A stretch of 64,000 bases of DNA from Sulfitobacter sp. 20_GPM-1509m (lineage in GTDB: Bacteria > Pseudomonadota > Alphaproteobacteria > Rhodobacterales > Rhodobacteraceae). Shown piece by piece: positions 1 to 64,000 of this stretch (position 1 is the stretch's first letter; the number at the start of each line of letters is the position of its first letter). The stretch covers positions 1-64,000 of the forward strand of contig NZ_JIBC01000010.1 in NCBI RefSeq assembly GCF_000620505.1, in the 5' to 3' direction. The notes under the pieces were generated by a model, which made no database searches, was not told the DNA's origin, and saw nothing but the letters and a program-made list of their open reading frames with translations. Both the position numbers and the translations under genes were made by a program.

Positions 1-579
1 GCGGATGAATGCGCGCAGGTGGACTTCGAGGACCCGGGCCGCCTGGTGCAAGGCTATTGGCCCACGGGCAATGCCTACCGGATGGCGCAGCGCGGTGTGC
101 TGGGCTGCCGGATCGATGGCGGGGGCCGGTCCGATCCGGACCCGGATGCGGACCTGGTCGCGTCGGCCGTTGCAACGCTGCCCGAAAGCTGTGGCGGGCG
201 CCGCATGGCGGTGGCGATGGCGGAATATGCGCGGGCGCGGCGGGTGCCGGACTGCATGGCGGATGCGCGCATCGAGTGCGTGGTCACGGACTGGACCAGC
301 AACCGCTATGGCAGGCGGGCCAAAACCGAGCGCATCGGAACGGAAATCGATGTGAGGGGCAAACGGCGGGTGAGCGTGCCGGTGCTGATCTGCCCGATCA
401 GCTTCAGCCCGACGCAGGCGCAGATCGGTGCGGCGCGGCGTGCCTACCTGGCGTGGTACGGCGCGCTGCTGGAGCTGCGCGGCACGTTCCAGGCGCACCA
501 GAACCTGAGCCGCTGGAAGGTCACCTCGGCCATGCCGGTGATGCGGCCGTGGAACAAGGAAGGGGCGGGGAGGTCATAG
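1..579 (+). CDS. 3' part of an unrecognised protein (5'-truncated)
   Basis: An open frame runs from the left window edge to a TAG at 577-579. A GTG at 19 could serve as a start, but the frame is open upstream of it, so the gene probably begins outside the window. About 190 residues are visible, basic and rich in Arg, Trp and Ala, with no signal peptide or membrane segment. The C-terminal third (RAYLAWYGALLELRG followed by a Trp-rich basic tail) has an amphipathic helical look. I recognise no family. The size, basic character and position beside a restriction-modification island would suit a prophage-type gene, but that is inference. An intrinsic terminator follows directly, which supports a real, rightward transcribed gene. 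Confidence 0.5.
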   Translation, partial: ADECAQVDFEDPGRLVQGYWPTGNAYRMAQRGVLGCRIDGGGRSDPDPDADLVASAVATLPESCGGRRMAVAMAEYARARRVPDCMADARIECVVTDWTSNRYGRRAKTERIGTEIDVRGKRRVSVPVLICPISFSPTQAQIGAARRAYLAWYGALLELRGTFQAHQNLSRWKVTSAMPVMRPWNKEGAGRS

Positions 580-607
580 CTGCCTCGACAGCGTGTCGGC
601 ACCATTC

Positions 608-645
608 AAGCGCCCGGAGCGGATTGCCCGCTCCGGGCGCTTTGC
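608..645 (+). terminator. Rho-independent terminator after the left-edge gene
   Basis: A perfect 13-bp stem pairs 610-622 (gcgcccggagcgg) with 628-640 around a 5-base loop, followed by TTTGCGTT. It lies 31 bases after the stop of the rightward gene and 36 bases before the end of leftward hsdR. A-residues at 608-609 mean it may also act on hsdR transcripts. Confidence 0.8.
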
Positions 646-675
646 GTTCTTGGAGCATTGCATTTTTTCGGTCAT

Positions 676-2982
676 TTACCTGAAAAGATGCCCCTGAATT
701 CCGACAAACGCATTCCGAATATCTTTCACGGAACCAAGTTTTGCTTTTGCATCATTTGTACCGCCATACCGAATTCGAAGAAAATCTGAGATTTTCCGAG
801 GGGAAAGTTCATCGACCCCATGGGCTTCATAGGCATGCAGGACGTATTCGAGGAAACCGCGCATTTCATCCTCATATCCTGACAGACCACTTGCTCTTGC
901 CACCTCCGCACGCTCTGAACGGGCGAGGGGGGCCAGCGTGAAGCGTACGTAGGCAAGGACGTCAAAGATGTCGCTGTTGGGTGCATCTATGAGACGCTGC
1001 ATATCCGCGAGGCGCTCGGTGCCATAGCCGAGTTCCTTCAGCCTCTGCATGAACGCCTCGCGCCGTTCCGGGTCGCTCCAAATGCTGCGAAGTTCGTCCT
1101 CATCGGCAACCATGGTGCCGAGGTCACCAAAGAGTTGTTCCATGAATTCTTGGGCGGTGATCTGGCGCCCATCATGTGACATGTAAGTTGTCGTGGCGAG
1201 GTAGCGGATCTTGCGATCTTTGCCGTCGGCAAGCTTGATCACGATTTTCTCGGTGGGAGGAGGCGCTTCGCCGCCACCCGGTGGATCGGCAGGCGGCTGA
1301 GGCGGATCGCCGGGCGTGGGTTTGGGCCTTGGCGCGTCGGGCGGCAGCGGCTCACCGTCCCATTCCGGGTCGTTGAAATGCTCATAGGCTTTCACGAAAT
1401 CATAAATCGTAAAAAAATCCTTGCCGTCGAAGGTGCGGGTGCCGCGACCGATGATCTGCTTGAATTCGATCATCGATTTGATCGGACGCAGCAGAACGAT
1501 GTTGCGGATGTTCCGGGCATCGACACCGGTGGACAGCTTCTGGGATGTCGTCAGGATCGTCGGCAGGCTTTTCTCGTTGTCTTGGAACTCTCTAAGGTGC
1601 CGTTCGCCCAACTTGCCATCATCTGCCGTGACCCGTTCGCAATAGTGCGGGTCGGGGTCTGCCTTGATCTGATTGATGAAATTGCGGACGCGGGCGGCGT
1701 GGTCTTGCGTCGCGCAGAACACCAGTGTTTTCTGGCGCTGGTCGATCTGATCCATGAACTCGGTCACGCGGCTTTCTTCGCGTTCGTCGATCACCAGCTT
1801 GGTGTTGAAATCGGCCTCGGTGTATTCGCGGTCGGGGTCGATCTCACCGCTCACCACTTCATCATCATCGCTGAAGGTATAGGTGTCCATCGTGCTGGCC
1901 ATTTGGCGGACCTTGAACGGCGTCAGGAAGCCGTCGCCGATACCTTCTTTCAGGGCGTAGGTGTACACCGGATCGCCGAAATAGGCGTAGGTATCCGCGT
2001 TGGTCTTCCGTTTCGGCGTTGCGGTCAGGCCCAGCTGCACGGCGGGTTCGAAATACTCCAGGATGCCGCGCCAAGTGCTTTCGTCCTTGGCCCCGCCGCG
2101 ATGGCATTCGTCGATCACGATCATGTCGAAGAAATCGGGATCGTAGTCCTGAAATCGAAACTGCCCGTCCTCTGTCATGAAGGTCTGGAAGATCGTGAAG
2201 AAGATGTTCGCGTTCTTGGGCACATTGCCACGCTTGCGGATCTCGTCGGGGCTGATGCGTGACAGGGCGTCGGGCGGGAAGGCGCTGAACGCGTTGTAGG
2301 CCTGATCGGCCAGGATGTTGCGGTCGGCCAGAAACAGAATGCGGGGGCGGCGGATGGGGTCGCCGGTCAGGTTCCAGGAGGACTGGAACAGCTTCCAAGC
2401 AATCTGGAATGCGATGGAGGTCTTGCCGGTGCCGGTTGCCAGCGTCAGCAGGATGCGGGTATCGCCGCGCGCAATGGCCTCCAGCGTGGCGGTGATGGCG
2501 TTGTGCTGGTAATAGCGCGGCTGCCATTTGCCGCCGCCTGTCTCGAAGGGGATGGCACCGAAACGGTCGCGCCAGTCGTTGCCGGTGGGAAAGCAGCGGT
2601 TCCACAATTCCTGCGGGGTGGGGAAGGGGGCGATCAGATCGCCCTCGGCCCCGGTGTTCATGTCTATGCCGTACCAGCCGTGGCCGTTGGTGGAGTAGGC
2701 CATGCGGGCTTGCAGGCGGCGGGCGTAATCCTTGGCCTGTCCCACGCCGTCCGTGTGGCCAAGGCCCGCGCGCTTCGCCTCGACCACCGCCAATTGCCGC
2801 CCGCGCATGGAGAGGACGTAATCGGCGGAGAGGGACGTGCCGCGCTGGCCCGCGCCCATGATCCGGCCGGGCGCGATGGTCAACTCGCGGGCGATGTGAG
2901 AGCCCTCAACGACACCCCAGCCCGCGTCCCGCAGGACGGGGTCGATCCGGTTGGCGCGGGTGTCGGCTTCGGTTTCGATCAT
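676..2982 (-). CDS. hsdR: Type I restriction enzyme, R (motor and nuclease) subunit
   Basis: 768 aa. The restriction subunit of a type I system translocates DNA with ATP and cuts it away from the recognition site. An N-terminal PD-(D/E)xK nuclease is visible as D54 and E68-A-K70 (AVVEAKR). The SF2 motor follows: Walker A ATGTGKT at 182-188, DECH box 291-294, motif III TATPKR near 320-325, and the QIIGRGTR arginine-finger motif near residue 500. A Pro-rich linker near 560-590 leads to a C-terminal helical domain that probably docks on the methylase. At 768 aa it is of the shorter HsdR type. It is the last gene of the hsdM-hsdS-ORF-hsdR operon; its ATG follows the preceding stop by two bases, so translation is probably coupled. 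All catalytic motifs appear intact. Confidence 0.95.
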   Translation of the reverse strand: MIETEADTRANRIDPVLRDAGWGVVEGSHIARELTIAPGRIMGAGQRGTSLSADYVLSMRGRQLAVVEAKRAGLGHTDGVGQAKDYARRLQARMAYSTNGHGWYGIDMNTGAEGDLIAPFPTPQELWNRCFPTGNDWRDRFGAIPFETGGGKWQPRYYQHNAITATLEAIARGDTRILLTLATGTGKTSIAFQIAWKLFQSSWNLTGDPIRRPRILFLADRNILADQAYNAFSAFPPDALSRISPDEIRKRGNVPKNANIFFTIFQTFMTEDGQFRFQDYDPDFFDMIVIDECHRGGAKDESTWRGILEYFEPAVQLGLTATPKRKTNADTYAYFGDPVYTYALKEGIGDGFLTPFKVRQMASTMDTYTFSDDDEVVSGEIDPDREYTEADFNTKLVIDEREESRVTEFMDQIDQRQKTLVFCATQDHAARVRNFINQIKADPDPHYCERVTADDGKLGERHLREFQDNEKSLPTILTTSQKLSTGVDARNIRNIVLLRPIKSMIEFKQIIGRGTRTFDGKDFFTIYDFVKAYEHFNDPEWDGEPLPPDAPRPKPTPGDPPQPPADPPGGGEAPPPTEKIVIKLADGKDRKIRYLATTTYMSHDGRQITAQEFMEQLFGDLGTMVADEDELRSIWSDPERREAFMQRLKELGYGTERLADMQRLIDAPNSDIFDVLAYVRFTLAPLARSERAEVARASGLSGYEDEMRGFLEYVLHAYEAHGVDELSPRKISDFLRIRYGGTNDAKAKLGSVKDIRNAFVGIQGHLFR

Positions 2983-2984
2983 TT

Positions 2985-3305
2985 TCAGATTTTCAGACCT
3001 GCATTTGCCTCGAGGTCATCGAGAACTTCGTTGAGTGCCTTGATGATATGCAGGCGGTTTGCTCCGAACGAATAGAAGCCCGTAGAGAGCGCTTCCGGTG
3101 TTTCGTCCGTCGCAGGATTGCGCTTTTTCCGCTTTTCGCCTACTGCATCGACAATCGTCAGTGGATATCGAAAATCTCGCCCCGCACCTTCGAATGAACC
3201 GCCGGGGCCGTAATTCTGTATGCTGCCGTTGTAGCAGTTGCTGCCGACGATCTGTTCAAGCCGAGCAAGCAGTCGCGCCCGTTTTTTCGTGATCTTTGTT
3301 CCCAT
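2985..3305 (-). CDS. Small conserved-looking protein inside the hsd operon
   Basis: 106 aa from the ATG at 3305 (MGTKITKKRARLLARLEQ). A longer reading of the frame overlaps the end of hsdS and looks like a shadow, so I chose the internal ATG, 11 bases after the hsdS stop. The stop sits two bases before hsdR. The protein is soluble, with a basic N-terminal helix, a Gly-rich middle (YGPGGSFEGAGRDFRYP) and a C-terminal amphipathic helix. I recognise no family. Tight packing on both sides says it is co-expressed with the restriction system and may be an accessory or modulating factor. That role is inference; nothing in the sequence proves it. Confidence 0.7.
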   Translation of the reverse strand: MGTKITKKRARLLARLEQIVGSNCYNGSIQNYGPGGSFEGAGRDFRYPLTIVDAVGEKRKKRNPATDETPEALSTGFYSFGANRLHIIKALNEVLDDLEANAGLKI

Positions 3306-3316
3306 TGTTATGTCTT

Positions 3317-4519
3317 TCAGGTCAGCCTTCCGGAAAAGGCTTTTTGTAATAGGGATTGGCGGAGGTCGGCGAGGTCGGCGAGTTTGGTTTCGTATTGTGC
3401 AGTGAGTTCGTCTCTTAAAGCAAAAGCTGCTTCGCACTTTTCGGAAATCACATCTTGATCATCAAATGACGGGGGAATGTGAAGCGGAATCTTCTTGAGC
3501 AGACTTGCCTTGATCCCCGTCACTGTCGCACCAGTTCCTTTATCTCTAATATCCTGTTGCATCTGCGGCGACAGCAACGACCATTTTAGAAATCGCGGTA
3601 ATATCTCGTTGCTATCTGTCTGCATGGTTATAAGCCTCTGGCCAATTACTACCTTTTCGGCGGTATCCAATTCAGCAACGTTGGCCAAGGGCGCTTCTGT
3701 TGTAAAGAGCACATCCCCCATTTGGGGAAATCCGCGCGTCATCCAATCATCGTATGCGCTCTCCAATATGAACTCGCGCGGTTCTTTCTTAATATAGCCC
3801 ATGCGCACGTTCTTCGCAGTAATCAGACGAACACCCGTCTCTCGTTTTGGTGGGGTTTTGCCTCGATAGTCGATGAAGCGAACACGCTTGTTCAGATCTT
3901 CAGAATGCCAAGAAGCCCGATCCTCAAAAAGCTGTCCAATTGTTGCCCTATACAACTCCTCCGCATCCGCCAGATTGGCCTCTGCATGGCCGCGGGCGCG
4001 GTTGAGGGCGGTGAAGGCCTGATCGAGCTTCGTCACGATCCGCTTCTGCTCCTCCAGAGGGGGGAGGGGGATTTTATGTTGCAGAACTTGCTTGTCTGTT
4101 ACGGCTGGATAGCTGGCTCCCGACTGCAACTCAGCCATCTGATCCATAAACTCTGGTCGGAACAGAGCGTAGAACAGAAAGCGAGGTTCGATAAGCTTGG
4201 ATGGTTTCAATACGATGTAGCCCGTACTGCATACCTCACCATCCAAATGTTTGGGAACCTGCGCAATTCGCATAAGAGTTGGTCTGATGGTTGCAAAGAT
4301 AATATCATCTTTGCTGACCAATCGACGGGCTCGGCTCGGGGCTTCGTTCCCTGTAAGTTCCTGCGTTGCCTCGATGGTGTAGGTCAGATTTGAGACACTT
4401 GAAACGTCTATATAATTAAACGACTTTTCCGGCGATTTCCTTGGGTCAATAGTCTGCATCTTATCGCAAACGTCGGCAAGATTAACTTCACGCCAAGTGG
4501 TCGCCACCCCGTCCTTCAC
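3317..4519 (-). CDS. hsdS: Type I restriction enzyme, S (DNA specificity) subunit
   Basis: 400 aa. It recognises the bipartite DNA target for both the methylase and the nuclease complexes. Two target-recognition domains are visible, about residues 8-150 and 205-345. Each is followed by a conserved helical spacer, the first with PLPPLEEQKRIVTKLDQ near 151-167 and the second at about 345-400 with LADLRQSLLQKAFSGRL. The start is the GTG at 4519, whose last bases overlap the hsdM stop (GTGA), a normal coupled arrangement. A much longer open frame upstream is the antisense-free shadow of hsdM in another frame and was discarded. The recognition domains look more AT-rich than hsdM and hsdR, as is usual for these exchanged modules. 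Confidence 0.93.
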   Translation of the reverse strand: MKDGVATTWREVNLADVCDKMQTIDPRKSPEKSFNYIDVSSVSNLTYTIEATQELTGNEAPSRARRLVSKDDIIFATIRPTLMRIAQVPKHLDGEVCSTGYIVLKPSKLIEPRFLFYALFRPEFMDQMAELQSGASYPAVTDKQVLQHKIPLPPLEEQKRIVTKLDQAFTALNRARGHAEANLADAEELYRATIGQLFEDRASWHSEDLNKRVRFIDYRGKTPPKRETGVRLITAKNVRMGYIKKEPREFILESAYDDWMTRGFPQMGDVLFTTEAPLANVAELDTAEKVVIGQRLITMQTDSNEILPRFLKWSLLSPQMQQDIRDKGTGATVTGIKASLLKKIPLHIPPSFDDQDVISEKCEAAFALRDELTAQYETKLADLADLRQSLLQKAFSGRLT

Positions 4520-5964
4520 AACATCCCCCTGATCTCTTCCAGTATCCCCGCCGTTTCCGCATCCCTCGCCAGCATATCCTCGATGATCTGCGCGGGCGTG
4601 CGCAGGGCCTCGGCCTCGGGTGCGTTGGGGTTCTTTACTGACAGATCCCATGTGTCGCGGTCCAGCCCCGCCACGGGGACTGACCAGCTTTGCGCGCTGT
4701 CGGCTTTCTCCGGTTGCAGGGCGATGAACTCCGCCAGATCGGCGTCGTTCAGAGGGTTGGTTTTTCCGAGGTTGCGCCCGGGATCGAGCTGGTAATACCA
4801 CACGTCGCGCGTCGGTTTGCCCTTGTCGAAAAACAGCACCACCGTCTTGACCCCCGCGCCCTGAAACGTGCCGCCGGGGCAGTCGAGCACGGTGTGCAGG
4901 TTGCAGGTCTCCAGCAGTTCCTTGCGCAGGGCGACGCTGGCCTGATCGGTATTGCTCAGGAAGGTGTTCTTGATGACGATGGCGCCGCGCCCGCCCGCGC
5001 GCAACTTGCGCATGAAGTGTTGCAGGAACAGATAGGCCGTCTCGCCCGATTTGATCGGGAAGTTCTGCTGAACCTCCTTGCGCTCGCCACCGCCGAAGGG
5101 GGGATTGGCCAGCACGATGTCGTGGCGGTCGGCCTCCTGAATATCCATCACATTCTCGGTCAGCGTGTTGGCGTGGCGGATGGAGGGCGCGTCGATGCCG
5201 TGCAGGATCATGTTCATGACGCCCAGCACGTAGGCGAGGGATTTCTTTTCCTGCCCGTAAAAGGTGCGCCGCTGGAGCGTATTCCAGTCGGAGGCGGACA
5301 GATTGTCGGTACGCAGGTGGTCCCACGCCTCGCACAGGAAGCCGGCGGAGCCGCAGGCGCCGTCATAGATCGTCTCTCCCACCTGCGGGTCGACAACCTT
5401 GATCATGGCGCGGATCAGGGGGCGGGGCGTGTAGTATTCGCCGCCGTTGCGGCCGGCGTTTCCCATCTTCTTGATCCGCGTCTCGTAGAGGTCGGACAGT
5501 TCGTGCTTGGCCTCGGACGAGCCGAAGTTCAGGGTATCGATGATGTCGAGCGCGTCACGCAGGGAATAGCCGGAGCGGAACTTGTTGATGATTTCCGAGA
5601 AGATCTGCCCGATCTTGTAGTCGATCGTGTCCGGGTCTTCGGCGGTTTCGCGGAACTTCTTGAGGTATGGGAAGAGGTCGCCGTTGACGAAGGTGATGAG
5701 ATCCTCGCCGGTCATGGCGGCGTTGTGGTCAAGCTTGCCATCGACTTTGGGTGCGGCCCACTTCTGCCAGCGGTAGTCCGGGGCGAGGATGGGGGTGTAG
5801 TCCTGGCCCTCAAGCTCCGCATTGTCCTGCCGTTCGGACTCCAGATCGTCGAGATATTTCAGGAACAGCAGCCAAGATGTCTGTTCGGCATAGTCGAGTT
5901 CGGACGCCAGCCCTTCGTCGTTGCGAAGTACACGGTCTATGTTGTTGAAAGCATTTTCGAACAT
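4516..5964 (-). CDS. hsdM: Type I restriction-modification N6-adenine methyltransferase, M subunit
   Basis: 482 aa. It methylates adenine in the target chosen by HsdS, protecting host DNA. The start ATG at 5964 (MFENAFNNIDRVLRNDEG) is preceded by an AGAGGGG ribosome site; an upstream in-frame start would add 17 unlikely residues. The N-terminal helical HsdM_N domain covers about 1-150. GEYYTPRPL at 175-183, SAM-binding motif I DGACGSAGF at 201-209 and catalytic NPPF at 287-290 mark the N6_Mtase domain. It is the first gene of the leftward hsd operon and overlaps hsdS by four bases. The gene looks complete and active. Confidence 0.95.
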   Translation of the reverse strand: MFENAFNNIDRVLRNDEGLASELDYAEQTSWLLFLKYLDDLESERQDNAELEGQDYTPILAPDYRWQKWAAPKVDGKLDHNAAMTGEDLITFVNGDLFPYLKKFRETAEDPDTIDYKIGQIFSEIINKFRSGYSLRDALDIIDTLNFGSSEAKHELSDLYETRIKKMGNAGRNGGEYYTPRPLIRAMIKVVDPQVGETIYDGACGSAGFLCEAWDHLRTDNLSASDWNTLQRRTFYGQEKKSLAYVLGVMNMILHGIDAPSIRHANTLTENVMDIQEADRHDIVLANPPFGGGERKEVQQNFPIKSGETAYLFLQHFMRKLRAGGRGAIVIKNTFLSNTDQASVALRKELLETCNLHTVLDCPGGTFQGAGVKTVVLFFDKGKPTRDVWYYQLDPGRNLGKTNPLNDADLAEFIALQPEKADSAQSWSVPVAGLDRDTWDLSVKNPNAPEAEALRTPAQIIEDMLARDAETAGILEEIRGML

Positions 5965-6694
5965 TGCTGCCCCTCTTTTTTCCGCGAGAGTAGTCGGAAG
6001 GTGCGGAGGCAGCAATCAAACTCTGCTCTCGCGTAGCGTTCACAGGAATTTGAATACTCTTTAAGGTAGAGAAAGGACCGGATCAGCCATACATCTGATA
6101 TCTTCAAAGTGTTTGGCGAACCCCAGAAAATCGCTCTCTCAAGGGGGGGGTATCCTAAAAACTCAGCCGTCTGACATAGGACCGGCGGGGGAACATTTCT
6201 TTTCGTGCGCTCGAAATTGGAGAAAAAAGCCCAATGGGAAAGCCGTTAGGACCAAGAAAAGGGATGTCTTTATGAAAGGACGCCCACCGAATGTTGGCAG
6301 CTTGCTGAAGCAAACGGCCCAAACCGGACTTCCATCGTTTGATCGCACACCGCGTTACAGCATTCCTAAACGACAGGGAGGATAGCTCCTAATCCAATTG
6401 ACGTCGCGATGCGCCATATTGCAGTTGCCTGTCACTGCTACGCGGCCCACCTCGGTCGCATCATTGCCGATCTTCCCGTCAAACTTGAGCAAACCGGGAA
6501 TGACGCCGGACCGGAAATTGGATTTCCTCGTGTAACGTCCACGATCAAAGCCGATGGATTAAGCCGCACATCTGAGGGGATGCCGTCGGGCGCATCGAAA
6601 TCACATTGGAAGTCATGCAGGTTCGACAAGCCAGATTGGCTTGATCATATTGTTACGGCACTACGAATGAATCGGCATTATTAGGAACATCTCC
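5965..6694. other. 730-base gap between the hsd operon and the ynj-like set
   Basis: No convincing gene. The hsd promoter should lie at its left end. A rightward frame at 6113-6385 starts from TTG, runs through a tract of eight G at 6143-6150 and contains PSDIGPAGEHFFS, reminiscent of the start of small PD-(D/E)xK-type proteins, but then continues as uninformative basic sequence. I read this as a possible decayed gene rather than a functional one. Base composition is less GC-rich than in the flanking housekeeping genes, in keeping with the edge of an accessory island. Confidence 0.4.
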
Positions 6695-7303
6695 ATGCTT
6701 GACAGCAGACTGCGCCCTTTGATCGATCCGGCATTGAATCGCATGGGACAGCGTATCGCCGAGCGTAATATATCGGCAAATGCGATCACACTGACAGGTC
6801 TGGGATTCGGGTTTCTGGCTGCCATGGTGATCTGGCTCGGGTTGCCCATATGGGCGCTGATCCCGCTACTGGCGAGCCGTTTAGCAGATGGACTGGACGG
6901 TGCCGTCGCGCGAGCGACGCAGAAAACGGATTTTGGTGGATATCTTGATATTGCCGCCGACTTTTTGTTTTATGGGATGGTTCCGTTGGCGTTTGTTTTG
7001 GCAGATCCTTCGGCGAACGGGGCTGCGGGCGCGTTTTTGTTGGTGTCGTTCTATTTTAACGGAACAAGCTTTCTGGGGTATGCCATTCTTGCCCAAAAGC
7101 GCGGCCATCAAACGACGGATCAAGGAGAGAAGTCGCTCTATTATTCCAACGGGATTCTTGAGGGTACCGAAACGATCGTTTTTTTCGTCCTGTTATGCCT
7201 GTTTTCGACCTACTTCTCGCCAATGGCTTGGGTGTTTGGGGTTTTGTGCTTTTTGACCGCCGGGTTGCGGATCTACGCAGCCTCCCACATCTACTCTAAA
7301 TAA
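6695..7303 (+). CDS. CDP-alcohol phosphatidyltransferase family membrane protein (YnjF-like)
   Basis: 202 aa, integral membrane. Members of this family transfer a phospho-alcohol from a CDP-alcohol to a second alcohol, as in phospholipid head-group synthesis. The catalytic signature is clear: D65-G-L-D68-G69 then A72-R73, G81, D85 and D89. The spacing between AR and the next Gly is one residue shorter than in PgsA. About six hydrophobic segments are seen. It is shorter than and distinct from PgsA and PssA and resembles Escherichia coli YnjF, whose gene also sits beside ynjBCD. Here it lies about 300 bases before a kinase-like gene and the YnjBCD importer. The substrate is unknown. Confidence 0.85.
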   Translation: MLDSRLRPLIDPALNRMGQRIAERNISANAITLTGLGFGFLAAMVIWLGLPIWALIPLLASRLADGLDGAVARATQKTDFGGYLDIAADFLFYGMVPLAFVLADPSANGAAGAFLLVSFYFNGTSFLGYAILAQKRGHQTTDQGEKSLYYSNGILEGTETIVFFVLLCLFSTYFSPMAWVFGVLCFLTAGLRIYAASHIYSK

Positions 7304-7494
7304 GGACCAATAGGTCTACGCGTGATCTAAATTTGGCGAGCAGCGCAGCGTCCTACTACTATCACGTAGACGTCAGACCCAAACAGGCAGTTCCCTTAAC
7401 CTGACAATACTGTGAGAGTACGCCGTTGTGCTTCCGGTTTCCGCTTTGGTTCGACATTGATTGACTATGTCTCAACGCAGCGCATCCGAGGTTC

Positions 7495-7617
7495 ATGTTG
7501 GAAAGCACTGACCACATTTTGAAGCGGGTCCGCGATTGGCCCCGACCGACTATGATCGGCCAAGATTTGGACCGTCTGCGCTATGAATGGCGGGCGGCGC
7601 GGCAGGGTTTTGAATGA
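7495..7617 (+). CDS. 40-aa ORF translationally coupled to the kinase-like gene
   Basis: ATG at 7495 with GAGG at 7488-7491, and TGA at 7615-7617 overlapping the ATG of the next gene (ATGA). The product begins MLESTDHILKRVRDWPRP and ends YEWRAARQGFE; it is charged, soluble and probably helical. The ribosome site is only three bases from the ATG, which weakens the case. It could be a small real protein, a leader ORF that couples translation, or the C-terminal remnant of a decayed gene (no in-frame extension beyond a TGA at 7462). The overlap with the downstream start is the main evidence for function. Confidence 0.45.
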   Translation: MLESTDHILKRVRDWPRPTMIGQDLDRLRYEWRAARQGFE

Positions 7618-8666
7618 ACACTTCTATGGCGAACGGACGTGGCACTTTGATCCCGGCTCTCTTGACGGCGTTGCAGGACATTGGCGTAGACCCCGGCAAC
7701 CTCGAACTCATGCCAGATACCGGTCTCGCACACGATCATGTGCGACTTGAAGGTACTGGATGGATCGCTCGGCTGCCGAAGCAGAGCCAGATGCAACTCG
7801 GTGCCGCTGAAAACCTAGCGTATCAGGCTGCCTGCTTCACCCGTGCGAGCGCATCCGGCCATGTCCCACCCCTGCACAAGGTACTGCCGCCATCGGATGC
7901 TTTGCCGCGGGGCGGGCTGGTGGTTCAAGAGATTTTCGGCCGCACCGCGCGTCTGCCTGAGGATTTGCCCGCGATTATGGCTGCGCTGGCTTCAATCCAC
8001 TCCCTACCGGTGCCGAAAGCACGTGCGCCACTGCTTGACCCCGCAGATCCATTGACCGATCTGCTGGAAGAAATTGAAGCACAGTCAGCGTATCTTCACG
8101 CCGCAGATGGCGATACGCAGGCGATCATAGAGCGCCATATTGATGTTCTGAGAGACGTGGCTAAAGCGGCGAACCGTCCGCCCCAGCGGCTCATTTCCTT
8201 TGATGCGCATCCGGGTAATTTTCTGATCACGCCCGATGGACATGCCGTGCTGGTGGACCTTGAAAAAGCCCGCTACAGCGCGCCGCCACTCGATCTGGCA
8301 CACGCGACGCTTTACACTTCGACGACTTGGGATGTCTCTACCCATGCAGTGCTGGCGCCCCAAGAAGTGTCAGACGCCTGCCATCATTGGCTAGGTTGCC
8401 TACCCGATAACGAACGCGTTGCATTCAAGCCCTGGATCCTGCCAATGCGCCGCGCCATGTGGCTTTGGTCGATGACCTGGTGTGCCAAGTGGCGCAGTCT
8501 TTCAGACCAAGATGTCAAGATGACCCAAGACGGAGAGGACTGGTCTGCGCGCAAAAGCGAGGCGGCGCTGATTGCCCACGTCAAAGGCCGCGTCGATCAC
8601 TATCTCGCACCTGAAACCGCAGCACGGATGGAAGCCGACTTAGCCTTTCTGACTGACATTATTTAA
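7614..8666 (+). CDS. APH/choline-kinase-like phosphotransferase
   Basis: 350 aa. Aminoglycoside phosphotransferase / choline kinase fold. The catalytic region is visible as LISFDAHPGNFL near residues 195-206, followed by the metal-binding VLVDLEKA; the usual HGD is replaced by FDA-H here, so the Brenner motif is atypical but Asp and Asn are retained. The N-lobe includes an ARLPK-type strand near 52-56. The gene begins inside the stop of the 40-aa ORF and is followed 26 bases later by the YnjB-like binding protein. Context suggests that it phosphorylates the imported compound, possibly an amino alcohol. Antibiotic resistance is unlikely given the operon. The substrate is not deducible from the sequence. 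Confidence 0.8.
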   Translation: MNTSMANGRGTLIPALLTALQDIGVDPGNLELMPDTGLAHDHVRLEGTGWIARLPKQSQMQLGAAENLAYQAACFTRASASGHVPPLHKVLPPSDALPRGGLVVQEIFGRTARLPEDLPAIMAALASIHSLPVPKARAPLLDPADPLTDLLEEIEAQSAYLHAADGDTQAIIERHIDVLRDVAKAANRPPQRLISFDAHPGNFLITPDGHAVLVDLEKARYSAPPLDLAHATLYTSTTWDVSTHAVLAPQEVSDACHHWLGCLPDNERVAFKPWILPMRRAMWLWSMTWCAKWRSLSDQDVKMTQDGEDWSARKSEAALIAHVKGRVDHYLAPETAARMEADLAFLTDII

Positions 8667-8692
8667 TGAAGGCCTAACAAGGAGACAGACAT

Positions 8693-9910
8693 ATGATCAG
8701 ACACATGCTTACATCACTTGCGGCGGTTGCGATTGCAGTACCACTGGCCGCTCAGGAGGTTATGCCTGACCCCAAGGCCTGGGGTGACGTCACCGCTGCT
8801 GCAGAAGGCCAGACTGTTTATTGGCACGCCTGGGGCGGATCAAATTCAGTGAACGAATTTATCGCCTGGGCCGGAGATCAAGTTCAAGAGACTTACGGCA
8901 TCACGGTCGAGCATGTGAAGCTGAAGGACACTGCCGATGCTGTCAGCCGTGTGATCGCCGAGAAATCGGCAGGCAAGGATGCCGGCGGGGCGGTCGATCT
9001 CATCTGGATCAACGGCGAGAATTTTGCGGCCATGAAGGATCAGGGGCTACTCTTCGGCCCTTGGGCAGAAAGCCTGCCGAACTGGGAATTTATCGATGTC
9101 GAGGGCAAGCCTGCCGTGAAGTCCGACTTCACCGTTCCGACAGAGGGGCTGGAAGCGCCCTGGGGCATGGCGCAGATCATCTTTTACCACGATAGTTCGC
9201 GCCTTGACATACCACCGCGTTCGATCCCCGCGCTGCGTGACTGGGCGCAAGATAATCCGGGCCGCTTTGCCTATCCGCAGCCACCAGATTTCCTCGGCTC
9301 AACCTTTCTCAAGCAGGTAGTGCTCGAACTTGCACCCGACCCGTCGGTACTGAGCGAACCGGTGAACGAAGCAAATTACGTAGCTGCCACCACTCCGCTC
9401 TGGGAATATCTTGACGACCTCACGCCAAATCTTTGGCGCGGTGGCGCAGCCTATCCACAGTCCGGGGCACGGCTTGTCCAGCTGATGAATGATGGCGAGA
9501 TCGACCTGGCGCTCAGCTTCAATCCCAATGAACCTTCGAACGCCATTGCCAACTTCGAACTGCCAGACACCGTGCGCACCTATGTGCTTGAGGGTGGCAC
9601 AATCGGCAACGCCAGCTTTGTTGCGATCCCCTATAATGCCAATGCAAAGGAGGGCGCGCTGGTGCTTGCGAATTTCCTGATGTCCGCAGAAGCTCAGGCG
9701 CGTAAATCCGACCCGGCAGTCTGGGGGGATGGCACAGTACTGGCGCTGGACAAGCTGAATGCAGAGGATCGCGCTAAATTTGATGCGATCGCGCTTGGTG
9801 TGGCGACGCTTGCGCCCGAGGAGCTGGGACAATCTTTGCCCGAACCACATCCCTCGTGGATGGTGAGGCTCGAAGAAGATTGGACCGCGCGCTACGGCGT
9901 CGGTCAATAG
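8693..9910 (+). CDS. ynjB: YnjB-like periplasmic substrate-binding protein of an ABC importer
   Basis: 405 aa with a Sec signal peptide (about residues 1-20, ending PLAAQ). A GGAGA ribosome site precedes the ATG. The mature part is a two-lobe extracellular solute-binding fold; the stretch DLIWINGENFAAMKDQGLL at about 100-118 is characteristic of the YnjB family. It should capture the ligand in the periplasm and deliver it to the YnjC/YnjD complex encoded next. The family ligand has not been established to my knowledge; relatives of the fold bind thiamine, polyamines or sugars. Spacing from the kinase gene is 26 bases, so co-transcription is likely. Confidence 0.87.
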   Translation: MIRHMLTSLAAVAIAVPLAAQEVMPDPKAWGDVTAAAEGQTVYWHAWGGSNSVNEFIAWAGDQVQETYGITVEHVKLKDTADAVSRVIAEKSAGKDAGGAVDLIWINGENFAAMKDQGLLFGPWAESLPNWEFIDVEGKPAVKSDFTVPTEGLEAPWGMAQIIFYHDSSRLDIPPRSIPALRDWAQDNPGRFAYPQPPDFLGSTFLKQVVLELAPDPSVLSEPVNEANYVAATTPLWEYLDDLTPNLWRGGAAYPQSGARLVQLMNDGEIDLALSFNPNEPSNAIANFELPDTVRTYVLEGGTIGNASFVAIPYNANAKEGALVLANFLMSAEAQARKSDPAVWGDGTVLALDKLNAEDRAKFDAIALGVATLAPEELGQSLPEPHPSWMVRLEEDWTARYGVGQ

Positions 9911-9915
9911 ACCGC

Positions 9916-11655
9916 GTGCGCGCGACAGTTAACACTACCGTTCCGCCGCGCTCTGCGCGGCGGGCTTGGTTCCTGCCTTGGGCGCCGCTCTTGGCATTGG
10001 GCGTGATGCTGGGACCGGTATTGGCCGGCCTTTTGGGCACTCTTGCACCGGCTTTTGGCTATATGCCCGCCCTCGGCGGCACGACGTTCAGCCTCAATGC
10101 GTTTGAAGCGCTTTTTGCGTGGCCCGGCCTGTCAAGTGCCGTGGGGCTCAGCCTCGGTGTGGGGCTCGCATCGACGGCTCTTTCGCTCGCTATCGTCACT
10201 TTGATTTGCGCCGGATGGGCCGACACGCGCACCTTCGCCATGGTCGAGCGGCTGTTGTCGCCGCTTCTGTCGGTTCCGCATGCAGCAGCAGCGTTTGGTC
10301 TGGCTTTTCTGATTGCGCCCTCGGGCTGGATCGCACGCGGTCTGTCGCCATGGGCCACCGGCTGGGAGCAGCCGCCCGATTTGCTGATCCTTCAGGACCC
10401 GGCCGGTCTTAGCCTTATCTTTGGGCTGGTTACGAAGGAGGTGCCGTTCCTTCTGCTGATGACTCTTGCCGCACTCTCGCAGGTGCGCGCCGGCCAAAGC
10501 CTGCGGGTGGCGCAGGCATTGGGCTATTCGCGGGTGTCAGGCTGGCTAAAAACGGTTTTTCCGCTGATCTATCGCCAGATCAGATTGCCCGTCTACGCGG
10601 TTCTGGCGTTCTCCATGTCCGTCGTTGATGTGGCGATCATCCTTGGCCCCAACACCCCGTCGACATTGGCGGTGCAGGTGGTGCGTTGGATGAACGATCC
10701 CGACCTTGCGTTGCGCTTTCAGGCAGCAGCGGGCGCCGTGCTGCAACTGGGCTTGGTGATTGCCGGACTTGGCCTGTGGCGGGGTCTCGAGATGGCTGTC
10801 GCAGGCATCGGCAGACGTTGGACTGCGTCTGGCGCGCGTGGGCACCGTGTGTTCGATCAGGGGGTCCGCGGCCTTGCGTTGGGCCTTGGCGCCGTAGCAG
10901 CGATCGCGGTGATTGCAGGGCTGGCAGGACAAGTTGCATGGTCCTTTGCAGGGCTCTGGCAGTTTCCCGATCTGCTCCCCGATGGGTTCACGTTTCGCAA
11001 CTGGCAACGCCACGGTGCGCGCCTTGCGGGTCCAGGCCTTGAGACGCTGACCATCGCTGCACTTTCAACGGGGCTTGCTCTCTTGCTGACGCTCGCGTGT
11101 CTGGAAGCAGAGCATCGCCACGGCCTCAGGCCCGCCACCCGTGCGTTGTGGCTGCTTTATTTGCCTTTGATCGTGCCCCAGATTGCTTTTCTTGCGGGAT
11201 TTCAGACCCTTTCCATCAGCACCGGTGTGGATGGCGGGCGCATGGCAGTAACGCTGGCACATCTGGTCTTTGTGCTGCCATATGTCTTCCTTGCGCTGGC
11301 AGATCCTTGGCGGGCTTGGGATGCGCGGCAGGATACTGTGGCGCGCGCACTTGGCGCTGGCCCGGATCGCGTATTGTGGATGGTGCGACTGCCGATGCTG
11401 CTTCGCCCTGTATTGACCGCAGCAGCGGTCGGGTTTGCCGTATCCGTGGGGCAATATCTGCCAACGCTGCTGGTAGGCGCAGGCAGGGTGCCTACGCTCA
11501 CGACTGAAGCGATCGCGCTGGCTTCTGGCGGGGATCGTCGTGTGATCGGTGTCTATGCGTTGGCGCAAATGGGGGCGGCCTTTGCGCCTTTTGCCCTCGC
11601 CGTTCTGCTGCCGCGATTGATCTGGCGCAACAGGAAAGGATTACTGAATGGATGA
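9916..11655 (+). CDS. ynjC: YnjC-like ABC transporter permease, two fused membrane domains
   Basis: About 579 aa if started at the GTG 9916, five bases after the ynjB stop; an ATG at 9856 inside ynjB is the alternative, and neither has a strong ribosome site. There are roughly twelve membrane segments in two homologous halves. Each half carries an EAA-type coupling loop: RVAQALGYSRVSGWLKTVFP near 200 and VARALGAGPDRVLWMVRLP near 495 (GTG-start numbering). A single-chain double permease needs only one YnjD-type ATPase dimer. The stop overlaps the ynjD start by eight bases. The start is the least certain point. Confidence 0.82.
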   Translation: MRATVNTTVPPRSARRAWFLPWAPLLALGVMLGPVLAGLLGTLAPAFGYMPALGGTTFSLNAFEALFAWPGLSSAVGLSLGVGLASTALSLAIVTLICAGWADTRTFAMVERLLSPLLSVPHAAAAFGLAFLIAPSGWIARGLSPWATGWEQPPDLLILQDPAGLSLIFGLVTKEVPFLLLMTLAALSQVRAGQSLRVAQALGYSRVSGWLKTVFPLIYRQIRLPVYAVLAFSMSVVDVAIILGPNTPSTLAVQVVRWMNDPDLALRFQAAAGAVLQLGLVIAGLGLWRGLEMAVAGIGRRWTASGARGHRVFDQGVRGLALGLGAVAAIAVIAGLAGQVAWSFAGLWQFPDLLPDGFTFRNWQRHGARLAGPGLETLTIAALSTGLALLLTLACLEAEHRHGLRPATRALWLLYLPLIVPQIAFLAGFQTLSISTGVDGGRMAVTLAHLVFVLPYVFLALADPWRAWDARQDTVARALGAGPDRVLWMVRLPMLLRPVLTAAAVGFAVSVGQYLPTLLVGAGRVPTLTTEAIALASGGDRRVIGVYALAQMGAAFAPFALAVLLPRLIWRNRKGLLNG

Positions 11656-12298
11656 TGGAGCAGCGCCCAGTCTTGGTCTGCGGCTGGAGCAGGTGGCGAT
11701 CTCTTTGGGAAGTGTAAGGCTGATGGCGCTCGATTGCACCATCGGCCCCGGCGAGGTGATGACAGTGATGGGACCGTCCGGTTCAGGAAAGTCGACGCTT
11801 TTGGCGGCGATCACCGGCACGCTGGACCCTGCCTTTGCCATGAGAGGGCGCATCAAGCTAAATGGCCGGGATTTGGCAGGGTTGCCCACCGAGGCGCGCG
11901 AAGTGGGGATCCTTTTTCAGGACGAATATCTTTTCCCGCACATGTCGGTCGGGGCCAATCTCGCCTTTGGCCTTAAGCCCGGGGTGAAAAGGAGGGGCGC
12001 CCGACGGGCAAAGATTGAAGACGCGCTTGCCGAGGTTGAGCTTTCAGGATTTGCCGATCGTGACCCGGCGACTCTTTCGGGTGGACAACGGGCACGGGTA
12101 GCGTTGCAACGGATGCTTTTATCTGAGCCGCGCGCACTGCTCTTGGACGAGGCGTTTTCCAAGCTTGATACTGGGTTGCGCGCGCAGGTCCGAGAGTTGG
12201 TGTTTGAAACCGCTCGCCAGCGAGGCTTGCCTGTTTTGCAAGTGACTCATGACCACTCCGATGCGGACGCAGCAGAAGGCGAAATTGTCCACTTGTGA
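11648..12298 (+). CDS. ynjD: YnjD-like ABC transporter ATPase
   Basis: 216 aa, a minimal nucleotide-binding subunit. Walker A GPSGSGKST at about 42-50, Q-loop ILFQDEYLFPHMS near 87, signature LSGGQRAR near 143, Walker B ALLLDEAFSKLD near 163-174 and switch His in VTHDHSD near 199 are all intact. It drives import through the YnjC-like permease, overlaps it by eight bases and is the last gene of the rightward set. A convergent response-regulator gene ends 109 bases on, and I see no strong terminator between them. Confidence 0.92.
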   Translation: MDDGAAPSLGLRLEQVAISLGSVRLMALDCTIGPGEVMTVMGPSGSGKSTLLAAITGTLDPAFAMRGRIKLNGRDLAGLPTEAREVGILFQDEYLFPHMSVGANLAFGLKPGVKRRGARRAKIEDALAEVELSGFADRDPATLSGGQRARVALQRMLLSEPRALLLDEAFSKLDTGLRAQVRELVFETARQRGLPVLQVTHDHSDADAAEGEIVHL

Positions 12299-12406
12299 AA
12301 TTACATCGCCAGTGTTTCCGTCGTAACCAATTGAACTGAAATAAAAGGTGCTGACCTCAGCGATTCAGGTTTTGTTAAAAGTGCTTTAAAGCCAATCAGG
12401 TGGCGG

Positions 12407-13372
12407 CTACTTCCGGATCATCCGACTTTCGGCGCGCGCAATCGCACGATCAAAAATGTCCCACGCAGGTTGCTTGCTGTTGACCCGTGCAACAACCGGA
12501 TTACCAATCGACACATTCAGATCCATAGGGTTTCCGTTGTCAAATTTGATGTTTTTTTCATCAAGAGCTTTCTTGACTTCTACCTCGAGTTCAGCTGCGC
12601 GCACATCAATCTTTCTGCCTTGCACAATCACATACCGTCCAGACCCAGCATATGCCATCATATTGCTATGGTCCGGAAAAACCACACAGAGCGCTTCCCC
12701 AACCTCGCGTAGGGCGAATAAGAACCCCTGCGTTGATGCCCTTTCATGTATCATTTGAATGTCGTTTATCTTCAATGCAACCACTTGAGTTGCACCCAGT
12801 GCGGCGGTTGACAGCTGCGACAGATAATTTTCCAAGGCCTTGTAACTTATGAAGTTGGGAAGTCCTGTGATCAAATCCTTTTCGGAAAGCACAGCTTTTA
12901 GATCCTCTCGTGCGGACGACGCTGCAAGCATTTCGGAATACGCTGTGAGATTAACTTTTGCGCTGCGCAACCGGACACCAAGTTCGCTGATATGGAAAGG
13001 CTTTGTGACATAATCTGTTGCACCCGCACCAAAAGCACGGTCGACATAATCTCGTTCAGTCATCGATGTCAGCATGATAATAGGTGTTTGCCGATAGGCC
13101 GGAAGGGCCCGAACAAGGCCGCACAAGGCTATGCCGTCCAAGTCCGGCATATTAATATCTAGCAGCAAACAATCATACGTGACCGCGCCACTTCTTATCA
13201 TTTTCAGTGCATCTGAACTGGAGCTAATCGTCGTCACGTCATCAAATCCAAGCCGACCGGCAAGCACGGCCAACAAGTCAAGCGTCATTCGGTTATCATC
13301 AACTGCCAAAATTTTCACGGCACCATAGATCCATGCTTTGGTATATATTGGGCTATCCGTAAGTATGTGCAT
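12407..13372 (-). CDS. Response regulator with a degenerate GGDEF domain
   Basis: 321 aa from the ATG at 13372; a GTG at 13318 (VKILAVDDNRM) is an equally credible start and neither has a clear ribosome site. The receiver domain (about 19-135) has acidic D25-D26, phospho-acceptor D72, T102 and K124. A helical linker leads to a GGDEF-type fold starting ITGLPNFISYKALENYL near 168, but the active-site loop reads AGSGRYV at about 242-248 instead of GG(D/E)EF. Diguanylate cyclase activity is therefore unlikely; it may bind a nucleotide or a partner. No cognate kinase is adjacent. Base composition is visibly more AT-rich than in the neighbours, suggesting a separate origin. Confidence 0.85.
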   Translation of the reverse strand: MHILTDSPIYTKAWIYGAVKILAVDDNRMTLDLLAVLAGRLGFDDVTTISSSSDALKMIRSGAVTYDCLLLDINMPDLDGIALCGLVRALPAYRQTPIIMLTSMTERDYVDRAFGAGATDYVTKPFHISELGVRLRSAKVNLTAYSEMLAASSAREDLKAVLSEKDLITGLPNFISYKALENYLSQLSTAALGATQVVALKINDIQMIHERASTQGFLFALREVGEALCVVFPDHSNMMAYAGSGRYVIVQGRKIDVRAAELEVEVKKALDEKNIKFDNGNPMDLNVSIGNPVVARVNSKQPAWDIFDRAIARAESRMIRK

Positions 13373-13444
13373 GGCCGCTCTGGCTTTTCAATTCTATTCT
13401 ACCACCGCTCAACGAGTTTGTTGATGCGTCGATGCTCGTGGCCT

Positions 13445-13465
13445 GCCTAAACGAAAGGTTTAGGC
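13445..13465. repeat. Perfect inverted repeat between the response regulator and LysR genes
   Basis: GCCTAAAC at 13445-13452 pairs with GTTTAGGC at 13458-13465 around a five-base loop. No run of T follows on the minus strand, where the flanking genes are read; on the plus strand GTTCATTTT follows. It may be a weak terminator or an operator. Function not deducible. Confidence 0.4.
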
Positions 13466-13484
13466 GTTCATTTTCGCGTCGGAT

Positions 13485-13594
13485 TGACCCATTTTTTCAT
13501 TTGATGCTGACCCATCTGAAACATGATAATACCATGAAAACTAGGCGGGATTTTTGATATCGGTGGGTCACGGCATTTCAGGAACCCCGGGTCA
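13485..13594. mobile_element. Possible relic of an IS21-like element end
   Basis: TGACCCAT occurs at 13485-13492 and 13508-13515, and the inverse TGGGTCA at 13564-13570 with GGGTCA again at 13589-13594. Ends of IS21-family elements (istA/istB) in alphaproteobacteria commonly carry multiple TGACCCA/TGGGTCA copies spaced by about 20 bases. No transposase coding sequence is present, so at most this is a solo end or scar. It lies exactly at the downstream edge of the ddd cluster. Confidence 0.35.
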
Positions 13595-13619
13595 ATTCCT
13601 CGTAAAATTCAACAAACCA

Positions 13620-14525
13620 TCACCAAACATTCGAAAGCTGTTCGTAGAGTTCGGCAATTATCGGGTGATCTTTTCTTTCTTCCAGGGTCAGGATGACGAG
13701 ACACGCGGGGACGCGCAATTCCTCACAAACAGCAAGCCCGAAAGTTTGTCTTTGATGCAAGGCGATCGCCTCTCGGCACAGGCTCAATCCGACGCCTGAG
13801 CGGACCATCTCGAGCATCGAAGCTTCCTGATCGACCATTGCCACCGAATTCTGCACGCAACCATGCGCGTTGAAAATTCGTGTCAGCAGCCGATTATGCA
13901 CCGAAGTCGGGGAGGTGCCGATCCAAGGCAGGTTGGCCAGCTGAGCCCAGCCTGCTCCGGCGACACGCGCGTCCCACCCGACTGGTGCGATGACGCGGTA
14001 GTTGAAGTCAGCCAGTTTTTGGCTATGCAGCGGTCGCTCTGCGGGGATGCTGTCCACCTCGTCCGGCGAGGTCAGGTAGAAACCCACATCGATCTGCTGA
14101 CGCGTCAGTTTCTCGAGTATCTCCCCGCTGACGCCATGTATCAGTTCCGTGCTGATATTGGGGTGTTCGGTGCCAAGACGGCTTAGCAGACGACCTAGGC
14201 GAATGAATTCCGGATCGACGATGGTGCCGATCTTCAGCTTACCCGAAACCTGACCGCACTGCTTGCTGGCGCAGCGGCGGAACTCGGCCATTGCGTTCAG
14301 CACCTGCTCGGCCTTTGGCAGCATCGCGGTTCCGTCCGGAGTGAGATCCAGACCGTGTGACGCGCGCTTGAACAGTGTGATCCCGGTTTCTTCGCTCAAT
14401 CGTCGTATTTGATGACTGATTGCCGACTGCGTCAGGTTGAGTGTTTCAGCGGCGCGCGAAACGCTGCCCTCTCGCGCGACCGTCACGAAGGCCAAAATAC
14501 TGTTCAAGTTCGAGAATCTTTCCAT
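13620..14525 (-). CDS. LysR-family transcriptional regulator (DddR-like by position)
   Basis: 301 aa. The N-terminal winged HTH covers about residues 1-65 (AFVTVAREGSVSRAAETLNL, then QSAISHQIRRLSEETG) and a C-terminal co-inducer domain about 90-295. It is transcribed divergently from the GMC oxidoreductase/dddD genes with a 181-base shared control region. LysR regulators next to dddD (DddR in Marinomonas) activate DMSP cleavage genes, so control of the ddd operon is the likely job, with DMSP or a breakdown product such as acrylate or 3-hydroxypropionate as inducer. That assignment is from context; the protein alone only shows the LysR class. Confidence 0.88.
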   Translation of the reverse strand: MERFSNLNSILAFVTVAREGSVSRAAETLNLTQSAISHQIRRLSEETGITLFKRASHGLDLTPDGTAMLPKAEQVLNAMAEFRRCASKQCGQVSGKLKIGTIVDPEFIRLGRLLSRLGTEHPNISTELIHGVSGEILEKLTRQQIDVGFYLTSPDEVDSIPAERPLHSQKLADFNYRVIAPVGWDARVAGAGWAQLANLPWIGTSPTSVHNRLLTRIFNAHGCVQNSVAMVDQEASMLEMVRSGVGLSLCREAIALHQRQTFGLAVCEELRVPACLVILTLEERKDHPIIAELYEQLSNVW

Positions 14526-14534
14526 ATGACGAAA

Positions 14535-14570
14535 GCTAATATCAGGCAGAGAAATTTGTCATTAGCAAAT
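14535..14570. promoter_or_regulatory. Candidate LysR operator in the divergent ddd control region
   Basis: ATTTG at 14554-14558 and CAAAT at 14566-14570 form a dyad spaced by seven bases, giving the T-N11-A pattern preferred by LysR regulators. A second, wider inverted repeat, GCTAAT at 14535-14540 and ATTAGC at 14561-14566, overlaps it. The site begins about 30 bases from the regulator start, typical of an autoregulatory recognition site. Confidence 0.5.
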
Positions 14571-14706
14571 CTGTCGTAAGCTTCTTAGGCGTTGGTCAGT
14601 TGCTGCGCTGGGAGGAGCGTATGGCACACGAGACCGCTCTGGCTGCAGGGTGTTTCGGGTGTGCGGTCATCTCTGGTGCTGCGAGACAGACCAAAAGGAA
14701 ATAACC

Positions 14707-16371
14707 ATGCCGAATACTCAGACGGAATTTGACTACATCGTTATCGGTGGCGGTTCCGCTGGATGCCTTCTGGCTAACAGGCTCAGCGCAGATCCCTCCA
14801 ACCGGGTGTTGTTGCTGGAAGCGGGCAAGGTGGACAATTATCCGTGGATTCACGTACCGGTGGGCTACCTCTATTGCATCGGTAATCCGCGCACCGACTG
14901 GATGTACAACACCGAGGCCGACAAAGGCCTCAATGGCCGTAGTCTGCGCTATCCGCGCGGCAAGACGCTGGGTGGGTGCTCGTCGATCAACGGCATGATC
15001 TACATGCGTGGCCAGGCGCGCGACTACGACAACTGGGCCGCGCTGACCGGGGAAGGCGACTGGTCCTGGGACGGAGCGCTGCGGGATTTCAAGGCGCATG
15101 AGGATCACTACAAGCTGGACGGCGGCGCGAACCCGAAGACGGGCGACAACGAGCGCTTTTCTGACATGCACGGCCACGGCGGCGAATGGCGGGTGGAAAA
15201 GCAGCGGCTGCGCTGGGACGTGCTGGACAGCTTTGCCGACGCGGCCGAAGAGGCCGGGATCGAAAAGACCGATGATTTCAACAGCGGCGACAATTCGGGC
15301 GTCGGCTATTTCGACGTAAACCAGCGGTCGGGTTGGCGGTGGAACACCTCCAAGGCGTTTCTGAGACCCGCCAAGGCGCGGCGCAACCTGACGGTCTGGA
15401 CCGAGGCGCAGGTCGAAAAACTGACCTTCGAGACCGATGCAAATGGCGCGCTGCGCTGCTCTGGCGCGCGGGTCAATCGCAAGGGTCAGACCGTCACGGT
15501 GGCGGCCCGGCGCGAGACGGTGCTGTCGGCGGGGGCGATCAACTCGCCGCAGATCCTGCAACTTTCGGGGATCGGCCCGGCGGCGCTGCTGCGCGAACAC
15601 GGCATCGAGGTAGTGAAAGACGCGCCCGTTGGCGAAAACCTGCAAGACCATCTGCAAATTCGTGCGGTGTTCAAGGTGAACGGCACCCGCACGCTCAACA
15701 CGCTGGCCAATAACCTCTTTGGCAAGGCGATGATCGGCGCGGAATATGCGTTGAAACGGTCCGGCCCGATGAGCATGGCACCCAGCCAGCTCGGCGCCTT
15801 TACCCGCTCCGACCCTGATCGGCCCCATGCCAACCTGGAATATCACGTGCAGCCGCTCAGCCTGGATGCATTTGGCGAGCCGCTCCACAGCTTTCCGGCA
15901 ATGACGGTCAGTGTCTGCAACCTGAACCCCTCCAGCCGGGGCCATGTCCGCATTCGCTCCACCAATTTCCGCGATGCGCCGATGATTTCACCCAACTACC
16001 TGGCGACCGAGGATGACCGGAAGGTCGCGGCCGACAGCCTGCGGCAGGTCCGCCGGATCATGTCGCAACCGGCGATGAAAGCCTATGAGCCCGAGGAGTT
16101 CAAACCGGGGGTCCAGTACCAGAGCGACGCGGATCTGGCCAAGCTGGCCGGCGATATCGCCAATACGATCTTTCACCCGGTGGGGACTGTGAAGATGGGG
16201 CGCGTCGATGACGACAGCGCCGTTCTGGACCCGCATCTGCGGCTGAAAGGAGTGTCCGGGTTGCGGGTTGTGGATGCGAGCATCATGCCCGAAATCACCA
16301 GCGGCAACACTAATTCCCCGACACTTATGATCGCGGAAAAGGCGGCCCGCTGGATCCTGTCCGGTCTATAA
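14707..16371 (+). CDS. dddA: GMC-family FAD oxidoreductase, DddA-like 3-hydroxypropionate dehydrogenase
   Basis: 554 aa from the ATG at 14707, after an AAAGGA ribosome site; upstream in-frame codons look non-coding. The FAD-binding motif GGGSAG is at 14-19. The GMC active-site pair is visible as H490 (FHPVGTVKMG) and N534 (GNTNSPT), 44 residues apart as in choline oxidase. The family includes choline dehydrogenase, and automatic annotation would probably say so. Directly upstream of dddD, however, it matches the Halomonas DddA arrangement, where the GMC enzyme oxidises 3-hydroxypropionate from DMSP to malonate semialdehyde. The gap to dddD is 26 bases. Substrate assignment is contextual; an alcohol dehydrogenase for another substrate cannot be excluded. 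Confidence 0.8.
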   Translation: MPNTQTEFDYIVIGGGSAGCLLANRLSADPSNRVLLLEAGKVDNYPWIHVPVGYLYCIGNPRTDWMYNTEADKGLNGRSLRYPRGKTLGGCSSINGMIYMRGQARDYDNWAALTGEGDWSWDGALRDFKAHEDHYKLDGGANPKTGDNERFSDMHGHGGEWRVEKQRLRWDVLDSFADAAEEAGIEKTDDFNSGDNSGVGYFDVNQRSGWRWNTSKAFLRPAKARRNLTVWTEAQVEKLTFETDANGALRCSGARVNRKGQTVTVAARRETVLSAGAINSPQILQLSGIGPAALLREHGIEVVKDAPVGENLQDHLQIRAVFKVNGTRTLNTLANNLFGKAMIGAEYALKRSGPMSMAPSQLGAFTRSDPDRPHANLEYHVQPLSLDAFGEPLHSFPAMTVSVCNLNPSSRGHVRIRSTNFRDAPMISPNYLATEDDRKVAADSLRQVRRIMSQPAMKAYEPEEFKPGVQYQSDADLAKLAGDIANTIFHPVGTVKMGRVDDDSAVLDPHLRLKGVSGLRVVDASIMPEITSGNTNSPTLMIAEKAARWILSGL

Positions 16372-16397
16372 CACGCACGTCAGAAAGAGGAGTTACC

Positions 16398-18908
16398 ATG
16401 CGAAACTCGTTCTCCAAACTTCCCCTGATCGGGGTCAAAGTCGTTGATTTCGGGCAATATATCGCGGGACCCGCCGTCGCGATGTTGCTAGGTGATCTGG
16501 GCGCCACGGTCGTGCATATCGACCCGCCCGATGGCCCGATGTGGGACAGCCCCGCCAATGCGACGCTGATGCGCAACAAGCTCATCGTGAACCTGGACCT
16601 GAAGTCCGAGGAGGGGCTGGCCAAGGCCCGCGCGCTTTGCGCCGAAGCGGACATTGTCGTCGAGAATTTCCGCCCCGGCAAACTCGCTGCGCTGGGGATT
16701 GATTTTGCTGCGATGCGCGAGGACCGCCCCGAGCTGATCACCCTCTCTATTCCCGGCTTTGCGTCCAACGATCTGGAGCGACGCGAACAGCGCGCCTTTG
16801 AAAGCGTGGTTGCGGCCAGTTCCGGCGTCTTCACCGATATGGGGCTGAACCGGGTGCTGATGGGGCTGAGCCCGTCCTTCTCGCCGCTGCCGCTTGCCTC
16901 GGCCTATGCCTCGCAGATCGCGGCCTCGGCCACCGTCTTCGCGCTGCAATCGCGCCAGGTGACCGGGCTTGGCGATCAGATCGAGGTGCCGTTGGCGGCG
17001 GCGGTGATGGAGGGGCTGTGCTACAACTCCATCAAAGTGTCAGATATGCCGGAACGCTACCTGACCCAGCGCGAGGTCGAGATCGAGCGGCGCCGGATCG
17101 AGGGCCTGCCGATGAATGTATCCTATGAGGATCTGCAAGAGCTGCTTGATCCGTTCTTCCGCAGCTACATGTGCAAGGACGGGCGCGGCTTCTATGTGGT
17201 TTGCCCCAGCCACAAGCACCACGCGCGCCGCTGCCTCGAGGTGCTGGGCCTCTACGACGAGATGGTCGAAGAGGGCTTGCAGGAAGAGGATGACACCTAC
17301 AAGCCGCAGTCGGAATGGGAAACGGATACCTCGCTGGGCGTGTATCCGATGCCGAAATTCTGGGCCGACAAGATCGCTGCGCGGATGAAAGAGATCTTTA
17401 TGACCCGGACCTCGCACGAGTGGAAACGCATGTTTGGCCGCGCAGGCATCCCCGGCGCGCCGCAACGCTGGCTGCAAGAATGGATCAACGACGAATACGC
17501 CGAGGCCTCCGGTCTGATGATTGACGTCTGGGATCCGGTCTATGGCGAGATGACCCAACCCGGCCCGGTGGTCTGGATGGAGGAAAGCGGCGAAGAGGCG
17601 CTGAACCCGTCGCCGCGCCGCTGGGTCGAATTCGACGAGGCGCTGAAGGTGCTGCGCAAGCTGCGCACCGAAATTCCCGACCCGGAGGACGCGGTTGAGC
17701 AGGAGGGCTGGCTGTCGGGCGTGCGCGTGCTGGACATGTGCAATGTTATCGCCGGGCCGCATTCCGCCAGCTACCTCGCGCGGTTCGGGGCCGAGGTCAT
17801 CAAGATCGACCCGGCCCTGCCGCTCTATGACAGTTGGAACACGGTGATCTATGGTCTCAGCCAGGGGCGCGGGAAGCGGTCAATTCTGGCAGATGTGAAG
17901 TCCGAACATGGTCGCAAGGTGTTCGAGGATCTGGTGAAATCCGTCGATGTGATCTTCTGGAACGCGCCAGACAGCCAGATCAAGCGTATGGGGCTGGATG
18001 CCGAGAGCCTGCGCAAGCTCAATCCCGAGGCGATCTTTTGCAAGCTGGACTGCTTCAGCGGTGTGCGGCGGGGTGTGCGGACCGACTACATCGGCTATGA
18101 CGATCTGGTGCAGGCCACCACGGGGATCATGCTGCGCTTTGGCGGCGCGATGGACCGTCCCGAAGAACACGCCCATGTCGGCACCATCGACGTGATGTGC
18201 GGCTTTGGCGGCGCGCTGGCAGTTGCATCGGCGCTGTATCAGAAGCACCGATTTGGCCGGATCGGGCGGGGGCGGACCTCGCTCTCGGCCAACAGCGGCC
18301 TGTTGCAGGTGCCCTTTGCCTATGATTTCCAGGGGCGCGGGCTGTTTGACGAGCCCTCGGGCCCGGAGGTCAACGGCTATGACTCGCTCAGCCGTTTCTA
18401 CAGCACGGCGTCTGGTGTCTATATCCTGCTCAGCGCCTATGAGGCCGATCTGCCGCGGTTCCGCAATGTCGAGGACCTGTCAGAGCTGCCCGATCTGGCC
18501 GAGGAGGACCGCGCGGCCTATCTGGCGGGGGCGTTCCAGATGCATCCGGCGACCGAATGGATCGACCGGCTGCACGCGGCGGATATCGGTTGTGCGATCT
18601 GTCACAACATCGACGCGCTGCGCTCTGAAAATATGCGCGAGCCTGATGGTACGCCCGGCACCGACCGGGGCAGCTATTCCTTCTCGCATTACGCCGAGCA
18701 TCCCAGCGGCCATGAGGTGATCCAGCTCGACCCCTATGCGGTGCGCCCCACGCGCGGCAAGGTCTTTGCCCTGTCGCCGACCGAGAAGTTCGGCGCTTCG
18801 ACACGGGAAATTCTCACCGAGCTTGGCTATTCCGATGCGGCCATCGAACGGATGCTGAAATCCTGCCAGATCAGCGAGAGCTGGAGCGCGGAATACCTGC
18901 CCAGCTAA
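16398..18908 (+). CDS. dddD: DddD, DMSP CoA-transferase/lyase
   Basis: 836 aa, two class III (CaiB/BaiF) CoA-transferase domains in tandem, about 1-420 and 435-836, which is the distinctive DddD architecture and length. DddD transfers CoA from acetyl-CoA to dimethylsulfoniopropionate and releases dimethyl sulfide, giving 3-hydroxypropionyl-CoA / 3-hydroxypropionate. The catalytic Asp of the family is present in the second domain at D598 (HVGTIDVMCGFGG), close to D602 reported for Marinomonas DddD. The equivalent site in the first domain (PLPLASAYASQ) has no Asp. An AGAGG ribosome site precedes the ATG. Flanking GMC oxidoreductase, BCCT transporter and LysR genes complete the known ddd context. 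Confidence 0.92.
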   Translation: MRNSFSKLPLIGVKVVDFGQYIAGPAVAMLLGDLGATVVHIDPPDGPMWDSPANATLMRNKLIVNLDLKSEEGLAKARALCAEADIVVENFRPGKLAALGIDFAAMREDRPELITLSIPGFASNDLERREQRAFESVVAASSGVFTDMGLNRVLMGLSPSFSPLPLASAYASQIAASATVFALQSRQVTGLGDQIEVPLAAAVMEGLCYNSIKVSDMPERYLTQREVEIERRRIEGLPMNVSYEDLQELLDPFFRSYMCKDGRGFYVVCPSHKHHARRCLEVLGLYDEMVEEGLQEEDDTYKPQSEWETDTSLGVYPMPKFWADKIAARMKEIFMTRTSHEWKRMFGRAGIPGAPQRWLQEWINDEYAEASGLMIDVWDPVYGEMTQPGPVVWMEESGEEALNPSPRRWVEFDEALKVLRKLRTEIPDPEDAVEQEGWLSGVRVLDMCNVIAGPHSASYLARFGAEVIKIDPALPLYDSWNTVIYGLSQGRGKRSILADVKSEHGRKVFEDLVKSVDVIFWNAPDSQIKRMGLDAESLRKLNPEAIFCKLDCFSGVRRGVRTDYIGYDDLVQATTGIMLRFGGAMDRPEEHAHVGTIDVMCGFGGALAVASALYQKHRFGRIGRGRTSLSANSGLLQVPFAYDFQGRGLFDEPSGPEVNGYDSLSRFYSTASGVYILLSAYEADLPRFRNVEDLSELPDLAEEDRAAYLAGAFQMHPATEWIDRLHAADIGCAICHNIDALRSENMREPDGTPGTDRGSYSFSHYAEHPSGHEVIQLDPYAVRPTRGKVFALSPTEKFGASTREILTELGYSDAAIERMLKSCQISESWSAEYLPS

Positions 18909-18917
18909 GGGCAAAGG

Positions 18918-18943
18918 CAGGTCGCCTCCGGCGGGGCGACCTG
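18918..18943 (+). other. Hairpin between dddD and the BCCT gene
   Basis: CAGGTCGCC at 18918-18926 pairs with GGCGACCTG at 18935-18943 around an eight-base loop, only ten bases after the dddD stop. The following ATGCGTTTAAGG is a poor U-tract, so it could stabilise the dddD mRNA end or lower read-through into the transporter gene rather than fully terminate. Confidence 0.5.
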
Positions 18944-19067
18944 ATGCGTTTAAGGATAAGTGGCGGCACAACCGCAGTTTTTACGATCGTTCGGGTCGGT
19001 CATGTCGGAAGCATATCCGGCAAACAGAGGAGGCTGCCCGGACCTCAGGCGCCAGAATGGAGGATAT

Positions 19068-20714
19068 ATGGCCAAGAGACCCCCTTTGATGGATTTGCAC
19101 ATCCCGACGGCAGATAGCGGATTCTATTCCGGCTTTTCCAAAAGCGTCGCGATCCCCTCGAAAATCATTGTCAGTGCGCTGATCGTCTGGTCGATCGCCA
19201 TGCCCGAGAACGCCGCCGCAGTCCTGAACGCGCTGAACGGAACAATCCTGGAGAATTTCGCGGCCTGGTATATCTACGTCGCGGCCGTGTTTCTGATCCT
19301 GTGTCTCGCGCTGGCGATAGTGCCATCGACGGGCAGGCTTAAGCTTGGCCGAACTGGTGAAGAACCGGAATTCTCGCGGTTCTCGTGGTTTTCCATGATG
19401 TTCGGCGCGGGCATCGGGGTGGGAATGCTGACCTTCGCCACAGCCGAGCCGATGTATCACTTTGCCAACAACCCCAATGTCATCATGGGGCAGGCCACCG
19501 CTTCGGGAGCCGATAACGTGACCAATGCCTATGTCTGGTCCTTCCTGCATTGGGGCTTTTCGGCCTGGGCCTGCTATGCGTTGGTTGGTCTGTGCCTGTC
19601 CTATTTCTCCTACCGGCGGAACCTGGCGCTGACGGTGCGCTCCGCGCTGACACCGCTGTTTGGCAAGCGGCTTTCGGGAACGGGCGGTCATGTCGTCGAC
19701 ATAGTAGCCGTCGTGGCGACCATCCTTGGTGTCGCACAGACACTGGGCTTCGGCGTCGAGCAATTCGTTGCCGGTCTTCAGCGTATCGGATTTGGGAACT
19801 GGATTGTCACGACGGATGGCCAGCCCAGCACGGCCGGCATCATTGTCGCGTTGATTGTGATCTTGGGAGCATCGACGCTCTCCGCGCTTTCGGGCGTCGG
19901 CAAGGGCATCAAATGGCTGTCCAATCTGAACATGGGGCTCAGCTTTTTCGTGCTGGCCTTCTTCATCCTTTTCGGCTCGACCTTCTTCGGTCTGAATGCA
20001 CTGTTTTCCGGGCTGGCCGCCTATGTGGCAGACCTTCCTCGCCTGCTCTTCACCGTTTGGCGCCCGGACGGCACGAAAACCGGAAATGCCCTAGCGGCCT
20101 GGCAAGAAGGCTGGTCAGTCTTCTACTGGGCCTGGTGGATCGCCTTCGCCCCCTTCGTCGGGGTTTTCCTTGCGCGGGTCTCGCGCGGCCGAAGCATTCG
20201 GGAATACGTGATGGGCGCAATCATCGTTCCCTCCCTGATGTGCTTTGTCTGGTTCACGCTCGTGGGTGGCACGGCGATCTACATGACGCTTGACGGAACC
20301 GCGGGCGACGCGATCGCAAGCGCCGGTCAGGAAAGCCAGCTGTTCGTAATGCTCGATCTGATCCTGCACGGAGGTTGGGCCTGGGCGATGGCAGTCATCG
20401 TCGTGGTCTTGCTGTTGACCTATCTGGTGACCACCGCGGACTCGGCGATCCTGATCGTCAATACGATCAATGCCGCGGGTGAGGAAAGTCCGAAAGGGCG
20501 CGGTCATATCATCTTCTGGGGCCTCGCACTCAGCTTCGTCGTGGGTGGTCTGCTTCTCGTTGGCGGGCTTGAGGCGATCAAGACGGCGATGGTGATCGGC
20601 GCTTTGCCCTTCAGTTTCGTGATGGTCCTGATGTGCATTGCGCTCGTCAAGGCGGTGATCCGTGATGCGATCCGCGAAAGAAACGGTGTTCAAAGCATCC
20701 ACAAAGAAGCCTGA
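19068..20714 (+). CDS. dddT: BCCT-family transporter, DddT-like DMSP/betaine importer
   Basis: 548 aa from the ATG at 19068, which follows a GGAGG site at 19059-19063; an upstream TTG at 18960 would add 36 unlikely residues. Twelve hydrophobic segments are apparent. Family signatures are GAGIGVGML near 120-128 and the Trp-rich WSVFYWAWWIAFAP near 350-363 of the substrate pathway. BCCT carriers import choline, betaine, carnitine or DMSP with Na+ or H+. Next to dddD it most likely brings in DMSP, as DddT does in Marinomonas and Halomonas. It ends the ddd transcription unit. Confidence 0.85.
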   Translation: MAKRPPLMDLHIPTADSGFYSGFSKSVAIPSKIIVSALIVWSIAMPENAAAVLNALNGTILENFAAWYIYVAAVFLILCLALAIVPSTGRLKLGRTGEEPEFSRFSWFSMMFGAGIGVGMLTFATAEPMYHFANNPNVIMGQATASGADNVTNAYVWSFLHWGFSAWACYALVGLCLSYFSYRRNLALTVRSALTPLFGKRLSGTGGHVVDIVAVVATILGVAQTLGFGVEQFVAGLQRIGFGNWIVTTDGQPSTAGIIVALIVILGASTLSALSGVGKGIKWLSNLNMGLSFFVLAFFILFGSTFFGLNALFSGLAAYVADLPRLLFTVWRPDGTKTGNALAAWQEGWSVFYWAWWIAFAPFVGVFLARVSRGRSIREYVMGAIIVPSLMCFVWFTLVGGTAIYMTLDGTAGDAIASAGQESQLFVMLDLILHGGWAWAMAVIVVVLLLTYLVTTADSAILIVNTINAAGEESPKGRGHIIFWGLALSFVVGGLLLVGGLEAIKTAMVIGALPFSFVMVLMCIALVKAVIRDAIRERNGVQSIHKEA

Positions 20715-20723
20715 CCAACGAAG

Positions 20724-20770
20724 CGCCCGCTGCACTACGTGAAGCCTTAAAATGGCGCAGCGGGCGATTT
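20724..20770 (+). terminator. Probable terminator after the ddd operon
   Basis: CGCCCGCTGC at 20724-20733 pairs perfectly with GCAGCGGGCG at 20757-20766 across a 23-base loop, followed by ATTTCT. It begins ten bases after the BCCT stop. The long loop and short T-run make it a moderate candidate. Confidence 0.55.
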
Positions 20771-21390
20771 CTCACATGGTCCTCATGTATCCAAAAAACC
20801 GGGAACTCAGGCCATGGCAGAAGGAAGGCCGCTGCTTCTGGTTGACGATCGGCTTTCTCGCAAAAGGTCATTTGGTTCCGGTAAGCAGGGGCTTCGGCAT
20901 GTCCAGCGTTCGATGAGGACCCGCGTCAATCTAACGACGCGAGCTCTTTTCCTCCAATCCAACAAAGTCAGCTTTACGATGATCGAGAGTGATCTCTGCG
21001 ACCCGCGGCTAATGACCACTTTCCCCCCTGGGTTCCGAACGTCAGAAAGGTTAGGCGCTTAGGTCGGAGCAGCTAAAAATCGTGGGACACTTCGGTCGTA
21101 AGCTGTTGATTTTTATGACCGGTCATTAAAGCTGCTTTGGGACATGCGTCGTTTGAAATCAAAACGATAATCCCAACTATGGCCAGTCCGGCCTTGGGTA
21201 CCACCCTGATTTTTTGCAGGGTTTTCCGGATAGTGCGAAACAACTGCACACTGCAGAATTCTTGTTCTGCTCCCATGCACGTTCTTCAGCTTCGCCTATC
21301 CCGAGCGGCTCTCCGAGGCGCTTCCCGATCCGCTCTTATCGCTGCAGGAGAACGGCATCCCGAGGACGCCGTTCCCTGAGGCAGGCAGGA
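20771..21390. other. 620-base gap with no supported gene
   Basis: Several frames of 60-80 codons exist on both strands, but none has a good ribosome site or recognisable product. Near the right end AACGGC (21351-21356) and GCCGTT (21368-21373) can pair; read leftward this hairpin lies shortly after the stop of the Hint-domain gene and may end its transcript, although no T-run follows. I see no repeat, RNA gene or mobile element. Confidence 0.4.
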
Positions 21391-22272
21391 TCAGGCCGCG
21401 GCCCGAGTGTTCAAGCGTGCCCTTATTGCTGGCGGCAGCAGGCGTGCAGCCGAGACGCGTGGCATGTTCATCTCTTCGATCGACCGCTCTTCACCGAAAA
21501 GCGCCAGGTATTCGTCATAGTTGTCGAAAGAGCGGCGTTCCTTGTAGTCGATAAATGTCTCGGCCGGTGCGCCATTGGCGAGGATCACGTCGTGGTCTTC
21601 CGTCTCGACATGGTAGTAAACAAAGACTTCTGGCATTTCGGTCATGGAAACCGTGCGGATCGTCTCGCCATTGATCATGGCCCCGGCATTGATCACAAGA
21701 CCGTCGAGGATCAGCCCGTGTTCGGCCGTCAGGAAGAGGTCACTATGCGGAAGACCATCGCCCAGAGCCCCGGACGAAATGCAAACCGGAGCCCGTGCCG
21801 GCGATGTGAACATGTTGTTGTGAATCGTCTGTTGGCCCAACCATTTGACGGCGACGGCCTTGCCTGAAGCGGTCAAGATTTCGTCGCCATTGCGCAGGGT
21901 TTCGACGGGAACCTCGCCGGTAGGGGTGGAGATCATCGTGCCGGCGAGAAAGCAGAAGGTGTAGGGAGAGGCCTGATCGATCGTTATGATCGTCCCGATG
22001 GGCAAGGTGGAATCGTCGCTGTTGTACACGAAACCGAGGAACGCGTTCTCCGTGATCATACCCGCACCAGGAACGATCCCTGTCAGTGTTTCGACACCGC
22101 TGCCTCCGGCTTCGGTTACTGTTATCGGGTCACCAATCGCGACAGAACCATCGTTTGTTCCATCCGCTGTGTCGGTGAACGTGGTGACGACCGAAAGAAA
22201 GGCTCCATTGATTTGAAAGTTTCCTCCACCCAGATCGATAAGTTCATAAAATCCGTTAAATGTTTCTGACAT
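21391..22272 (-). CDS. Small Hint-domain protein (Hedgehog/intein type)
   Basis: 293 aa. Residues 1-105 form an Asp/Thr/Gly-rich beta domain without a signal peptide. A Hint domain starts at C107 (CFLAGTMISTPTGEVPVETL) and runs to about residue 240, with the conserved His block TAEHGLILDG and the later YYHVETEDHDVIL strand. Such Hint_2 modules can attack the peptide bond before the Cys and cleave it; no C-terminal splice junction with a following extein is seen, so autoproteolysis rather than protein splicing is expected. The start ATG has an AGGGTGAG site. The gene is read leftward, away from two larger RTX-Hint genes. The molecular role is unknown. Confidence 0.82.
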   Translation of the reverse strand: MSETFNGFYELIDLGGGNFQINGAFLSVVTTFTDTADGTNDGSVAIGDPITVTEAGGSGVETLTGIVPGAGMITENAFLGFVYNSDDSTLPIGTIITIDQASPYTFCFLAGTMISTPTGEVPVETLRNGDEILTASGKAVAVKWLGQQTIHNNMFTSPARAPVCISSGALGDGLPHSDLFLTAEHGLILDGLVINAGAMINGETIRTVSMTEMPEVFVYYHVETEDHDVILANGAPAETFIDYKERRSFDNYDEYLALFGEERSIEEMNMPRVSAARLLPPAIRARLNTRAAA

Positions 22273-23141
22273 TTACACTCACCCTGCTCGTCGTCGCCTG
22301 TCCAGCCGCTCTCGGAAGGCACTGATACTCTACAAATCTGTCAAGGTGCGGCATCGACCTTGCTCAGGCCGCAATGTGCCGTCCTGCAAACATCAAGTAA
22401 ATTCCTTTCATGTTACTCCTTTCGAAATGTGATTGTCCCGGCTCACTTTCCATGAGCCCGCAGCTGCGGGATTGGTGCGACGAATCGGCTTGGGGTTCTG
22501 GTTTATTGGTTAATTTGAGCCAAAATCTCATTTAGGACACAATTGGTTCCGGTTTGGGAACGTGGACTGTCCAGGTCGGCGGTTAAATGGGGCAAAATCT
22601 AGGCACAACCTTAGGGATGCGTGTTGTTTCTGTATTGGAAACGGCCTTCTCGCAGTTTGGCGTGCTCCCTGTGTTTTAGGTTCAAGAAACATTGAATTTT
22701 GCGATCTTGCGTGGAAACAATCGAGGGAAAACTGCGCACAACTTCTGGCTGAATTGCGCCTCAAGTTTGTTGGGAATGCAGCAATGTTGCGAATTTGTGG
22801 ACATTTTTTCCTTTGTTCGCCCCATTGGCAATTGTATGACTGATCCTGCCCAACTGGGGGGCGATGTCTGTAGGTCACGGGGGCGACCGCACTGAGGCAC
22901 ACCAAATTTCGGTGTGGAAGATGTGCGTCCGCCGGGTTGCTGCCGCAACACCGTATACGCAATGTGGTCAAGGTCTCTCCTTGGCGACTGAACCTGTGTG
23001 TCAGGTCATCTTCCCATCATTTGTGTGTTTCCGCGTGGTTCGCCCGACCGATGCAGGAATCGTTCTTTAAAGGGTTCGAGTTTGGTTAGTCCGCGGTGGT
23101 GCGGCATTGGCGTGCACCACGCCTTTAGAGGAAATAAAGCG
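22273..23141. other. 870-base control region between Hint-domain genes
   Basis: No supported gene. The region is less GC-rich than its surroundings and must contain the divergent promoters of the small Hint gene and the giant RTX gene. It holds a palindrome CCCGCAGCTGCGGG near 22453-22466 and a short hairpin, CACACC at 22898-22903 with GGTGTG at 22911-22916. The unusually long leader hints at regulated expression, but I cannot name any operator. Confidence 0.4.
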
Positions 23142-26100
23142 ATGACATTTTATTACGATCCAAAGACCCCCGTGGACCCGGTGGACCCAGAGAAAACAAC
23201 ACGGGACGGCGTGGTCGATGGTGACAACAATGCCAACGTGATTAACGCGGCCTACACAGGCGACCCTGAGGGCGACAAGATTGACAACAACGATGCGATC
23301 ATCGGCTCGGACACCGGTGATCAGGATATCGTTGATGCGCGGGGCGGAGACGACAAGGTCTATGCGGGCGCAGACGATGACGAAGTTTATGCAGGCGCGG
23401 GCGACGACACTGTATATGGCGGCACGGGCGACGATCTGATTTACGGTGACAGCGGCTATACCGGCGGCACCATCGGCAAGACCACCGGCGACGAAAACAT
23501 GTTCCGCTGGAGCGAGCTGCCCGATCCGGACGGATCATGGCACGGCAAGGTCGACGACGGCGACGATCTGGAAAACATGAAGCTGAGCCAACAGGTTGGT
23601 GGCGTCAAGGTGACGGTCGAGACACCGCCGCGTCCCTCGTGGCACTCAAACGGTCTTGAAACCGAATTCGACAACGAAGCGATTTACGTTGGCGGTCTCA
23701 AGGACAGCATCAACACACGCTCCAGCCTTGAATCCGAAGCCGACAACGGAGAATGCGGCACCTACAAGATCGGTTTCGACAAAGCTGTTGATCAGGTACG
23801 CTTTAACATCACCGACATCGACGCCGATGTGGGTTATGTCCGCGTGCTGGCCTATGGCCCCGATGGCACATTGATCCCGGTTGATTTTCAGGCCGGTTCC
23901 GGTCTGTCCGTGGGTGGCAACAACACCATCACCGCCAATGACGATCATCAGGATGCACGCACCGATGCAGACGCGTCGGTGACCGTGACTGTGACCGGCC
24001 CCGTCAGCCGGATCGAAGTGATCCACGCGGGCGACGGCCACGGCCAGTCGAACATTTACCTGTCGGACATCGGAATTGTCGAAACCTTTGAAACCATCGA
24101 AGGCACTGACGGCGAAGCCACCGCAGCGCAGGGCGCAGGTGCCGATTTCCTGAACGGTGACGCAGGCAACGACACGATCTATGGTCAGGGTGGCGACGAC
24201 ACCATCAACGGTGGCGCGGACAACGACCTGTTGGTGGGTGGTTCGGGCGATGACAGCATCGACGGCGGCTCTGGCGACGACGTGATCTACGGCGACAATG
24301 CCGGCGAAACACCCCCGACATCGACCGAGACCGTGCGCGAAAGCTTTGAGTGGGATCAGGCAGGCGTGGCCAACGGCCAAGATCTGGACGGTTTCACCCA
24401 GAACACCGGCAACGTGAATGTAACGTTCAAAGTGCTGCAAGAAACCGGCGCGGCGGATACCGAATTTTCCACGGACCAGCAAAAAGTCCACTCGATCGAG
24501 GATGACGGCAAGGGCGTGGACGCCTACAGCTCGCTGGACAGCGAAACCAAGGGCAAGGGCAACCAGGCCGACTATGAGCTGTCGTTCAGCGATGCGGTCG
24601 AAAACGTGTCCTTCCGCGTCAACGACATTGACGGCGACGGTGTCGTACGCATCCGTGCCTATGACGTGAACGGCAACGAAATCAACGTCGACATGACCGG
24701 CGGCAGCAAGCTGACACTGATCGACAGCGATGGTAAATTCGGGGTCGACACGGCGGACAGCAATGGCGGCTACGAGGAAGATACATCGGGCAACTATTCG
24801 ATCTTGGTGGATATCCCCGGACCGGTGAGCCGTATCACCATCGAACACGACCAGAACGGTTCGAACAACTCGGGCATCAACGTCACGGACGTATACTTTG
24901 ACGCAACGGTTGGCGTGCCTGCCGGCGAAGACGGCAACGACGTGCTGAACGGCGGCGACGGCGACGACATGATCTTTGGCGAAGGCGGCAACGACACGCT
25001 GACCGGCGGCGAAGGTGACGACACACTGTCCGGCGGCGATGATGCCGACGTGATCTTTGGCGGCGCAGGTGATGTGGTCGACGGCGGGGCAGGTGGCTTT
25101 GACGCCGATCCGGCGCTGAACACCGACAACGACACATTGGACCTGACAGGCCAGGGGCCGTTCTACATCACCGACAAGGTGGTGGACAGCAACGGCAACG
25201 GTTTCGACGGCACGATCGTCTTTGTGGACGGCGACGGCAAACCGACAGGCGACACGCTGACGTTCACCGAGATTGAAAACATCATTGGCGACGAAGTGAA
25301 CCGTGGCCCCGACGCCATGGACGACACCGCGACCACGGATGAGGACACGGCTGTCACCATCGACGTGTTGGCCAACGACACCGATCCCGATGGCGACACG
25401 CTGACCATCAAATCTGCGACCGTGCCTGCCGATCAGGGCTCCGTTGAGATCGTTGACAACAAACTGGTGTTCACACCCGCCGACAACTTCAACGGCGAGG
25501 CGACGATCACCTACGTGGTTCAGGACGGCAACGGCGGTGAAGACACCGGCGAGGCGGTCGTGACCGTGAACCCGGTCAACGACGATCCGGTTGCTGTGGA
25601 CGACACTGCGACCACAGACGAAGACACCGCCGTGACGGTGGATGTGCTGGCGAACGACACCGATGTGGACGGCGACACGCTGACCATCAAATCGGCGACC
25701 GTGCCTGCCGATCAGGGCACCGTGCAGATCGTTGACAACAAACTGGTGTTCACGCCTGCCGACGACTTCAACGGCGAGGCGACGATCACTTACGTGGTTC
25801 AGGACGGCAACGGCGGTGAAGACACGGGCGAGGCGGTTGTGACCGTGACCCCGGTCAACGACGATCCGGTTGCTGTGGACGACACCGCGACAACAGACGA
25901 GAACACGCAAGTTACCATCGACGTGCTCGCCAACGACACGGACGTGGACGGCGATACGCTGACCATCAAGTCGGCGACCGTTCCGGCCGACCAAGGCTCT
26001 GTCGAAATCGTCGACAACAAGGTTGTGTTCACGCCGGCCACCGACTTTGTAGGGGATGCGACCATCACCTACGTGGTTCAGGACGGCAACGGCGGCGAAG

Positions 26101-28442
26101 ACACCGGCGAAGCGGTCGTGACCGTGAACAATGTCAACGACGCGCCCGACGCGGTGGATGACGAAGCTGCGACATTCAACCAGGACCCGGTTCTGATCGA
26201 CGCGCTGGCCAATGACACCGATCCCGATGGCGACAAGCTGACCATCACCAATGTTTCGGTTCCTGCGGCTCTGGGTGTGGCGATCATTCAGGACAACAAG
26301 GTCCTGTTCACACCTGCCGCAGACTACGAAGGCATCGTGAACATCAGCTACACCGTCGAGGATCCCTCGGGCGCGTCCGACACGGCCAACATTCAGGTTC
26401 TGGTCAATGACGGTATCGTCAGCGGCACAGACGGCAATGATCTGATCAACGCAGGCTACACCGGTGATGCTGGTGGGGATATGGTCGACGCTGGCGACAA
26501 CGAGTTCTCGGACGATCCGGCCAAAGCGGACGATGACATCATCGAAGCAGGCGATGGCAATGACACGGTCTTTGCCGGAAACGGCGACGATCTGGTCAAT
26601 GGCGGCGCAGGCGATGACAGCCTGAACGGCGGCATGGGCGATGACACGCTGAACGGTGACGACGGCAACGACACCATCAACGGCGGGGCCGGTGACGATC
26701 TGATCAACGGCGGCGCGGGTGACGATGTCATCAAGGGCGGCGACGGGTCCGACACCATCTACGGCGGTGACGGCAACGACGTGATCACCTCGAGCGATCC
26801 CGACAACGATTTCAAGATCGACAAGGGCTATCCGGGTCTGTTCACCGGCGAAGAAGGCACGGCTGCTGCCGAAAACGAGCGCGACTATGTCGATGGCGGT
26901 GCGGGCGACGATACCATCAGCACCGGTGACGACCGTGACACCATCGTGGGCGGCACCGGCAATGACGTGATCGACGCAGGCATCGACGACGACGAAGTCT
27001 CGGGCGACGAAGGCGACGACCGGATTGTCGGCGGCGAAGGCAACGACATCATCTATGGTGGCATCGGCAACGACACGATCTATGCTGGCAACGACCCGCT
27101 GAAGGTCCCGGATTCGACCAACATCGAAGACGACGGATCGAACCCCTTCGGTGCCGACAAACGCCAGGACAACGGCCGTGACACCGTTTATGGCGGCGAA
27201 GGCAACGACGTGATCTACGGCGCGGACGACGATGACCTGCTGTACGGTGACGAAGGCGACGACTACATCGACGGCGAAATCGACGACGACACCATCTTTG
27301 GTGGTGTTGGCAATGACACCCTTCTGGGCGGTCAGGGCAACGACGAGATCGACGGCGGCGAAGGCGACGACTATATCAACGCAGGCCGCAATGCCGACAC
27401 TGTCTATGGCGGCACAGGCAACGACACGATCTTTGGCGAAAACGGCGCTGACAAGCTTTACGGCGGCGACGGCGATGACTGGATCGACGGCGGCACCGGT
27501 GATGACACGCTGGACGGCGGCGACGGCGATGACATGATCATCGGCGCAACCGGCGATGACGTGATGACCGGCGGTGCGGGCAATGACACCATGGACGGCG
27601 GCAACGGCGGCGACGACTATATGTCGGGTGGCGATGGTCGCGACACCTTCCTGAATGCCAATGCCGGTGACACCGTCGACGGCGGCACAGGCGGTGACGA
27701 CTTTGACACGCTGGATCTGACCGGTGCTGGCAAATACGAGTATGTGTCGCGCACCGTGGATGCGGACGGCGATTCAACCTCGGGCACCATCCGGTTCCTG
27801 AACGCGGATGGCACCAGCAAGGGCACGCTTGATTTCTACGAGATCGAGTCGATCATCCCCTGCTTTACCCCCGGCACCCTGATCGCCACGCCCAAAGGCG
27901 AGCGTCGCGTCGAGGATCTGCAAGTCGGCGACCGGGTTATCACCCGCGACAACGGCATCCAGGAAATCCGCTGGGTGGGTCAAAAGTCGATGTCCGGCGC
28001 CGAGTTCGAGCGTGCAGAGCACCTCAAGCCTGTCCTGATCCAGAAGGGCGCGCTGGGGGGCGGTCTGCCAGAGCGTGACATGATGGTCTCGCCCAACCAC
28101 CGCGTTCTGGTGGCCAATGACAAGACCGCGCTCTATTTCGAAGAGCGTGAAGTTCTGGTCGCGGCGAAACACCTGACCGGACTTGAGGGGGTCGATATTG
28201 TTGACGTCAGCGCAACAACATACATCCACCTGATGTTCGACCAGCACGAGGTGATCCTGTCGGACGGCGCCTGGACCGAAAGCTTCCAGCCCGGCGACCT
28301 GACACTCGCCGGTATCGGCAATGCGCAGCGCAACGAACTTTTCGAGCTCTTCCCTGAGTTGAAAACGCGCGAAGGCATCGACGCCTATACATCGGCACGC
28401 CGGTCCCTGAAAAAGCACGAGGCGGTCCTTTTGACCAAGTAA
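23142..28442 (+). CDS. Giant RTX adhesin-like protein with Ig/cadherin-like repeats and a C-terminal Hint domain
   Basis: 1766 aa from the ATG at 23142 (AGAGGA site at 23127-23132). No N-terminal signal peptide. Order: RTX nonapeptides about 60-105; beta domain A about 117-320; RTX about 320-390; beta domain B about 392-590, visibly homologous to A (both carry V.F...DID and GPVSRI blocks); RTX about 597-650; four Ig/cadherin-like repeats about 725-1090, each near 93 aa; a long RTX array about 1090-1500 (GGxGxDxUx units); and a Hint domain from C1574 (CFTPGTLIATPKGERRVEDL) with SPNHRVL. Very acidic, calcium-binding and probably secreted by a type I system encoded elsewhere, acting at the cell surface or outside. 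The Hint domain may self-cleave before C1574. Confidence 0.88.
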   Translation: MTFYYDPKTPVDPVDPEKTTRDGVVDGDNNANVINAAYTGDPEGDKIDNNDAIIGSDTGDQDIVDARGGDDKVYAGADDDEVYAGAGDDTVYGGTGDDLIYGDSGYTGGTIGKTTGDENMFRWSELPDPDGSWHGKVDDGDDLENMKLSQQVGGVKVTVETPPRPSWHSNGLETEFDNEAIYVGGLKDSINTRSSLESEADNGECGTYKIGFDKAVDQVRFNITDIDADVGYVRVLAYGPDGTLIPVDFQAGSGLSVGGNNTITANDDHQDARTDADASVTVTVTGPVSRIEVIHAGDGHGQSNIYLSDIGIVETFETIEGTDGEATAAQGAGADFLNGDAGNDTIYGQGGDDTINGGADNDLLVGGSGDDSIDGGSGDDVIYGDNAGETPPTSTETVRESFEWDQAGVANGQDLDGFTQNTGNVNVTFKVLQETGAADTEFSTDQQKVHSIEDDGKGVDAYSSLDSETKGKGNQADYELSFSDAVENVSFRVNDIDGDGVVRIRAYDVNGNEINVDMTGGSKLTLIDSDGKFGVDTADSNGGYEEDTSGNYSILVDIPGPVSRITIEHDQNGSNNSGINVTDVYFDATVGVPAGEDGNDVLNGGDGDDMIFGEGGNDTLTGGEGDDTLSGGDDADVIFGGAGDVVDGGAGGFDADPALNTDNDTLDLTGQGPFYITDKVVDSNGNGFDGTIVFVDGDGKPTGDTLTFTEIENIIGDEVNRGPDAMDDTATTDEDTAVTIDVLANDTDPDGDTLTIKSATVPADQGSVEIVDNKLVFTPADNFNGEATITYVVQDGNGGEDTGEAVVTVNPVNDDPVAVDDTATTDEDTAVTVDVLANDTDVDGDTLTIKSATVPADQGTVQIVDNKLVFTPADDFNGEATITYVVQDGNGGEDTGEAVVTVTPVNDDPVAVDDTATTDENTQVTIDVLANDTDVDGDTLTIKSATVPADQGSVEIVDNKVVFTPATDFVGDATITYVVQDGNGGEDTGEAVVTVNNVNDAPDAVDDEAATFNQDPVLIDALANDTDPDGDKLTITNVSVPAALGVAIIQDNKVLFTPAADYEGIVNISYTVEDPSGASDTANIQVLVNDGIVSGTDGNDLINAGYTGDAGGDMVDAGDNEFSDDPAKADDDIIEAGDGNDTVFAGNGDDLVNGGAGDDSLNGGMGDDTLNGDDGNDTINGGAGDDLINGGAGDDVIKGGDGSDTIYGGDGNDVITSSDPDNDFKIDKGYPGLFTGEEGTAAAENERDYVDGGAGDDTISTGDDRDTIVGGTGNDVIDAGIDDDEVSGDEGDDRIVGGEGNDIIYGGIGNDTIYAGNDPLKVPDSTNIEDDGSNPFGADKRQDNGRDTVYGGEGNDVIYGADDDDLLYGDEGDDYIDGEIDDDTIFGGVGNDTLLGGQGNDEIDGGEGDDYINAGRNADTVYGGTGNDTIFGENGADKLYGGDGDDWIDGGTGDDTLDGGDGDDMIIGATGDDVMTGGAGNDTMDGGNGGDDYMSGGDGRDTFLNANAGDTVDGGTGGDDFDTLDLTGAGKYEYVSRTVDADGDSTSGTIRFLNADGTSKGTLDFYEIESIIPCFTPGTLIATPKGERRVEDLQVGDRVITRDNGIQEIRWVGQKSMSGAEFERAEHLKPVLIQKGALGGGLPERDMMVSPNHRVLVANDKTALYFEEREVLVAAKHLTGLEGVDIVDVSATTYIHLMFDQHEVILSDGAWTESFQPGDLTLAGIGNAQRNELFELFPELKTREGIDAYTSARRSLKKHEAVLLTK
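25321..26415 (+). repeat. Four tandem 279-282 bp repeats encoding Ig/cadherin-like domains
   Basis: Equivalent points occur at 25321, 25600, 25879 and 26161, giving unit lengths of 279, 279 and 282 bases (the fourth has one extra codon). Units 1-3 are nearly identical at DNA level (for example the codons for VVQDGNGGEDTGEAVVTV), while unit 4 is diverged. Each encodes a DDTATTDEDT...DVLANDTD module. Confidence 0.9.
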
Positions 28443-28483
28443 GCGCGCCTCGCGCACATCCAAAATATGCAGTGAGTGAGTCG

Positions 28484-28508
28484 CCGGTGTGGTCCCAGAC
28501 CACACCGG
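28484..28508 (+). other. Strong hairpin after the giant RTX gene
   Basis: CCGGTGTGGTC at 28484-28494 pairs perfectly with GACCACACCGG at 28498-28508 across a three-base loop. No T-run follows. It sits between the stop codon and the intrinsic terminator and may protect the mRNA 3' end. Confidence 0.6.
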
Positions 28509-28514
28509 ACGAGG

Positions 28515-28545
28515 AAAACGGCGCAGGGGGCTGCGCCGCTTTTCG
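28515..28545 (+). terminator. Rho-independent terminator after the giant RTX gene
   Basis: CGGCGCAG at 28519-28526 pairs with CTGCGCCG at 28531-28538 around GGGG, with AAAA before and CTTTTCG after: a classical intrinsic terminator. It separates the two RTX-Hint genes into independent transcripts. Downstream to 28748 I see only the presumed promoter region of the next gene. Confidence 0.8.
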
Positions 28546-28748
28546 CGTTCAATGGTCTGGAATTTTCAAGACTGTTTCCGTAAATGAAAATGTGCCGCAT
28601 TTCGTTGCGGCAACTAAGGCAAATTTACGTGATCTTGGACCAAAATATGGCCAATCCCCATATACTTCCCGGAATTGTAGGTTAATACATCTTTAAGACG
28701 AGCGTGGGGGCGCGACGTCTAATGATTCAGCTTTGGGAAACCGCTGCC

Positions 28749-30830
28749 ATGACCGTGATCAATGGGACAAATAACAACGACACTCTTCAGGGTGGCGCTG
28801 GTGACGACTCGATTTCAGGCCTGAACGGCCAGGACCGCATCTCGGGCGAGGGCGGCAACGACTATATCTCGGGCGGTGACGGGAACGACACGCTTTTCGG
28901 GGACGCAGGCGAAGGCACAGCCCCCGGCAAGGACGCCTCTGCGCTGTCTTTGCGCAGCGAGAACGTGGTGTCGCAAACCTATTACGGAAACAATGCCAGC
29001 GCGGGCGACTCTGCGATTTACAGCAATGTTGCGACATTGGCGGACGGCACTCCGATCTCGGGTCGTCTGGTTCTGGTGTCGAAATCCGACCACAAGCTTT
29101 CGGTCGATCTGACCGGTGGCCGTGGTTCAGAAATTCTGCTGAACAATCAGTATGTCAGCTCGGGCAAGGGCGACACCGCCACATTCCGGTTCGAGTTTTT
29201 CAACCCCGCAACAGGTCAGCCTGTGGCGCTGAACTCGGTCGCGACGTTCAACGACCTCGACAAGAACGGCACCGGCGACCAAGAAGCGGTGACGCTGCAA
29301 GCGTCCAGTTTCTCGGCCTTTGGCGTGGCGTCAAATTCCGTTCTGAACGTCCAGACCACATCGACGACGGTCAAGGCGATCGGTAGCGGTAACAACGACC
29401 CCGAGGATCAAGAAGCTTGGTTTAGCGCCCAGTTTGAAAACCGGACGTTCATTGAATTTACACTGGAATCGCGCAGCACACAGTCGGGCTTTACCTTCTC
29501 GGGCGACCTGATCGACGACGCGATTGTCACCCCCATCGTGGCGGGCAACGACACCATCGACGGTGGCGCAGGCAACGATGTGATCTTTGGCCAGGGCGGC
29601 AATGACGTGCTGTATGGCGGCAGCGGCAACGACTATGTCGACGGCGGCGAAGGCAACGACCTGCTGGATGGCGGTCAGGGTCAGGATACGCTGATCGGTG
29701 GCGCGGGCAACGACACGATGTCCGGCGGAGAGGGCGATGACTCTCTTGATGGCGGCGAAGACAATGACGTGATGGATGGCGGTCAGGGTCAGGATAGGCT
29801 GATCGGCGGCGCGGGCAACGACATGATGTCTGGCGGCGACGGTGACGATATTCTCGATGGCGGCGAAGGCAACGACCTTCTGGACGGTGGTCAGGGTCAG
29901 GATACGCTGATTGGCGGCGCGGGCAACGATACGTTGATCGGCGGCACCGGCGACGACACAATGACCGGCGGTGACGGCCAGGATCTGTTTGTGATGGGCA
30001 AGGACCATGACAGCGCCAGCGGCGGGTTTGGCAGTGATCGCTTTACCTTTGACGGCATCAACGGCGGCACCATTGTCGGCGGCGAGGATGCGGATGGCAA
30101 AGATATCGACGTGATCGACCTGACCGGCGTGCGCGCCAAGGTCTATTCCGACGGGCCGGGTTCGGAATCCGGCCGGATCGATTTTTACGACGAGCATGGC
30201 AACATTTCGGGTCGCACCAACTATTCCGAGATCGAACAGATCATCATGTGCTTTACTCCCGGCACCATGATCGCCACGGACAAGGGCGAGGTGGCCGTCG
30301 AGGCATTGAAACCGGGTATGCGGGTGTTCACCCGTGACAATGGTCTGCAAAAACTGCGGTGGGCAGGGCGGCGCGATTTGACCCGTGCGGAACTGGCTGC
30401 AAATCCGACCTTTAACCCCGTGCTGATCCGCCAGGGTGCCTTGGGGCGTGGCTTGCCTGACCGCGACATGCTGGTCAGCCCGAACCACCGGATGCTGATC
30501 ACTTCGGATCTGGCGGCCGTGATGTTCGACGACCGCGAGGTGCTGGTCGCGGCCAAGCACCTGACAATGATGGATGGCGTGGACGTGGTCGAGGCGGACA
30601 GCGTCAGCTATATCCACCTGATGTTCGACCACCACGAGGTGATCCTGGGCGACGGCACATGGACCGAAAGCTTTCAGCCCGGTGACATGTCACTGCGCGG
30701 TATCGGATCAGAGCAACGTCAGGAAATCCTGTCGCTGTTCCCCGAGCTTGAGACGGTTCAAGGTTTGGAAGACTACACTTCGGCCCGCCGGTCGCTGCGG
30801 TCCTTCGAGGCGCGTTCGCTCTTGGGTTAA
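28749..30830 (+). CDS. RTX calcium-binding protein with C-terminal Hint domain
   Basis: 693 aa from the ATG at 28749 ([20 protein letters not shown]); an in-frame ATG at 28722 is an alternative. RTX repeats cover about 5-55, a non-repetitive beta-rich domain about 60-265, and a second RTX array about 265-430 with highly regular GGxGND units. The Hint domain begins at C501 ([20 protein letters not shown]), with SPNHRMLI, and extends to about 640. The tail ends [17 protein letters not shown], clearly homologous to the tail of the giant upstream protein. No signal peptide; type I export is inferred from the RTX repeats, but no HlyB/HlyD genes are present. Its stop overlaps the stop of the convergent MobA-like gene by two bases. 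Confidence 0.87.
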
Positions 30831-31435
30831 TCCCTGAGCGCGCGCCAGTTGGCCCAATCCTCGGGCGTGTCCAGATCATTGCGCGCGCGGTTGCCTGACA
30901 GGGCAATCCGCGCGACGCGATGTCCGGCGGATTTGACAATCGACTGGCCGCCGTGATCGCCGGTCAGCTTTGCAAACTGTGCGAACAACGGCTTTGCAAA
31001 TACGATGGGATGCCCGTCGCGCCCGTCCGCAGTTGTTCCGCGCCAGATCAGTATTTCTGTACTCAAGTCAACGGCTTGGATCACGTTATTCAAGTCATCC
31101 TCCGTCAGATCGGGCAAGTCGCCCAACAGCAAAAGCGCGGCCTTTGCAGTCTTGGGCAATGCCGCAAAGGCCGTGCGCAGCGATGCACCCATTCCTTCGG
31201 CCGCATCTGCAACCGGCACCGGTGTCACGTCCAGCCCCGAGATTGCCGTATAACGGTCGTGAGGCGCGGGCGGCAGTGCCACGAAGACCCGTTCGCAGAC
31301 CTGACGCGCGATCCGGCATTGCCGCCGGATCAGCGGCTCGCCATCCACGTCCTGCATAAGCTTGTCCGCGCCGCGCATCCGCGACGATTGCCCGGCGGCA
31401 AGGACGATGGCAGGGATATGTTCGAGCGCACACAT
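30827..31435 (-). CDS. MobA/MocA-like nucleotidyltransferase
   Basis: 202 aa from the ATG at 31435, preceded by GGTGGG; a longer frame to 31480 is less likely. The nucleotide-binding signature [16 protein letters not shown] lies near residues 10-25, with a later [11 protein letters not shown] metal-site motif and NDLDTPEDW near the end. Proteins of this family attach CMP or GMP to molybdopterin or act on related sugars and alcohols. The MocA subgroup, which makes molybdopterin cytosine dinucleotide for xanthine/CO dehydrogenase-type enzymes, is the closest by motif, but no molybdoenzyme gene lies nearby. The gene is 13 bases downstream of the DMGDH-like gene on the same strand and could be co-transcribed. 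Confidence 0.8.
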
Positions 31436-31448
31436 TGGCCCACCATAC

Positions 31449-33866
31449 TCAGCCACGCATCCGTGCGCCATCGGCATCAAAGGGTGGCGTCAGCGTGACG
31501 GTGGCGGGGCGCATCTGGCCGAGGATTTCGATTTCGACCTTCAGCCCGTCCGACACGGCCTGTCTGGGCAGGAAACCTTGGGCGATTGAGGTGCCCGTGT
31601 GGTGCGAATAGCCGCCCGAGGTACAAAAGCCCACAACCTCGCCGTCCAGCCAGATCGGCTCGTAGCCGTGCACGTCAGCGTCATCCGCATCGACCGCAAG
31701 AGCAACCAGCCTGCGTGTGGTCCCCCGGACGCGTTCAGCTTCGGCGGCGGCACGGCCGATGAATTCCGTGCCCTTTTTGAAGTCGATAAAGCGATCCAGC
31801 CCCGTCTCGGCGGCGGTGTAATCGGGTGAAAATTCGGCCATCCAGCTGCCGAAATGCTTGTCCAGCCGCAGCGACATCATCGCGCGCATTCCAAAGGGGA
31901 CCATGCCGTGCGGCTGACCCGCGGCCCACAGGGTCCACCACAGCGCACGCTGGCCCATCGGATCGCAGTAAACTTCATAGCCCAGATCGCCGGTGTAGCT
32001 GACCCGCTGCACGATACAGTCGGTCATGCCAACGGTCATGCGGCGGACATCGCGAAACTTCAGGTCCGAAATATCGGTGCGCGTGCATGCGGCCAGAACC
32101 GCGCGCGCCATTGGCCCTGCGATCTGGAACCCTGTGCGCGTGTCACTGATGTTTTCGACATGAACACCATCTTCCAAGTGACTGGAAAACCATCTGAAAT
32201 GATAATTCTGGCTGCCGTAGGAGGCCGTCAGCTGAAACTCTTCCGCGCCCAGGCAGGATATGGTGAAATCTCCGATCAGCTTGCCCTTGTCCGACAGCAT
32301 CGGTGTCAGCGACAGCCGCCCCGGTTGCGGCACGCGGCCTGCCATGATCCGGTCCAGCCTTGCCCGCGCGCGCGGACCTGTGACGCGGTATTTGCCAAAG
32401 TTTTGCACTTCGTTGATGCCAACACCGCCGCGCACGCCGCGAACCTCGCGCGCGGTCGCGTCAAAAGCGTCCGAACGGCGGAAGGACGGCGTTTCAAAGG
32501 ACGGCTCGCCGTCCTGGGCAAAATAGTTCACCACCTCAAGCCCGTATTGCTGGCCCCAGACCGCACCCATGTCGGAAAAAATGTCATACATCGGCGTGGT
32601 GCGGTTGGGACGCGCGGCGGGCAGTTCTTCGTTGGGATAGCTGACGGAAAACCGCTTCTGATAGTTCTCGATGACCTTGGGCAGCGTGTATCCGGGGCTG
32701 ATCCAGTCGCCAAAGCGGGCCACGTCCATGGCCATCACGTCACGTTCCGGCTCGCCTTCGATCATCCATTGCGCCAGCGTCAACCCGACGCCGCCGCCTT
32801 GGGAAAAGCCCGCCATGACGCCGCAGGCGGACCAGTAATTGCGCACGCCGGGCACCGGGCCGACCAGCGGATTGCCATCGGGGGCGAAGGTAAACGGCCC
32901 GTGGATCACCGATTTGACGCCTGCGGTCTCCAGCGCCGGAAAGCGCTTGTAGGCAAAGGCGATGCTGTCCTCGATCTTGTCGAAATCATCGGGCAACAGT
33001 TCGTGGCCAAAGGTCCACGGCGTGCCGTTCACCGCCCAGGGGCGGCAACGCTGTTCATAAAACCCGATGCACAGTCCGCGTCCTTCCTGCCGCAGATAGC
33101 TTTCGCCGGCCGGGTCCATGACATGAGGGTGTTCGCCGCCCGCGTTCACGATGTCGGCGATCATCGGCACCTCTTCGGTGACGATATACTGGTGCTCCAT
33201 CGGGTGCAGGGGGAAATAGATGCCCGCCATCGCGCCCACTTCGCGCGCCCACAACCCGCCCGCGTTGACGATGTGCTCGGCATGGATCGTGCCCTGATCG
33301 GTCACCACATCCCAGGTGCCGTCGGGGCGTTGGTTGGTTTCGGTGACCATCGTGTGTGTCTGGATCGTGGCCCCGCCCATCCGCGCGGCCTTGGCATAGG
33401 CGTGGGTGGTGCCCGAGGGGTCAAGGTGGCCGTCGAGGGGGTCGTAAAGCCCGCCAATGATGCCGTCGATATTGGTTACGGGGGCAATCCTGGCGATCTC
33501 GTCGGGCGTGACGATCTCGGTCTCCAGCCCCATGAAACGATGCTTGGCCCGTTCCGCCAGCAGCATGTCGAACCGATCCCGATTGTCGGCCAGCGTAATG
33601 CCGCCCACATGGTGCAGGCCGCAGGACATTCCGGTGATCGCTTCCAACTCTTTGTACAGGCGGATCGTATAACCCTGAAGCGCGGCCATATTGGTGTCGC
33701 CGTTCAGTGTGTGAAATCCGCCCGCCGCGTGCCACGTGCTGCCCGAGGTCAGCTCTGACCGTTCGATCAGCATCACGTCGGACCAGCCGAGTTTCGTCAG
33801 GTGGTAGAGCACGGATGCGCCGACTACGCCTCCACCGATGACGGCAACGCGGGTGGTGGTTTGCAT
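31449..33866 (-). CDS. Dimethylglycine/sarcosine dehydrogenase-like FAD protein with GcvT domain
   Basis: 805 aa. An N-terminal DAO-type FAD domain starts VAVIGGGVVGASVLYHL (GxGxxG at about 10-16), and STWHAAG holds H46, the position that carries covalent FAD in dimethylglycine dehydrogenase. The C-terminal half from about residue 430 is the aminomethyltransferase (GcvT) folate-binding domain, which captures the released one-carbon unit on tetrahydrofolate. Likely substrates are N-methylated glycines from betaine breakdown, important for marine roseobacters. It is divergent from a paralogue at 34133 of nearly identical length and layout. The exact substrate cannot be read from the sequence. 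Confidence 0.88.
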   Translation of the reverse strand: MQTTTRVAVIGGGVVGASVLYHLTKLGWSDVMLIERSELTSGSTWHAAGGFHTLNGDTNMAALQGYTIRLYKELEAITGMSCGLHHVGGITLADNRDRFDMLLAERAKHRFMGLETEIVTPDEIARIAPVTNIDGIIGGLYDPLDGHLDPSGTTHAYAKAARMGGATIQTHTMVTETNQRPDGTWDVVTDQGTIHAEHIVNAGGLWAREVGAMAGIYFPLHPMEHQYIVTEEVPMIADIVNAGGEHPHVMDPAGESYLRQEGRGLCIGFYEQRCRPWAVNGTPWTFGHELLPDDFDKIEDSIAFAYKRFPALETAGVKSVIHGPFTFAPDGNPLVGPVPGVRNYWSACGVMAGFSQGGGVGLTLAQWMIEGEPERDVMAMDVARFGDWISPGYTLPKVIENYQKRFSVSYPNEELPAARPNRTTPMYDIFSDMGAVWGQQYGLEVVNYFAQDGEPSFETPSFRRSDAFDATAREVRGVRGGVGINEVQNFGKYRVTGPRARARLDRIMAGRVPQPGRLSLTPMLSDKGKLIGDFTISCLGAEEFQLTASYGSQNYHFRWFSSHLEDGVHVENISDTRTGFQIAGPMARAVLAACTRTDISDLKFRDVRRMTVGMTDCIVQRVSYTGDLGYEVYCDPMGQRALWWTLWAAGQPHGMVPFGMRAMMSLRLDKHFGSWMAEFSPDYTAAETGLDRFIDFKKGTEFIGRAAAEAERVRGTTRRLVALAVDADDADVHGYEPIWLDGEVVGFCTSGGYSHHTGTSIAQGFLPRQAVSDGLKVEIEILGQMRPATVTLTPPFDADGARMRG

Positions 33867-33970
33867 GGGGCAGCCTCCGGTTGGGTGGTACGCCCCCGAT
33901 TTTAGGGGGCAAGGGGGCGTGGGCTGGTCCGTTTGCGACGGATTGCGTCGCTGGTGCGGGGTGCCAGGGC

Positions 33971-34020
33971 AGGCCGGGGCGCTGCCCCGGACCCCGGAGT
34001 TTGTCTGGCAAGATGAAGAG
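33971..34020 (+). repeat. Intergenic palindromic repeat, copy 1
   Basis: CCGGGGC at 33974-33980 and GCCCCGG at 33984-33990 form a hairpin around GCT, followed by ACCCCGGAGTTTG and GGCAAGATGAAGAGG. The same arrangement (GGGGGC-GCT-GCCCCC, then GGACCCCCGG and ATATTT) occurs inverted at 47885-47922. This type of element is common between genes in Rhodobacterales genomes in my recollection. It lies in the 266-base gap between the two divergent DMGDH-like genes; a second small stem, CCCCC/GGGGG, is at about 33892-33908. Confidence 0.6.
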
Positions 34021-34132
34021 GATTATTCCTGTGCTTGGTGTTTGGCCGACATCGGGCGTCGGAAACGATCAATCTTATGCGCCACAAGGCGGCAGGTTGA
34101 AGGCCAGGTGAATTCAACAAAGGCCAAACCCC

Positions 34133-36553
34133 ATGCGCACCCATGCCCAAGCTGTCGTGATCGGCGGCGGCGTTATCGGATGTTCGATCCTGTACCATCT
34201 GGCCAAGCTGGGCTGGCGGGACGTGGTGCTGCTGGAACGGGACGAGCTGACCTCGGGCAGCACCTGGCACGCGGCGGCCAACATTCACGGGCTGCATGAC
34301 AGCACCAACATCAGCCGTATCCAGCATTACACCATGGGGCTGTACAAGGAGCTGGAGCAGGAAACGGGGCAGGGCTGTGGCGTGTTCCAGCCCGGATCGC
34401 TGTATTTGGCCCAGACCGAAGCGCGTGAGCATCAACTGCGTTTGCAGGCGGCCAAGGCCAAGCTTTACGGCATGAACTTTTACGAGGTGGACCGCAACGA
34501 GGCCGAGCGGTTGCACCCTTTGGTGGATTTCGACGGTATCCGCTGCATCATGTGGGAACCCGAGGGCGGCAATGTGGACCCGTCCGGCGTGACCAATGCC
34601 TATGCCGCTGGCGCACGGGCCATGGGGGCCGAGATCATCCGGTTCTGCCCCGTCACGGGCACAGAGCAGCAAGCTGATGGCACATGGATCGTGCGCACGG
34701 AAAAGGGCGATATTGCAACGCCTTGGGTGGTGAACGCTGCCGGCCTCTGGGGGCGCGAGGTGGCGGCGATGGCGGGGCTGACGCTGCCGTTGCAGCCGAC
34801 CGAGCACCAGTATTTCGTGACCGAGACCATCCCCGAGATCGCGGCACTGGACCGGCGTTTGCCCTCGGTCGCGGACCGGGACGGCGAATATTACCTGCGG
34901 CAGGAGGGCAAGGGGCTGCTGGTGGGCGCCTATGAGAAAGACATGCGGTTCTGGGCCGAGGACGGCACGCCGCAAGGGTTCGGCCACGAGCTGTTCGCCG
35001 ATGATCTGGAGCGGATCGAGGACAACATGATGCGCGCCATCGACCGGGTGCCCGTGGTGGGCACCGCAGGGATCAAGCGGGTGATCAACGGGCCGATGAT
35101 CTGGTCACCCGATGCCAATGTCCTGTTCGGGCCGGTGCCGGAACTGCGCGGCTATTTCTGCTGCAACGGCATCATTCCGGGCTTTTCCCAATCCGGCGGC
35201 ATGGGCCTGTTGGCGGCGCAGTGGATCATCGAGGGTGAGACGCAATACGACATGTTCGCTTGGGACATGGCACGGTTCGGGGACTGGGCGGACAAGGCCT
35301 TTACCAAGGCGCGGGTGCGCGACCAATATGCGAACCGGTTCAAGATCCATTTCCCCAACGAGGAACGCAGCGCCGGACGGCCTGCGCGCACGCGGCCCGT
35401 TTACGATGTCCAAGGTCAGATGGGCGCGATGTTCGGGCTGAACGCAGGCTGGGAACATCCGCTGTGGTTTGCTGATGCACCCGGCGCGCAGGACACTGAC
35501 GGGTTCACGCGGCAGAACTGGTGGGGGCCCGTGGGCGCTGAATGCCGGATGCTGCGCGAGCGGGCGGGGATCATCGACATCTCGAATTTTGCCAAATACC
35601 GTTGCAAGGGGCCGGGGGCCGAGGCGTGGCTGAACGCGGTCTTTGCCAACCGGATGCCCGTGGCGGTGGGACGGTCGTGCCTGACGCCGCTGATCGGGAA
35701 ACGCGGCGGGATTGCAGGCGATTTCACCGTGACACGGCTTGCCGAGGATGACTTCTGGGTCATCGGCTCGGGCATGGCAGAGCGTTATCATCAACGGTTT
35801 TTCCGCGCTGTGCCATTGCCGGAAGGAACCTGCTTTGAAAGCATGACCGAGGCGATGTGCGGGTTCAACGTCGCTGGACCGGACAGTCGCGCGCTGTTGC
35901 AGCGGTTGACCAATACGTCGCTGGAGACGCAGGATTTTCCTTTCATGCGGTCGCAGTGGATCGAAATGGCAGGCGTGCAGGTGCTGGCGCTGCGCGTGTC
36001 GTTCACTGGTGATCTGGGCTGGGAGCTGCATTGCCGCACGCAGGATCAGGCCCGGCTTTATGCGGCGCTGATTGCGACGGCGAAAGAGTTTGATGCAGGA
36101 CCCGTCGGCAGCCGCGCGCTGATGAGCCTGCGGATCGAAAAGGGATACGGATCATGGGGCCGCGAATACAGCCCCGAATACTGGCCGCAAGAGGTTGGGC
36201 TCGACCGGCTGTGCAAGATGGACAAGGTGTTTTTGAACAGCGATGCGCTGGCCACGACACTGGTTCAGCCTGCGCGTGAACGGTTGGTGCTGCTGGGGCT
36301 GGAGGCCGCGGACACCGAGGCCTCGCATGCGGATGCGACGGGCGGTGAGCCGATTTTCAAGGACGGGCAGGGGATCGGGCGCGTGACCTCGGGCGCTTAT
36401 GGCTATTCGGTGGGGATGTCGCTGGCACTTGGCTACGTCAGGGGTGTCGGGGACGGTGAAGTCGTTGACGTGATGGTGTTGGGCCGCCCGCACCGTGCCA
36501 CGATCCTGCACGCGTCGCCCTTTGATCCCAAAGGGACGCGTCTGCGCGCCTAA
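34133..36553 (+). CDS. Second dimethylglycine/sarcosine dehydrogenase-like FAD protein with GcvT domain
   Basis: 806 aa. Same architecture as the divergent neighbour: FAD-binding VVIGGGVIGCSILYHL at about 8-23, H46 in GSTWHAA, a DAO domain to about residue 420 and a GcvT folate domain behind it (FAKYRCKGPGAEAWLNAV near 485-502). The two proteins align throughout but differ in much of the active-site half (for example WHAAANIHGL here against WHAAGGFHTL), so they probably act on different N-methyl amines. The product chemistry would be oxidative demethylation with formation of methylene-tetrahydrofolate. Transcribed rightward, ending 72 bases before a sensor kinase. Confidence 0.88.
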   Translation: MRTHAQAVVIGGGVIGCSILYHLAKLGWRDVVLLERDELTSGSTWHAAANIHGLHDSTNISRIQHYTMGLYKELEQETGQGCGVFQPGSLYLAQTEAREHQLRLQAAKAKLYGMNFYEVDRNEAERLHPLVDFDGIRCIMWEPEGGNVDPSGVTNAYAAGARAMGAEIIRFCPVTGTEQQADGTWIVRTEKGDIATPWVVNAAGLWGREVAAMAGLTLPLQPTEHQYFVTETIPEIAALDRRLPSVADRDGEYYLRQEGKGLLVGAYEKDMRFWAEDGTPQGFGHELFADDLERIEDNMMRAIDRVPVVGTAGIKRVINGPMIWSPDANVLFGPVPELRGYFCCNGIIPGFSQSGGMGLLAAQWIIEGETQYDMFAWDMARFGDWADKAFTKARVRDQYANRFKIHFPNEERSAGRPARTRPVYDVQGQMGAMFGLNAGWEHPLWFADAPGAQDTDGFTRQNWWGPVGAECRMLRERAGIIDISNFAKYRCKGPGAEAWLNAVFANRMPVAVGRSCLTPLIGKRGGIAGDFTVTRLAEDDFWVIGSGMAERYHQRFFRAVPLPEGTCFESMTEAMCGFNVAGPDSRALLQRLTNTSLETQDFPFMRSQWIEMAGVQVLALRVSFTGDLGWELHCRTQDQARLYAALIATAKEFDAGPVGSRALMSLRIEKGYGSWGREYSPEYWPQEVGLDRLCKMDKVFLNSDALATTLVQPARERLVLLGLEAADTEASHADATGGEPIFKDGQGIGRVTSGAYGYSVGMSLALGYVRGVGDGEVVDVMVLGRPHRATILHASPFDPKGTRLRA

Positions 36554-36625
36554 TTGTAGGGCAAACCCTTGATCTCGTGACGTGATGGTATAAACCATTT
36601 CGATAAAGCGTAATGAGGGCCTGCA

Positions 36626-37750
36626 ATGCGCGCACTGCTCCATCCCAAACAGAGCGAACGGCTGGCACATCTGCGCGAGCTTGGCATTCTGGACACCGAG
36701 GCGGAAAGCCAATTTGATGAAGTCGTTGATTTGGCTTCTAAAATTTGCGATGTGCCGATCTCTTTGATCTCTCTAGTGGATGAAACCCGCCAGTGGTTCA
36801 AGGCGCGCGTGGGGCTGGATGCGCCCCAGACCGACCTGGATCGGTCGATTTGCAGTCACGTGATCCTGCAGGATGATCTGGTCGAAATTTCCGACACGAC
36901 GCAGGATGTGCGCACGGCGGACAACCCCTTGGTCATGGGCGAGGAACACATCCGTTTTTATGCCGGTATGCCGTTGATTTCGGGCGAGGGGTTGCCGATC
37001 GGAACGCTTTGCGTGCTGGACACCGAACCGCGCGTTCTGACGGACCTGCAACGCACCACGCTGCGGGTGCTGGGCATGCAGTTGATGCGTCAGATCGAAT
37101 TGCGGCTGGCCCTGCATCAGGCGGCGGTTCTGCGTGACGAGATCGACCACCGCGTCAAGAATTCGCTGCAAACCGTGGCGTCGGTGGTGCGGATGTACAA
37201 ATCGCGGGTCGACAATGCTGTGGCGGTCGAAGCGCTGTCGGCGGTCGAGCGGCGCATTGATGCGGTGGCGATGCTGCATCAGGAGTTGTACCAGGCCAGC
37301 CAGTCGAACCGCGTGGCGCTGGCGCCCTATCTGGTGCGCGTCGCCTCGCTGCTCGAGGCCTCGGCCCCGTCGAATGTGCGTCTGGACATGGATGTCTGCA
37401 CGGTGCAGGTGGAATCGTCGACAGCGGCCAATATCGGCATGATCGTCAGCGAATTCACCGCCAACGCGATCAAGCACGCCTTTCCGGGCGGACGGCGCGG
37501 CACGGTGGCAATCACGGTCGAGATGTCCCAGGACCATTCGAACATGCACGTCCAATGCCGTGATGACGGCATCGGCAACGCGAACCCGGCCGAAGAGAAC
37601 GAAGTGACCCGCCTGGGCCAGCGCCTGATGCAGGCCGCTGCCCTTCAGATCGGGGCGGAATTCACGCTTGAGGCGCGGGCAGACGGCTATCACCTGAACA
37701 TGCAGGTGCCGATGAAAGACGCGCCTAACGTCGAACTAGCGGCCGAATAG
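36626..37750 (+). CDS. GAF-domain sensor histidine kinase of the HisKA_2 type
   Basis: 374 aa, no membrane segment, so cytoplasmic. A GAF sensor domain covers about 20-160 (SLISLVDETRQWFKA). The HisKA_2 dimerisation motif DEIDHRVKNSLQTV carries phospho-acceptor H175. The HATPase region has the N-box IVSEFTANAIKHAFPGG with N280 and a GIGNAN-type G1 loop near 325. Kinases of this class in alphaproteobacteria often feed the general stress response (PhyR-EcfG) or blue-light and redox signalling, but no partner regulator is adjacent. Its last 26 bases overlap the convergent CorC-like gene. Confidence 0.88.
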   Translation: MRALLHPKQSERLAHLRELGILDTEAESQFDEVVDLASKICDVPISLISLVDETRQWFKARVGLDAPQTDLDRSICSHVILQDDLVEISDTTQDVRTADNPLVMGEEHIRFYAGMPLISGEGLPIGTLCVLDTEPRVLTDLQRTTLRVLGMQLMRQIELRLALHQAAVLRDEIDHRVKNSLQTVASVVRMYKSRVDNAVAVEALSAVERRIDAVAMLHQELYQASQSNRVALAPYLVRVASLLEASAPSNVRLDMDVCTVQVESSTAANIGMIVSEFTANAIKHAFPGGRRGTVAITVEMSQDHSNMHVQCRDDGIGNANPAEENEVTRLGQRLMQAAALQIGAEFTLEARADGYHLNMQVPMKDAPNVELAAE

Positions 37751-39041
37751 CCAGCGCCGCGATGCGGTTGCCGTCGCGGGCGGTGACCTCGAACCGGAAT
37801 CCGTGGAACGAAAACACCTGACCGACGTCGGGGATCATCTGGGCCTCGTGGATCACCAGACCGGCGACGGTGTTCGCCTCGTCATCGGGCAGGGTCCATT
37901 CGGTCGCACGGTTCAGGTCGCGGATGGTCATTGATCCATCGACGATAAACTGTCCGTCCTCGCCGCGTGTCAGCGGGTGGTCGGCGTCGGGGTCGAACTC
38001 GTCGGTGATCTCTCCGACGATCTCTTCCAGAATATCCTCAAGCGTGATCAGCCCCTGAAGGCTGCCGTATTCATCCACCACCAGCGCGAAATGCGTGTTC
38101 AGACGCAGGAACTGGCGCATCTGGTCGTCCAGAGTGGTTGTTTCGGGCACGAAATAAGGGCTGGTGGCCACGTCCAGAATGTTGAACGACTTCAGCGCCT
38201 TGGCGTCGCCATCCGGGCCGCCGACGATCTTGTACATCGCGCGCAGCAGGTCCTTGGCATGAACCACGCCAATGATGTTTTCCACGTCATCACGGTACAG
38301 CGGCAGACGGGTGTGGCTGGATTTCAGACACTGCTCAAAGATGGTCTCGGGGTCGTCCTGGGCGTTGATCATCTCGATGCCCGAGCGGTGCAACATGATC
38401 TCTTCGACCATACGGTCGCCCAGATCCAGCGCGCCCAGAATCCGGTCGCGGTCTTCTTTCTCGACCACACCTTCGGAATGTCCCAGATGCAGCGCGCCCG
38501 CGATTTCCTCGCGCACGGCCAGAACGTTGCTGTTGGGGTCGATGCGCACGCCGAATACGAACAAAACACCGCGCACGAAATAACGGACCGCCGCCACGAT
38601 GGGCGAGAACACCAGAATGATCAGCGCAATGGGCCGCGACACGGTGGCAGCCGCGCTTTCGGCATTGGTGATCGCATAGGTTTTCGGCAGCACCTCGGCA
38701 AAGATCAGCACCAGCAGCGTCATCACCAGCGTCGCCAGCGCCACGCCGCTTTCGCCAAAGACGCGGGTGAACAGGGCGGTGGCCATCGAGGCCGCCAGGA
38801 TGTTCACAAGGTTGTTGCCCAGCAGGACAGAGCCGATCAGCCGTTCATTGTCTTCGGTGATTTTCAGCGCCCGTTGCGCGCCGCGTGACCCTTTGTCGGC
38901 CTGGCTGCGCAGTTTCCCGCGCGATGCCGCCGTCAGGGCGGTTTCCGAGCCGGAGAAAAAGCCGGAGAGAACCAGAAGAAACAGGATGATCCCGCAGGTT
39001 ATCCAGAAAGCGCCGTCCAGCGTTGCAGAAGATGGGTCCAT
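37725..39041 (-). CDS. CNNM/CorC-family membrane protein (hemolysin-like, CBS domains)
   Basis: 438 aa. The N-terminal DUF21/CNNM domain with about four membrane segments spans about 10-200 (FSGSETALTAASR near 29-41, FAEVLPKTYAI near 112-122). Two CBS motifs follow at about 215-345, and a CorC_HlyC C-terminal domain at about 350-435 (GLVIHEAQMIPDVGQVF). The family is linked to Mg2+/Co2+ efflux or homeostasis; older annotation calls it hemolysin. It lies downstream of xerD on the same strand with a 108-base gap. Its 3' end overlaps the sensor kinase gene by 26 bases on the opposite strand. Confidence 0.9.
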   Translation of the reverse strand: MDPSSATLDGAFWITCGIILFLLVLSGFFSGSETALTAASRGKLRSQADKGSRGAQRALKITEDNERLIGSVLLGNNLVNILAASMATALFTRVFGESGVALATLVMTLLVLIFAEVLPKTYAITNAESAAATVSRPIALIILVFSPIVAAVRYFVRGVLFVFGVRIDPNSNVLAVREEIAGALHLGHSEGVVEKEDRDRILGALDLGDRMVEEIMLHRSGIEMINAQDDPETIFEQCLKSSHTRLPLYRDDVENIIGVVHAKDLLRAMYKIVGGPDGDAKALKSFNILDVATSPYFVPETTTLDDQMRQFLRLNTHFALVVDEYGSLQGLITLEDILEEIVGEITDEFDPDADHPLTRGEDGQFIVDGSMTIRDLNRATEWTLPDDEANTVAGLVIHEAQMIPDVGQVFSFHGFRFEVTARDGNRIAALAIRPLVRR

Positions 39042-39149
39042 TGGTAAGTCTGTGATCCTTGTGGGTTCATAGGGTTATGGGGGCGATGGGCCGCGCATTC
39101 AAGGGAATGCAGGCAGATGATTGCAGACGATCGGGCCGGATCGAAGAGT

Positions 39150-40124
39150 TTATTGTTCGTCCGTCGGAGTCTTGACCGGTGTTTTGCGCGCGCTGTCGCC
39201 TGCCAGCGGATGATGATCCAGCACCAGTTCCGTCAGGCGCGCGTCCAGCACATGGGTGTAAATCTCGGTCGTGGCCACATCTGCGTGCCCCAGCAACGCC
39301 TGGATCGACCGCAGATCGGCGCCACCCGCCAGCAGGTGCGTGGCAAAGGCATGGCGCAGCGTGTGCGGTGTGACCTTGTCGGGGTTCACGCCGCCGGCGA
39401 GGGCGAATTCCTTGATCATCAGATAGAAACGATGCCGCGTCAGATGCCCCGCGGCCCCGCGCGACGGAAAGAGAAAGCGCGAGGCGGGCTTGCCCTTGGC
39501 GCGACCTGCATCCTCGTGTGCATCGCGGATTTTCAGCCAGTCGGCCAGGGCCGCGCGGGCCGGGGGAGACAGCGGCACGATGCGTTCCTTGCCGCCTTTG
39601 CCCAGTATTAGCAACATGCGCGGATCGCCCCGTGTCGCACTGACGGGCAGTCCGACCAGCTCCGTCACGCGCATCCCCGTGGCATAGAGCAGTTCCATCA
39701 AACAGGTGTTGCGCGCGGCATCCGCCTCATTGCGCCCCGATGCGCGGGCGGCCTCCAGCAGGCGGTCGACCTCGGCAATATCCAAGGTCTTGGGCAGGCG
39801 TTTGTCCTGACCCGGACCCGAAATCTGGATCGCGGGGTTTTCGGCGCGCCAGCTTTCCTCGAAGGCAAAGCGGTACATCTGCTTGATCGACGACAGCCGA
39901 CGCGCACGGGTGGATTTGGCCAGGCCCTGATCGTCGCAAAAGACGAGATAGGCCTCGATATCGTCCTGTTTCACGGTGTCGAAGGTACGGCCCCGACGGG
40001 TGGCCCATTCGGCGAAATCCTTCAGATCGCGCCCGTAGGCCAACAGGGTGTTCTGTGCAGCCCCCAGTTCGGCGGCCTGCGCTTCGATAAATGTGGAAAT
40101 CCAGCGGTCGGTGTCGGCGCTCAT
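39150..40124 (-). CDS. xerD: Site-specific tyrosine recombinase XerD
   Basis: 324 aa. The N-terminal SAM-like core-binding domain (about 5-92) and the C-terminal catalytic domain are complete. Catalytic residues are R152 (TGMRVTELVGL), K176, H254-x-x-R257 (HTLRHAFATHLL), H280 (LGHADVATTEIYTH) and Y289. With XerC it resolves chromosome dimers at dif. The chromosomal setting beside aroK/aroB supports the housekeeping XerD rather than a phage or integron integrase. The start overlaps the stop of the 519-aa periplasmic protein gene by four bases (ATGA), indicating a shared transcript. Confidence 0.93.
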   Translation of the reverse strand: MSADTDRWISTFIEAQAAELGAAQNTLLAYGRDLKDFAEWATRRGRTFDTVKQDDIEAYLVFCDDQGLAKSTRARRLSSIKQMYRFAFEESWRAENPAIQISGPGQDKRLPKTLDIAEVDRLLEAARASGRNEADAARNTCLMELLYATGMRVTELVGLPVSATRGDPRMLLILGKGGKERIVPLSPPARAALADWLKIRDAHEDAGRAKGKPASRFLFPSRGAAGHLTRHRFYLMIKEFALAGGVNPDKVTPHTLRHAFATHLLAGGADLRSIQALLGHADVATTEIYTHVLDARLTELVLDHHPLAGDSARKTPVKTPTDEQ

Positions 40125-41680
40125 AACGCGGGCCTGAGCATGATTTGCAGGGCGGTGCGGCGGGCGTTGTCTTCCAGCCCCAGCGCGCGCAGCGTAGCCA
40201 GACCCTGACGCAGGTTGTCAGGATCGCCCTTGGCCCCTTCGTTCACCAACTCCAGCGCTCCCAACAACGCACGCCCCAGTTTGCCGGTGCGCGCCAGCCC
40301 GATCAGTTCGGCATCGGGGGTGGCATTGGCAAAGGCATCGGCCAATGCCTGTTCCATCGGGCCATTGGGTTGCGCGCCGGTGGTGTCGCCCTGCGCCAAG
40401 GCCACCAGAAACGGCGCACGCGCGGCGGCGGTGGGGTATTGGGCGGCGGCCATTTCGTAAACCGGTGACAGCAGCATCGTTTCGAAAGCGGCAGTGCTGG
40501 CGGCAGCGTCCTGCAACGCGGGCAGGCGGTCGCCAAAGAGGTTGGCGAAGGGCACGGCCAGGCCTGCAGCCTGCATCTCGAACCAGGCTTTCGGCAGGGT
40601 CTTGGCCACCGCCTCGGCGCTGTTGCTGTTCAAGGCTGTCTCGAACCGCTGGACGGCACGCACCCGGTCCCACAGACCACCCGAAGCGGCAGGCTGCCGG
40701 TCGGTGTAGATGCCCAGCAGGCGGTTGTCCGCGATGGCTCCGGTTTGTGCCAGACGCTCGACCGCCAACAGTTGCGACCGCCATCCGGCGAGTTCGCGCA
40801 GGTCAGCGTTGGCATAGACGCGGGGCCACAGGGTCGTCGAGATCGGGGTGCCGATCGCCTCGTAAACGCGAAAGGCCAGCGGGTCGGCCTTGGCCGGTGT
40901 CGGCAGGTCCGGCTCGCCCTCGAACAGGTCAGGGTCAAGGAACCGCTCCAGCATGTCGGCGCGCGATGCGGTGATCGCGTCCAGGGCGCGGGCGGTGCCC
41001 AGCAGCAGCACGGCGGTCTCCCAGTCGCCTGCGCGGGCGGCACAGAACACCCGTGTGGCGTAATCCGGGCTGAGCGACGGTTTGGTGGTGATCTTGGCAC
41101 AGGCGGTGTCTTCGGTGCCGGCCAAAAGGCTGGCGTCGAAATAGCGGGCAAAGACGGCCCGCGACGATTCGGGGCCGATCTGTTCCAGCAACGCCAGCGC
41201 AGGATCAAGCGCACCCATGCGCAACAACGCATCCACCCGCGCAAGGTTAAAGGCCTGGTCCTGCACCGAAGGCGGCAGCGCCTCGGCCAGCAGCAGTGTG
41301 TAAAACAGCGATAGCGTGGCGGGCAGACGGATCGCCCTGGCCTCGGCTATGGCATTTGCCAATTCGACACCGTCCGACCCTTGCCACAATGTGTCGGGCA
41401 GGCCGGTCACCGACGCAGGCGCAAGTCCCACGCGCCGGGCTGCGGGGCCGTCCAGCGGCGATACCGTGATCGAGGGCACATTGCCGTTGGGTGTGACGGC
41501 GGGCTCATCAGCGGGCGGCCTTGTCTGGGCTGCCGGCGTGGGCGCGTTGCGGTCCAGCCATTCGATCACCGACAAGGGCGCTTCTTGCGCCTGTGCGGTT
41601 CCCACGGACATGGCAACACCCAGGATCAGGCCGGGAATGCCGCCCGGTCTGCGCGAATTTACGCCGCTCTTATTTGCCAT
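40121..41680 (-). CDS. Large periplasmic protein of unknown function, alpha-helical
   Basis: 519 aa with an N-terminal signal peptide (hydrophobic GLILGVAMSVGTAQAQ near 17-32). The mature part is rich in Ala and Leu and looks like an alpha-solenoid of short helical repeats; a Pro/Thr-rich linker is near 45-75. I recognise no enzymatic motif. It overlaps xerD by four bases and begins inside the last codons of the 49-aa membrane protein gene, so the three are probably one operon divergent from aroK. The arrangement next to aroK/xerD seems typical of Rhodobacterales in my recollection, which argues that the protein is a conserved envelope factor. Confidence 0.8.
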   Translation of the reverse strand: MANKSGVNSRRPGGIPGLILGVAMSVGTAQAQEAPLSVIEWLDRNAPTPAAQTRPPADEPAVTPNGNVPSITVSPLDGPAARRVGLAPASVTGLPDTLWQGSDGVELANAIAEARAIRLPATLSLFYTLLLAEALPPSVQDQAFNLARVDALLRMGALDPALALLEQIGPESSRAVFARYFDASLLAGTEDTACAKITTKPSLSPDYATRVFCAARAGDWETAVLLLGTARALDAITASRADMLERFLDPDLFEGEPDLPTPAKADPLAFRVYEAIGTPISTTLWPRVYANADLRELAGWRSQLLAVERLAQTGAIADNRLLGIYTDRQPAASGGLWDRVRAVQRFETALNSNSAEAVAKTLPKAWFEMQAAGLAVPFANLFGDRLPALQDAAASTAAFETMLLSPVYEMAAAQYPTAAARAPFLVALAQGDTTGAQPNGPMEQALADAFANATPDAELIGLARTGKLGRALLGALELVNEGAKGDPDNLRQGLATLRALGLEDNARRTALQIMLRPAL

Positions 41681-41819
41681 CGAGTGTCACGGGCACACGT
41701 ACTTCGGCTTGCGGCGGGTCAAAGTCGGCGCCGAAAAATGGACCGACATAGGCGTAGACCACCAAACCCAGAAGCCCCAGAACGATTAGATATATCAGAT
41801 ACTTGATTAGTTTTCCCAT
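41670..41819 (-). CDS. 49-aa single-pass membrane protein
   Basis: ATG at 41819 to TAA at 41670. Residues 1-6 are basic (MGKLIK), 7-27 form one hydrophobic helix, and the tail is acidic and proline-containing (FDPPQAEVRVPVTLDGK). Its last 11 bases overlap the start of the 519-aa periplasmic protein gene, so it is the first cistron of the leftward unit with xerD. The ribosome site is modest (GGCTGAGAC). Positively charged N-terminus, single membrane span and gene overlap support a real small protein. Its role is unknown; it may anchor or assist the periplasmic protein encoded next. Confidence 0.75.
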   Translation of the reverse strand: MGKLIKYLIYLIVLGLLGLVVYAYVGPFFGADFDPPQAEVRVPVTLDGK

Positions 41820-41899
41820 GTCTCAGCCTGCCCCGGGTCTTATGATTTTGACCAAGTTATATATGGCCTTTTCTCCAATATCACGTCATTCACCGGAAT

Positions 41900-42496
41900 A
41901 TGAGCGAAATTCAGCAATCCATGCCAGGTAGTCCAGCAGATACTCCGCAATTTGCGTTGCATAAAACCGTTGTGATGGTGGGGATGATGGGCGCTGGCAA
42001 GACCGCTGTCGGCAAGGCGCTGGCGGCGAAGCTGGGCGTGCCCTTTATCGACAGCGATCACGAGATCGAGGCGGCGGCGAACATGACCGTGCCCGAAATT
42101 TTCGAACGCGACGGCGAGCCGTTTTTCCGAATCAAGGAAACCCAGGTGATCTCGCGCCTGCTGGATACGGCGCAGGGCATCCTGTCCACCGGGGGCGGCG
42201 CATTCCTGAGTGAGGAAAATCGCAACAACATCTCGCGGCGGGGCGTTTCCGTCTGGCTGAACGCCGACCTGCCGTTGCTGTGGCAACGGGTGCGTTACAA
42301 GGACACGCGTCCTCTGCTGCGCGATCCCGACCCCAAGGGCAAACTGACGCGGCTGTATGAGGCGCGGGTGCCGCTTTACAAGCTGGCCGATCTGCATGTG
42401 CCGTCCAAACCGTCGTACAGCATCGACGAAATGGCGGACCGGGTGATTGCGGCGCTGCTGACGCGGCCCGATGTGTTGGAGAAGACAGATGCGTGA
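41900..42496 (+). CDS. aroK: Shikimate kinase
   Basis: 198 aa. It phosphorylates shikimate at the 3-hydroxyl, step five of the chorismate pathway. Walker A GMMGAGKT lies near 28-35, DSDHEIE (Mg2+/shikimate) near 51-57, and GGGAFL near 98-103. An N-terminal extension of about 20 residues precedes the usual enzyme start, common in alphaproteobacteria. Followed by aroB with an eight-base overlap. An 80-base gap separates it from the divergent 49-aa protein gene and must hold both promoters. Confidence 0.94.
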   Translation: MSEIQQSMPGSPADTPQFALHKTVVMVGMMGAGKTAVGKALAAKLGVPFIDSDHEIEAAANMTVPEIFERDGEPFFRIKETQVISRLLDTAQGILSTGGGAFLSEENRNNISRRGVSVWLNADLPLLWQRVRYKDTRPLLRDPDPKGKLTRLYEARVPLYKLADLHVPSKPSYSIDEMADRVIAALLTRPDVLEKTDA

Positions 42497-43589
42497 AACC
42501 GTGCATGTGAACCTGCCGGGGCGTGACTATGACGTGGTGATCGGCACCGGCCTGCTGGCCGAGGCGGGGGCGCACATTGCACCGCTGCTGAAACGGTCGC
42601 GGGTGGTTGTGATCTCGGACGAGAATGTCGCGGCCTTGCACCTGTCGCCATTGCAAGAGGGCCTGCGCAGCCACGGGATCGACAGTGCCGCGATGACCCT
42701 GCCTGCGGGCGAGGCCACCAAAAGCTGGCCGCATCTGATGACCTGTGTCGACTGGCTGCTGGACCAGAAGGTCGAGCGGGGCGATATCGTCGTGGCATTG
42801 GGCGGCGGCGTGATCGGCGATCTGGTGGGCTTTGCCGCCGCGATCCTGCGGCGCGGGGTGCGCTTTGTGCAGATGCCCACGTCGCTGCTGGCGCAGGTGG
42901 ACAGCTCGGTCGGCGGCAAGACAGGAATCAACGCACGCCACGGCAAGAACCTGATCGGCGCCTTTCATCAGCCCAGCCTGGTGCTGGCGGATGTGGATGT
43001 TCTGGGCACGCTGAACGCGCGCGATTTTCTGGCAGGCTACGGCGAGGTCGTGAAATACGGGCTGCTGGGCGATGCCGCGTTTTTTGAATGGCTCGAAGGG
43101 CAGGGACCGGCATTGGCCGCGGGCGACGTGCCTGCGCGCATCGAAGCGGTCCGCCGGTCGGTACAGATGAAGGCCGATATTGTCGCGCGCGACGAGACGG
43201 AACAGGGCGAGCGGGCCTTGCTGAACCTTGGGCACACGTTCTGTCACGCGCTTGAAGCCGCGACCGGTTACTCTGATCGGTTGTATCACGGCGAAGGCGT
43301 GGCGGTGGGCTGTGCGCTGGCCTTTGCGCTTTCGGCGCGTCTGGGCCTGTGCAGCCAGGAAGAGCCCAGCCGCGTGCGCGCGCATTTGCGTGCCATGGGC
43401 ATGAAGACCGATCTGGCCGACATCGACGGCGATCTGCCGGGGCCGCAGGCGTTGCTGGATCTGATGGGGCAGGACAAGAAGGTGGTGAATGGCCAGCTGC
43501 GTTTTGTGCTGGCGCGGGGCATCGGCGATGCCTTTGTCACGGGTGACGTGCCGCCCGAGGCGGTGTTGGATGTTCTGCGCGACGCCTAG
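42489..43589 (+). CDS. aroB: 3-dehydroquinate synthase
   Basis: 366 aa from the ATG at 42489, inside the end of aroK. The enzyme cyclises DAHP to 3-dehydroquinate using NAD and a divalent metal. Visible signatures are GGGVIGDLVGFAA near 105-117, the PTSLLAQVDSSVGGKTG block near 130-146, and the metal-ligand region LLNLGHTFCHALE near 244-256. Complete and normal in length. The convergent ssb gene ends 21 bases after the stop, with no terminator visible between. Confidence 0.95.
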   Translation: MRETVHVNLPGRDYDVVIGTGLLAEAGAHIAPLLKRSRVVVISDENVAALHLSPLQEGLRSHGIDSAAMTLPAGEATKSWPHLMTCVDWLLDQKVERGDIVVALGGGVIGDLVGFAAAILRRGVRFVQMPTSLLAQVDSSVGGKTGINARHGKNLIGAFHQPSLVLADVDVLGTLNARDFLAGYGEVVKYGLLGDAAFFEWLEGQGPALAAGDVPARIEAVRRSVQMKADIVARDETEQGERALLNLGHTFCHALEAATGYSDRLYHGEGVAVGCALAFALSARLGLCSQEEPSRVRAHLRAMGMKTDLADIDGDLPGPQALLDLMGQDKKVVNGQLRFVLARGIGDAFVTGDVPPEAVLDVLRDA

Positions 43590-43610
43590 ACGCCGCGCAG
43601 AACCAAATCC

Positions 43611-44117
43611 TCAGAACGGAATTTCGTCGTCCAGGTCGCGCGAAGGCGTGGGCGCACTGTTGCCACCACCGGAAGACGGACCGCCGTAACGGTCATCCGA
43701 GGGGCCGCTGTCATAGCCGCCACCGCCGCCACCATAGTTGCCGCCACCGCCGCCGCCGCCACCGCTGGGTCCGTCCAGCATGGTCAGCGTGCCGCCGAAC
43801 CCTTGCAAAACAACCTCGGTTGAATAGCGGTCCTGGCCGGATTGATCCTGCCATTTGCGCGTTTGCAACTGGCCTTCGATATACACTTTCGAGCCCTTTT
43901 TCAGGTACTGTTCGGCAATGCGCACCAGTCCCTCTTGGAAGATGGCAACCGAATGCCATTCGGTCCGCTCTTTGCGCTCACCGGTGTTGCGGTCTTTCCA
44001 TGTCTCGGAGGTGGCGATGCGCAGGTTGCACACCTTGCCGCCGTTCTGAAAGCTGCGCACTTCGGGATCGCGGCCCAGATTGCCGATAAGGATCACTTTA
44101 TTCACTGAGCCAGCCAT
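43611..44117 (-). CDS. ssb: Single-stranded DNA-binding protein
   Basis: 168 aa. OB-fold domain about 1-110 with [16 protein letters not shown] at the start and an aromatic DNA-contact pattern. A long Gly-rich flexible linker (about 117-140) precedes the acidic C-terminal tip DLDDEIPF, which recruits replication and repair partners. Normal length. Monocistronic by appearance; its start faces the lytic transglycosylase gene across 200 bases. Confidence 0.95.
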
Positions 44118-44317
44118 GATGTCCTCTCACTCATTCGTACCCGTTCGGGCGATTCCCGAACGGTCGTGACAACCTACAGACTGGCCGGAACATGGTAAAC
44201 AGAAGCCTAACGGATATTGGCACCTTATGGGGTGGCCCAAGGCACAAGATCAAGTATAGTGCGCAAACGGGTGAAACCAGAGCCGTGCGGGCTTTGTCGA
44301 TCTGGGGGCTGAGATTT

Positions 44318-44902
44318 ATGCGCGTATGTATTTCTGCGCTGGTGATAGGTACGACACTGGCGGGGGCCGCGCATGCGGACGTGTTTGCGACACGCAGCCG
44401 CGGCAAGCTGTTCGGATCACAGACAAAAGTTTTGGACAGCCGCGCGTCACAACAATACACGGCATCGGTCCAGTTGCAGCCGCCCAAGGTGAACACGCCG
44501 ACCAAATGGAATATGAACCCGGCCTATAACGGCAAGTACAAGGGCATCTATCTGAGTGCCGCCCGCGAGGCCGCGCGGCGTCACGGGGTGCCCGAGGACC
44601 TGTTCTTGCGGCTGATCCAGCAGGAATCAGGCTGGAACCCCACGGCCAAATCGCACAAGGGGGCGCTGGGTCTGGCGCAACTGATGCCTTCCACGGCGCG
44701 GCGTCTGCGGGTGGACCCCAGCGATCCGCACGAAAATCTGGACGGCGGCGCACGCTATCTCAGCCAGCAATATCGCACCTTTGGCAGCTGGAGGTTGGCG
44801 CTGGCCGCATATAATGCGGGTCCCGGGGCCGTGAAACGCCACAAGGGCGTGCCGCCCTACAAGGAAACCCAGAATTACGTCAAAGTGATCTGGGGCAGCT
44901 AA
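44318..44902 (+). CDS. Soluble lytic murein transglycosylase (SLT family)
   Basis: 194 aa from the ATG at 44318, preceded by GGGGCTGAG; the frame extends upstream to 44192 but that part lacks secretion features. A signal peptide ([17 protein letters not shown]) is cut near residue 20. The SLT domain spans about 75-190 with catalytic E103 in [10 protein letters not shown], and the [10 protein letters not shown] and AYNAGPGAV signatures. It cleaves peptidoglycan between MurNAc and GlcNAc with 1,6-anhydro formation in the periplasm. A GCGCGC-TTCG-GCGCGC hairpin at 44935-44950 follows the gene and may mark the transcript end, though without a T-run. Confidence 0.9.
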
Positions 44903-45194
44903 GCGGTATTCGCAGGGCGCCTCGGTTTCGACGTGCGCGCTTCGGCGCGCGGCGCCTGACACGTGGCACAGGCAGGTTCCCGCCGCCGCGAAAAATCTCC
45001 GTTTTGTTGTCAGAGATGGTATCCGCACTTGGCCTAAACTCTGAAAAATCGTTTATTTTCAGATTTTTGAGCGCACTTCCGCTGGCGGTGTCCGGTAATC
45101 ACTGCCGTTTTACCCGTCGCTTCGGAACCAAATCAACGCGTGGCCCGTTGTTCAGCACAACCTGGGCCATAACGGCCGTTGAAGGAGCAAGACC

Positions 45195-45701
45195 ATGAAA
45201 ACGACTTTTGCAAAACTGACTGCTGTAACAGCGCTCGCCCTGCTGCCAATTGGGGCTTTCGCCGAGACGCCGATTTCTGAAGTGAAGGTTCATGCGAATT
45301 TGAATGAAAACGTCGACGCCAACGCGATGCAATATTACCCGCAGATCGAAACAGACGTGCAACGTCTGATCGCCGAGCGCCTGGACCTGACCGGCGACGC
45401 GGGCGATCCGATGATTGATGTCGAGATCAAGGGCGTGATGCTGGATGGCGATTCCGTGCTGCCCGACAGCGCTGAGTTCAACGAACTTCGGGCGACAATC
45501 AACTACACCGATGACAACAACGAGATCAACGCCGAGGCCTATCCCGTCTGGATCAAGGCATCGACCGGCGAGACACCCATGGACGGCGTGGTCTATCTCG
45601 CGCCCGGCCAGGATGATTTCTATGTTGCGATGATTTCGACGCTGGCTGACACGGTTGTCGACAACATCCCCCAGATCACCCGCAGCGACAAATCGAAATA
45701 A
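45195..45701 (+). CDS. Periplasmic protein of unknown function
   Basis: 168 aa with a clear signal peptide (KLTAVTALALLPIGAFAET, cut near residue 23). The ATG follows a GAAGGAGC ribosome site. The mature protein is acidic, mixed alpha/beta and without cysteine; the region VDVEIKGVMLDGDSVLPDS resembles a small beta-sheet domain. I do not recognise the family. It stands alone, with its own terminator downstream. The 290 bases upstream (44903-45194) hold no other gene. Well-formed start, signal peptide and terminator make it a real gene of unknown role. Confidence 0.8.
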   Translation: MKTTFAKLTAVTALALLPIGAFAETPISEVKVHANLNENVDANAMQYYPQIETDVQRLIAERLDLTGDAGDPMIDVEIKGVMLDGDSVLPDSAEFNELRATINYTDDNNEINAEAYPVWIKASTGETPMDGVVYLAPGQDDFYVAMISTLADTVVDNIPQITRSDKSK

Positions 45702-45722
45702 CTGAAGAACATCAATCTGCTC

Positions 45723-45751
45723 AGGGCCACAGTTCATGCTGTGGCCCTTTT
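45723..45751. terminator. Bidirectional terminator between convergent genes
   Basis: AGGGCCACAG at 45723-45732 pairs with CTGTGGCCCT at 45739-45748 around a six-base loop, followed by TTTCGTT on the plus strand. It lies 21 bases after the periplasmic protein stop and directly beside the stop of the leftward ABC ATPase at 45754, so it probably serves both. Confidence 0.8.
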
Positions 45752-45753
45752 CG

Positions 45754-47838
45754 TTATTCGGCTGCGATCTGGATCACGGGTTCCATTTCCGCAAACTTGT
45801 CTGCGCTCAGGTGGCATTTGACCTGATGACCCGACGCCAGCTCCCGCAAGGGCGGCACCTCTGTTTCACACAAGTTGCCCGGCACCTGTGCCTTCCAGCC
45901 ACACCGCGTCTGGAACGGGCAGCCGGACGGCGGGTTCATGGCCGAGGGAATTTCCCCCTCCAACACGATGTGTTTCTTTTTCACCTTCGTGTCTGCAATC
46001 GGCACGGCGGACAGCAGCGCCTCGGTGTAGGGGTGGTAGGGCGGCGCGAACACCTGTGCCGTGGTGCCCAGTTCGACCACATGGCCCAGGTACATCACCA
46101 TGACGCGGTCCGCGAGGTATCGCACGATGCTCAGATCGTGGCTGATGAACAGCAGCGTTGTCTTCTGTTCGCGCTGGATCTCCATCAGCAGATCGGTCAC
46201 CGCCGCCTGCACCGACACATCCAGCGCCGAGACGGGTTCGTCCGCCACCACGATCCGCGCGTCGCCGGCAAAGGCGCGGGCGATGCCGACCCGCTGCTTT
46301 TGCCCGCCCGACAGTTGTCGCGGCATCCGGTCGGCAAATTCGCGGGGCAGTTTGACCAGATCCAAGAGCTCCAGCATCCGTTGCCGTCTGTCGGCCGCGG
46401 TCTTGCCGATCTTGAAAATCTCCAGCGCCCGGATGATCTGGCGGCCCACGGTCATGGACGGGTTCAGCGTGTCAAAGGGGTTCTGGAACACCATTTGCAC
46501 GTCGGCCACGGTCTGCGTGTCGCGTTTCTCAATCGGGATGTCCTGAATGTCGTGGCCGTCCAGGGTGATCGTGCCCTCGGTCGCTGTCTCAAGCCCCATC
46601 AGAACCTTGGCAAAGGTCGACTTGCCACATCCGCTTTCCCCGACAATCGCCAGCGTTTCGGATTCGCGCGCCTCGAAGCTCAGCGTTTCGTTGGCCTTGA
46701 CGACTTTGGTCGCAACACCGCCGAACAGCGCGTTGGCGGCGACCTCGTAATATTTCTTCAGGTTGTCCATACGCAGCACGACCTTGCCGACCTCTCCCTT
46801 TTCCTTGACCTCGGCCAGCACCGGCTGGGCCTGCCAGTCGATCTCTTGAAAGCGCAGACAGCGGGTGTTGTGCACATCGTCACCGGGGACGGGGAACATC
46901 GGAATATCGCCCTGATCACAGCGCCCCGCTTCGAAATAGTCGCAGCGCGGCCCAAAGTTGCAGCCCGGAGGCCGTTCGTGCGGCAGGGGAAAATTGCCTG
47001 GGATGGCGATCAGGGGGCGCGTGTTCTTGTCGGCACCGGGCAGGGGGATCGAACGGAACAGCGCCTGTGTATAGGGGTGCTGCATCTCGTCGAACACATC
47101 CTCGATGCTGCCGCGTTCGACGGCTTCGCCCGAATACATCACGCAGATGCGGTCACAGGTCTCCAGCACCAGCCCGAGGTTGTGGCTGATGAACAGCATC
47201 GAGGTGCCGTATTTCTTGCCCAGATCCTTGACCAGTTCCACCACCGCGGCCTCTACCGTCACGTCCAGCGCCGTGGTCGGCTCGTCCAGGATCAGCAGCG
47301 ATGGCTCGGACATCAGCGCCATGGCGATCACGATCCGCTGTTGCTGGCCGCCCGACAACTGGTGCGGATAGGCGTCCAGTATCCGTTTGGGATCGGGCAG
47401 CTTTACATCCGTCACCACCTGCAAGGCCCGCGCGTGCGCATCTTTCTCGCTCATTCCGGCGTGGATCATCGGCACTTCCATCAGCTGCCTGCCGACCTTC
47501 ATCGCCGGGTTCAGCGAGGCCATCGGCTCCTGATAGATCATCGCGATGTCGGACCCGCGAATGCGGCGCAATTCCTTTTGCGACATGGTCCCCAGATCCT
47601 GGCCCTTGAACTTGATCGAGCCACCCACGACGCGCCCGTTCACGCCCAGGTCCTGCATCACGCCCAAGGCCACGGTGGATTTTCCGCATCCGCTTTCACC
47701 GACCAGCCCGACGGCCTCGCCCGGCTGGACGCTGAGGGAAAAGTCCATGACCGCAGGAATTTCACGCAGGCGGGTGAAAAACGAAATCGACAGTTTGTCG
47801 ATCTCCAGAATGGGGCCGTCATATGCGTCTTTGACCAT
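45754..47838 (-). CDS. Fused Dpp/Opp-type ABC transporter ATPase (DppD-DppF in one chain)
   Basis: 694 aa from the ATG at 47838 (GGGAGA site). Two complete nucleotide-binding domains occur in tandem, about 8-330 and 350-690. Each has Walker A GESGCGKST, a LSGGQ signature (LSGGQQQR, LSGGQKQR), a Walker B and a switch His (FISHNLG, FISHDLS). Each also ends with the oligopeptide-ABC C-terminal Cys-containing region (GCNFGPRCDYF and GCPFQTRCGW), which in this family can bind an Fe-S cluster. It powers the permeases encoded upstream on the same strand. No substrate-binding protein gene is nearby. Confidence 0.92.
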   Translation of the reverse strand: MVKDAYDGPILEIDKLSISFFTRLREIPAVMDFSLSVQPGEAVGLVGESGCGKSTVALGVMQDLGVNGRVVGGSIKFKGQDLGTMSQKELRRIRGSDIAMIYQEPMASLNPAMKVGRQLMEVPMIHAGMSEKDAHARALQVVTDVKLPDPKRILDAYPHQLSGGQQQRIVIAMALMSEPSLLILDEPTTALDVTVEAAVVELVKDLGKKYGTSMLFISHNLGLVLETCDRICVMYSGEAVERGSIEDVFDEMQHPYTQALFRSIPLPGADKNTRPLIAIPGNFPLPHERPPGCNFGPRCDYFEAGRCDQGDIPMFPVPGDDVHNTRCLRFQEIDWQAQPVLAEVKEKGEVGKVVLRMDNLKKYYEVAANALFGGVATKVVKANETLSFEARESETLAIVGESGCGKSTFAKVLMGLETATEGTITLDGHDIQDIPIEKRDTQTVADVQMVFQNPFDTLNPSMTVGRQIIRALEIFKIGKTAADRRQRMLELLDLVKLPREFADRMPRQLSGGQKQRVGIARAFAGDARIVVADEPVSALDVSVQAAVTDLLMEIQREQKTTLLFISHDLSIVRYLADRVMVMYLGHVVELGTTAQVFAPPYHPYTEALLSAVPIADTKVKKKHIVLEGEIPSAMNPPSGCPFQTRCGWKAQVPGNLCETEVPPLRELASGHQVKCHLSADKFAEMEPVIQIAAE

Positions 47839-47882
47839 CGTCGTTCTCCCTTGCCTCAAGTGTCCTTGGGGCTTCTTTTGGC

Positions 47883-47925
47883 CTTAAATATCCCGGGGGT
47901 CCGGGGGCAGCGCCCCCGAACGCGC
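47883..47925 (-). repeat. Intergenic palindromic repeat, copy 2 (inverted)
   Basis: On the plus strand TTAAATATCCCGGGGG is followed by TCCGGGGGCAGCGCCCCCG. Read on the minus strand this is GGGGGC-GCT-GCCCCC, GGACCCCCGGGATATTTAA, the same design as copy 1 at 33971. It lies in the 107-base gap between the dppC-like and ATPase genes of one operon, so it is transcribed and may adjust expression or stability between the cistrons. Confidence 0.6.
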
Positions 47926-47945
47926 CCCCAAGCGCGCCCGTGTCG

Positions 47946-49415
47946 TCAATCGCGCAAGGATTCCTCGCGCAGCCCGTCCGCCAGCAGGTTCAATCCCAAC
48001 ACCAGCGTCATCAGCGCAAAGGCCGGTGCCATCGCGGCATGCGGATAGATCGACAGCAACTGCCTGCCGGAATTGATCGTGGTGCCCCAGTCCGGGCTTT
48101 CGCTCTCCAGCCCCAAGCCAAAGAACCCCAGCGTGCCCAGAAGGATCGTCGTGTAGCCGATGCGCAGGCAGAAATCGACAATCAGCGGCCCACGTGCGTT
48201 GGGCAGGATTTCCCATAACATGATGTACCACGGACCTTCGCCACGGGTTTGTGCAGCGGCCACATAGTCACGTGTCTTGATGTCCAGCGCGAGGCCGCGC
48301 ACGATGCGAAACACCGTGGGTGCGTTGACAAAGACCACCGCCACAAAAACCGTCAGCAACCCGCTGCCCATGTCGATCCAATCCACAGCTGCGGGCAGCC
48401 CGGGAATGCGGTAGCTGTCGTTGGCCACGATCGACCCGTTGTTCGAAATCAGCGCCAGATAGGTCCACACCAGCCCGCCCAGTACCACGATCAACAGCGG
48501 CGTGCGCAGGGCAGGTTGCGTGAAATAGCGCGCATTCAGCAGCACCGCGCAGAAAATGATCGGAAAGGCAAAGAGCACGGCAGCCATGAAATTCGGTATG
48601 CCTGTTGCAACGATCTCGGGGGTGACCAGCAGGTAGAACAGCAAGATGACCGGAAAGGCGAGGATCAGGTTGGCGAGGAAGGACAGGAACGTGTCCAGCC
48701 GCCCGCTGTAATACCCCGCAGGCAGGCCCAGCGTGATGCCCACCATGAAGGCGAACAGCGTCGCCATCGGTGCGATCTTGACCACGATCCACGCGCCCTT
48801 GATCAACCGCGAGAACACATCGCGCGCCAGATTGTCGCCACCCAGCAGGAACCACTGGTAATCCTGTTCTCCCGCACCGCTCAGGGGCGTGCCGGGCAGC
48901 TTGTTTTTCATGCCCGGGAACTGGCTCAGCGGGTCATGGGTGATCAGCATGTCAAATGCGCCGCCCATGATGCCGGTGAACACCCAGAACATCACCAGCG
49001 CAAAGCCGATCATGCCGATGGTGCTGTCAAAAAGCTTGCCGTAAAGCCCCAGCTTGCGCTTGAAGGTGATCGAGACGGCGAACAGCACGATCAGCGCGAT
49101 CCAGACAGGCAGCATATTGCGCGCAAGCCCGCCAACGATTCCCGCCCGTGTGCCCAGGATCACGCCGCCCAGCACATAGATCAGCACCAGCGTCGCCAGC
49201 GCAAAGAAGCTGTAGCGCACGGCCTTGGACAGCACGCCGCTCACCCCGACCGGGCCCGTCAGCGTGCCATCGCTGTTCACACCTGGCCGTGCGGCGGCGG
49301 GTCCGAACACCGCAAAGAACATGCGCGCGACGACCGACAAGGCCAGCGCCACCACCACTGCGAAAAAGGCGACATTCAGACCGCTCAGGGTGCCTGTCCA
49401 TGTCAATGGTTCCAT
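47946..49415 (-). CDS. Dpp/Opp-type ABC transporter permease (DppC-like), extended N-terminus
   Basis: 489 aa, well above the 280-300 aa usual for DppC. The C-terminal half is a standard BPD_transp_1 permease with the coupling loop VAAAQTRGEGPWYIMLWEIL near 405-424 and GGDNLARDVFSRLIKGA near 192-208. The N-terminal extension adds about four hydrophobic segments and a periplasmic stretch (DPLSQFPGMKNKLPG). Extended versions occur in alphaproteobacterial operons, so I do not read it as a fusion error. It works with the DppB-like permease upstream and the fused ATPase downstream. Confidence 0.87.
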   Translation of the reverse strand: MEPLTWTGTLSGLNVAFFAVVVALALSVVARMFFAVFGPAAARPGVNSDGTLTGPVGVSGVLSKAVRYSFFALATLVLIYVLGGVILGTRAGIVGGLARNMLPVWIALIVLFAVSITFKRKLGLYGKLFDSTIGMIGFALVMFWVFTGIMGGAFDMLITHDPLSQFPGMKNKLPGTPLSGAGEQDYQWFLLGGDNLARDVFSRLIKGAWIVVKIAPMATLFAFMVGITLGLPAGYYSGRLDTFLSFLANLILAFPVILLFYLLVTPEIVATGIPNFMAAVLFAFPIIFCAVLLNARYFTQPALRTPLLIVVLGGLVWTYLALISNNGSIVANDSYRIPGLPAAVDWIDMGSGLLTVFVAVVFVNAPTVFRIVRGLALDIKTRDYVAAAQTRGEGPWYIMLWEILPNARGPLIVDFCLRIGYTTILLGTLGFFGLGLESESPDWGTTINSGRQLLSIYPHAAMAPAFALMTLVLGLNLLADGLREESLRD

Positions 49416-49429
49416 GTGTCAGGCCTTCC

Positions 49430-50476
49430 TCATGAAATGCGGATGCGCGGGTTTAGGATGACATAGCCGATGTCCGAGATCAGCTGTGTCAGCAGCACGA
49501 CGATCACCGACACGACCGACACGGCCAGCAACAGCTCGATGTCGTTGCCGCCCGCGGCTTGCACAAGAACCCAGCCGAAGCCTCTGTAATTGAACAGGGT
49601 TTCCACGATGACCACGCCGTTCAACAGCCACGGTATCTGCAGCATGATCACCGTGAACGGCGCGATCAGCGCGTTGCGCAAGGCGTGTTTCAGCACGATG
49701 TTACCAAAGCTGACGCCCTTGAGCCGTGCGGTTCGGATGTATTGGGTGGTCATCACCTCGGTCATCGATGCGCGGGTCATGCGGGCGATGTACCCCATGC
49801 CGTACAGCGCGATGGTCAGGACCGGCAGCGTGAAATTCTCGAATGTGATGTCCTCCATGGCGGACCTGGCCGAGCCTTTGAACCATTTCAGCCCGAAGGC
49901 CGAGGACGAGAACACCGCGATAAAGATCACGCCCGACACGTATTCCGGCGTCGCCGTGGTTGCGATGGAGAATGTCGAAAGCGACCGGTCCAGCGCCGAC
50001 CCTTCGCGCATCCCCGCCAGCACGCCGACAATCAGCGAGGCTGGCACCATCACCAGCAGGACAAAGCCCATCAGCTTGCCGGTCTTGCCCAGCCGCTCCA
50101 GCACAATGCTGCCGACATCGTCCTTGAACACGGTCGACTGGCCCCAGTTGCCTTGCAGCACGCCGCAAAAGGCGGGGCGCTGTTCGGGTGGCGTATCTTT
50201 GGCAAAACACCGTCCCGTAACGGTGCCATCCGGGGCTTCGGTGACCCAACCGGGCACCACGCCCAGCCAGCGGCCGAATTTGACCGGCATGGGGTCCAGA
50301 TAGCCGCGTTTGTCCAGAAAGCTTTCGACCGCTTCGTCCGACATGCGCACGTTGCCTTGGGATTTGGCCAGCTTTTCGAGGTTCGGGTAAAGGTTCGTGA
50401 GGAAGAACACGATAAAGGTCAGGCACAGGGCCGTGACGATCATGACGCCCAGTCTTCTGAGGATAAATAGTCCCAT
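49430..50476 (-). CDS. Dpp/Opp-type ABC transporter permease (DppB-like)
   Basis: 348 aa with about six membrane helices. It starts MGLFILRRLGVMIVTALCLTFIV in part, the typical DppB N-terminus, followed by a long periplasmic loop (about 32-125) holding two Cys (GRCFAKD and FCGVL) that could form a disulfide. The coupling loop TARLKGVSFGNIVLKHALRN lies near 248-267. First gene of the leftward dppB-dppC-dppDF operon, 14 bases from dppC. Substrate likely peptides or a related small molecule, unknown here. Confidence 0.88.
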   Translation of the reverse strand: MGLFILRRLGVMIVTALCLTFIVFFLTNLYPNLEKLAKSQGNVRMSDEAVESFLDKRGYLDPMPVKFGRWLGVVPGWVTEAPDGTVTGRCFAKDTPPEQRPAFCGVLQGNWGQSTVFKDDVGSIVLERLGKTGKLMGFVLLVMVPASLIVGVLAGMREGSALDRSLSTFSIATTATPEYVSGVIFIAVFSSSAFGLKWFKGSARSAMEDITFENFTLPVLTIALYGMGYIARMTRASMTEVMTTQYIRTARLKGVSFGNIVLKHALRNALIAPFTVIMLQIPWLLNGVVIVETLFNYRGFGWVLVQAAGGNDIELLLAVSVVSVIVVLLTQLISDIGYVILNPRIRIS

Positions 50477-50815
50477 GGATGCCCCTGTTGGTAGGCTGCG
50501 ACGGTGCGCTGCGTCGCGGATGGTGACCTGCCGTCTGGCGTGGCCGTTCTGATGCTGGATTGGCCTGTTGCGACCGTTTGCGCCGGATGGGTGGCGATCT
50601 GGCTCCCTGTTCGAATGCCCAATTTGCAGGTCGGCGTCGATCTGGCGACCGTGCGGTCATCAAGATGGCGCGCGGCGGGCAAATGGCAAATGTGTTCTGC
50701 CATCTGGCAACAATGAAAATCCGGGGTCAACGGAAGGTTTCGGATTTGGCGGAATAAAAGCGACACACAAGTTGCACGAAAGCGACATTCGCGGCCGCTG
50801 CGTCCCGGAGGGAGG
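50477..50815. other. 339-base control region between the dpp operon and the AraC gene
   Basis: No supported gene; a 70-codon rightward frame (50504-50716) has no ribosome site or recognisable product. The direct repeat AAAGCGACA at 50757-50765 and 50779-50787, repeat period 22 bases, is the only clear signal. Two half-sites on one DNA face are the pattern bound by AraC-type regulators, one of which is encoded next door. The leftward dpp promoter should lie near 50480-50560. Confidence 0.45.
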
Positions 50816-51616
50816 TCAGATCGCGCGCGGGTTCGCGGCCTTGCGCAGCTGGCTTGGGGTCTTGCCGGTCTGGGTCTGGATATAGCGCGTGAAATAGGCC
50901 GCGCTGCCGAAACCCAGGTGGCGGGCGATGTCCTGCATCGGCACATCGGTGTCCTCAAGCGCCGCGCGTGCCGCGTGCAGGATGCGCTGGCTCAGCAGTT
51001 CGGCAGCGGTGTGGCCGGTTGCGGTCTTGCAGGCACGGGCCAGATGGGTGCCGGTCACGCCCAGGGCTTCGGCGTGTTCGCCCGAGCTCATCCCGTTGGC
51101 GTAGTCGCGGGCAATCCGGGCGCAATAGCGCGCCGACAGCCGCGCTCCGGCGTTCTGCTTTTGCGGCAGGTGGTCATCCTCGGCCATCTGGCGGCGCAGC
51201 CAGACGGACACCAGCGCCATGTAGCCATCCAGCGCATCCTGCGTCAGGCTGCGTTTGGCCGCAGCCTCGCGCCCCGCGGCGTCCAGAAATCCGGTCAGTT
51301 CCGCGATCGGTCCACTCTCGCGCAGGCGCAATTGGCGCGGGGTCTGGGGCAGGCGCACTTCGGTGCCGACAGGGATCGTGGCCATCAGCCCGATGCTCTG
51401 GCGGCTCAGCTCCAGTGCGAACAATTCGCCCGCTGGCACAAAGATCGCATTGTGCGCCCCGACACCGCGCCGCGTGCCGTTCAGCAACAGCCGGCCCTGT
51501 CCGCGCGTGGTCCAGATCAGCAGGTGTTGCGGCAGGTCATGCACCAGCGTCCAGCGCCAGTCGTGCGCCCCGCCTGAAGGGGTGAGCGTGGTGATACGGA
51601 TGGCATCAAGGGTCAT
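50816..51616 (-). CDS. AraC-family transcriptional regulator
   Basis: 266 aa from the ATG at 51616 (MTLDAIRITTLTPSGG); upstream in-frame residues look non-coding. An N-terminal cupin-like sensor domain covers about 10-120, and the C-terminal double HTH about 165-262 with LGVTGTHLARACKTATGHT and MQDIARHLGFGSAAYFTRYI. The sensor half resembles regulators that respond to small metabolites. Its position 340 bases upstream of the dpp operon and on the same strand suggests that it may control that transporter. The ligand is unknown. Confidence 0.88.
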   Translation of the reverse strand: MTLDAIRITTLTPSGGAHDWRWTLVHDLPQHLLIWTTRGQGRLLLNGTRRGVGAHNAIFVPAGELFALELSRQSIGLMATIPVGTEVRLPQTPRQLRLRESGPIAELTGFLDAAGREAAAKRSLTQDALDGYMALVSVWLRRQMAEDDHLPQKQNAGARLSARYCARIARDYANGMSSGEHAEALGVTGTHLARACKTATGHTAAELLSQRILHAARAALEDTDVPMQDIARHLGFGSAAYFTRYIQTQTGKTPSQLRKAANPRAI

Positions 51617-51710
51617 GGTGCCATCTATACGTGTTTGTTTGATAATTGCAATATTTCTGGCGGTTACCCCCCTGAAATGTGGCGAGAATATGTTCAAAGT
51701 GAAATTGGGC

Positions 51711-52595
51711 TCAGCCTGAAGACGGGTCAACCCACCGCCAATGCGCCATTTTCGAGCGCTGCCATGTGCGTTGGCGCTTGGCGTATTGCCGCGTGGCGAT
51801 GACCGCAGCCTCGCGGGCCTCGTCAAGGGTCGCATCCCCCTGCGCATAGGCCATCAGTTCGGGCACACCAATCGCGCGACAACTGGGCAGGGCGGGGTCA
51901 TAGCGGTCGCGCATGGCGGCCACCTCGTCCAGCGCGCCGCCTGCCAGCATCATGTCGAACCGCTGTGCGATACGTGCGTTCAGCCAGTCGGGCGGGCTGC
52001 TGAGCGCGATGCAGGTGGCGGCCCCTTCGGGCAAGAGCGGCGGCGGCGTGTCGTCGTGCCATGCGGCCAGCCCGCGGCCTGTGGCCTGCAGGACTTCCCA
52101 TGCGCGCTGAACCCGCGCGCGGTTGTTGGTGTCGATCCGCGCGATGGTCTCGGCGTCCAGCGCGGCCAGCAGGTCCGCAAGCGGGATCGCATCGCCGCGT
52201 TTGCGCACATGGTCCGGCGTGGCGGGAATCTCGGCCAGCCCCTTGGTCAGTGCGGTAAAATACAGCCCCGTGCCGCCGACGATGATGGGCCGCGTGCCGT
52301 CCGACAGCAGGGGGGCAACCTCGCGCAGCCAGTGACCGGCAGAGTAGGGCGCATCATGGGCCACATGCCCGTACAAAAGATGTGGCGCGCGTGCCAGATC
52401 AGCCGCGTCAGGCCGTGCGGTGACCACCTGCCAGCAGTCGTAAACCTGGCTGGCATCGGCGTTCACGATCACGCCGCCCTGCGCCTCGGCGATGGCCAGC
52501 GCCAGCCCGGATTTGCCCGAGGCCGTCGGCCCCGCGATCAGCACGGGGCGCCGGGGATCAACCAAAGACAGATCAAATGACCCCAAAGCGCCCAT
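51711..52595 (-). CDS. miaA: tRNA dimethylallyltransferase
   Basis: 294 aa from the ATG at 52595; the longer frame to 52673 adds residues that overlap the pyrH leader and look spurious. The enzyme adds the isopentenyl group to A37 of tRNAs reading UNN codons. Walker A GPTASGKS lies near 22-29, the DASQVY block (DSxQVY in others) near 47-52, GGTGLYF near 112-118, and R-x-x-W-Q-R-S near the C-terminus. The gene is leftward, with its start only 92 bases from the divergent pyrH start. Confidence 0.93.
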
Positions 52596-52687
52596 TTCTT
52601 GCCGATACCTTTGTGCAGTGCATTGAACTGAGCGGGGTTTTAGGACAGTTTGCGCCCAAACAAAACTGCCCAAAACCGGAGAACCCC

Positions 52688-53428
52688 ATGAGCGAAGAGA
52701 TCCAAGCTGCCTCGGATGTCACATTCAAACGTGTGATGCTGAAAATTTCCGGCGAGGCGCTGATGGGAGATCAAGGTTTTGGCCTGCACCCGCCCACCGT
52801 CGAACGCATCGCCCGCGAAGTGCAGTCGGTGCAGGAACTCGGCGTCGAGATCTGCATGGTCATTGGTGGCGGTAACATCTTTCGCGGCCTGCAAGGGTCG
52901 GCGCAGGGGATGGAGCGGACCACGGCGGACTATATGGGGATGCTGGCCACGGTGATGAACGCGCTGGCGATGCAATCTTCGCTGGAAAGTCTGGGCATTC
53001 ACACGCGGGTGATTTCCGCAATCACCATGAACGAGGTGGCCGAGCCCTATATCCGCCGCCGCGCCGTGCGCCACCTTGAGAAAAAGCGGGTCTGCATCTT
53101 TGCCGCGGGCACCGGCAACCCCTATTTCACCACCGACACGGCCGCCGCGCTGCGGGCCAACGAAATGGCCTGCGAGGCGATTTTCATGGGCAAGAACGGT
53201 GTCGACGGGGTGTATGATAAGGACCCCAAGAAATTCCCCGATGCCAAACGCTATGACGTGGTCAGCTATGACGACGTGTTGCAAAAGCGGCTTGGCGTCA
53301 TGGACGCTTCGGCCATTGCGCTGACGCGGGACAACAATCTGCCGATCATCGTTTTTTCGCTGGACGAGCCGGGTGGCTTCAAAGGTATCCTGGCAGGCAA
53401 GGGCACTCATACGCGCGTTCAGGGCTAA
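52688..53428 (+). CDS. pyrH: UMP kinase
   Basis: 246 aa from the ATG at 52688, with GGAGA eight bases upstream. It makes UDP from UMP. The amino-acid-kinase fold shows [11 protein letters not shown] near 19-29, GGGNIFRG near 60-67, and the [12 protein letters not shown] acceptor region near 142-153. First gene of the rightward run pyrH-frr-uppS-cdsA-dxr-rseP, conserved across proteobacteria (tsf upstream is missing here; miaA occupies that side). Confidence 0.95.
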
Positions 53429-53537
53429 GCCGACTGCGCGCCATCACGCGAAAGCCTGCTGGCCTTTGGGCCGTGGGTTGATCTATACCCGCACCACGCC
53501 CGGGGAAGGGGCGCGCGACCAATAAGGGGAAAACCTC

Positions 53538-54101
53538 ATGTCCGAAGACTTTATGCTGGATACCGACGATCTGAAGCGGCGCATGGACGGTGCCATTTCT
53601 TCGCTGAAAACCGAATTTGCCTCTTTGCGCACGGGCCGCGGGTCGGCGTCGATGCTGGAGCCTGTGATGGTCGAGGCCTACGGCCAGCGCACGCCGATCA
53701 ACCAGGTCGGCACGGTCAACGTGCCCGAGCCGCGTATGGTCACGATCAACGTGTGGGACAAATCCATGGTCAACGCCGTGGAAAAGGCGATTCGCGAAAG
53801 CGGTCTGGGCATCAACCCGCAGCTGAACGGCACCATCATCATGCTGCCGATCCCCGAACTGAACGAAGAACGCCGCCGCGAACTGTCGAAAGTGGCGGGG
53901 CAATACGCCGAACATGCCCGCGTCAGCATCCGCAACGTGCGCCGCGATGGCATGGACCAGATCAAGAAGGGCAAGGCTGACGGCCTGTCCGAGGACGACC
54001 AGAAGATCTGGGAAGGCGAAGTTCAGGATATGACCAACGCCTATATCAAGCAGATCGATGATGCGCTTGAGAACAAGCAGGCGGAGATCATGCAGGTCTG
54101 A
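53538..54101 (+). CDS. frr: Ribosome-recycling factor
   Basis: 187 aa, normal length. The three-helix-bundle core with [20 protein letters not shown] near 30-49, and the C-terminal [18 protein letters not shown] near 132-149, are hallmark RRF sequences. It splits post-termination ribosomes with EF-G. Lies 109 bases after pyrH and 81 bases before uppS in the same direction, so likely part of the same operon. Confidence 0.96.
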
Positions 54102-54182
54102 CCGGATCTGACTTGCGTCACTGCGGCACCGGGTCCGAACAGTGGCCATCGTTCACCTCGTCACTGCATTAGGAGCCTCGCC

Positions 54183-54902
54183 ATCGCTGATCTGCCCCCA
54201 AACGGCCCGCGTCATGTTGCCATTATCATGGACGGCAACGGCCGTTGGGCAACCCAGCGCGGGCGGCCGCGCCTGTTCGGTCACCGGGCCGGGGCAAAGC
54301 GCGTGCGCGAGGTGGTGGAAAGCTGCCCGGATGTCGGTGTCGAATATCTGACGATCTTTGCCTTCTCGACGGAAAACTGGCGCCGGACCCAGACCGAAGT
54401 GGCCGGGCTGATGAGCCTGTTTCGCATGTATATCAGCCGCGAGGCCCGTGCGCTGGACGAATTCGGGGCACGGGTTCGGTTCATCGGCGACCGGGTCAAG
54501 CTGGACGCCAAGCTGGTCAAGCTGATGGACGATCTCGAGGTGCTGACCCAGGAAAACACCTCGGTGCACCTGACCATCGCGCTGAACTACGGGGGCCGCG
54601 ATGAGGTCGCCCGCGCGACCAAGCGGCTTGCGCAGGATGTGGCCACCGGGAACCTGAAGCCCGAGGACGTGGACGAGGAAACGCTGCCCAAATATCTGGA
54701 CACCTGCGTGCTGCCCGATCCCGATCTGGTGATCCGCACATCGGGCGAAGCGCGGATTTCCAACTTTTTGCTGTGGCAGTCGGCCTATGCGGAATATGAA
54801 TTTATCGATACGCTTTGGCCGGATTTCACCAAAGAGGAATTCGCGCGGCTCTGCGCCTCTTACGGAGGCCGTGACCGCCGGTTCGGAGGGGTAAAGACAT
54901 GA
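54183..54902 (+). CDS. uppS: Undecaprenyl diphosphate synthase, apparent ATC start codon
   Basis: 239 aa if started at ATC 54183, seven bases after a perfect AGGAG at 54171-54175. The first ATG in frame (54228) would begin inside the catalytic motif and lose the conserved HVAII strand (residues 11-15); no ATG, GTG or TTG exists in frame between the upstream TGA at 54099 and 54228. With the ATC start the protein reads IADLPPNGPRHVAIIMDGNG and catalytic Asp is D17 of MDGNGRWA. GRD-ARATKRL and RTSGEARISNFLLWQ blocks follow. It builds the C55 lipid carrier from IPP and FPP. Its end overlaps cdsA by four bases. Confidence 0.9.
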   Translation: MADLPPNGPRHVAIIMDGNGRWATQRGRPRLFGHRAGAKRVREVVESCPDVGVEYLTIFAFSTENWRRTQTEVAGLMSLFRMYISREARALDEFGARVRFIGDRVKLDAKLVKLMDDLEVLTQENTSVHLTIALNYGGRDEVARATKRLAQDVATGNLKPEDVDEETLPKYLDTCVLPDPDLVIRTSGEARISNFLLWQSAYAEYEFIDTLWPDFTKEEFARLCASYGGRDRRFGGVKT

Positions 54903-55693
54903 ACACGAGCGATACGAAATGGTCTGATCTGGCGGTGCGCATGGGGTCGGCTGCGGTTCTGGTGATCGTGGGACTGGCCGGTGTGGCCATTGGCGGACAT
55001 GCGTTCAACGTGATGGTGGCGCTGATCTGCGGGCTGTCGGTCTGGGAACTGGTGCGGATGCTGACCCCGCGCACCCCTGCGGTGGCGTGGCAGTTGGCGC
55101 TGCTGTCGGGGACGGCGTTGTTGCTGTCGGGTTACCTGCCTGCGGGCTGGGCCTTGCCGGTGCTGCTGGCGCCGATGATGGTGGGCTTCGGGCAACTGTC
55201 GCAGCATCGCACGATCTTCATGTCCTATGCGGTTCTGGTGCAGCTTGCCGGTTTTGGCATGTTGTCGGTGCGCGACGAGTTGGGCTTTGGCTGGATGCTG
55301 TGGCTGGTCGTGGTCGTGGTGGTCACCGATGTTGTCGGTTATTTCGCAGGCCGGATGATCGGCGGACCGAAATTCTGGCCGCGCGTCAGCCCGAAAAAGA
55401 CGTGGTCGGGCACCGCTGCAGGCTGGGTCGGTGCGGCTGTGGTCGGTTGGATCACCGCGATCCTGACCGGGGCCACCAGTGAATTGATCGGCATTTCCAT
55501 CGCTATTTCAATGGCTTCCCAGATGGGCGACATCGCAGAAAGCGCGATCAAGCGGCACATGGGCGTCAAGGACAGCAGCACGCTGATCCCCGGACACGGC
55601 GGCTTTCTCGACCGGTTCGACGGGATGATGGGGGCCTCGGTGTTCCTGCTGATCGTGGGACAGATCATCGGCTTTCCACCCGGATTGGTCTGA
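54899..55693 (+). CDS. cdsA: Phosphatidate cytidylyltransferase
   Basis: 264 aa, integral membrane with about seven to eight helices. It converts phosphatidic acid and CTP to CDP-diacylglycerol. The family signature is complete: SAIKRHMGVKDSSTLI then GHGGFLDRFD, residues about 217-244. Overlaps uppS by four bases (ATGA) and ends six bases before dxr. Normal length for an alphaproteobacterial enzyme. Confidence 0.94.
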   Translation: MNTSDTKWSDLAVRMGSAAVLVIVGLAGVAIGGHAFNVMVALICGLSVWELVRMLTPRTPAVAWQLALLSGTALLLSGYLPAGWALPVLLAPMMVGFGQLSQHRTIFMSYAVLVQLAGFGMLSVRDELGFGWMLWLVVVVVVTDVVGYFAGRMIGGPKFWPRVSPKKTWSGTAAGWVGAAVVGWITAILTGATSELIGISIAISMASQMGDIAESAIKRHMGVKDSSTLIPGHGGFLDRFDGMMGASVFLLIVGQIIGFPPGLV

Positions 55694-55699
55694 GCCGAC

Positions 55700-56878
55700 A
55701 TGACGCGCAGGCGGATCAGCATTCTGGGGGCCACAGGGTCCATCGGGCAGAACACCATTGACCTGATCAAACGGGATCTGGCGGCCTACGAGGTTGTGGC
55801 GCTGACCGGAGCGGGCAATATCACGCAACTGGCGGCCGACGCGCGGGCGTTGAGCGCGCAGGTAGCCGTGACCGCAGATGCGCACCGTCTGGACGATCTG
55901 CGCGCGGCCTTGGCCGGATCGGGGATCGAGGCGGCGGCAGGGCAGGCGGCCCTGTCCGAGGCTGCGGCGCGCCCTGCCGATTGGGTGATGTCCGCGATTG
56001 TCGGTGCGGCGGGGCTGGCACCCGGCATGGCGGCGCTGGAACAGGGCGCAACACTGGCGCTGGCCAACAAGGAGTCGCTGGTCTGCGCTGGCGCATTGAT
56101 CCTTGAGACGGCGCGCAAGCACAACGCGCGGCTGCTGCCCGTCGACAGCGAACACAGCGCCGTGTTTCAGGCGCTGGTGGGCGAGGATATGGCAGCGGTC
56201 GAACGCATCATCATCACCGCGTCGGGCGGTGCCTTCCGCGACTGGCCGCTGGAAGATCTGCCAAATGCCACACTTGCGCAAGCGTCGAGCCATCCCAATT
56301 GGGACATGGGGCAGCGGATCACCATCGATTCCGCCTCGATGTTCAACAAGGCGTTGGAAGTCATTGAAACGCGGGAGTATTTCGGCGTTGAGCCTGAGAA
56401 GATCGAAGTGCTGGTGCACCCTGAATCCATGATCCACGCGCTTGTCGGCTTTCATGACGGGGCGCTTATGGCGCACGTCGGCCCCCCCGATATGCGCCAC
56501 GCCATCGGCTATGCGCTGCACTGGCCCGACCGGCGCGCGCTGCCGGTCGAGCGGCTGGACCTTGCGGCCATCGGCAGCCTGACGTTCCGTGCCCCCGACA
56601 CCGACCGCTGGCCCGCATTGCGGCTGGCGCGCGAGGTAATGGCGCGCGGCGGTCTGGCAGGAGCGGTGTTCAACGCCGCCAAGGAAACCGCGCTGGACGG
56701 ATTTATCGCAGGCCATCTGAATTTTACCGCCATGGCCGAAGTGGTCGAACAGGTGCTGACGCAGATGGACGCGGCGGGCGGTCACATTGACGCCCCTATG
56801 ACACTTGATAACGTCGTTGTCGCTGACCATGTGGCACGCAAGGCCGCGCGAAACATAATAGAAAAAAGAGCAGGGTAG
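55700..56878 (+). CDS. dxr: 1-deoxy-D-xylulose 5-phosphate reductoisomerase
   Basis: 392 aa. Second step of the MEP isoprenoid pathway, making MEP with NADPH. The N-terminal ILGATGSIGQNTID is the cofactor-binding loop, VDSEHSA near 151-157 and ASGGAFRDWP near 177-186 form the substrate and metal site, and SSHPNWDMGQRITIDSASM near 199-217 is diagnostic. Together with uppS it supplies and uses isoprenoid units for the envelope. Ends four bases before rseP. Confidence 0.95.
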   Translation: MTRRRISILGATGSIGQNTIDLIKRDLAAYEVVALTGAGNITQLAADARALSAQVAVTADAHRLDDLRAALAGSGIEAAAGQAALSEAAARPADWVMSAIVGAAGLAPGMAALEQGATLALANKESLVCAGALILETARKHNARLLPVDSEHSAVFQALVGEDMAAVERIIITASGGAFRDWPLEDLPNATLAQASSHPNWDMGQRITIDSASMFNKALEVIETREYFGVEPEKIEVLVHPESMIHALVGFHDGALMAHVGPPDMRHAIGYALHWPDRRALPVERLDLAAIGSLTFRAPDTDRWPALRLAREVMARGGLAGAVFNAAKETALDGFIAGHLNFTAMAEVVEQVLTQMDAAGGHIDAPMTLDNVVVADHVARKAARNIIEKRAG

Positions 56879-56882
56879 AGTT

Positions 56883-58232
56883 TTGGACATTATCGGATTG
56901 CTTCCACAGGCCGGCGGGCTGATCTGGATCGTCGTCGCCTTTGTCGTGGCGCTGAGCATCATCGTGACGATCCATGAATATGGCCACTATATCGTCGGGC
57001 GCTGGTCGGGCATCCATGCCGATGTGTTCTCATTGGGCTTTGGTCCGGTGATCTACAAACGCACCGACAAACGCGGCACCCAGTGGCAGATCGCAGCGCT
57101 TCCCTTTGGCGGCTATGTCAAGTTTGCGGGCGACGCAAACGCGGCCTCGGGCAAGGACACGGATGCCATGCAGGCGGTGGAAGCCGATGCCGTGGCGCTG
57201 CGGCGGACGATGCACGGCGCACCGCTTTGGGCACGTGCCGCGACCGTGGCCGCGGGGCCTGTGTTCAACTTTGTCTTTTCGATCCTGTTGTTTGCTGCCC
57301 TGTTCTTGGGATCAGGGACAACGCGCGACCAGCTGACGGTTGGTGAATTGCGTGCCTTGCCGACCCAGGTGAACGAATTGCAGCCGGGCGACGAGATCCT
57401 GCAAATCGCGGGTAAACCGGTTCCGTTGATCAGCGACGACAGCTTTGGGCCGTTCCTGAGCAGTGTGCCCAAGACAGAGCAGCTGGACTACCGTGTCATG
57501 CGCGACGGGGCGGAACTGGATGTGCAGGGGCCCCAGATCTTTCCGCCGCTGGTCGTCGGGCTTGTTCCACGCAGTGCGGCCTATCAGGCAGACCTGGACG
57601 TGGGTGACGTGATCGTGGGAGTGAATGGCACGCCGATTTCCGTCTTTGAGCAGCTGAAAACCAATGTCGAGGCCTCGGACGGGGCGCCGGTGGCGCTGAC
57701 AGTCTGGCGCGACGGTGCCATCCTGGACAAAACCCTGTCCGCCAAGCGTGTGGACGAACCGCAGGCTGATGGCAGTTATACAACCGAATGGCGCATCGGC
57801 ATTGTCGGTGGCATGGCATTCGAACTGGCCACAGAGCCGATGGGCGTCTGGCGTGCGCTGAGTGACGGGGTCATTGAAACAGGTGGTATCATCACCGGCT
57901 CGCTGTCTGGCCTGAGTCATATCATCACCGGAGCGATCAGCACCTGTAACCTGTCGGGCCCCATCGGTATCGCACAGACATCGGGCGCGATGGCAAGCCA
58001 GGGCACGCAGTCTTTCTTGCGGTTCATCGCGGTGCTGAGCACGGCTGTGGGTCTGTTGAACCTGTTCCCGATCCCGGCGCTGGACGGCGGTCATCTGGTG
58101 TTTTACGCCTATGAGGCCGTGATGAAGCGTCCGCCCAGCGATGGCGCGCTGCGCATCCTGATGGGGATCGGTTTGACCTTGGTGCTGACGCTGATGATCT
58201 TTGCCCTTGGAAACGATATTTTCTGCCCCTGA
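56883..58232 (+). CDS. rseP: Site-2 membrane protease RseP
   Basis: 449 aa from a TTG start at 56883, four bases after dxr. A zinc metalloprotease of the intramembrane S2P family. H31-E32-x-x-H35 (HEYGH) and the C-terminal LDG with D401 (NLFPIPALDGGHL) make the active site. Two PDZ domains lie between, about 120-300 (GDEILQIAGKPV near 166-177, GDVIVGVNGTPI near 241-252). It cleaves anti-sigma factors after a first-site protease in envelope stress and clears signal peptides. Confidence 0.94.
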   Translation: MDIIGLLPQAGGLIWIVVAFVVALSIIVTIHEYGHYIVGRWSGIHADVFSLGFGPVIYKRTDKRGTQWQIAALPFGGYVKFAGDANAASGKDTDAMQAVEADAVALRRTMHGAPLWARAATVAAGPVFNFVFSILLFAALFLGSGTTRDQLTVGELRALPTQVNELQPGDEILQIAGKPVPLISDDSFGPFLSSVPKTEQLDYRVMRDGAELDVQGPQIFPPLVVGLVPRSAAYQADLDVGDVIVGVNGTPISVFEQLKTNVEASDGAPVALTVWRDGAILDKTLSAKRVDEPQADGSYTTEWRIGIVGGMAFELATEPMGVWRALSDGVIETGGIITGSLSGLSHIITGAISTCNLSGPIGIAQTSGAMASQGTQSFLRFIAVLSTAVGLLNLFPIPALDGGHLVFYAYEAVMKRPPSDGALRILMGIGLTLVLTLMIFALGNDIFCP

Positions 58233-58331
58233 TGGGGCAGGTCGACAAGGTTGCCACAGTTTCGCCACATTCTGACAAACTGACGCCATAATGGCTCTCT
58301 AAGCACGTTCCGAGAAAAAGGAATATGCATC

Positions 58332-58454
58332 ATGCAAACACTGCAAAACGGTTACAAAGGCCTGAGCCTTTTGATGTTGCTGAACTGGGATCGTGCACTT
58401 TGTCTGGGTACAATCGCGCTCGCGTTGTGCATTGGCACCTATATCGCCGGCTGA
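58332..58454 (+). CDS. 40-aa membrane protein between rseP and bamA
   Basis: ATG at 58332 with AAGGA at 58318-58322, and TGA at 58452-58454. The product begins MQTLQNGYKGLSLLMLLNWD and ends in a hydrophobic span ALCLGTIALALCIGTYIAG, so it is probably a single-pass or hairpin membrane peptide. It is followed at once by an intrinsic terminator, which means it has its own defined 3' end within the essential envelope operon. I believe small ORFs occur here in other Rhodobacterales, but cannot verify that. Role unknown; a regulator of RseP or of envelope stress would fit the position. Confidence 0.65.
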   Translation: MQTLQNGYKGLSLLMLLNWDRALCLGTIALALCIGTYIAG

Positions 58455-58481
58455 TTGCAGGCAACTTCATTACAACTTGTA

Positions 58482-58513
58482 ACAGCCCGCCGTTCACGGC
58501 GGGCTTTGTCGTT
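58482..58513 (+). terminator. Intrinsic terminator or attenuator between the small ORF and bamA
   Basis: AGCCCGCCG at 58484-58492 pairs with CGGCGGGCT at 58497-58505 around TTCA, followed by TTGTCGTTTT. It implies that bamA has a promoter of its own; TTGACA at 58514-58519 is a good -35 match just behind the hairpin, but no strong -10 is evident 17 bases on (TACTCA). Confidence 0.75.
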
Positions 58514-58579
58514 TTGACAAGGCCCCCCTTCTTGGGTACTCAGAGGGTCAATGGGTGTCTAAAAGAATGGGTCAAAACC

Positions 58580-60931
58580 ATGAGACTGGGGTTAGAGGGC
58601 GGTGCAGCCAAGCGACAAGGTCGTGCCTACATCGCGACAGGGCTTTTGCAAGCCTTCGTTTTTTGTGCAGCAACTGCAACAAGTTATACATATTTTACTG
58701 CGGAAGCACAGGCTCAGACCTATCGGTTTGACAATGTGGTTGTCGACGGCAATGCGCGGATTGGCCAGTCAGCCATCCTCAGCCAGGCCGGAATCGCACG
58801 CGGGCAAACGCTTTCTGCGGGGCAATTGAACGACGCATATCAGCGTCTGGTGGCCAGCGGATTGTTTGAAAGCGTCGCAATTGCGCCCCAGGGCAACACG
58901 TTGCGGATCACGGTTGTTGAACTGCCGACGATCAACCGCATCAGTTTCGAGGGCAACCGCCGCATCAAGGATGACGCTTTGACTGCAATGGTCAGCTCGT
59001 CCGAGCGTCGGGTGTTCAACCCCAGCCTTGCCGAGAAAGATGCCGCCGCCATCGCCGAGGCTTACTCGAACGAAGGCCGTCTGGCAGCGCGGGTCACACC
59101 GCGTGTGATCAAGCGTCGCGACAACCGCGTCGATCTGGTGTTCGAAATCTTCGAAGGCGATGTCGTCGAAGTCGAGCGACTGAGCTTTGTCGGCAACCGC
59201 GTGTTCTCGGACAGTCGTTTGCGCCGGGTTCTGGGTACAAAGCAGGCGGGCCTGTTCCGCACTCTGATCAAGGCTGATACATTTGTGGCCGACCGGATCG
59301 AAGCCGACAAGCAGATGCTGCGGGATTTCTACCTGTCGCGCGGCTATGTCGATTTCCGCATCAATTCGGTGAACGCAGAACTGACGCAGGAACGTGACGG
59401 ATATTTCCTGGTCTTCAACGTGCAGGAAGGTCAGCAATTCAAGATCGGGCAGGTGACCACGGTTTCCGAGATGCCGGGCGTTGATGCGGATGAATATCAG
59501 GCGGTCACGAAGATCCGTCCCGGTGTTGTCTATTCGCCCGCGCTGGTCGAGCAGGAAATCTCGCGCATGGAAGCGCTGGCGATCCGCAACACGGTTGATT
59601 TCATGCGGGTCGAACCGCGTATCACCCGCAACGACCGTGACCTGACGCTGGACATCGAATTTGTAATCAGCCGTGGCCCGCGCGTCTTTGTTGAACGTAT
59701 CGACATCGAAGGCAACACCACCACGCTGGACCGTGTGATCCGCCGCCAGTTCCCGGCAGCCGAGGGTGACCCGTTCAACCCGCGCGAAATCCGCGAAAGC
59801 GCGGAACGCATCCGGGCGCTGGACTATTTTGAAACCGCGCAAGTGAACGCCCGCGAAGGCTCCAGCCCCGAGCAGGTGATCGTTGACGTGGACGTGATAG
59901 AGAAACCGACAGGCTCGCTGAGCTTTGGCGGGACGTTCTCGACTTCGAACGGCTTTGGTCTTGCGATCTCATTTGTGGAGCGCAACTTTGTCGGCCGTGG
60001 TCAGTCGCTCAAGCTGGATTTCTCTTCCGCCGAAGAAGCTGAAACATATGGTATCAGCTTCCGCGAACCGGCCTTGCTGGGGCGTGATTTGGGTTTTGGT
60101 CTGCAATTGTCGTACGGCACAAGCAACAGCAGCAGCTACACCTTTGACTCCGAAACCATCATTTTCCAACCCAGCCTTGATTTCCCGCTGAGCGAAAACG
60201 GTCGTCTGGCCGTGCGTTATACCGCGGAAAGCACCGAAGCTCTGGCACGTGATCCATCTGAAAACGGCACTATCGTTCAAAATGACATTGATGCAGGGGC
60301 ACAATTCCGCTCGTCGGTTGGATATACCTACACCTATGATACACGCCGGTCCGGCCTGGACCCGACTGCGGGGGTTCTTCTGCAATTCGGCCAGGACTTT
60401 GCCGGTCTGGGAGGGGACAGCAAGTTCATCCGCACAACGGGTAAGGTTGTCGGTCAGAAACGTATCTTCAACGACGAGGTCATCCTGAGCGCGACGCTTG
60501 AGGGTGGTGTGCTAAGCTGGTCGGAGGGCAACAACCGCGTGATCGACCGCTTTATCCTCGGGCCGAACATCATGCGCGGCTTTGAGCCGGGTGGCATCGG
60601 GCCGCGGGATCAGGCGAATGGTGACGCTCTGGGCGGGAACATGTTCGTTGCTGCACGTTTCGAAGCTGAATTCCCGCTGGGGCTGCCGGAAGAATACGGC
60701 ATTCGTGGCGCGGTCTTCTACGACGTAGGCAACCTGTGGGACCTCAGCGACGTGAACCTCGGCGGTGCCGCCGTTGATGGCGAAAGCGGCTCGTTCCGTC
60801 ACGTGCTGGGCGTTTCGATCCTGTGGGATACGCCGATTGGTCCGCTGCGGTTCAACTTTACCGATGCGATCAAGAAAGAGGACTTTGACCGCGATCAAAG
60901 CTTCGACCTGACCCTGTCGACCTCGTTCTGA
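58580..60931 (+). CDS. bamA: Outer-membrane protein assembly factor BamA
   Basis: 783 aa from the ATG at 58580; upstream in-frame residues overlap the terminator and small ORF and are not coding. A long signal peptide ends near ...TAEAQAQ (about residue 45). Five POTRA domains span about 46-445 (FDNVVVDGNARIGQSAI, VERLSFVGNRVFSDS, VERIDIEGNTTTLDRV), followed by a 16-strand barrel ending in the aromatic C-terminal F (TLSTSF) recognised by the Bam machine. FMRGFEPGGIGPRD-type residues (MRGFEPGG near 667) form the conserved barrel loop 6 motif (VRGF/Y). It inserts outer-membrane proteins. Confidence 0.94.
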   Translation: MRLGLEGGAAKRQGRAYIATGLLQAFVFCAATATSYTYFTAEAQAQTYRFDNVVVDGNARIGQSAILSQAGIARGQTLSAGQLNDAYQRLVASGLFESVAIAPQGNTLRITVVELPTINRISFEGNRRIKDDALTAMVSSSERRVFNPSLAEKDAAAIAEAYSNEGRLAARVTPRVIKRRDNRVDLVFEIFEGDVVEVERLSFVGNRVFSDSRLRRVLGTKQAGLFRTLIKADTFVADRIEADKQMLRDFYLSRGYVDFRINSVNAELTQERDGYFLVFNVQEGQQFKIGQVTTVSEMPGVDADEYQAVTKIRPGVVYSPALVEQEISRMEALAIRNTVDFMRVEPRITRNDRDLTLDIEFVISRGPRVFVERIDIEGNTTTLDRVIRRQFPAAEGDPFNPREIRESAERIRALDYFETAQVNAREGSSPEQVIVDVDVIEKPTGSLSFGGTFSTSNGFGLAISFVERNFVGRGQSLKLDFSSAEEAETYGISFREPALLGRDLGFGLQLSYGTSNSSSYTFDSETIIFQPSLDFPLSENGRLAVRYTAESTEALARDPSENGTIVQNDIDAGAQFRSSVGYTYTYDTRRSGLDPTAGVLLQFGQDFAGLGGDSKFIRTTGKVVGQKRIFNDEVILSATLEGGVLSWSEGNNRVIDRFILGPNIMRGFEPGGIGPRDQANGDALGGNMFVAARFEAEFPLGLPEEYGIRGAVFYDVGNLWDLSDVNLGGAAVDGESGSFRHVLGVSILWDTPIGPLRFNFTDAIKKEDFDRDQSFDLTLSTSF

Positions 60932-60939
60932 GGATTGTG

Positions 60940-61500
60940 ATGCGACGTTTTGTGCGCATCTTTTTGACCCTGCTGGCCACCGTGCTGGCAGGGTCTTTTG
61001 TTGCGGCGCAGGAACAACCGGCCCCGGCCGCACCCAGCGTGATGCAAAGCCCGATCCTGACCGTCGACACGGACCGCTTGTATTCGCAAAGCGCCTTTGG
61101 CCTGCGGGCCGCCAAGGAGATCGAGGAACGCGGTGCCGACCTGGCCGCCGAGAACCGCAAGATCGAAGCGGAGCTGACCGCCGAAGAACAGGACCTGACC
61201 GACAAGCGCGCCACGATGGACGCCGAAGCCTTTCGATCCCTCGCGGATGCGTTCGACGAAAAGGTGCAAAGCACCCGGCGCGCTCAGGAAGCAAAGGGAC
61301 GCGAGCTGTCGCAACTGCTGGAAAAGGAACAGATCGCCTTTTTGAACGCCGCGGCGCCGGTGTTGGAGACCCTGATGCGCGAGGCGGGGGCTGCGGTGAT
61401 CCTGGAACGGCGCAGCGTGTTCCTCAGCGCCAATGTCATTGATATCACCGATGCCGCCATTGCGCGGATCGACGCCGCCCTGGGCGACGGAACCAAATAG
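60940..61500 (+). CDS. skp: Periplasmic chaperone, OmpH/Skp family
   Basis: 186 aa from the ATG at 60940, six bases after TGAGGA; a GTG three bases earlier is possible. Signal peptide to about residue 24 (LLATVLAGSFVAAQ). The mature protein has a small beta body and two long charged helices (about 70-135) like Skp tentacles. It holds unfolded outer-membrane proteins for BamA, encoded eight bases upstream. Followed by fabZ, not lpxD as in enterobacteria. Confidence 0.88.
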   Translation: MRRFVRIFLTLLATVLAGSFVAAQEQPAPAAPSVMQSPILTVDTDRLYSQSAFGLRAAKEIEERGADLAAENRKIEAELTAEEQDLTDKRATMDAEAFRSLADAFDEKVQSTRRAQEAKGRELSQLLEKEQIAFLNAAAPVLETLMREAGAAVILERRSVFLSANVIDITDAAIARIDAALGDGTK

Positions 61501-61579
61501 CATCACAGGGCCGTTTGCTTGCCCCGCCGCGCGCGGCTTGGTACTCTAACAGCCTGTAACATCACCGAAAGAACAACCT

Positions 61580-62053
61580 ATGACCTCCGAGCTTCTGAGT
61601 GCCGACATTGATCTGATCCAGCGTATCCTGCCGCACCGCTATCCGTTCCTGCTGGTGGACAAGGTCGTGGACATCGACGGCTATCAGACGGCACGCGGCA
61701 TCAAGAACGTCACGATGAACGAGCCCCATTTTCAAGGCCATTTTCCGGGCAAGCCGATCATGCCAGGCGTGACCATTGTCGAGGCGATGGCGCAGACGGC
61801 GGCCGTGATGGTGGGCACTGCGCTGAACATGGCCGACCGTGATATGCTGGTTTATTTCATGGCGATCGAGGGCTGCAAGTTCCGCCGCATGGTCGTGCCC
61901 GGTGATGTGCTGGAACTGAAACTGCAAACCGTGCGTGGCAAGCCGGGCGGCAAGGTCTGGAAATTCTCGGGCGTGGCCGAGGTCGAGGGCGAGATGGCCT
62001 GCGAAGCCTCGTTCACCGCGATGATGGACCTGCCCAAGGATGTGGTGGCATGA
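61580..62053 (+). CDS. fabZ: 3-hydroxyacyl-[acyl-carrier-protein] dehydratase FabZ
   Basis: 157 aa hotdog-fold enzyme. Catalytic H54 in [12 protein letters not shown] and E68 in IVEAMAQ are present; [11 protein letters not shown] near 19-29 is diagnostic. It dehydrates 3-hydroxyacyl-ACP in fatty acid synthesis, competing with LpxA for 3-hydroxymyristoyl-ACP-type substrate. Overlaps lpxA by four bases. Confidence 0.95.
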
Positions 62054-62832
62054 GTGGCATCCACCCCTCTGCGGTCGTCGAAGACGGCGCACAGATCGAC
62101 CCCAGCGCCACGGTTGGTCCGTTCTGCCTGATCGGGTCCGAGGTCGTGCTTGGTCCCGATGTCGAGCTGAAAAGCCATGTGGTCGTCACTGGGCGCACCA
62201 CGGTGGGCGAAGGCACCGTGATCTTTTCCTTTGCCGTGATCGGTGAGATTCCGCAGGACCTGAAATTCAAGGGCGAAACCTCGGCGCTGGAAATCGGCAA
62301 GCGCAACCGCATCCGCGAACATGTCACGATGAACGGTGGCACCGAGGGTGGCGGCGGTGTGACCCGTGTGGGCGATGACGGGCTGTTCATGGCGGGCTGT
62401 CACATTGCGCATGACGCACAGGTCGGCAACCGGGTGATCGTGGTCAACAACGCCGCCGTGGCGGGGCACTGTGTGCTTGAGGATGACGTGATCATCGGCG
62501 GCCTGTCGGGCATCCACCAGTTCGTGCGCATCGGGCAGGGCGCAATCATCGGGGCGGTCACCATGGTGACCAACGATGTGATTCCCTACGGTCTGGTGCA
62601 GGCCCCGCGCGGCGATCTGGACGGGCTGAACCTGGTCGGGCTGAAACGTCGTGGTGTGAAACGTGCCGACATCACCGCACTGCGCGCCGCGTTCCAGATG
62701 CTGGCGCAGGGCGAGGGCACCTTCCACGACCGCGCCGAGCGGTTGGGGGCCGAGACCGACAGCGATTATGTCAAACAGATCGTCGATTTCATCCTGGGTG
62801 AATCCGACCGGTCCTTCCTGACACCCAAGTGA
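62050..62832 (+). CDS. lpxA: UDP-N-acetylglucosamine O-acyltransferase LpxA
   Basis: 260 aa. First step of lipid A synthesis, moving a 3-hydroxyacyl chain from ACP to UDP-GlcNAc. The left-handed beta-helix is visible as hexapeptide repeats from about 4 to 185, with catalytic H121 in [11 protein letters not shown]. The C-terminal helical domain (about 190-260) starts [11 protein letters not shown]. Overlaps fabZ by four bases and precedes lpxI by seven. Confidence 0.95.
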
Positions 62833-62839
62833 GGCTTTG

Positions 62840-63628
62840 ATGCTGGCGCTGATCGCGGGAACGGGGCAGATGCCCAAGGTGGTGGCCGAGAAGATGCCCC
62901 AGCCGCCGCTGGTCTGTATGCTGGCGGGCAATGCGCCGGACGGGCTGGAACCTGACATCACCTTTCGCCTGGAAACCTTGGGTTCGCTGCTGGTCGATCT
63001 GGGCACGCGCGGTGTGACCGACGTGTGCTTTGTCGGCGGCATTGCGCGGCCCGTGCTGGATCCTGCGGCGCTGGACGCCGAGACCGCGCCGCTGGTGCCG
63101 CTGTTCCAGCAGGCATTGGAGCAGGGCGACGACGGGGCCTTGCGGATCGTGCTGGATATTTTCGAAAAGACCGGCTTTGCCGTGCGCGGGGTCGAGGATC
63201 TGGTGCCGTCGCTTCTGGCCGAAGGCGGTGTCTATGGCGACACATGGCCCGACGCGCAGATGCGCCGGGACGCAGAGGCCGGTGCCGCGCATATCGCCCG
63301 CGAAGGTGCGCGCGACATTGGGCAGGCCTGTGTCGTGGCGAATGGCGTGGTGATCGGCATGGAGGATGCCGCAGGCACCGACGCGCTGATCGCGCGGATG
63401 GCAGGCAAGCCCAAAGACCGCGCCATCCTGTTCAAAGCCCCGAAGCCGGGGCAGGAGCGGCGCATCGACCTGCCCACCATCGGCCCCGATACGATTGAGG
63501 CCTGCGCCGCCGCAGGCTTTGCCGGCGTAGTCATCGACGCAGGTGATGTGCTGGTGCTGGAACGCGCGAAATGCGCCGAATTGGCCGACCGGCACGGACT
63601 GGTCCTGTGGGCGCGGACGGGCGAGTGA
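62840..63628 (+). CDS. lpxI: UDP-2,3-diacylglucosamine pyrophosphatase LpxI
   Basis: 262 aa from the ATG at 62840 with GAGG at 62831-62834; a TTG three bases earlier is possible. LpxI hydrolyses UDP-2,3-diacyl-GlcN to lipid X and replaces the unrelated LpxH in alphaproteobacteria. The N-terminal ALIAGTGQMPKVV domain and the C-terminal DLPTIGPDTIEACAAAGFAGV / DAGDVLVLERA blocks are diagnostic. Between lpxA and lpxB, as in Caulobacter-type clusters. Stop and lpxB start overlap by one base. Confidence 0.93.
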   Translation: MLALIAGTGQMPKVVAEKMPQPPLVCMLAGNAPDGLEPDITFRLETLGSLLVDLGTRGVTDVCFVGGIARPVLDPAALDAETAPLVPLFQQALEQGDDGALRIVLDIFEKTGFAVRGVEDLVPSLLAEGGVYGDTWPDAQMRRDAEAGAAHIAREGARDIGQACVVANGVVIGMEDAAGTDALIARMAGKPKDRAILFKAPKPGQERRIDLPTIGPDTIEACAAAGFAGVVIDAGDVLVLERAKCAELADRHGLVLWARTGE

Positions 63629-64000
63629 TGCGGGTGTTCATCATCGCGGGAGAGCCGTCAGGCGACAAGCTGGGTGGCGCGCTGATGGCAGGGCTACGGA
63701 CGCTGGTGCCGGATGTCACCTTTGACGGTGTGGGTGGCGGCGAGATGCAGGCGCAGGGGCTGACCAGCCGCTTTGACATGTCCGAGCTCAGCATCATGGG
63801 GATCATGGAGGTGCTGCCCAAGTACCGCCATCTGAAACGCCGCATCGCCCAGACAGCACAGACGGTGATCGATACGGCACCGGATGTGATGATCACGATC
63901 GACAGCCCCGATTTCTGCCTGCGCGTCGCGCGGCTGGTCAAGGCGTCCAGCACCATTCGCACCGTGCATTACGTCGCCCCGACCGTCTGGGCATGGCGTC
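63628..64000 (+). CDS. lpxB: Lipid-A-disaccharide synthase LpxB, 3'-truncated by window edge
   Basis: The first 124 residues are present. The N-terminal MRVFIIAGEPSGDKLGG and the following GVGGGEMQAQGL and SELSIMGIMEVLP blocks are diagnostic of LpxB, a membrane-associated glycosyltransferase that joins lipid X to UDP-2,3-diacyl-GlcN. HYVAPTVWAWR, just before the window ends, is another family signature. It starts one base inside the lpxI stop and is part of the same operon. Confidence 0.93.
   Translation, partial: MRVFIIAGEPSGDKLGGALMAGLRTLVPDVTFDGVGGGEMQAQGLTSRFDMSELSIMGIMEVLPKYRHLKRRIAQTAQTVIDTAPDVMITIDSPDFCLRVARLVKASSTIRTVHYVAPTVWAWR

Follow-up and report, generated by a model that had tools for sequence, protein, structure and literature searches.

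In Sulfitobacter sp. 20_GPM-1509m, the gene of a predicted small-molecule kinase precedes the genes of the YnjBCD importer in a closely spaced run, and, as judged from gene neighbourhoods, the association of the two is real and extends over three proteobacterial classes. From sequence and gene context we propose, with a probability of about 0.42, that the kinase-YnjBCD operon forms the half of a salvage pathway that takes up and phosphorylates its cargo, in which a nucleotidyltransferase of the TIGR04282 family would activate the product and either a TIGR04283 glycosyltransferase or YnjF would transfer it.

The window, a 64,000-nucleotide stretch of contig NZ_JIBC01000010.1, contains the five genes where the preliminary description had placed them, all on the plus strand (Table 1). 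Kinase, YnjB, YnjC and YnjD form a tight run (7614-12298), and YnjF is set apart. The kinase and YnjB are 26 bp apart, and YnjC and YnjD overlap by 8 bp. The longest ORF of YnjC (599 aa) begins at 9856 and overlaps with YnjB, whereas the in-frame GTG at 9916, which is the likelier start, gives 579 aa and a distance of 5 bp. No promoter-like or terminator-like sites were reported within the gap between YnjF and the kinase, and the gap had no match in the fetched loci; nor did the 40-codon putative ORF have a relative there. Thirteen radical SAM proteins from kinase loci, similar to the one encoded ahead of the kinase in Roseovarius, found no broken radical SAM gene in the gap, and a search of the window's own genome with one radical SAM protein, run without a positive control, likewise gave no match. 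No Rfam family matched positions 6000-13000, hence no known riboswitch is present there. A type I restriction-like gene with a weak hsdM score lies just upstream.

Table 1. Genes and other features of the YnjF-kinase-YnjBCD locus (positions in the window).
Feature	Position	Strand	Remarks
YnjF-like class I CDP-alcohol phosphotransferase	6695..7303	+	202 aa; PF01066 match
Gap between YnjF and kinase	7304..7613		310 bp
40-codon putative ORF	7495..7617	+	stop overlaps kinase start codon (ATGA)
APH/choline-kinase-fold kinase, YnjBCD-linked subtype	7614..8666	+	350 aa
YnjB periplasmic binding protein	8693..9910	+	405 aa; NF008633
YnjC permease, single long chain	9916..11655	+	likelier start GTG 9916
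YnjD ATPase	11648..12298	+	216 aa; PF00005

YnjB matches NF008633 with 557.7 bits (cut-off 203) and is directly followed on the same strand by YnjC and YnjD, the latter matching ABC_tran (PF00005) with 111.9 bits. YnjBCD is an ABC importer for which we know of no cargo. The fold search with the YnjB model (pLDDT 92.7) did not discriminate the type of ligand. Excerpts of PMC9207381 term YnjBCD uncharacterized, and no substrate is named in the excerpts of the literature found for ynjBCD and its COG numbers.

The kinase itself had no Pfam match, but four of five relatives scanned matched APH (PF01636; 41-51 bits, cut-off 23.2), the exception being that of locus L073. The top structural match of its model (pLDDT 95.4) was APH(2'')-IVa, with choline kinases also among the nearest, and D197, N202, D215 and E217, the first three being the catalytic Asp, the Asn and the metal-binding Asp of the superfamily, are conserved in all 76 aligned kinases. 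By these features the protein is a member of the APH family with an intact active site, which agrees with the earlier view of it as a plausible small-molecule kinase. The same view had an alcohol as the cargo, with amino alcohols among the options. According to the parts of PMC4364537 consulted, LicA-type kinases carry the motif ID(FWY)E(YF)x3Nx3(FYW)Dx6E and an aromatic/Glu choline pocket. We matched these places to the kinase ourselves, counting residues from the conserved D and E: at the position of Tyr197 all 76 kinases carry K or R, at that of Glu213 65 carry Y, and at that of the motif Asn 71 carry G or S. PF01633 reached at best 21.5 bits in the kinase relatives (cut-off 29), and the window's kinase was not reported in the search of its own genome. 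Choline and ethanolamine are thus disfavoured as substrates by the predicted pocket residues, and the amino-alcohol reading was dropped as the leading idea, both the choline-kinase motif and the pocket signature being absent.

Neighbourhoods of the kinase were surveyed in the best 80 of 225 loci from a profile search of genome contigs. Among these 80, which were ranked by similarity to a query alignment including the window's kinase and three YnjBCD-linked kinases, and in which Hydrogenophaga and Halomonas are over-represented, YnjB or YnjC was found in 52 (22 beta-, 17 alpha- and 12 gammaproteobacterial, one unplaced), TIGR04283 or TIGR04282 in 54, both sets in 33 and at least one of them in 73; of the 43 among the best 80 that have 6 kb or more on either side, 40 had one set or the other. 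The orders are rSAM-Kin-BCD in Roseovarius, Kin-BCD...GT-NT in Halomonas, and GT-NT-BCD-Kin or, in reverse, Kin-GT...FDC(B) in Burkholderiales (Kin, kinase; GT, TIGR04283; NT, TIGR04282), and this variation shows that the set was not inherited as a single block. In a quick tree of YnjB, built without bootstraps, kinase linkage needs eight changes, at least four of them forced by the starred branches. The proposed adjacency of kinase and importer is therefore upheld in all three classes, alpha-, beta- and gammaproteobacteria. In one genome (G204) YnjB-YnjC occurs together with the glycosyltransferase, TIGR04282 and a radical SAM gene, and no kinase was detected. A more distant branch of the kinase is located in a housekeeping block, which means that the kinase is not bound to import.

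Genomes of the class were also surveyed (289 genomes, counted irrespective of their kinship): YnjB was present in 15 of 31 kinase genomes vs. 34 of 258 others, TIGR04282 in 23 vs. 83, and TIGR04283 in 21 vs. 88. Of the YnjB-positive genomes of the class, 13 of the 15 that have the kinase also have TIGR04282, as against 4 of the 34 that lack it. The kinase lies at most 5 kb from TIGR04283 in 16 of the 31 genomes, YnjB adjoins it in only four, and six have none of YnjB, TIGR04282 and TIGR04283. In the window's family the kinase was found in a single genome of 149 (148 lack it), one of six in the genus, whereas YnjB was found in 57. TIGR04282, present in 77 of these 149 genomes, occurs in 3 of the 57 with YnjB vs. 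74 of the 92 others; this mutual avoidance indicates that the importer does not generally need TIGR04282. Co-occurrence, by which the preliminary description proposed to check the gene set, was thus seen for the kinase with YnjBCD and weakly for the kinase with YnjF, and was missing in the nearest relatives. The rarity of the kinase in the family and genus, together with the restriction-like gene upstream, would also fit accessory cargo, that is, a mobile kinase gene that landed beside YnjBCD without a shared function. We consider this unlikely given the tight operon spacing and the linkage in Rhodobacterales, Oceanospirillales and Burkholderiales.

The other steady partners of the kinase are TIGR04282, a CofC-like nucleotidyltransferase, and TIGR04283, a GT2 glycosyltransferase, both scoring above cut-off. 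TIGR04282 resembles CofC guanylyltransferases, among them 7p97, a solved 3-phospho-D-glycerate guanylyltransferase (E 0.0027). Unlike CofC of the F420 pathway, it adjoins GT2 and often an APH-type kinase, and the CofC model scores below cut-off on TIGR04282 proteins. Locus L118 encodes a fusion of the glycosyltransferase with TIGR04282, and the cluster of this fusion protein is present in 17 loci. The expectation that a nucleotidyltransferase-like protein belongs to the gene set is therefore supported, with TIGR04282 as the protein in question. A cytidylyltransferase had been sought earlier in the MobA-like protein at 30827-31480; this protein is unlinked, and its best NCBIfam model is the molybdenum cofactor cytidylyltransferase TIGR03310 (104.7 bits, cut-off 186.45), molybdenum-cofactor models being its best matches, all below their cut-offs. 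From linkage and family, TIGR04282 appears to be the better candidate for the missing enzyme. The window's genome carries TIGR04282 on contig C3 and TIGR04283 on contig C4 as unlinked single genes, with neither the kinase, the importer nor each other nearby; they could be ordinary copies of their families. Literature searches on TIGR04283 and on DUF2064 found no paper.

YnjF (PF01066, 38.3 bits, cut-off 22) has D65, D68, G69, A72, R73, G81, D85 and D89 invariant in 14 aligned sequences, and these eight residues constitute the signature D1xxD2G1xxAR...G2xxxD3xxxD4. As the step after the kinase, YnjF is not supported. Thirty YnjB loci were fetched from the 57 YnjB genomes of the family, 29 of them besides the window's, and in 20 of these 29 YnjF is no more than about 1.5 kb away from YnjB; since the kinase is confined to one genome of the family, YnjF accompanies YnjBCD without the kinase. 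Rhodobacterales operons of the order ynjF-ynjB-ynjC-ynjD (L069, L070, L071) resemble the window in having YnjF first and on the same strand, but lack the kinase in the stretches examined. Conversely, YnjF occurs in only 13 of the 80 kinase stretches (best 80 of 225). The line from importer through kinase to YnjF is thus borne out only in part, in its first link.

The original form of this line, in which YnjF would turn the imported and phosphorylated alcohol, once CDP-activated, into the head group of a phospholipid, is therefore improbable, although several observations favour it. In the window a gap of 310 bp separates YnjF from the kinase downstream; several Burkholderiales loci and L140 have YnjF, the kinase, YnjBCD, the glycosyltransferase and TIGR04282 in a single neighbourhood. 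On three plasmids (L065, L068, L072) YnjB and YnjF have VTT-domain proteins as companions, and in E. coli the DedA-family proteins YdjX and YdjZ are encoded ahead of ynjABCD; DedA and VTT proteins belong to a single family that moves lipids, in keeping with a lipid product. The ydjXYZ-ynjABCD-ynjE region of E. coli K-12 thus likewise has YnjBCD, YnjF and DedA-family membrane proteins as neighbours, but, unlike the kinase loci, its 17 kb hold no kinase, TIGR04282 or TIGR04283, and E. coli, as one of the control genomes, had no match to either of the two families. The reported togetherness of ynjBCD and ynjF in E. coli is right as to nearness, but in K-12 ynjF is on the opposite strand, beyond ynjE. 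Besides the separation of YnjF from the kinase, the acceptor speaks against a head group: in the sections of PMC4634129 available, all characterized prokaryotic class I enzymes use a soluble acceptor, which misfits a CDP-alcohol given to diacylglycerol.

Still less probable is that YnjF acts like a PIP synthase, joining CDP-diacylglycerol with the cargo phosphorylated by the kinase, so that no cytidylyltransferase would be needed. The solved proteins nearest to it by profile are AF2299 and PIP synthases of bacteria, and among the curated models archaetidylinositol phosphate synthase comes first (65.4 bits, cut-off 180), with DIPP synthase (35.2 bits) and PIP synthase (28.1 bits, cut-off 170) further down. 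However, YnjF misses the cut-off of every curated model, and ranks 2 and 4 are archaetidylserine synthases (45.3 and 30.6 bits), which are not known to take a phosphorylated acceptor. As described in part of PMC4634129, the phosphate of the acceptor is bound in PIP synthase by the pair R153 and R191, and an RxxR motif is linked to acceptor recognition. R192 of YnjF, invariant in the 14 sequences, lies opposite the C-terminal Arg of mycobacterial PIPS in a stretch scoring about 0 bits, and is one possible counterpart of the pair; the other could not be placed. At the presumed RxxR stretch, by our own unaligned reading, E156, G157, E159 and T160 are invariant, and there is no evident counterpart of RxxR. 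The weak linkage of kinase and YnjF is a further point against this role.

Salvage of thiamine or another cofactor, with YnjBCD as a relative of ThiBPQ and the kinase as a relative of ThiK, is suggested by ThiQ being the best NCBIfam model of YnjD (160.3 bits, cut-off 245) and ThiK (TIGR02721) the only one matching the kinase. We regard it as very unlikely: the ThiK score is 16.3 bits against a cut-off of 299.45, the best 50 of 1054 fold matches of YnjB (E <= 0.001) include none named as a thiamine-binding protein, Rfam found nothing in the region, and TIGR04282 and TIGR04283 would be left unexplained. Ranked last, with hardly any probability, is an arsenosugar pathway, after which NCBIfam names TIGR04282 and TIGR04283 and which their scores above cut-off would allow; TIGR04167, which we take to be ArsS, reached its cut-off (300 bits) in none of the 31 kinase genomes (at best 74.6 bits), and the neighbour clusters that were annotated, among them a minority of the small ones, contained no recognisable arsenic gene. 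In three genomes (G235, G347, G427) a sub-cut-off TIGR04167 match (54-62 bits) at most about 0.5 kb from TIGR04282 or TIGR04283 favours it, and the kinase is on a different contig from that match. Weaker TIGR04167 matches were present in 31 of 31 kinase genomes, as expected of radical SAM proteins generally, and in 14 of 14 control genomes, above cut-off in one.

The salvage reading has a known parallel in the lic1 pathway, which in the excerpts of PMC4364537 comprises the importer LicB, the choline kinase LicA, the cytidylyltransferase LicC and the LicD transferases; the succession proposed here, of importer, kinase of the same fold, nucleotidyltransferase and transferase, is alike. Here the importer is of the YnjBCD family, the nucleotidyltransferase is CofC-like, the kinase pocket lacks the choline signature, and the candidate last step is a GT2 or a CDP-alcohol transferase. 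In the salvage pathway that we propose, YnjBCD would import a small hydroxylated molecule, which the kinase would phosphorylate; TIGR04282 would add a nucleotide to the product, and a membrane or glycan transferase, most often TIGR04283, would pass on the activated group, with YnjF possibly as an alternative end. The putative pathway genes are together in many genomes, whereas in that of the window TIGR04282 and TIGR04283 are apart from the rest and YnjF precedes the kinase at a distance of 310 bp. Choline is improbable as the cargo, which may carry a negative charge or none. A more tentative extension is that YnjBCD, the kinase, TIGR04282, TIGR04283 and a radical SAM/SPASM protein constitute an undescribed salvage pathway of the three classes. 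In it an imported hydroxy-compound, anionic or neutral, would be phosphorylated, activated with a nucleotide and incorporated into a membrane lipid or glycan; the analogy to the substrates of CofC points to hydroxy-acids, glycerate for instance, as one option.

Tying YnjBCD to one kinase and two transferase families turns the search for its cargo into a search for a compound that both YnjB and the kinase accept, and the linkage also suggests a function for TIGR04282 and TIGR04283. If the undescribed pathway exists, it would give the orphan importer YnjBCD a function and the two transferase families a role outside arsenosugars.

The five genes that the preliminary description had placed in the window, encoding a YnjF-like CDP-alcohol phosphotransferase, an APH-family kinase-like protein and the YnjB-YnjC-YnjD ABC importer, were all found where it had put them. 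In the gap between the YnjF-like gene and the kinase gene, the scan reported neither a promoter-like nor a terminator-like site, a result that does not prove or exclude co-transcription. The window kinase has no Pfam match of its own; the APH cut-off is exceeded by four of five scanned relatives. No relative of the 40-codon ORF preceding the kinase was found among the fetched loci.

Features of the window and partner genes elsewhere in the same genome (contigs C3 and C4)
Feature	Position	Remarks
Type I restriction-modification-like gene	4516-6015 (- strand)	just upstream of the locus; weak hsdM score
YnjF-like gene	6695-7303	CDP-alcohol phosphotransferase domain (Pfam)
40-codon ORF	7495-7617	stop overlaps kinase start (ATGA)
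Kinase-like gene	7614-8666	350 aa; begins after a 310-bp gap from YnjF
YnjB		starts 26 bp past the kinase; firm identification (557.7 bits, cut-off 203)
YnjC, YnjD		after YnjB, with overlaps or short gaps
Gene of a 708-aa protein	28704-30830	repeated glycine-/aspartate-rich calcium-binding-type repeats, apparently a Hint-type domain at the end (read from translation)
TIGR04282 gene	C3:293696-294247	
TIGR04283 gene	C4:23834-24481	

YnjB is present in 57 of 149 genomes of the family, and the kinase only in the window's own (1/149; 1/6 in the genus). YnjF lies within about 1.5 kb of YnjB in 21 of 30 YnjB loci (20 of 29 without the window's own; none was fetched for 27 of the 57 genomes), on the opposite strand in three (L018, L020 and L031), while two YnjF-less loci, L022 and L024, end at a contig edge. 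The four-gene set of YnjF and YnjBCD also occurs on three plasmid records. Thus, YnjF-YnjBCD is what this family usually carries, and the addition of the kinase is the exception; given the kinase's patchy presence and the restriction-modification-like gene, the region may be an island. Four enterobacterial and Paracoccaceae plasmids (L065, L066, L068, L072) carry YnjB and a VTT-FAD oxidoreductase fusion, joined in three of them by YnjF and, again in three, by DUF692/DUF2282 genes; the Salmonella plasmid has a permease match that ends early beside an IS26.

Beyond the family, kinase and importer seem to be co-located more often than by accident, together with two further common partners: TIGR04283, a GT2 glycosyltransferase, and TIGR04282 (DUF2064), a CofC-like nucleotidyltransferase. 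Among the best 80 of 225 kinase relatives from a profile search of genome contigs, the stretches contained TIGR04283 (52), TIGR04282 (51), YnjC (51), YnjB (48), a VTT-FAD oxidoreductase (23), a nucleoside hydrolase (19), YnjF (13) and radical SAM genes (13), and YnjB or YnjC lay within 1.2 kb of the kinase in 40. This sample leans toward YnjBCD linkage, because the query alignment of six kinases held three YnjBCD-linked ones besides the window's; two of its loci, L142 and L143, are, judging by equal lengths, apparently contigs of genomes G250 and G355 of the class set. Where at least 6 kb was available on both sides (43 loci), YnjB/C was found in 32, TIGR04283/04282 in 31, both in 23 and neither in three (L117, L124, L137). 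Of the 52 kinase loci with YnjB or YnjC, classed by record title, 22 are betaproteobacterial, 17 alphaproteobacterial, 12 gammaproteobacterial and one is unplaced; Halomonas (10), Hydrogenophaga (9) and Roseovarius (7) are the commonest genera. Gene order varies from group to group, and kinase linkage is scattered over the YnjB tree, with at least four changes forced by its starred branches.

In the class, where the tests ignore phylogeny, 31 of 289 genomes have the kinase. TIGR04283 is present in 21 of these 31 versus 88 of the 258 kinase-less genomes, TIGR04282 in 23 versus 83, and YnjB in 15 versus 34. TIGR04283 lies within 5 kb of the kinase in 16 of the 31, YnjB beside it in four (the window's genome, G250, G260 and G355); six lack YnjB, TIGR04282 and TIGR04283 altogether. 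Of the kinase genomes, the nine whose kinases score best, among them the window's, all have YnjB, versus six of the other 22. Overall, YnjB and TIGR04282 are not associated in the class (17/49 versus 89/240), and 13 of the 15 YnjB-positive genomes that have the kinase carry TIGR04282, versus 4 of the 34 that lack it. In the family the two are nearly mutually exclusive (TIGR04282 in 3/57 YnjB genomes versus 74/92 others), which counts against the pathway reading; descent is perhaps the reason.

The kinases fall into two kinds. The 35 kinases whose stretch contains YnjB or YnjC invariably have F196, R220, M282, W285 and K292. At these positions none of the five residues is seen in 19 compared kinases from among the distant matches of the class search, all of which have R at position 285. 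W285 is seen in 57 of 76 aligned kinases, including 22 outside the linked list, so these residues are characteristic of a subtype and not of linkage as such. In 17 fetched loci (L163, L165-L167, L169-L171, L173, L175-L179, L195-L197, L199), distant kinases lie in a conserved alphaproteobacterial block of a uracil-DNA glycosylase family gene, SLT, MoaB, the kinase, a PA0069-family radical SAM gene, RNase HII and CcrM (one representative annotated per family), with MoaB in 14 and TIGR04283/04282 in nine. The link between the kinase and TIGR04282/04283 therefore seems to be the broader one, to which YnjBCD is added mainly in one subtype.

The kinase model (pLDDT 95.4) has a fold like those of APH(2'')-IVa, choline kinases and homoserine kinase, and by spacing its catalytic residues match D176, N181, D194 and E196 of the choline kinase LicA (PMC4364537). 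All 76 aligned kinases have K or R where LicA has the Tyr of its choline cage, and 65 of them have Tyr in place of its ammonium-contacting Glu. These replacements speak against a choline-like cation as the predicted substrate and would allow anionic or neutral ones. Some of W283, W285 and W289 may match two LicA-pocket tryptophans. The best fold matches of YnjB include stm0429 (4r6y) and binders of iron, GABA, hexose-phosphate, citrate and polyamines, and so do not single out a ligand class.

Among solved structures, TIGR04282 is related to 3cgx, annotated as a putative nucleotide-sugar transferase (E 7.5e-18), and to 7p97, a 3-phospho-D-glycerate guanylyltransferase (E 0.0027). A scanned representative from Rhodoferax (L118) is a TIGR04283-TIGR04282 fusion, whose cluster occurs in 17 loci. 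NCBIfam names both families as arsenosugar enzymes, and in three genomes (G235:C171, G347:C83, G427:C2) a sub-cut-off match to TIGR04167, which we take to be ArsS, lies within about 0.5 kb of one of them; however, the kinase is on a different contig in all three, and TIGR04167 reaches its cut-off in none of the 31 kinase genomes, with weaker matches in all. The YnjF-like protein, which has the full CDP-AP signature and whose best curated models are archaetidylinositol phosphate synthase, then archaetidylserine synthase (all below cut-off), might conceivably take the kinase product by PIP-synthase chemistry, a cytidylyltransferase then being unneeded.

The kinase gene of Roseovarius is directly preceded by an unnamed radical SAM/SPASM gene; a search of the window's genome found no match to it. 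A family of about 355 aa of this type adjoins the kinase or YnjBC in L073-L077, L079, L082, L085, L099, L122, L126, L139, L143 and L187, its scanned members falling below NCBIfam (L073, L099) and Pfam Radical_SAM (L073, L099, L187) cut-offs. L187 (G204:C45) combines it with YnjB-YnjC, TIGR04283 and a TIGR04282 match; no kinase was detected there.

The proposed pathway is based on gene content, operon spacing, linkage counts and two properties of the kinase, its predicted fold and its conserved catalytic residues. A hydroxy-compound would be imported, phosphorylated, activated with a nucleotide by TIGR04282 and transferred by TIGR04283 or YnjF. In the window's genome neither the kinase, the importer binding protein nor the other partner was found beside TIGR04282 or TIGR04283, so for this Sulfitobacter strain these two would join importer and kinase by analogy. 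The titles and abstract starts of literature on ynjBCD genes, TIGR04283 and DUF2064 (few subscription journals), together with PMC2731931, PMC9207381, PMC3688515, PMC4634129, PMC4364537 and PMC10434233, yielded no paper describing this gene set. Compared with lic1, a known importer, kinase, nucleotidyltransferase and transferase pathway, the proposed YnjBCD-kinase pathway would follow a similar logic with different parts.
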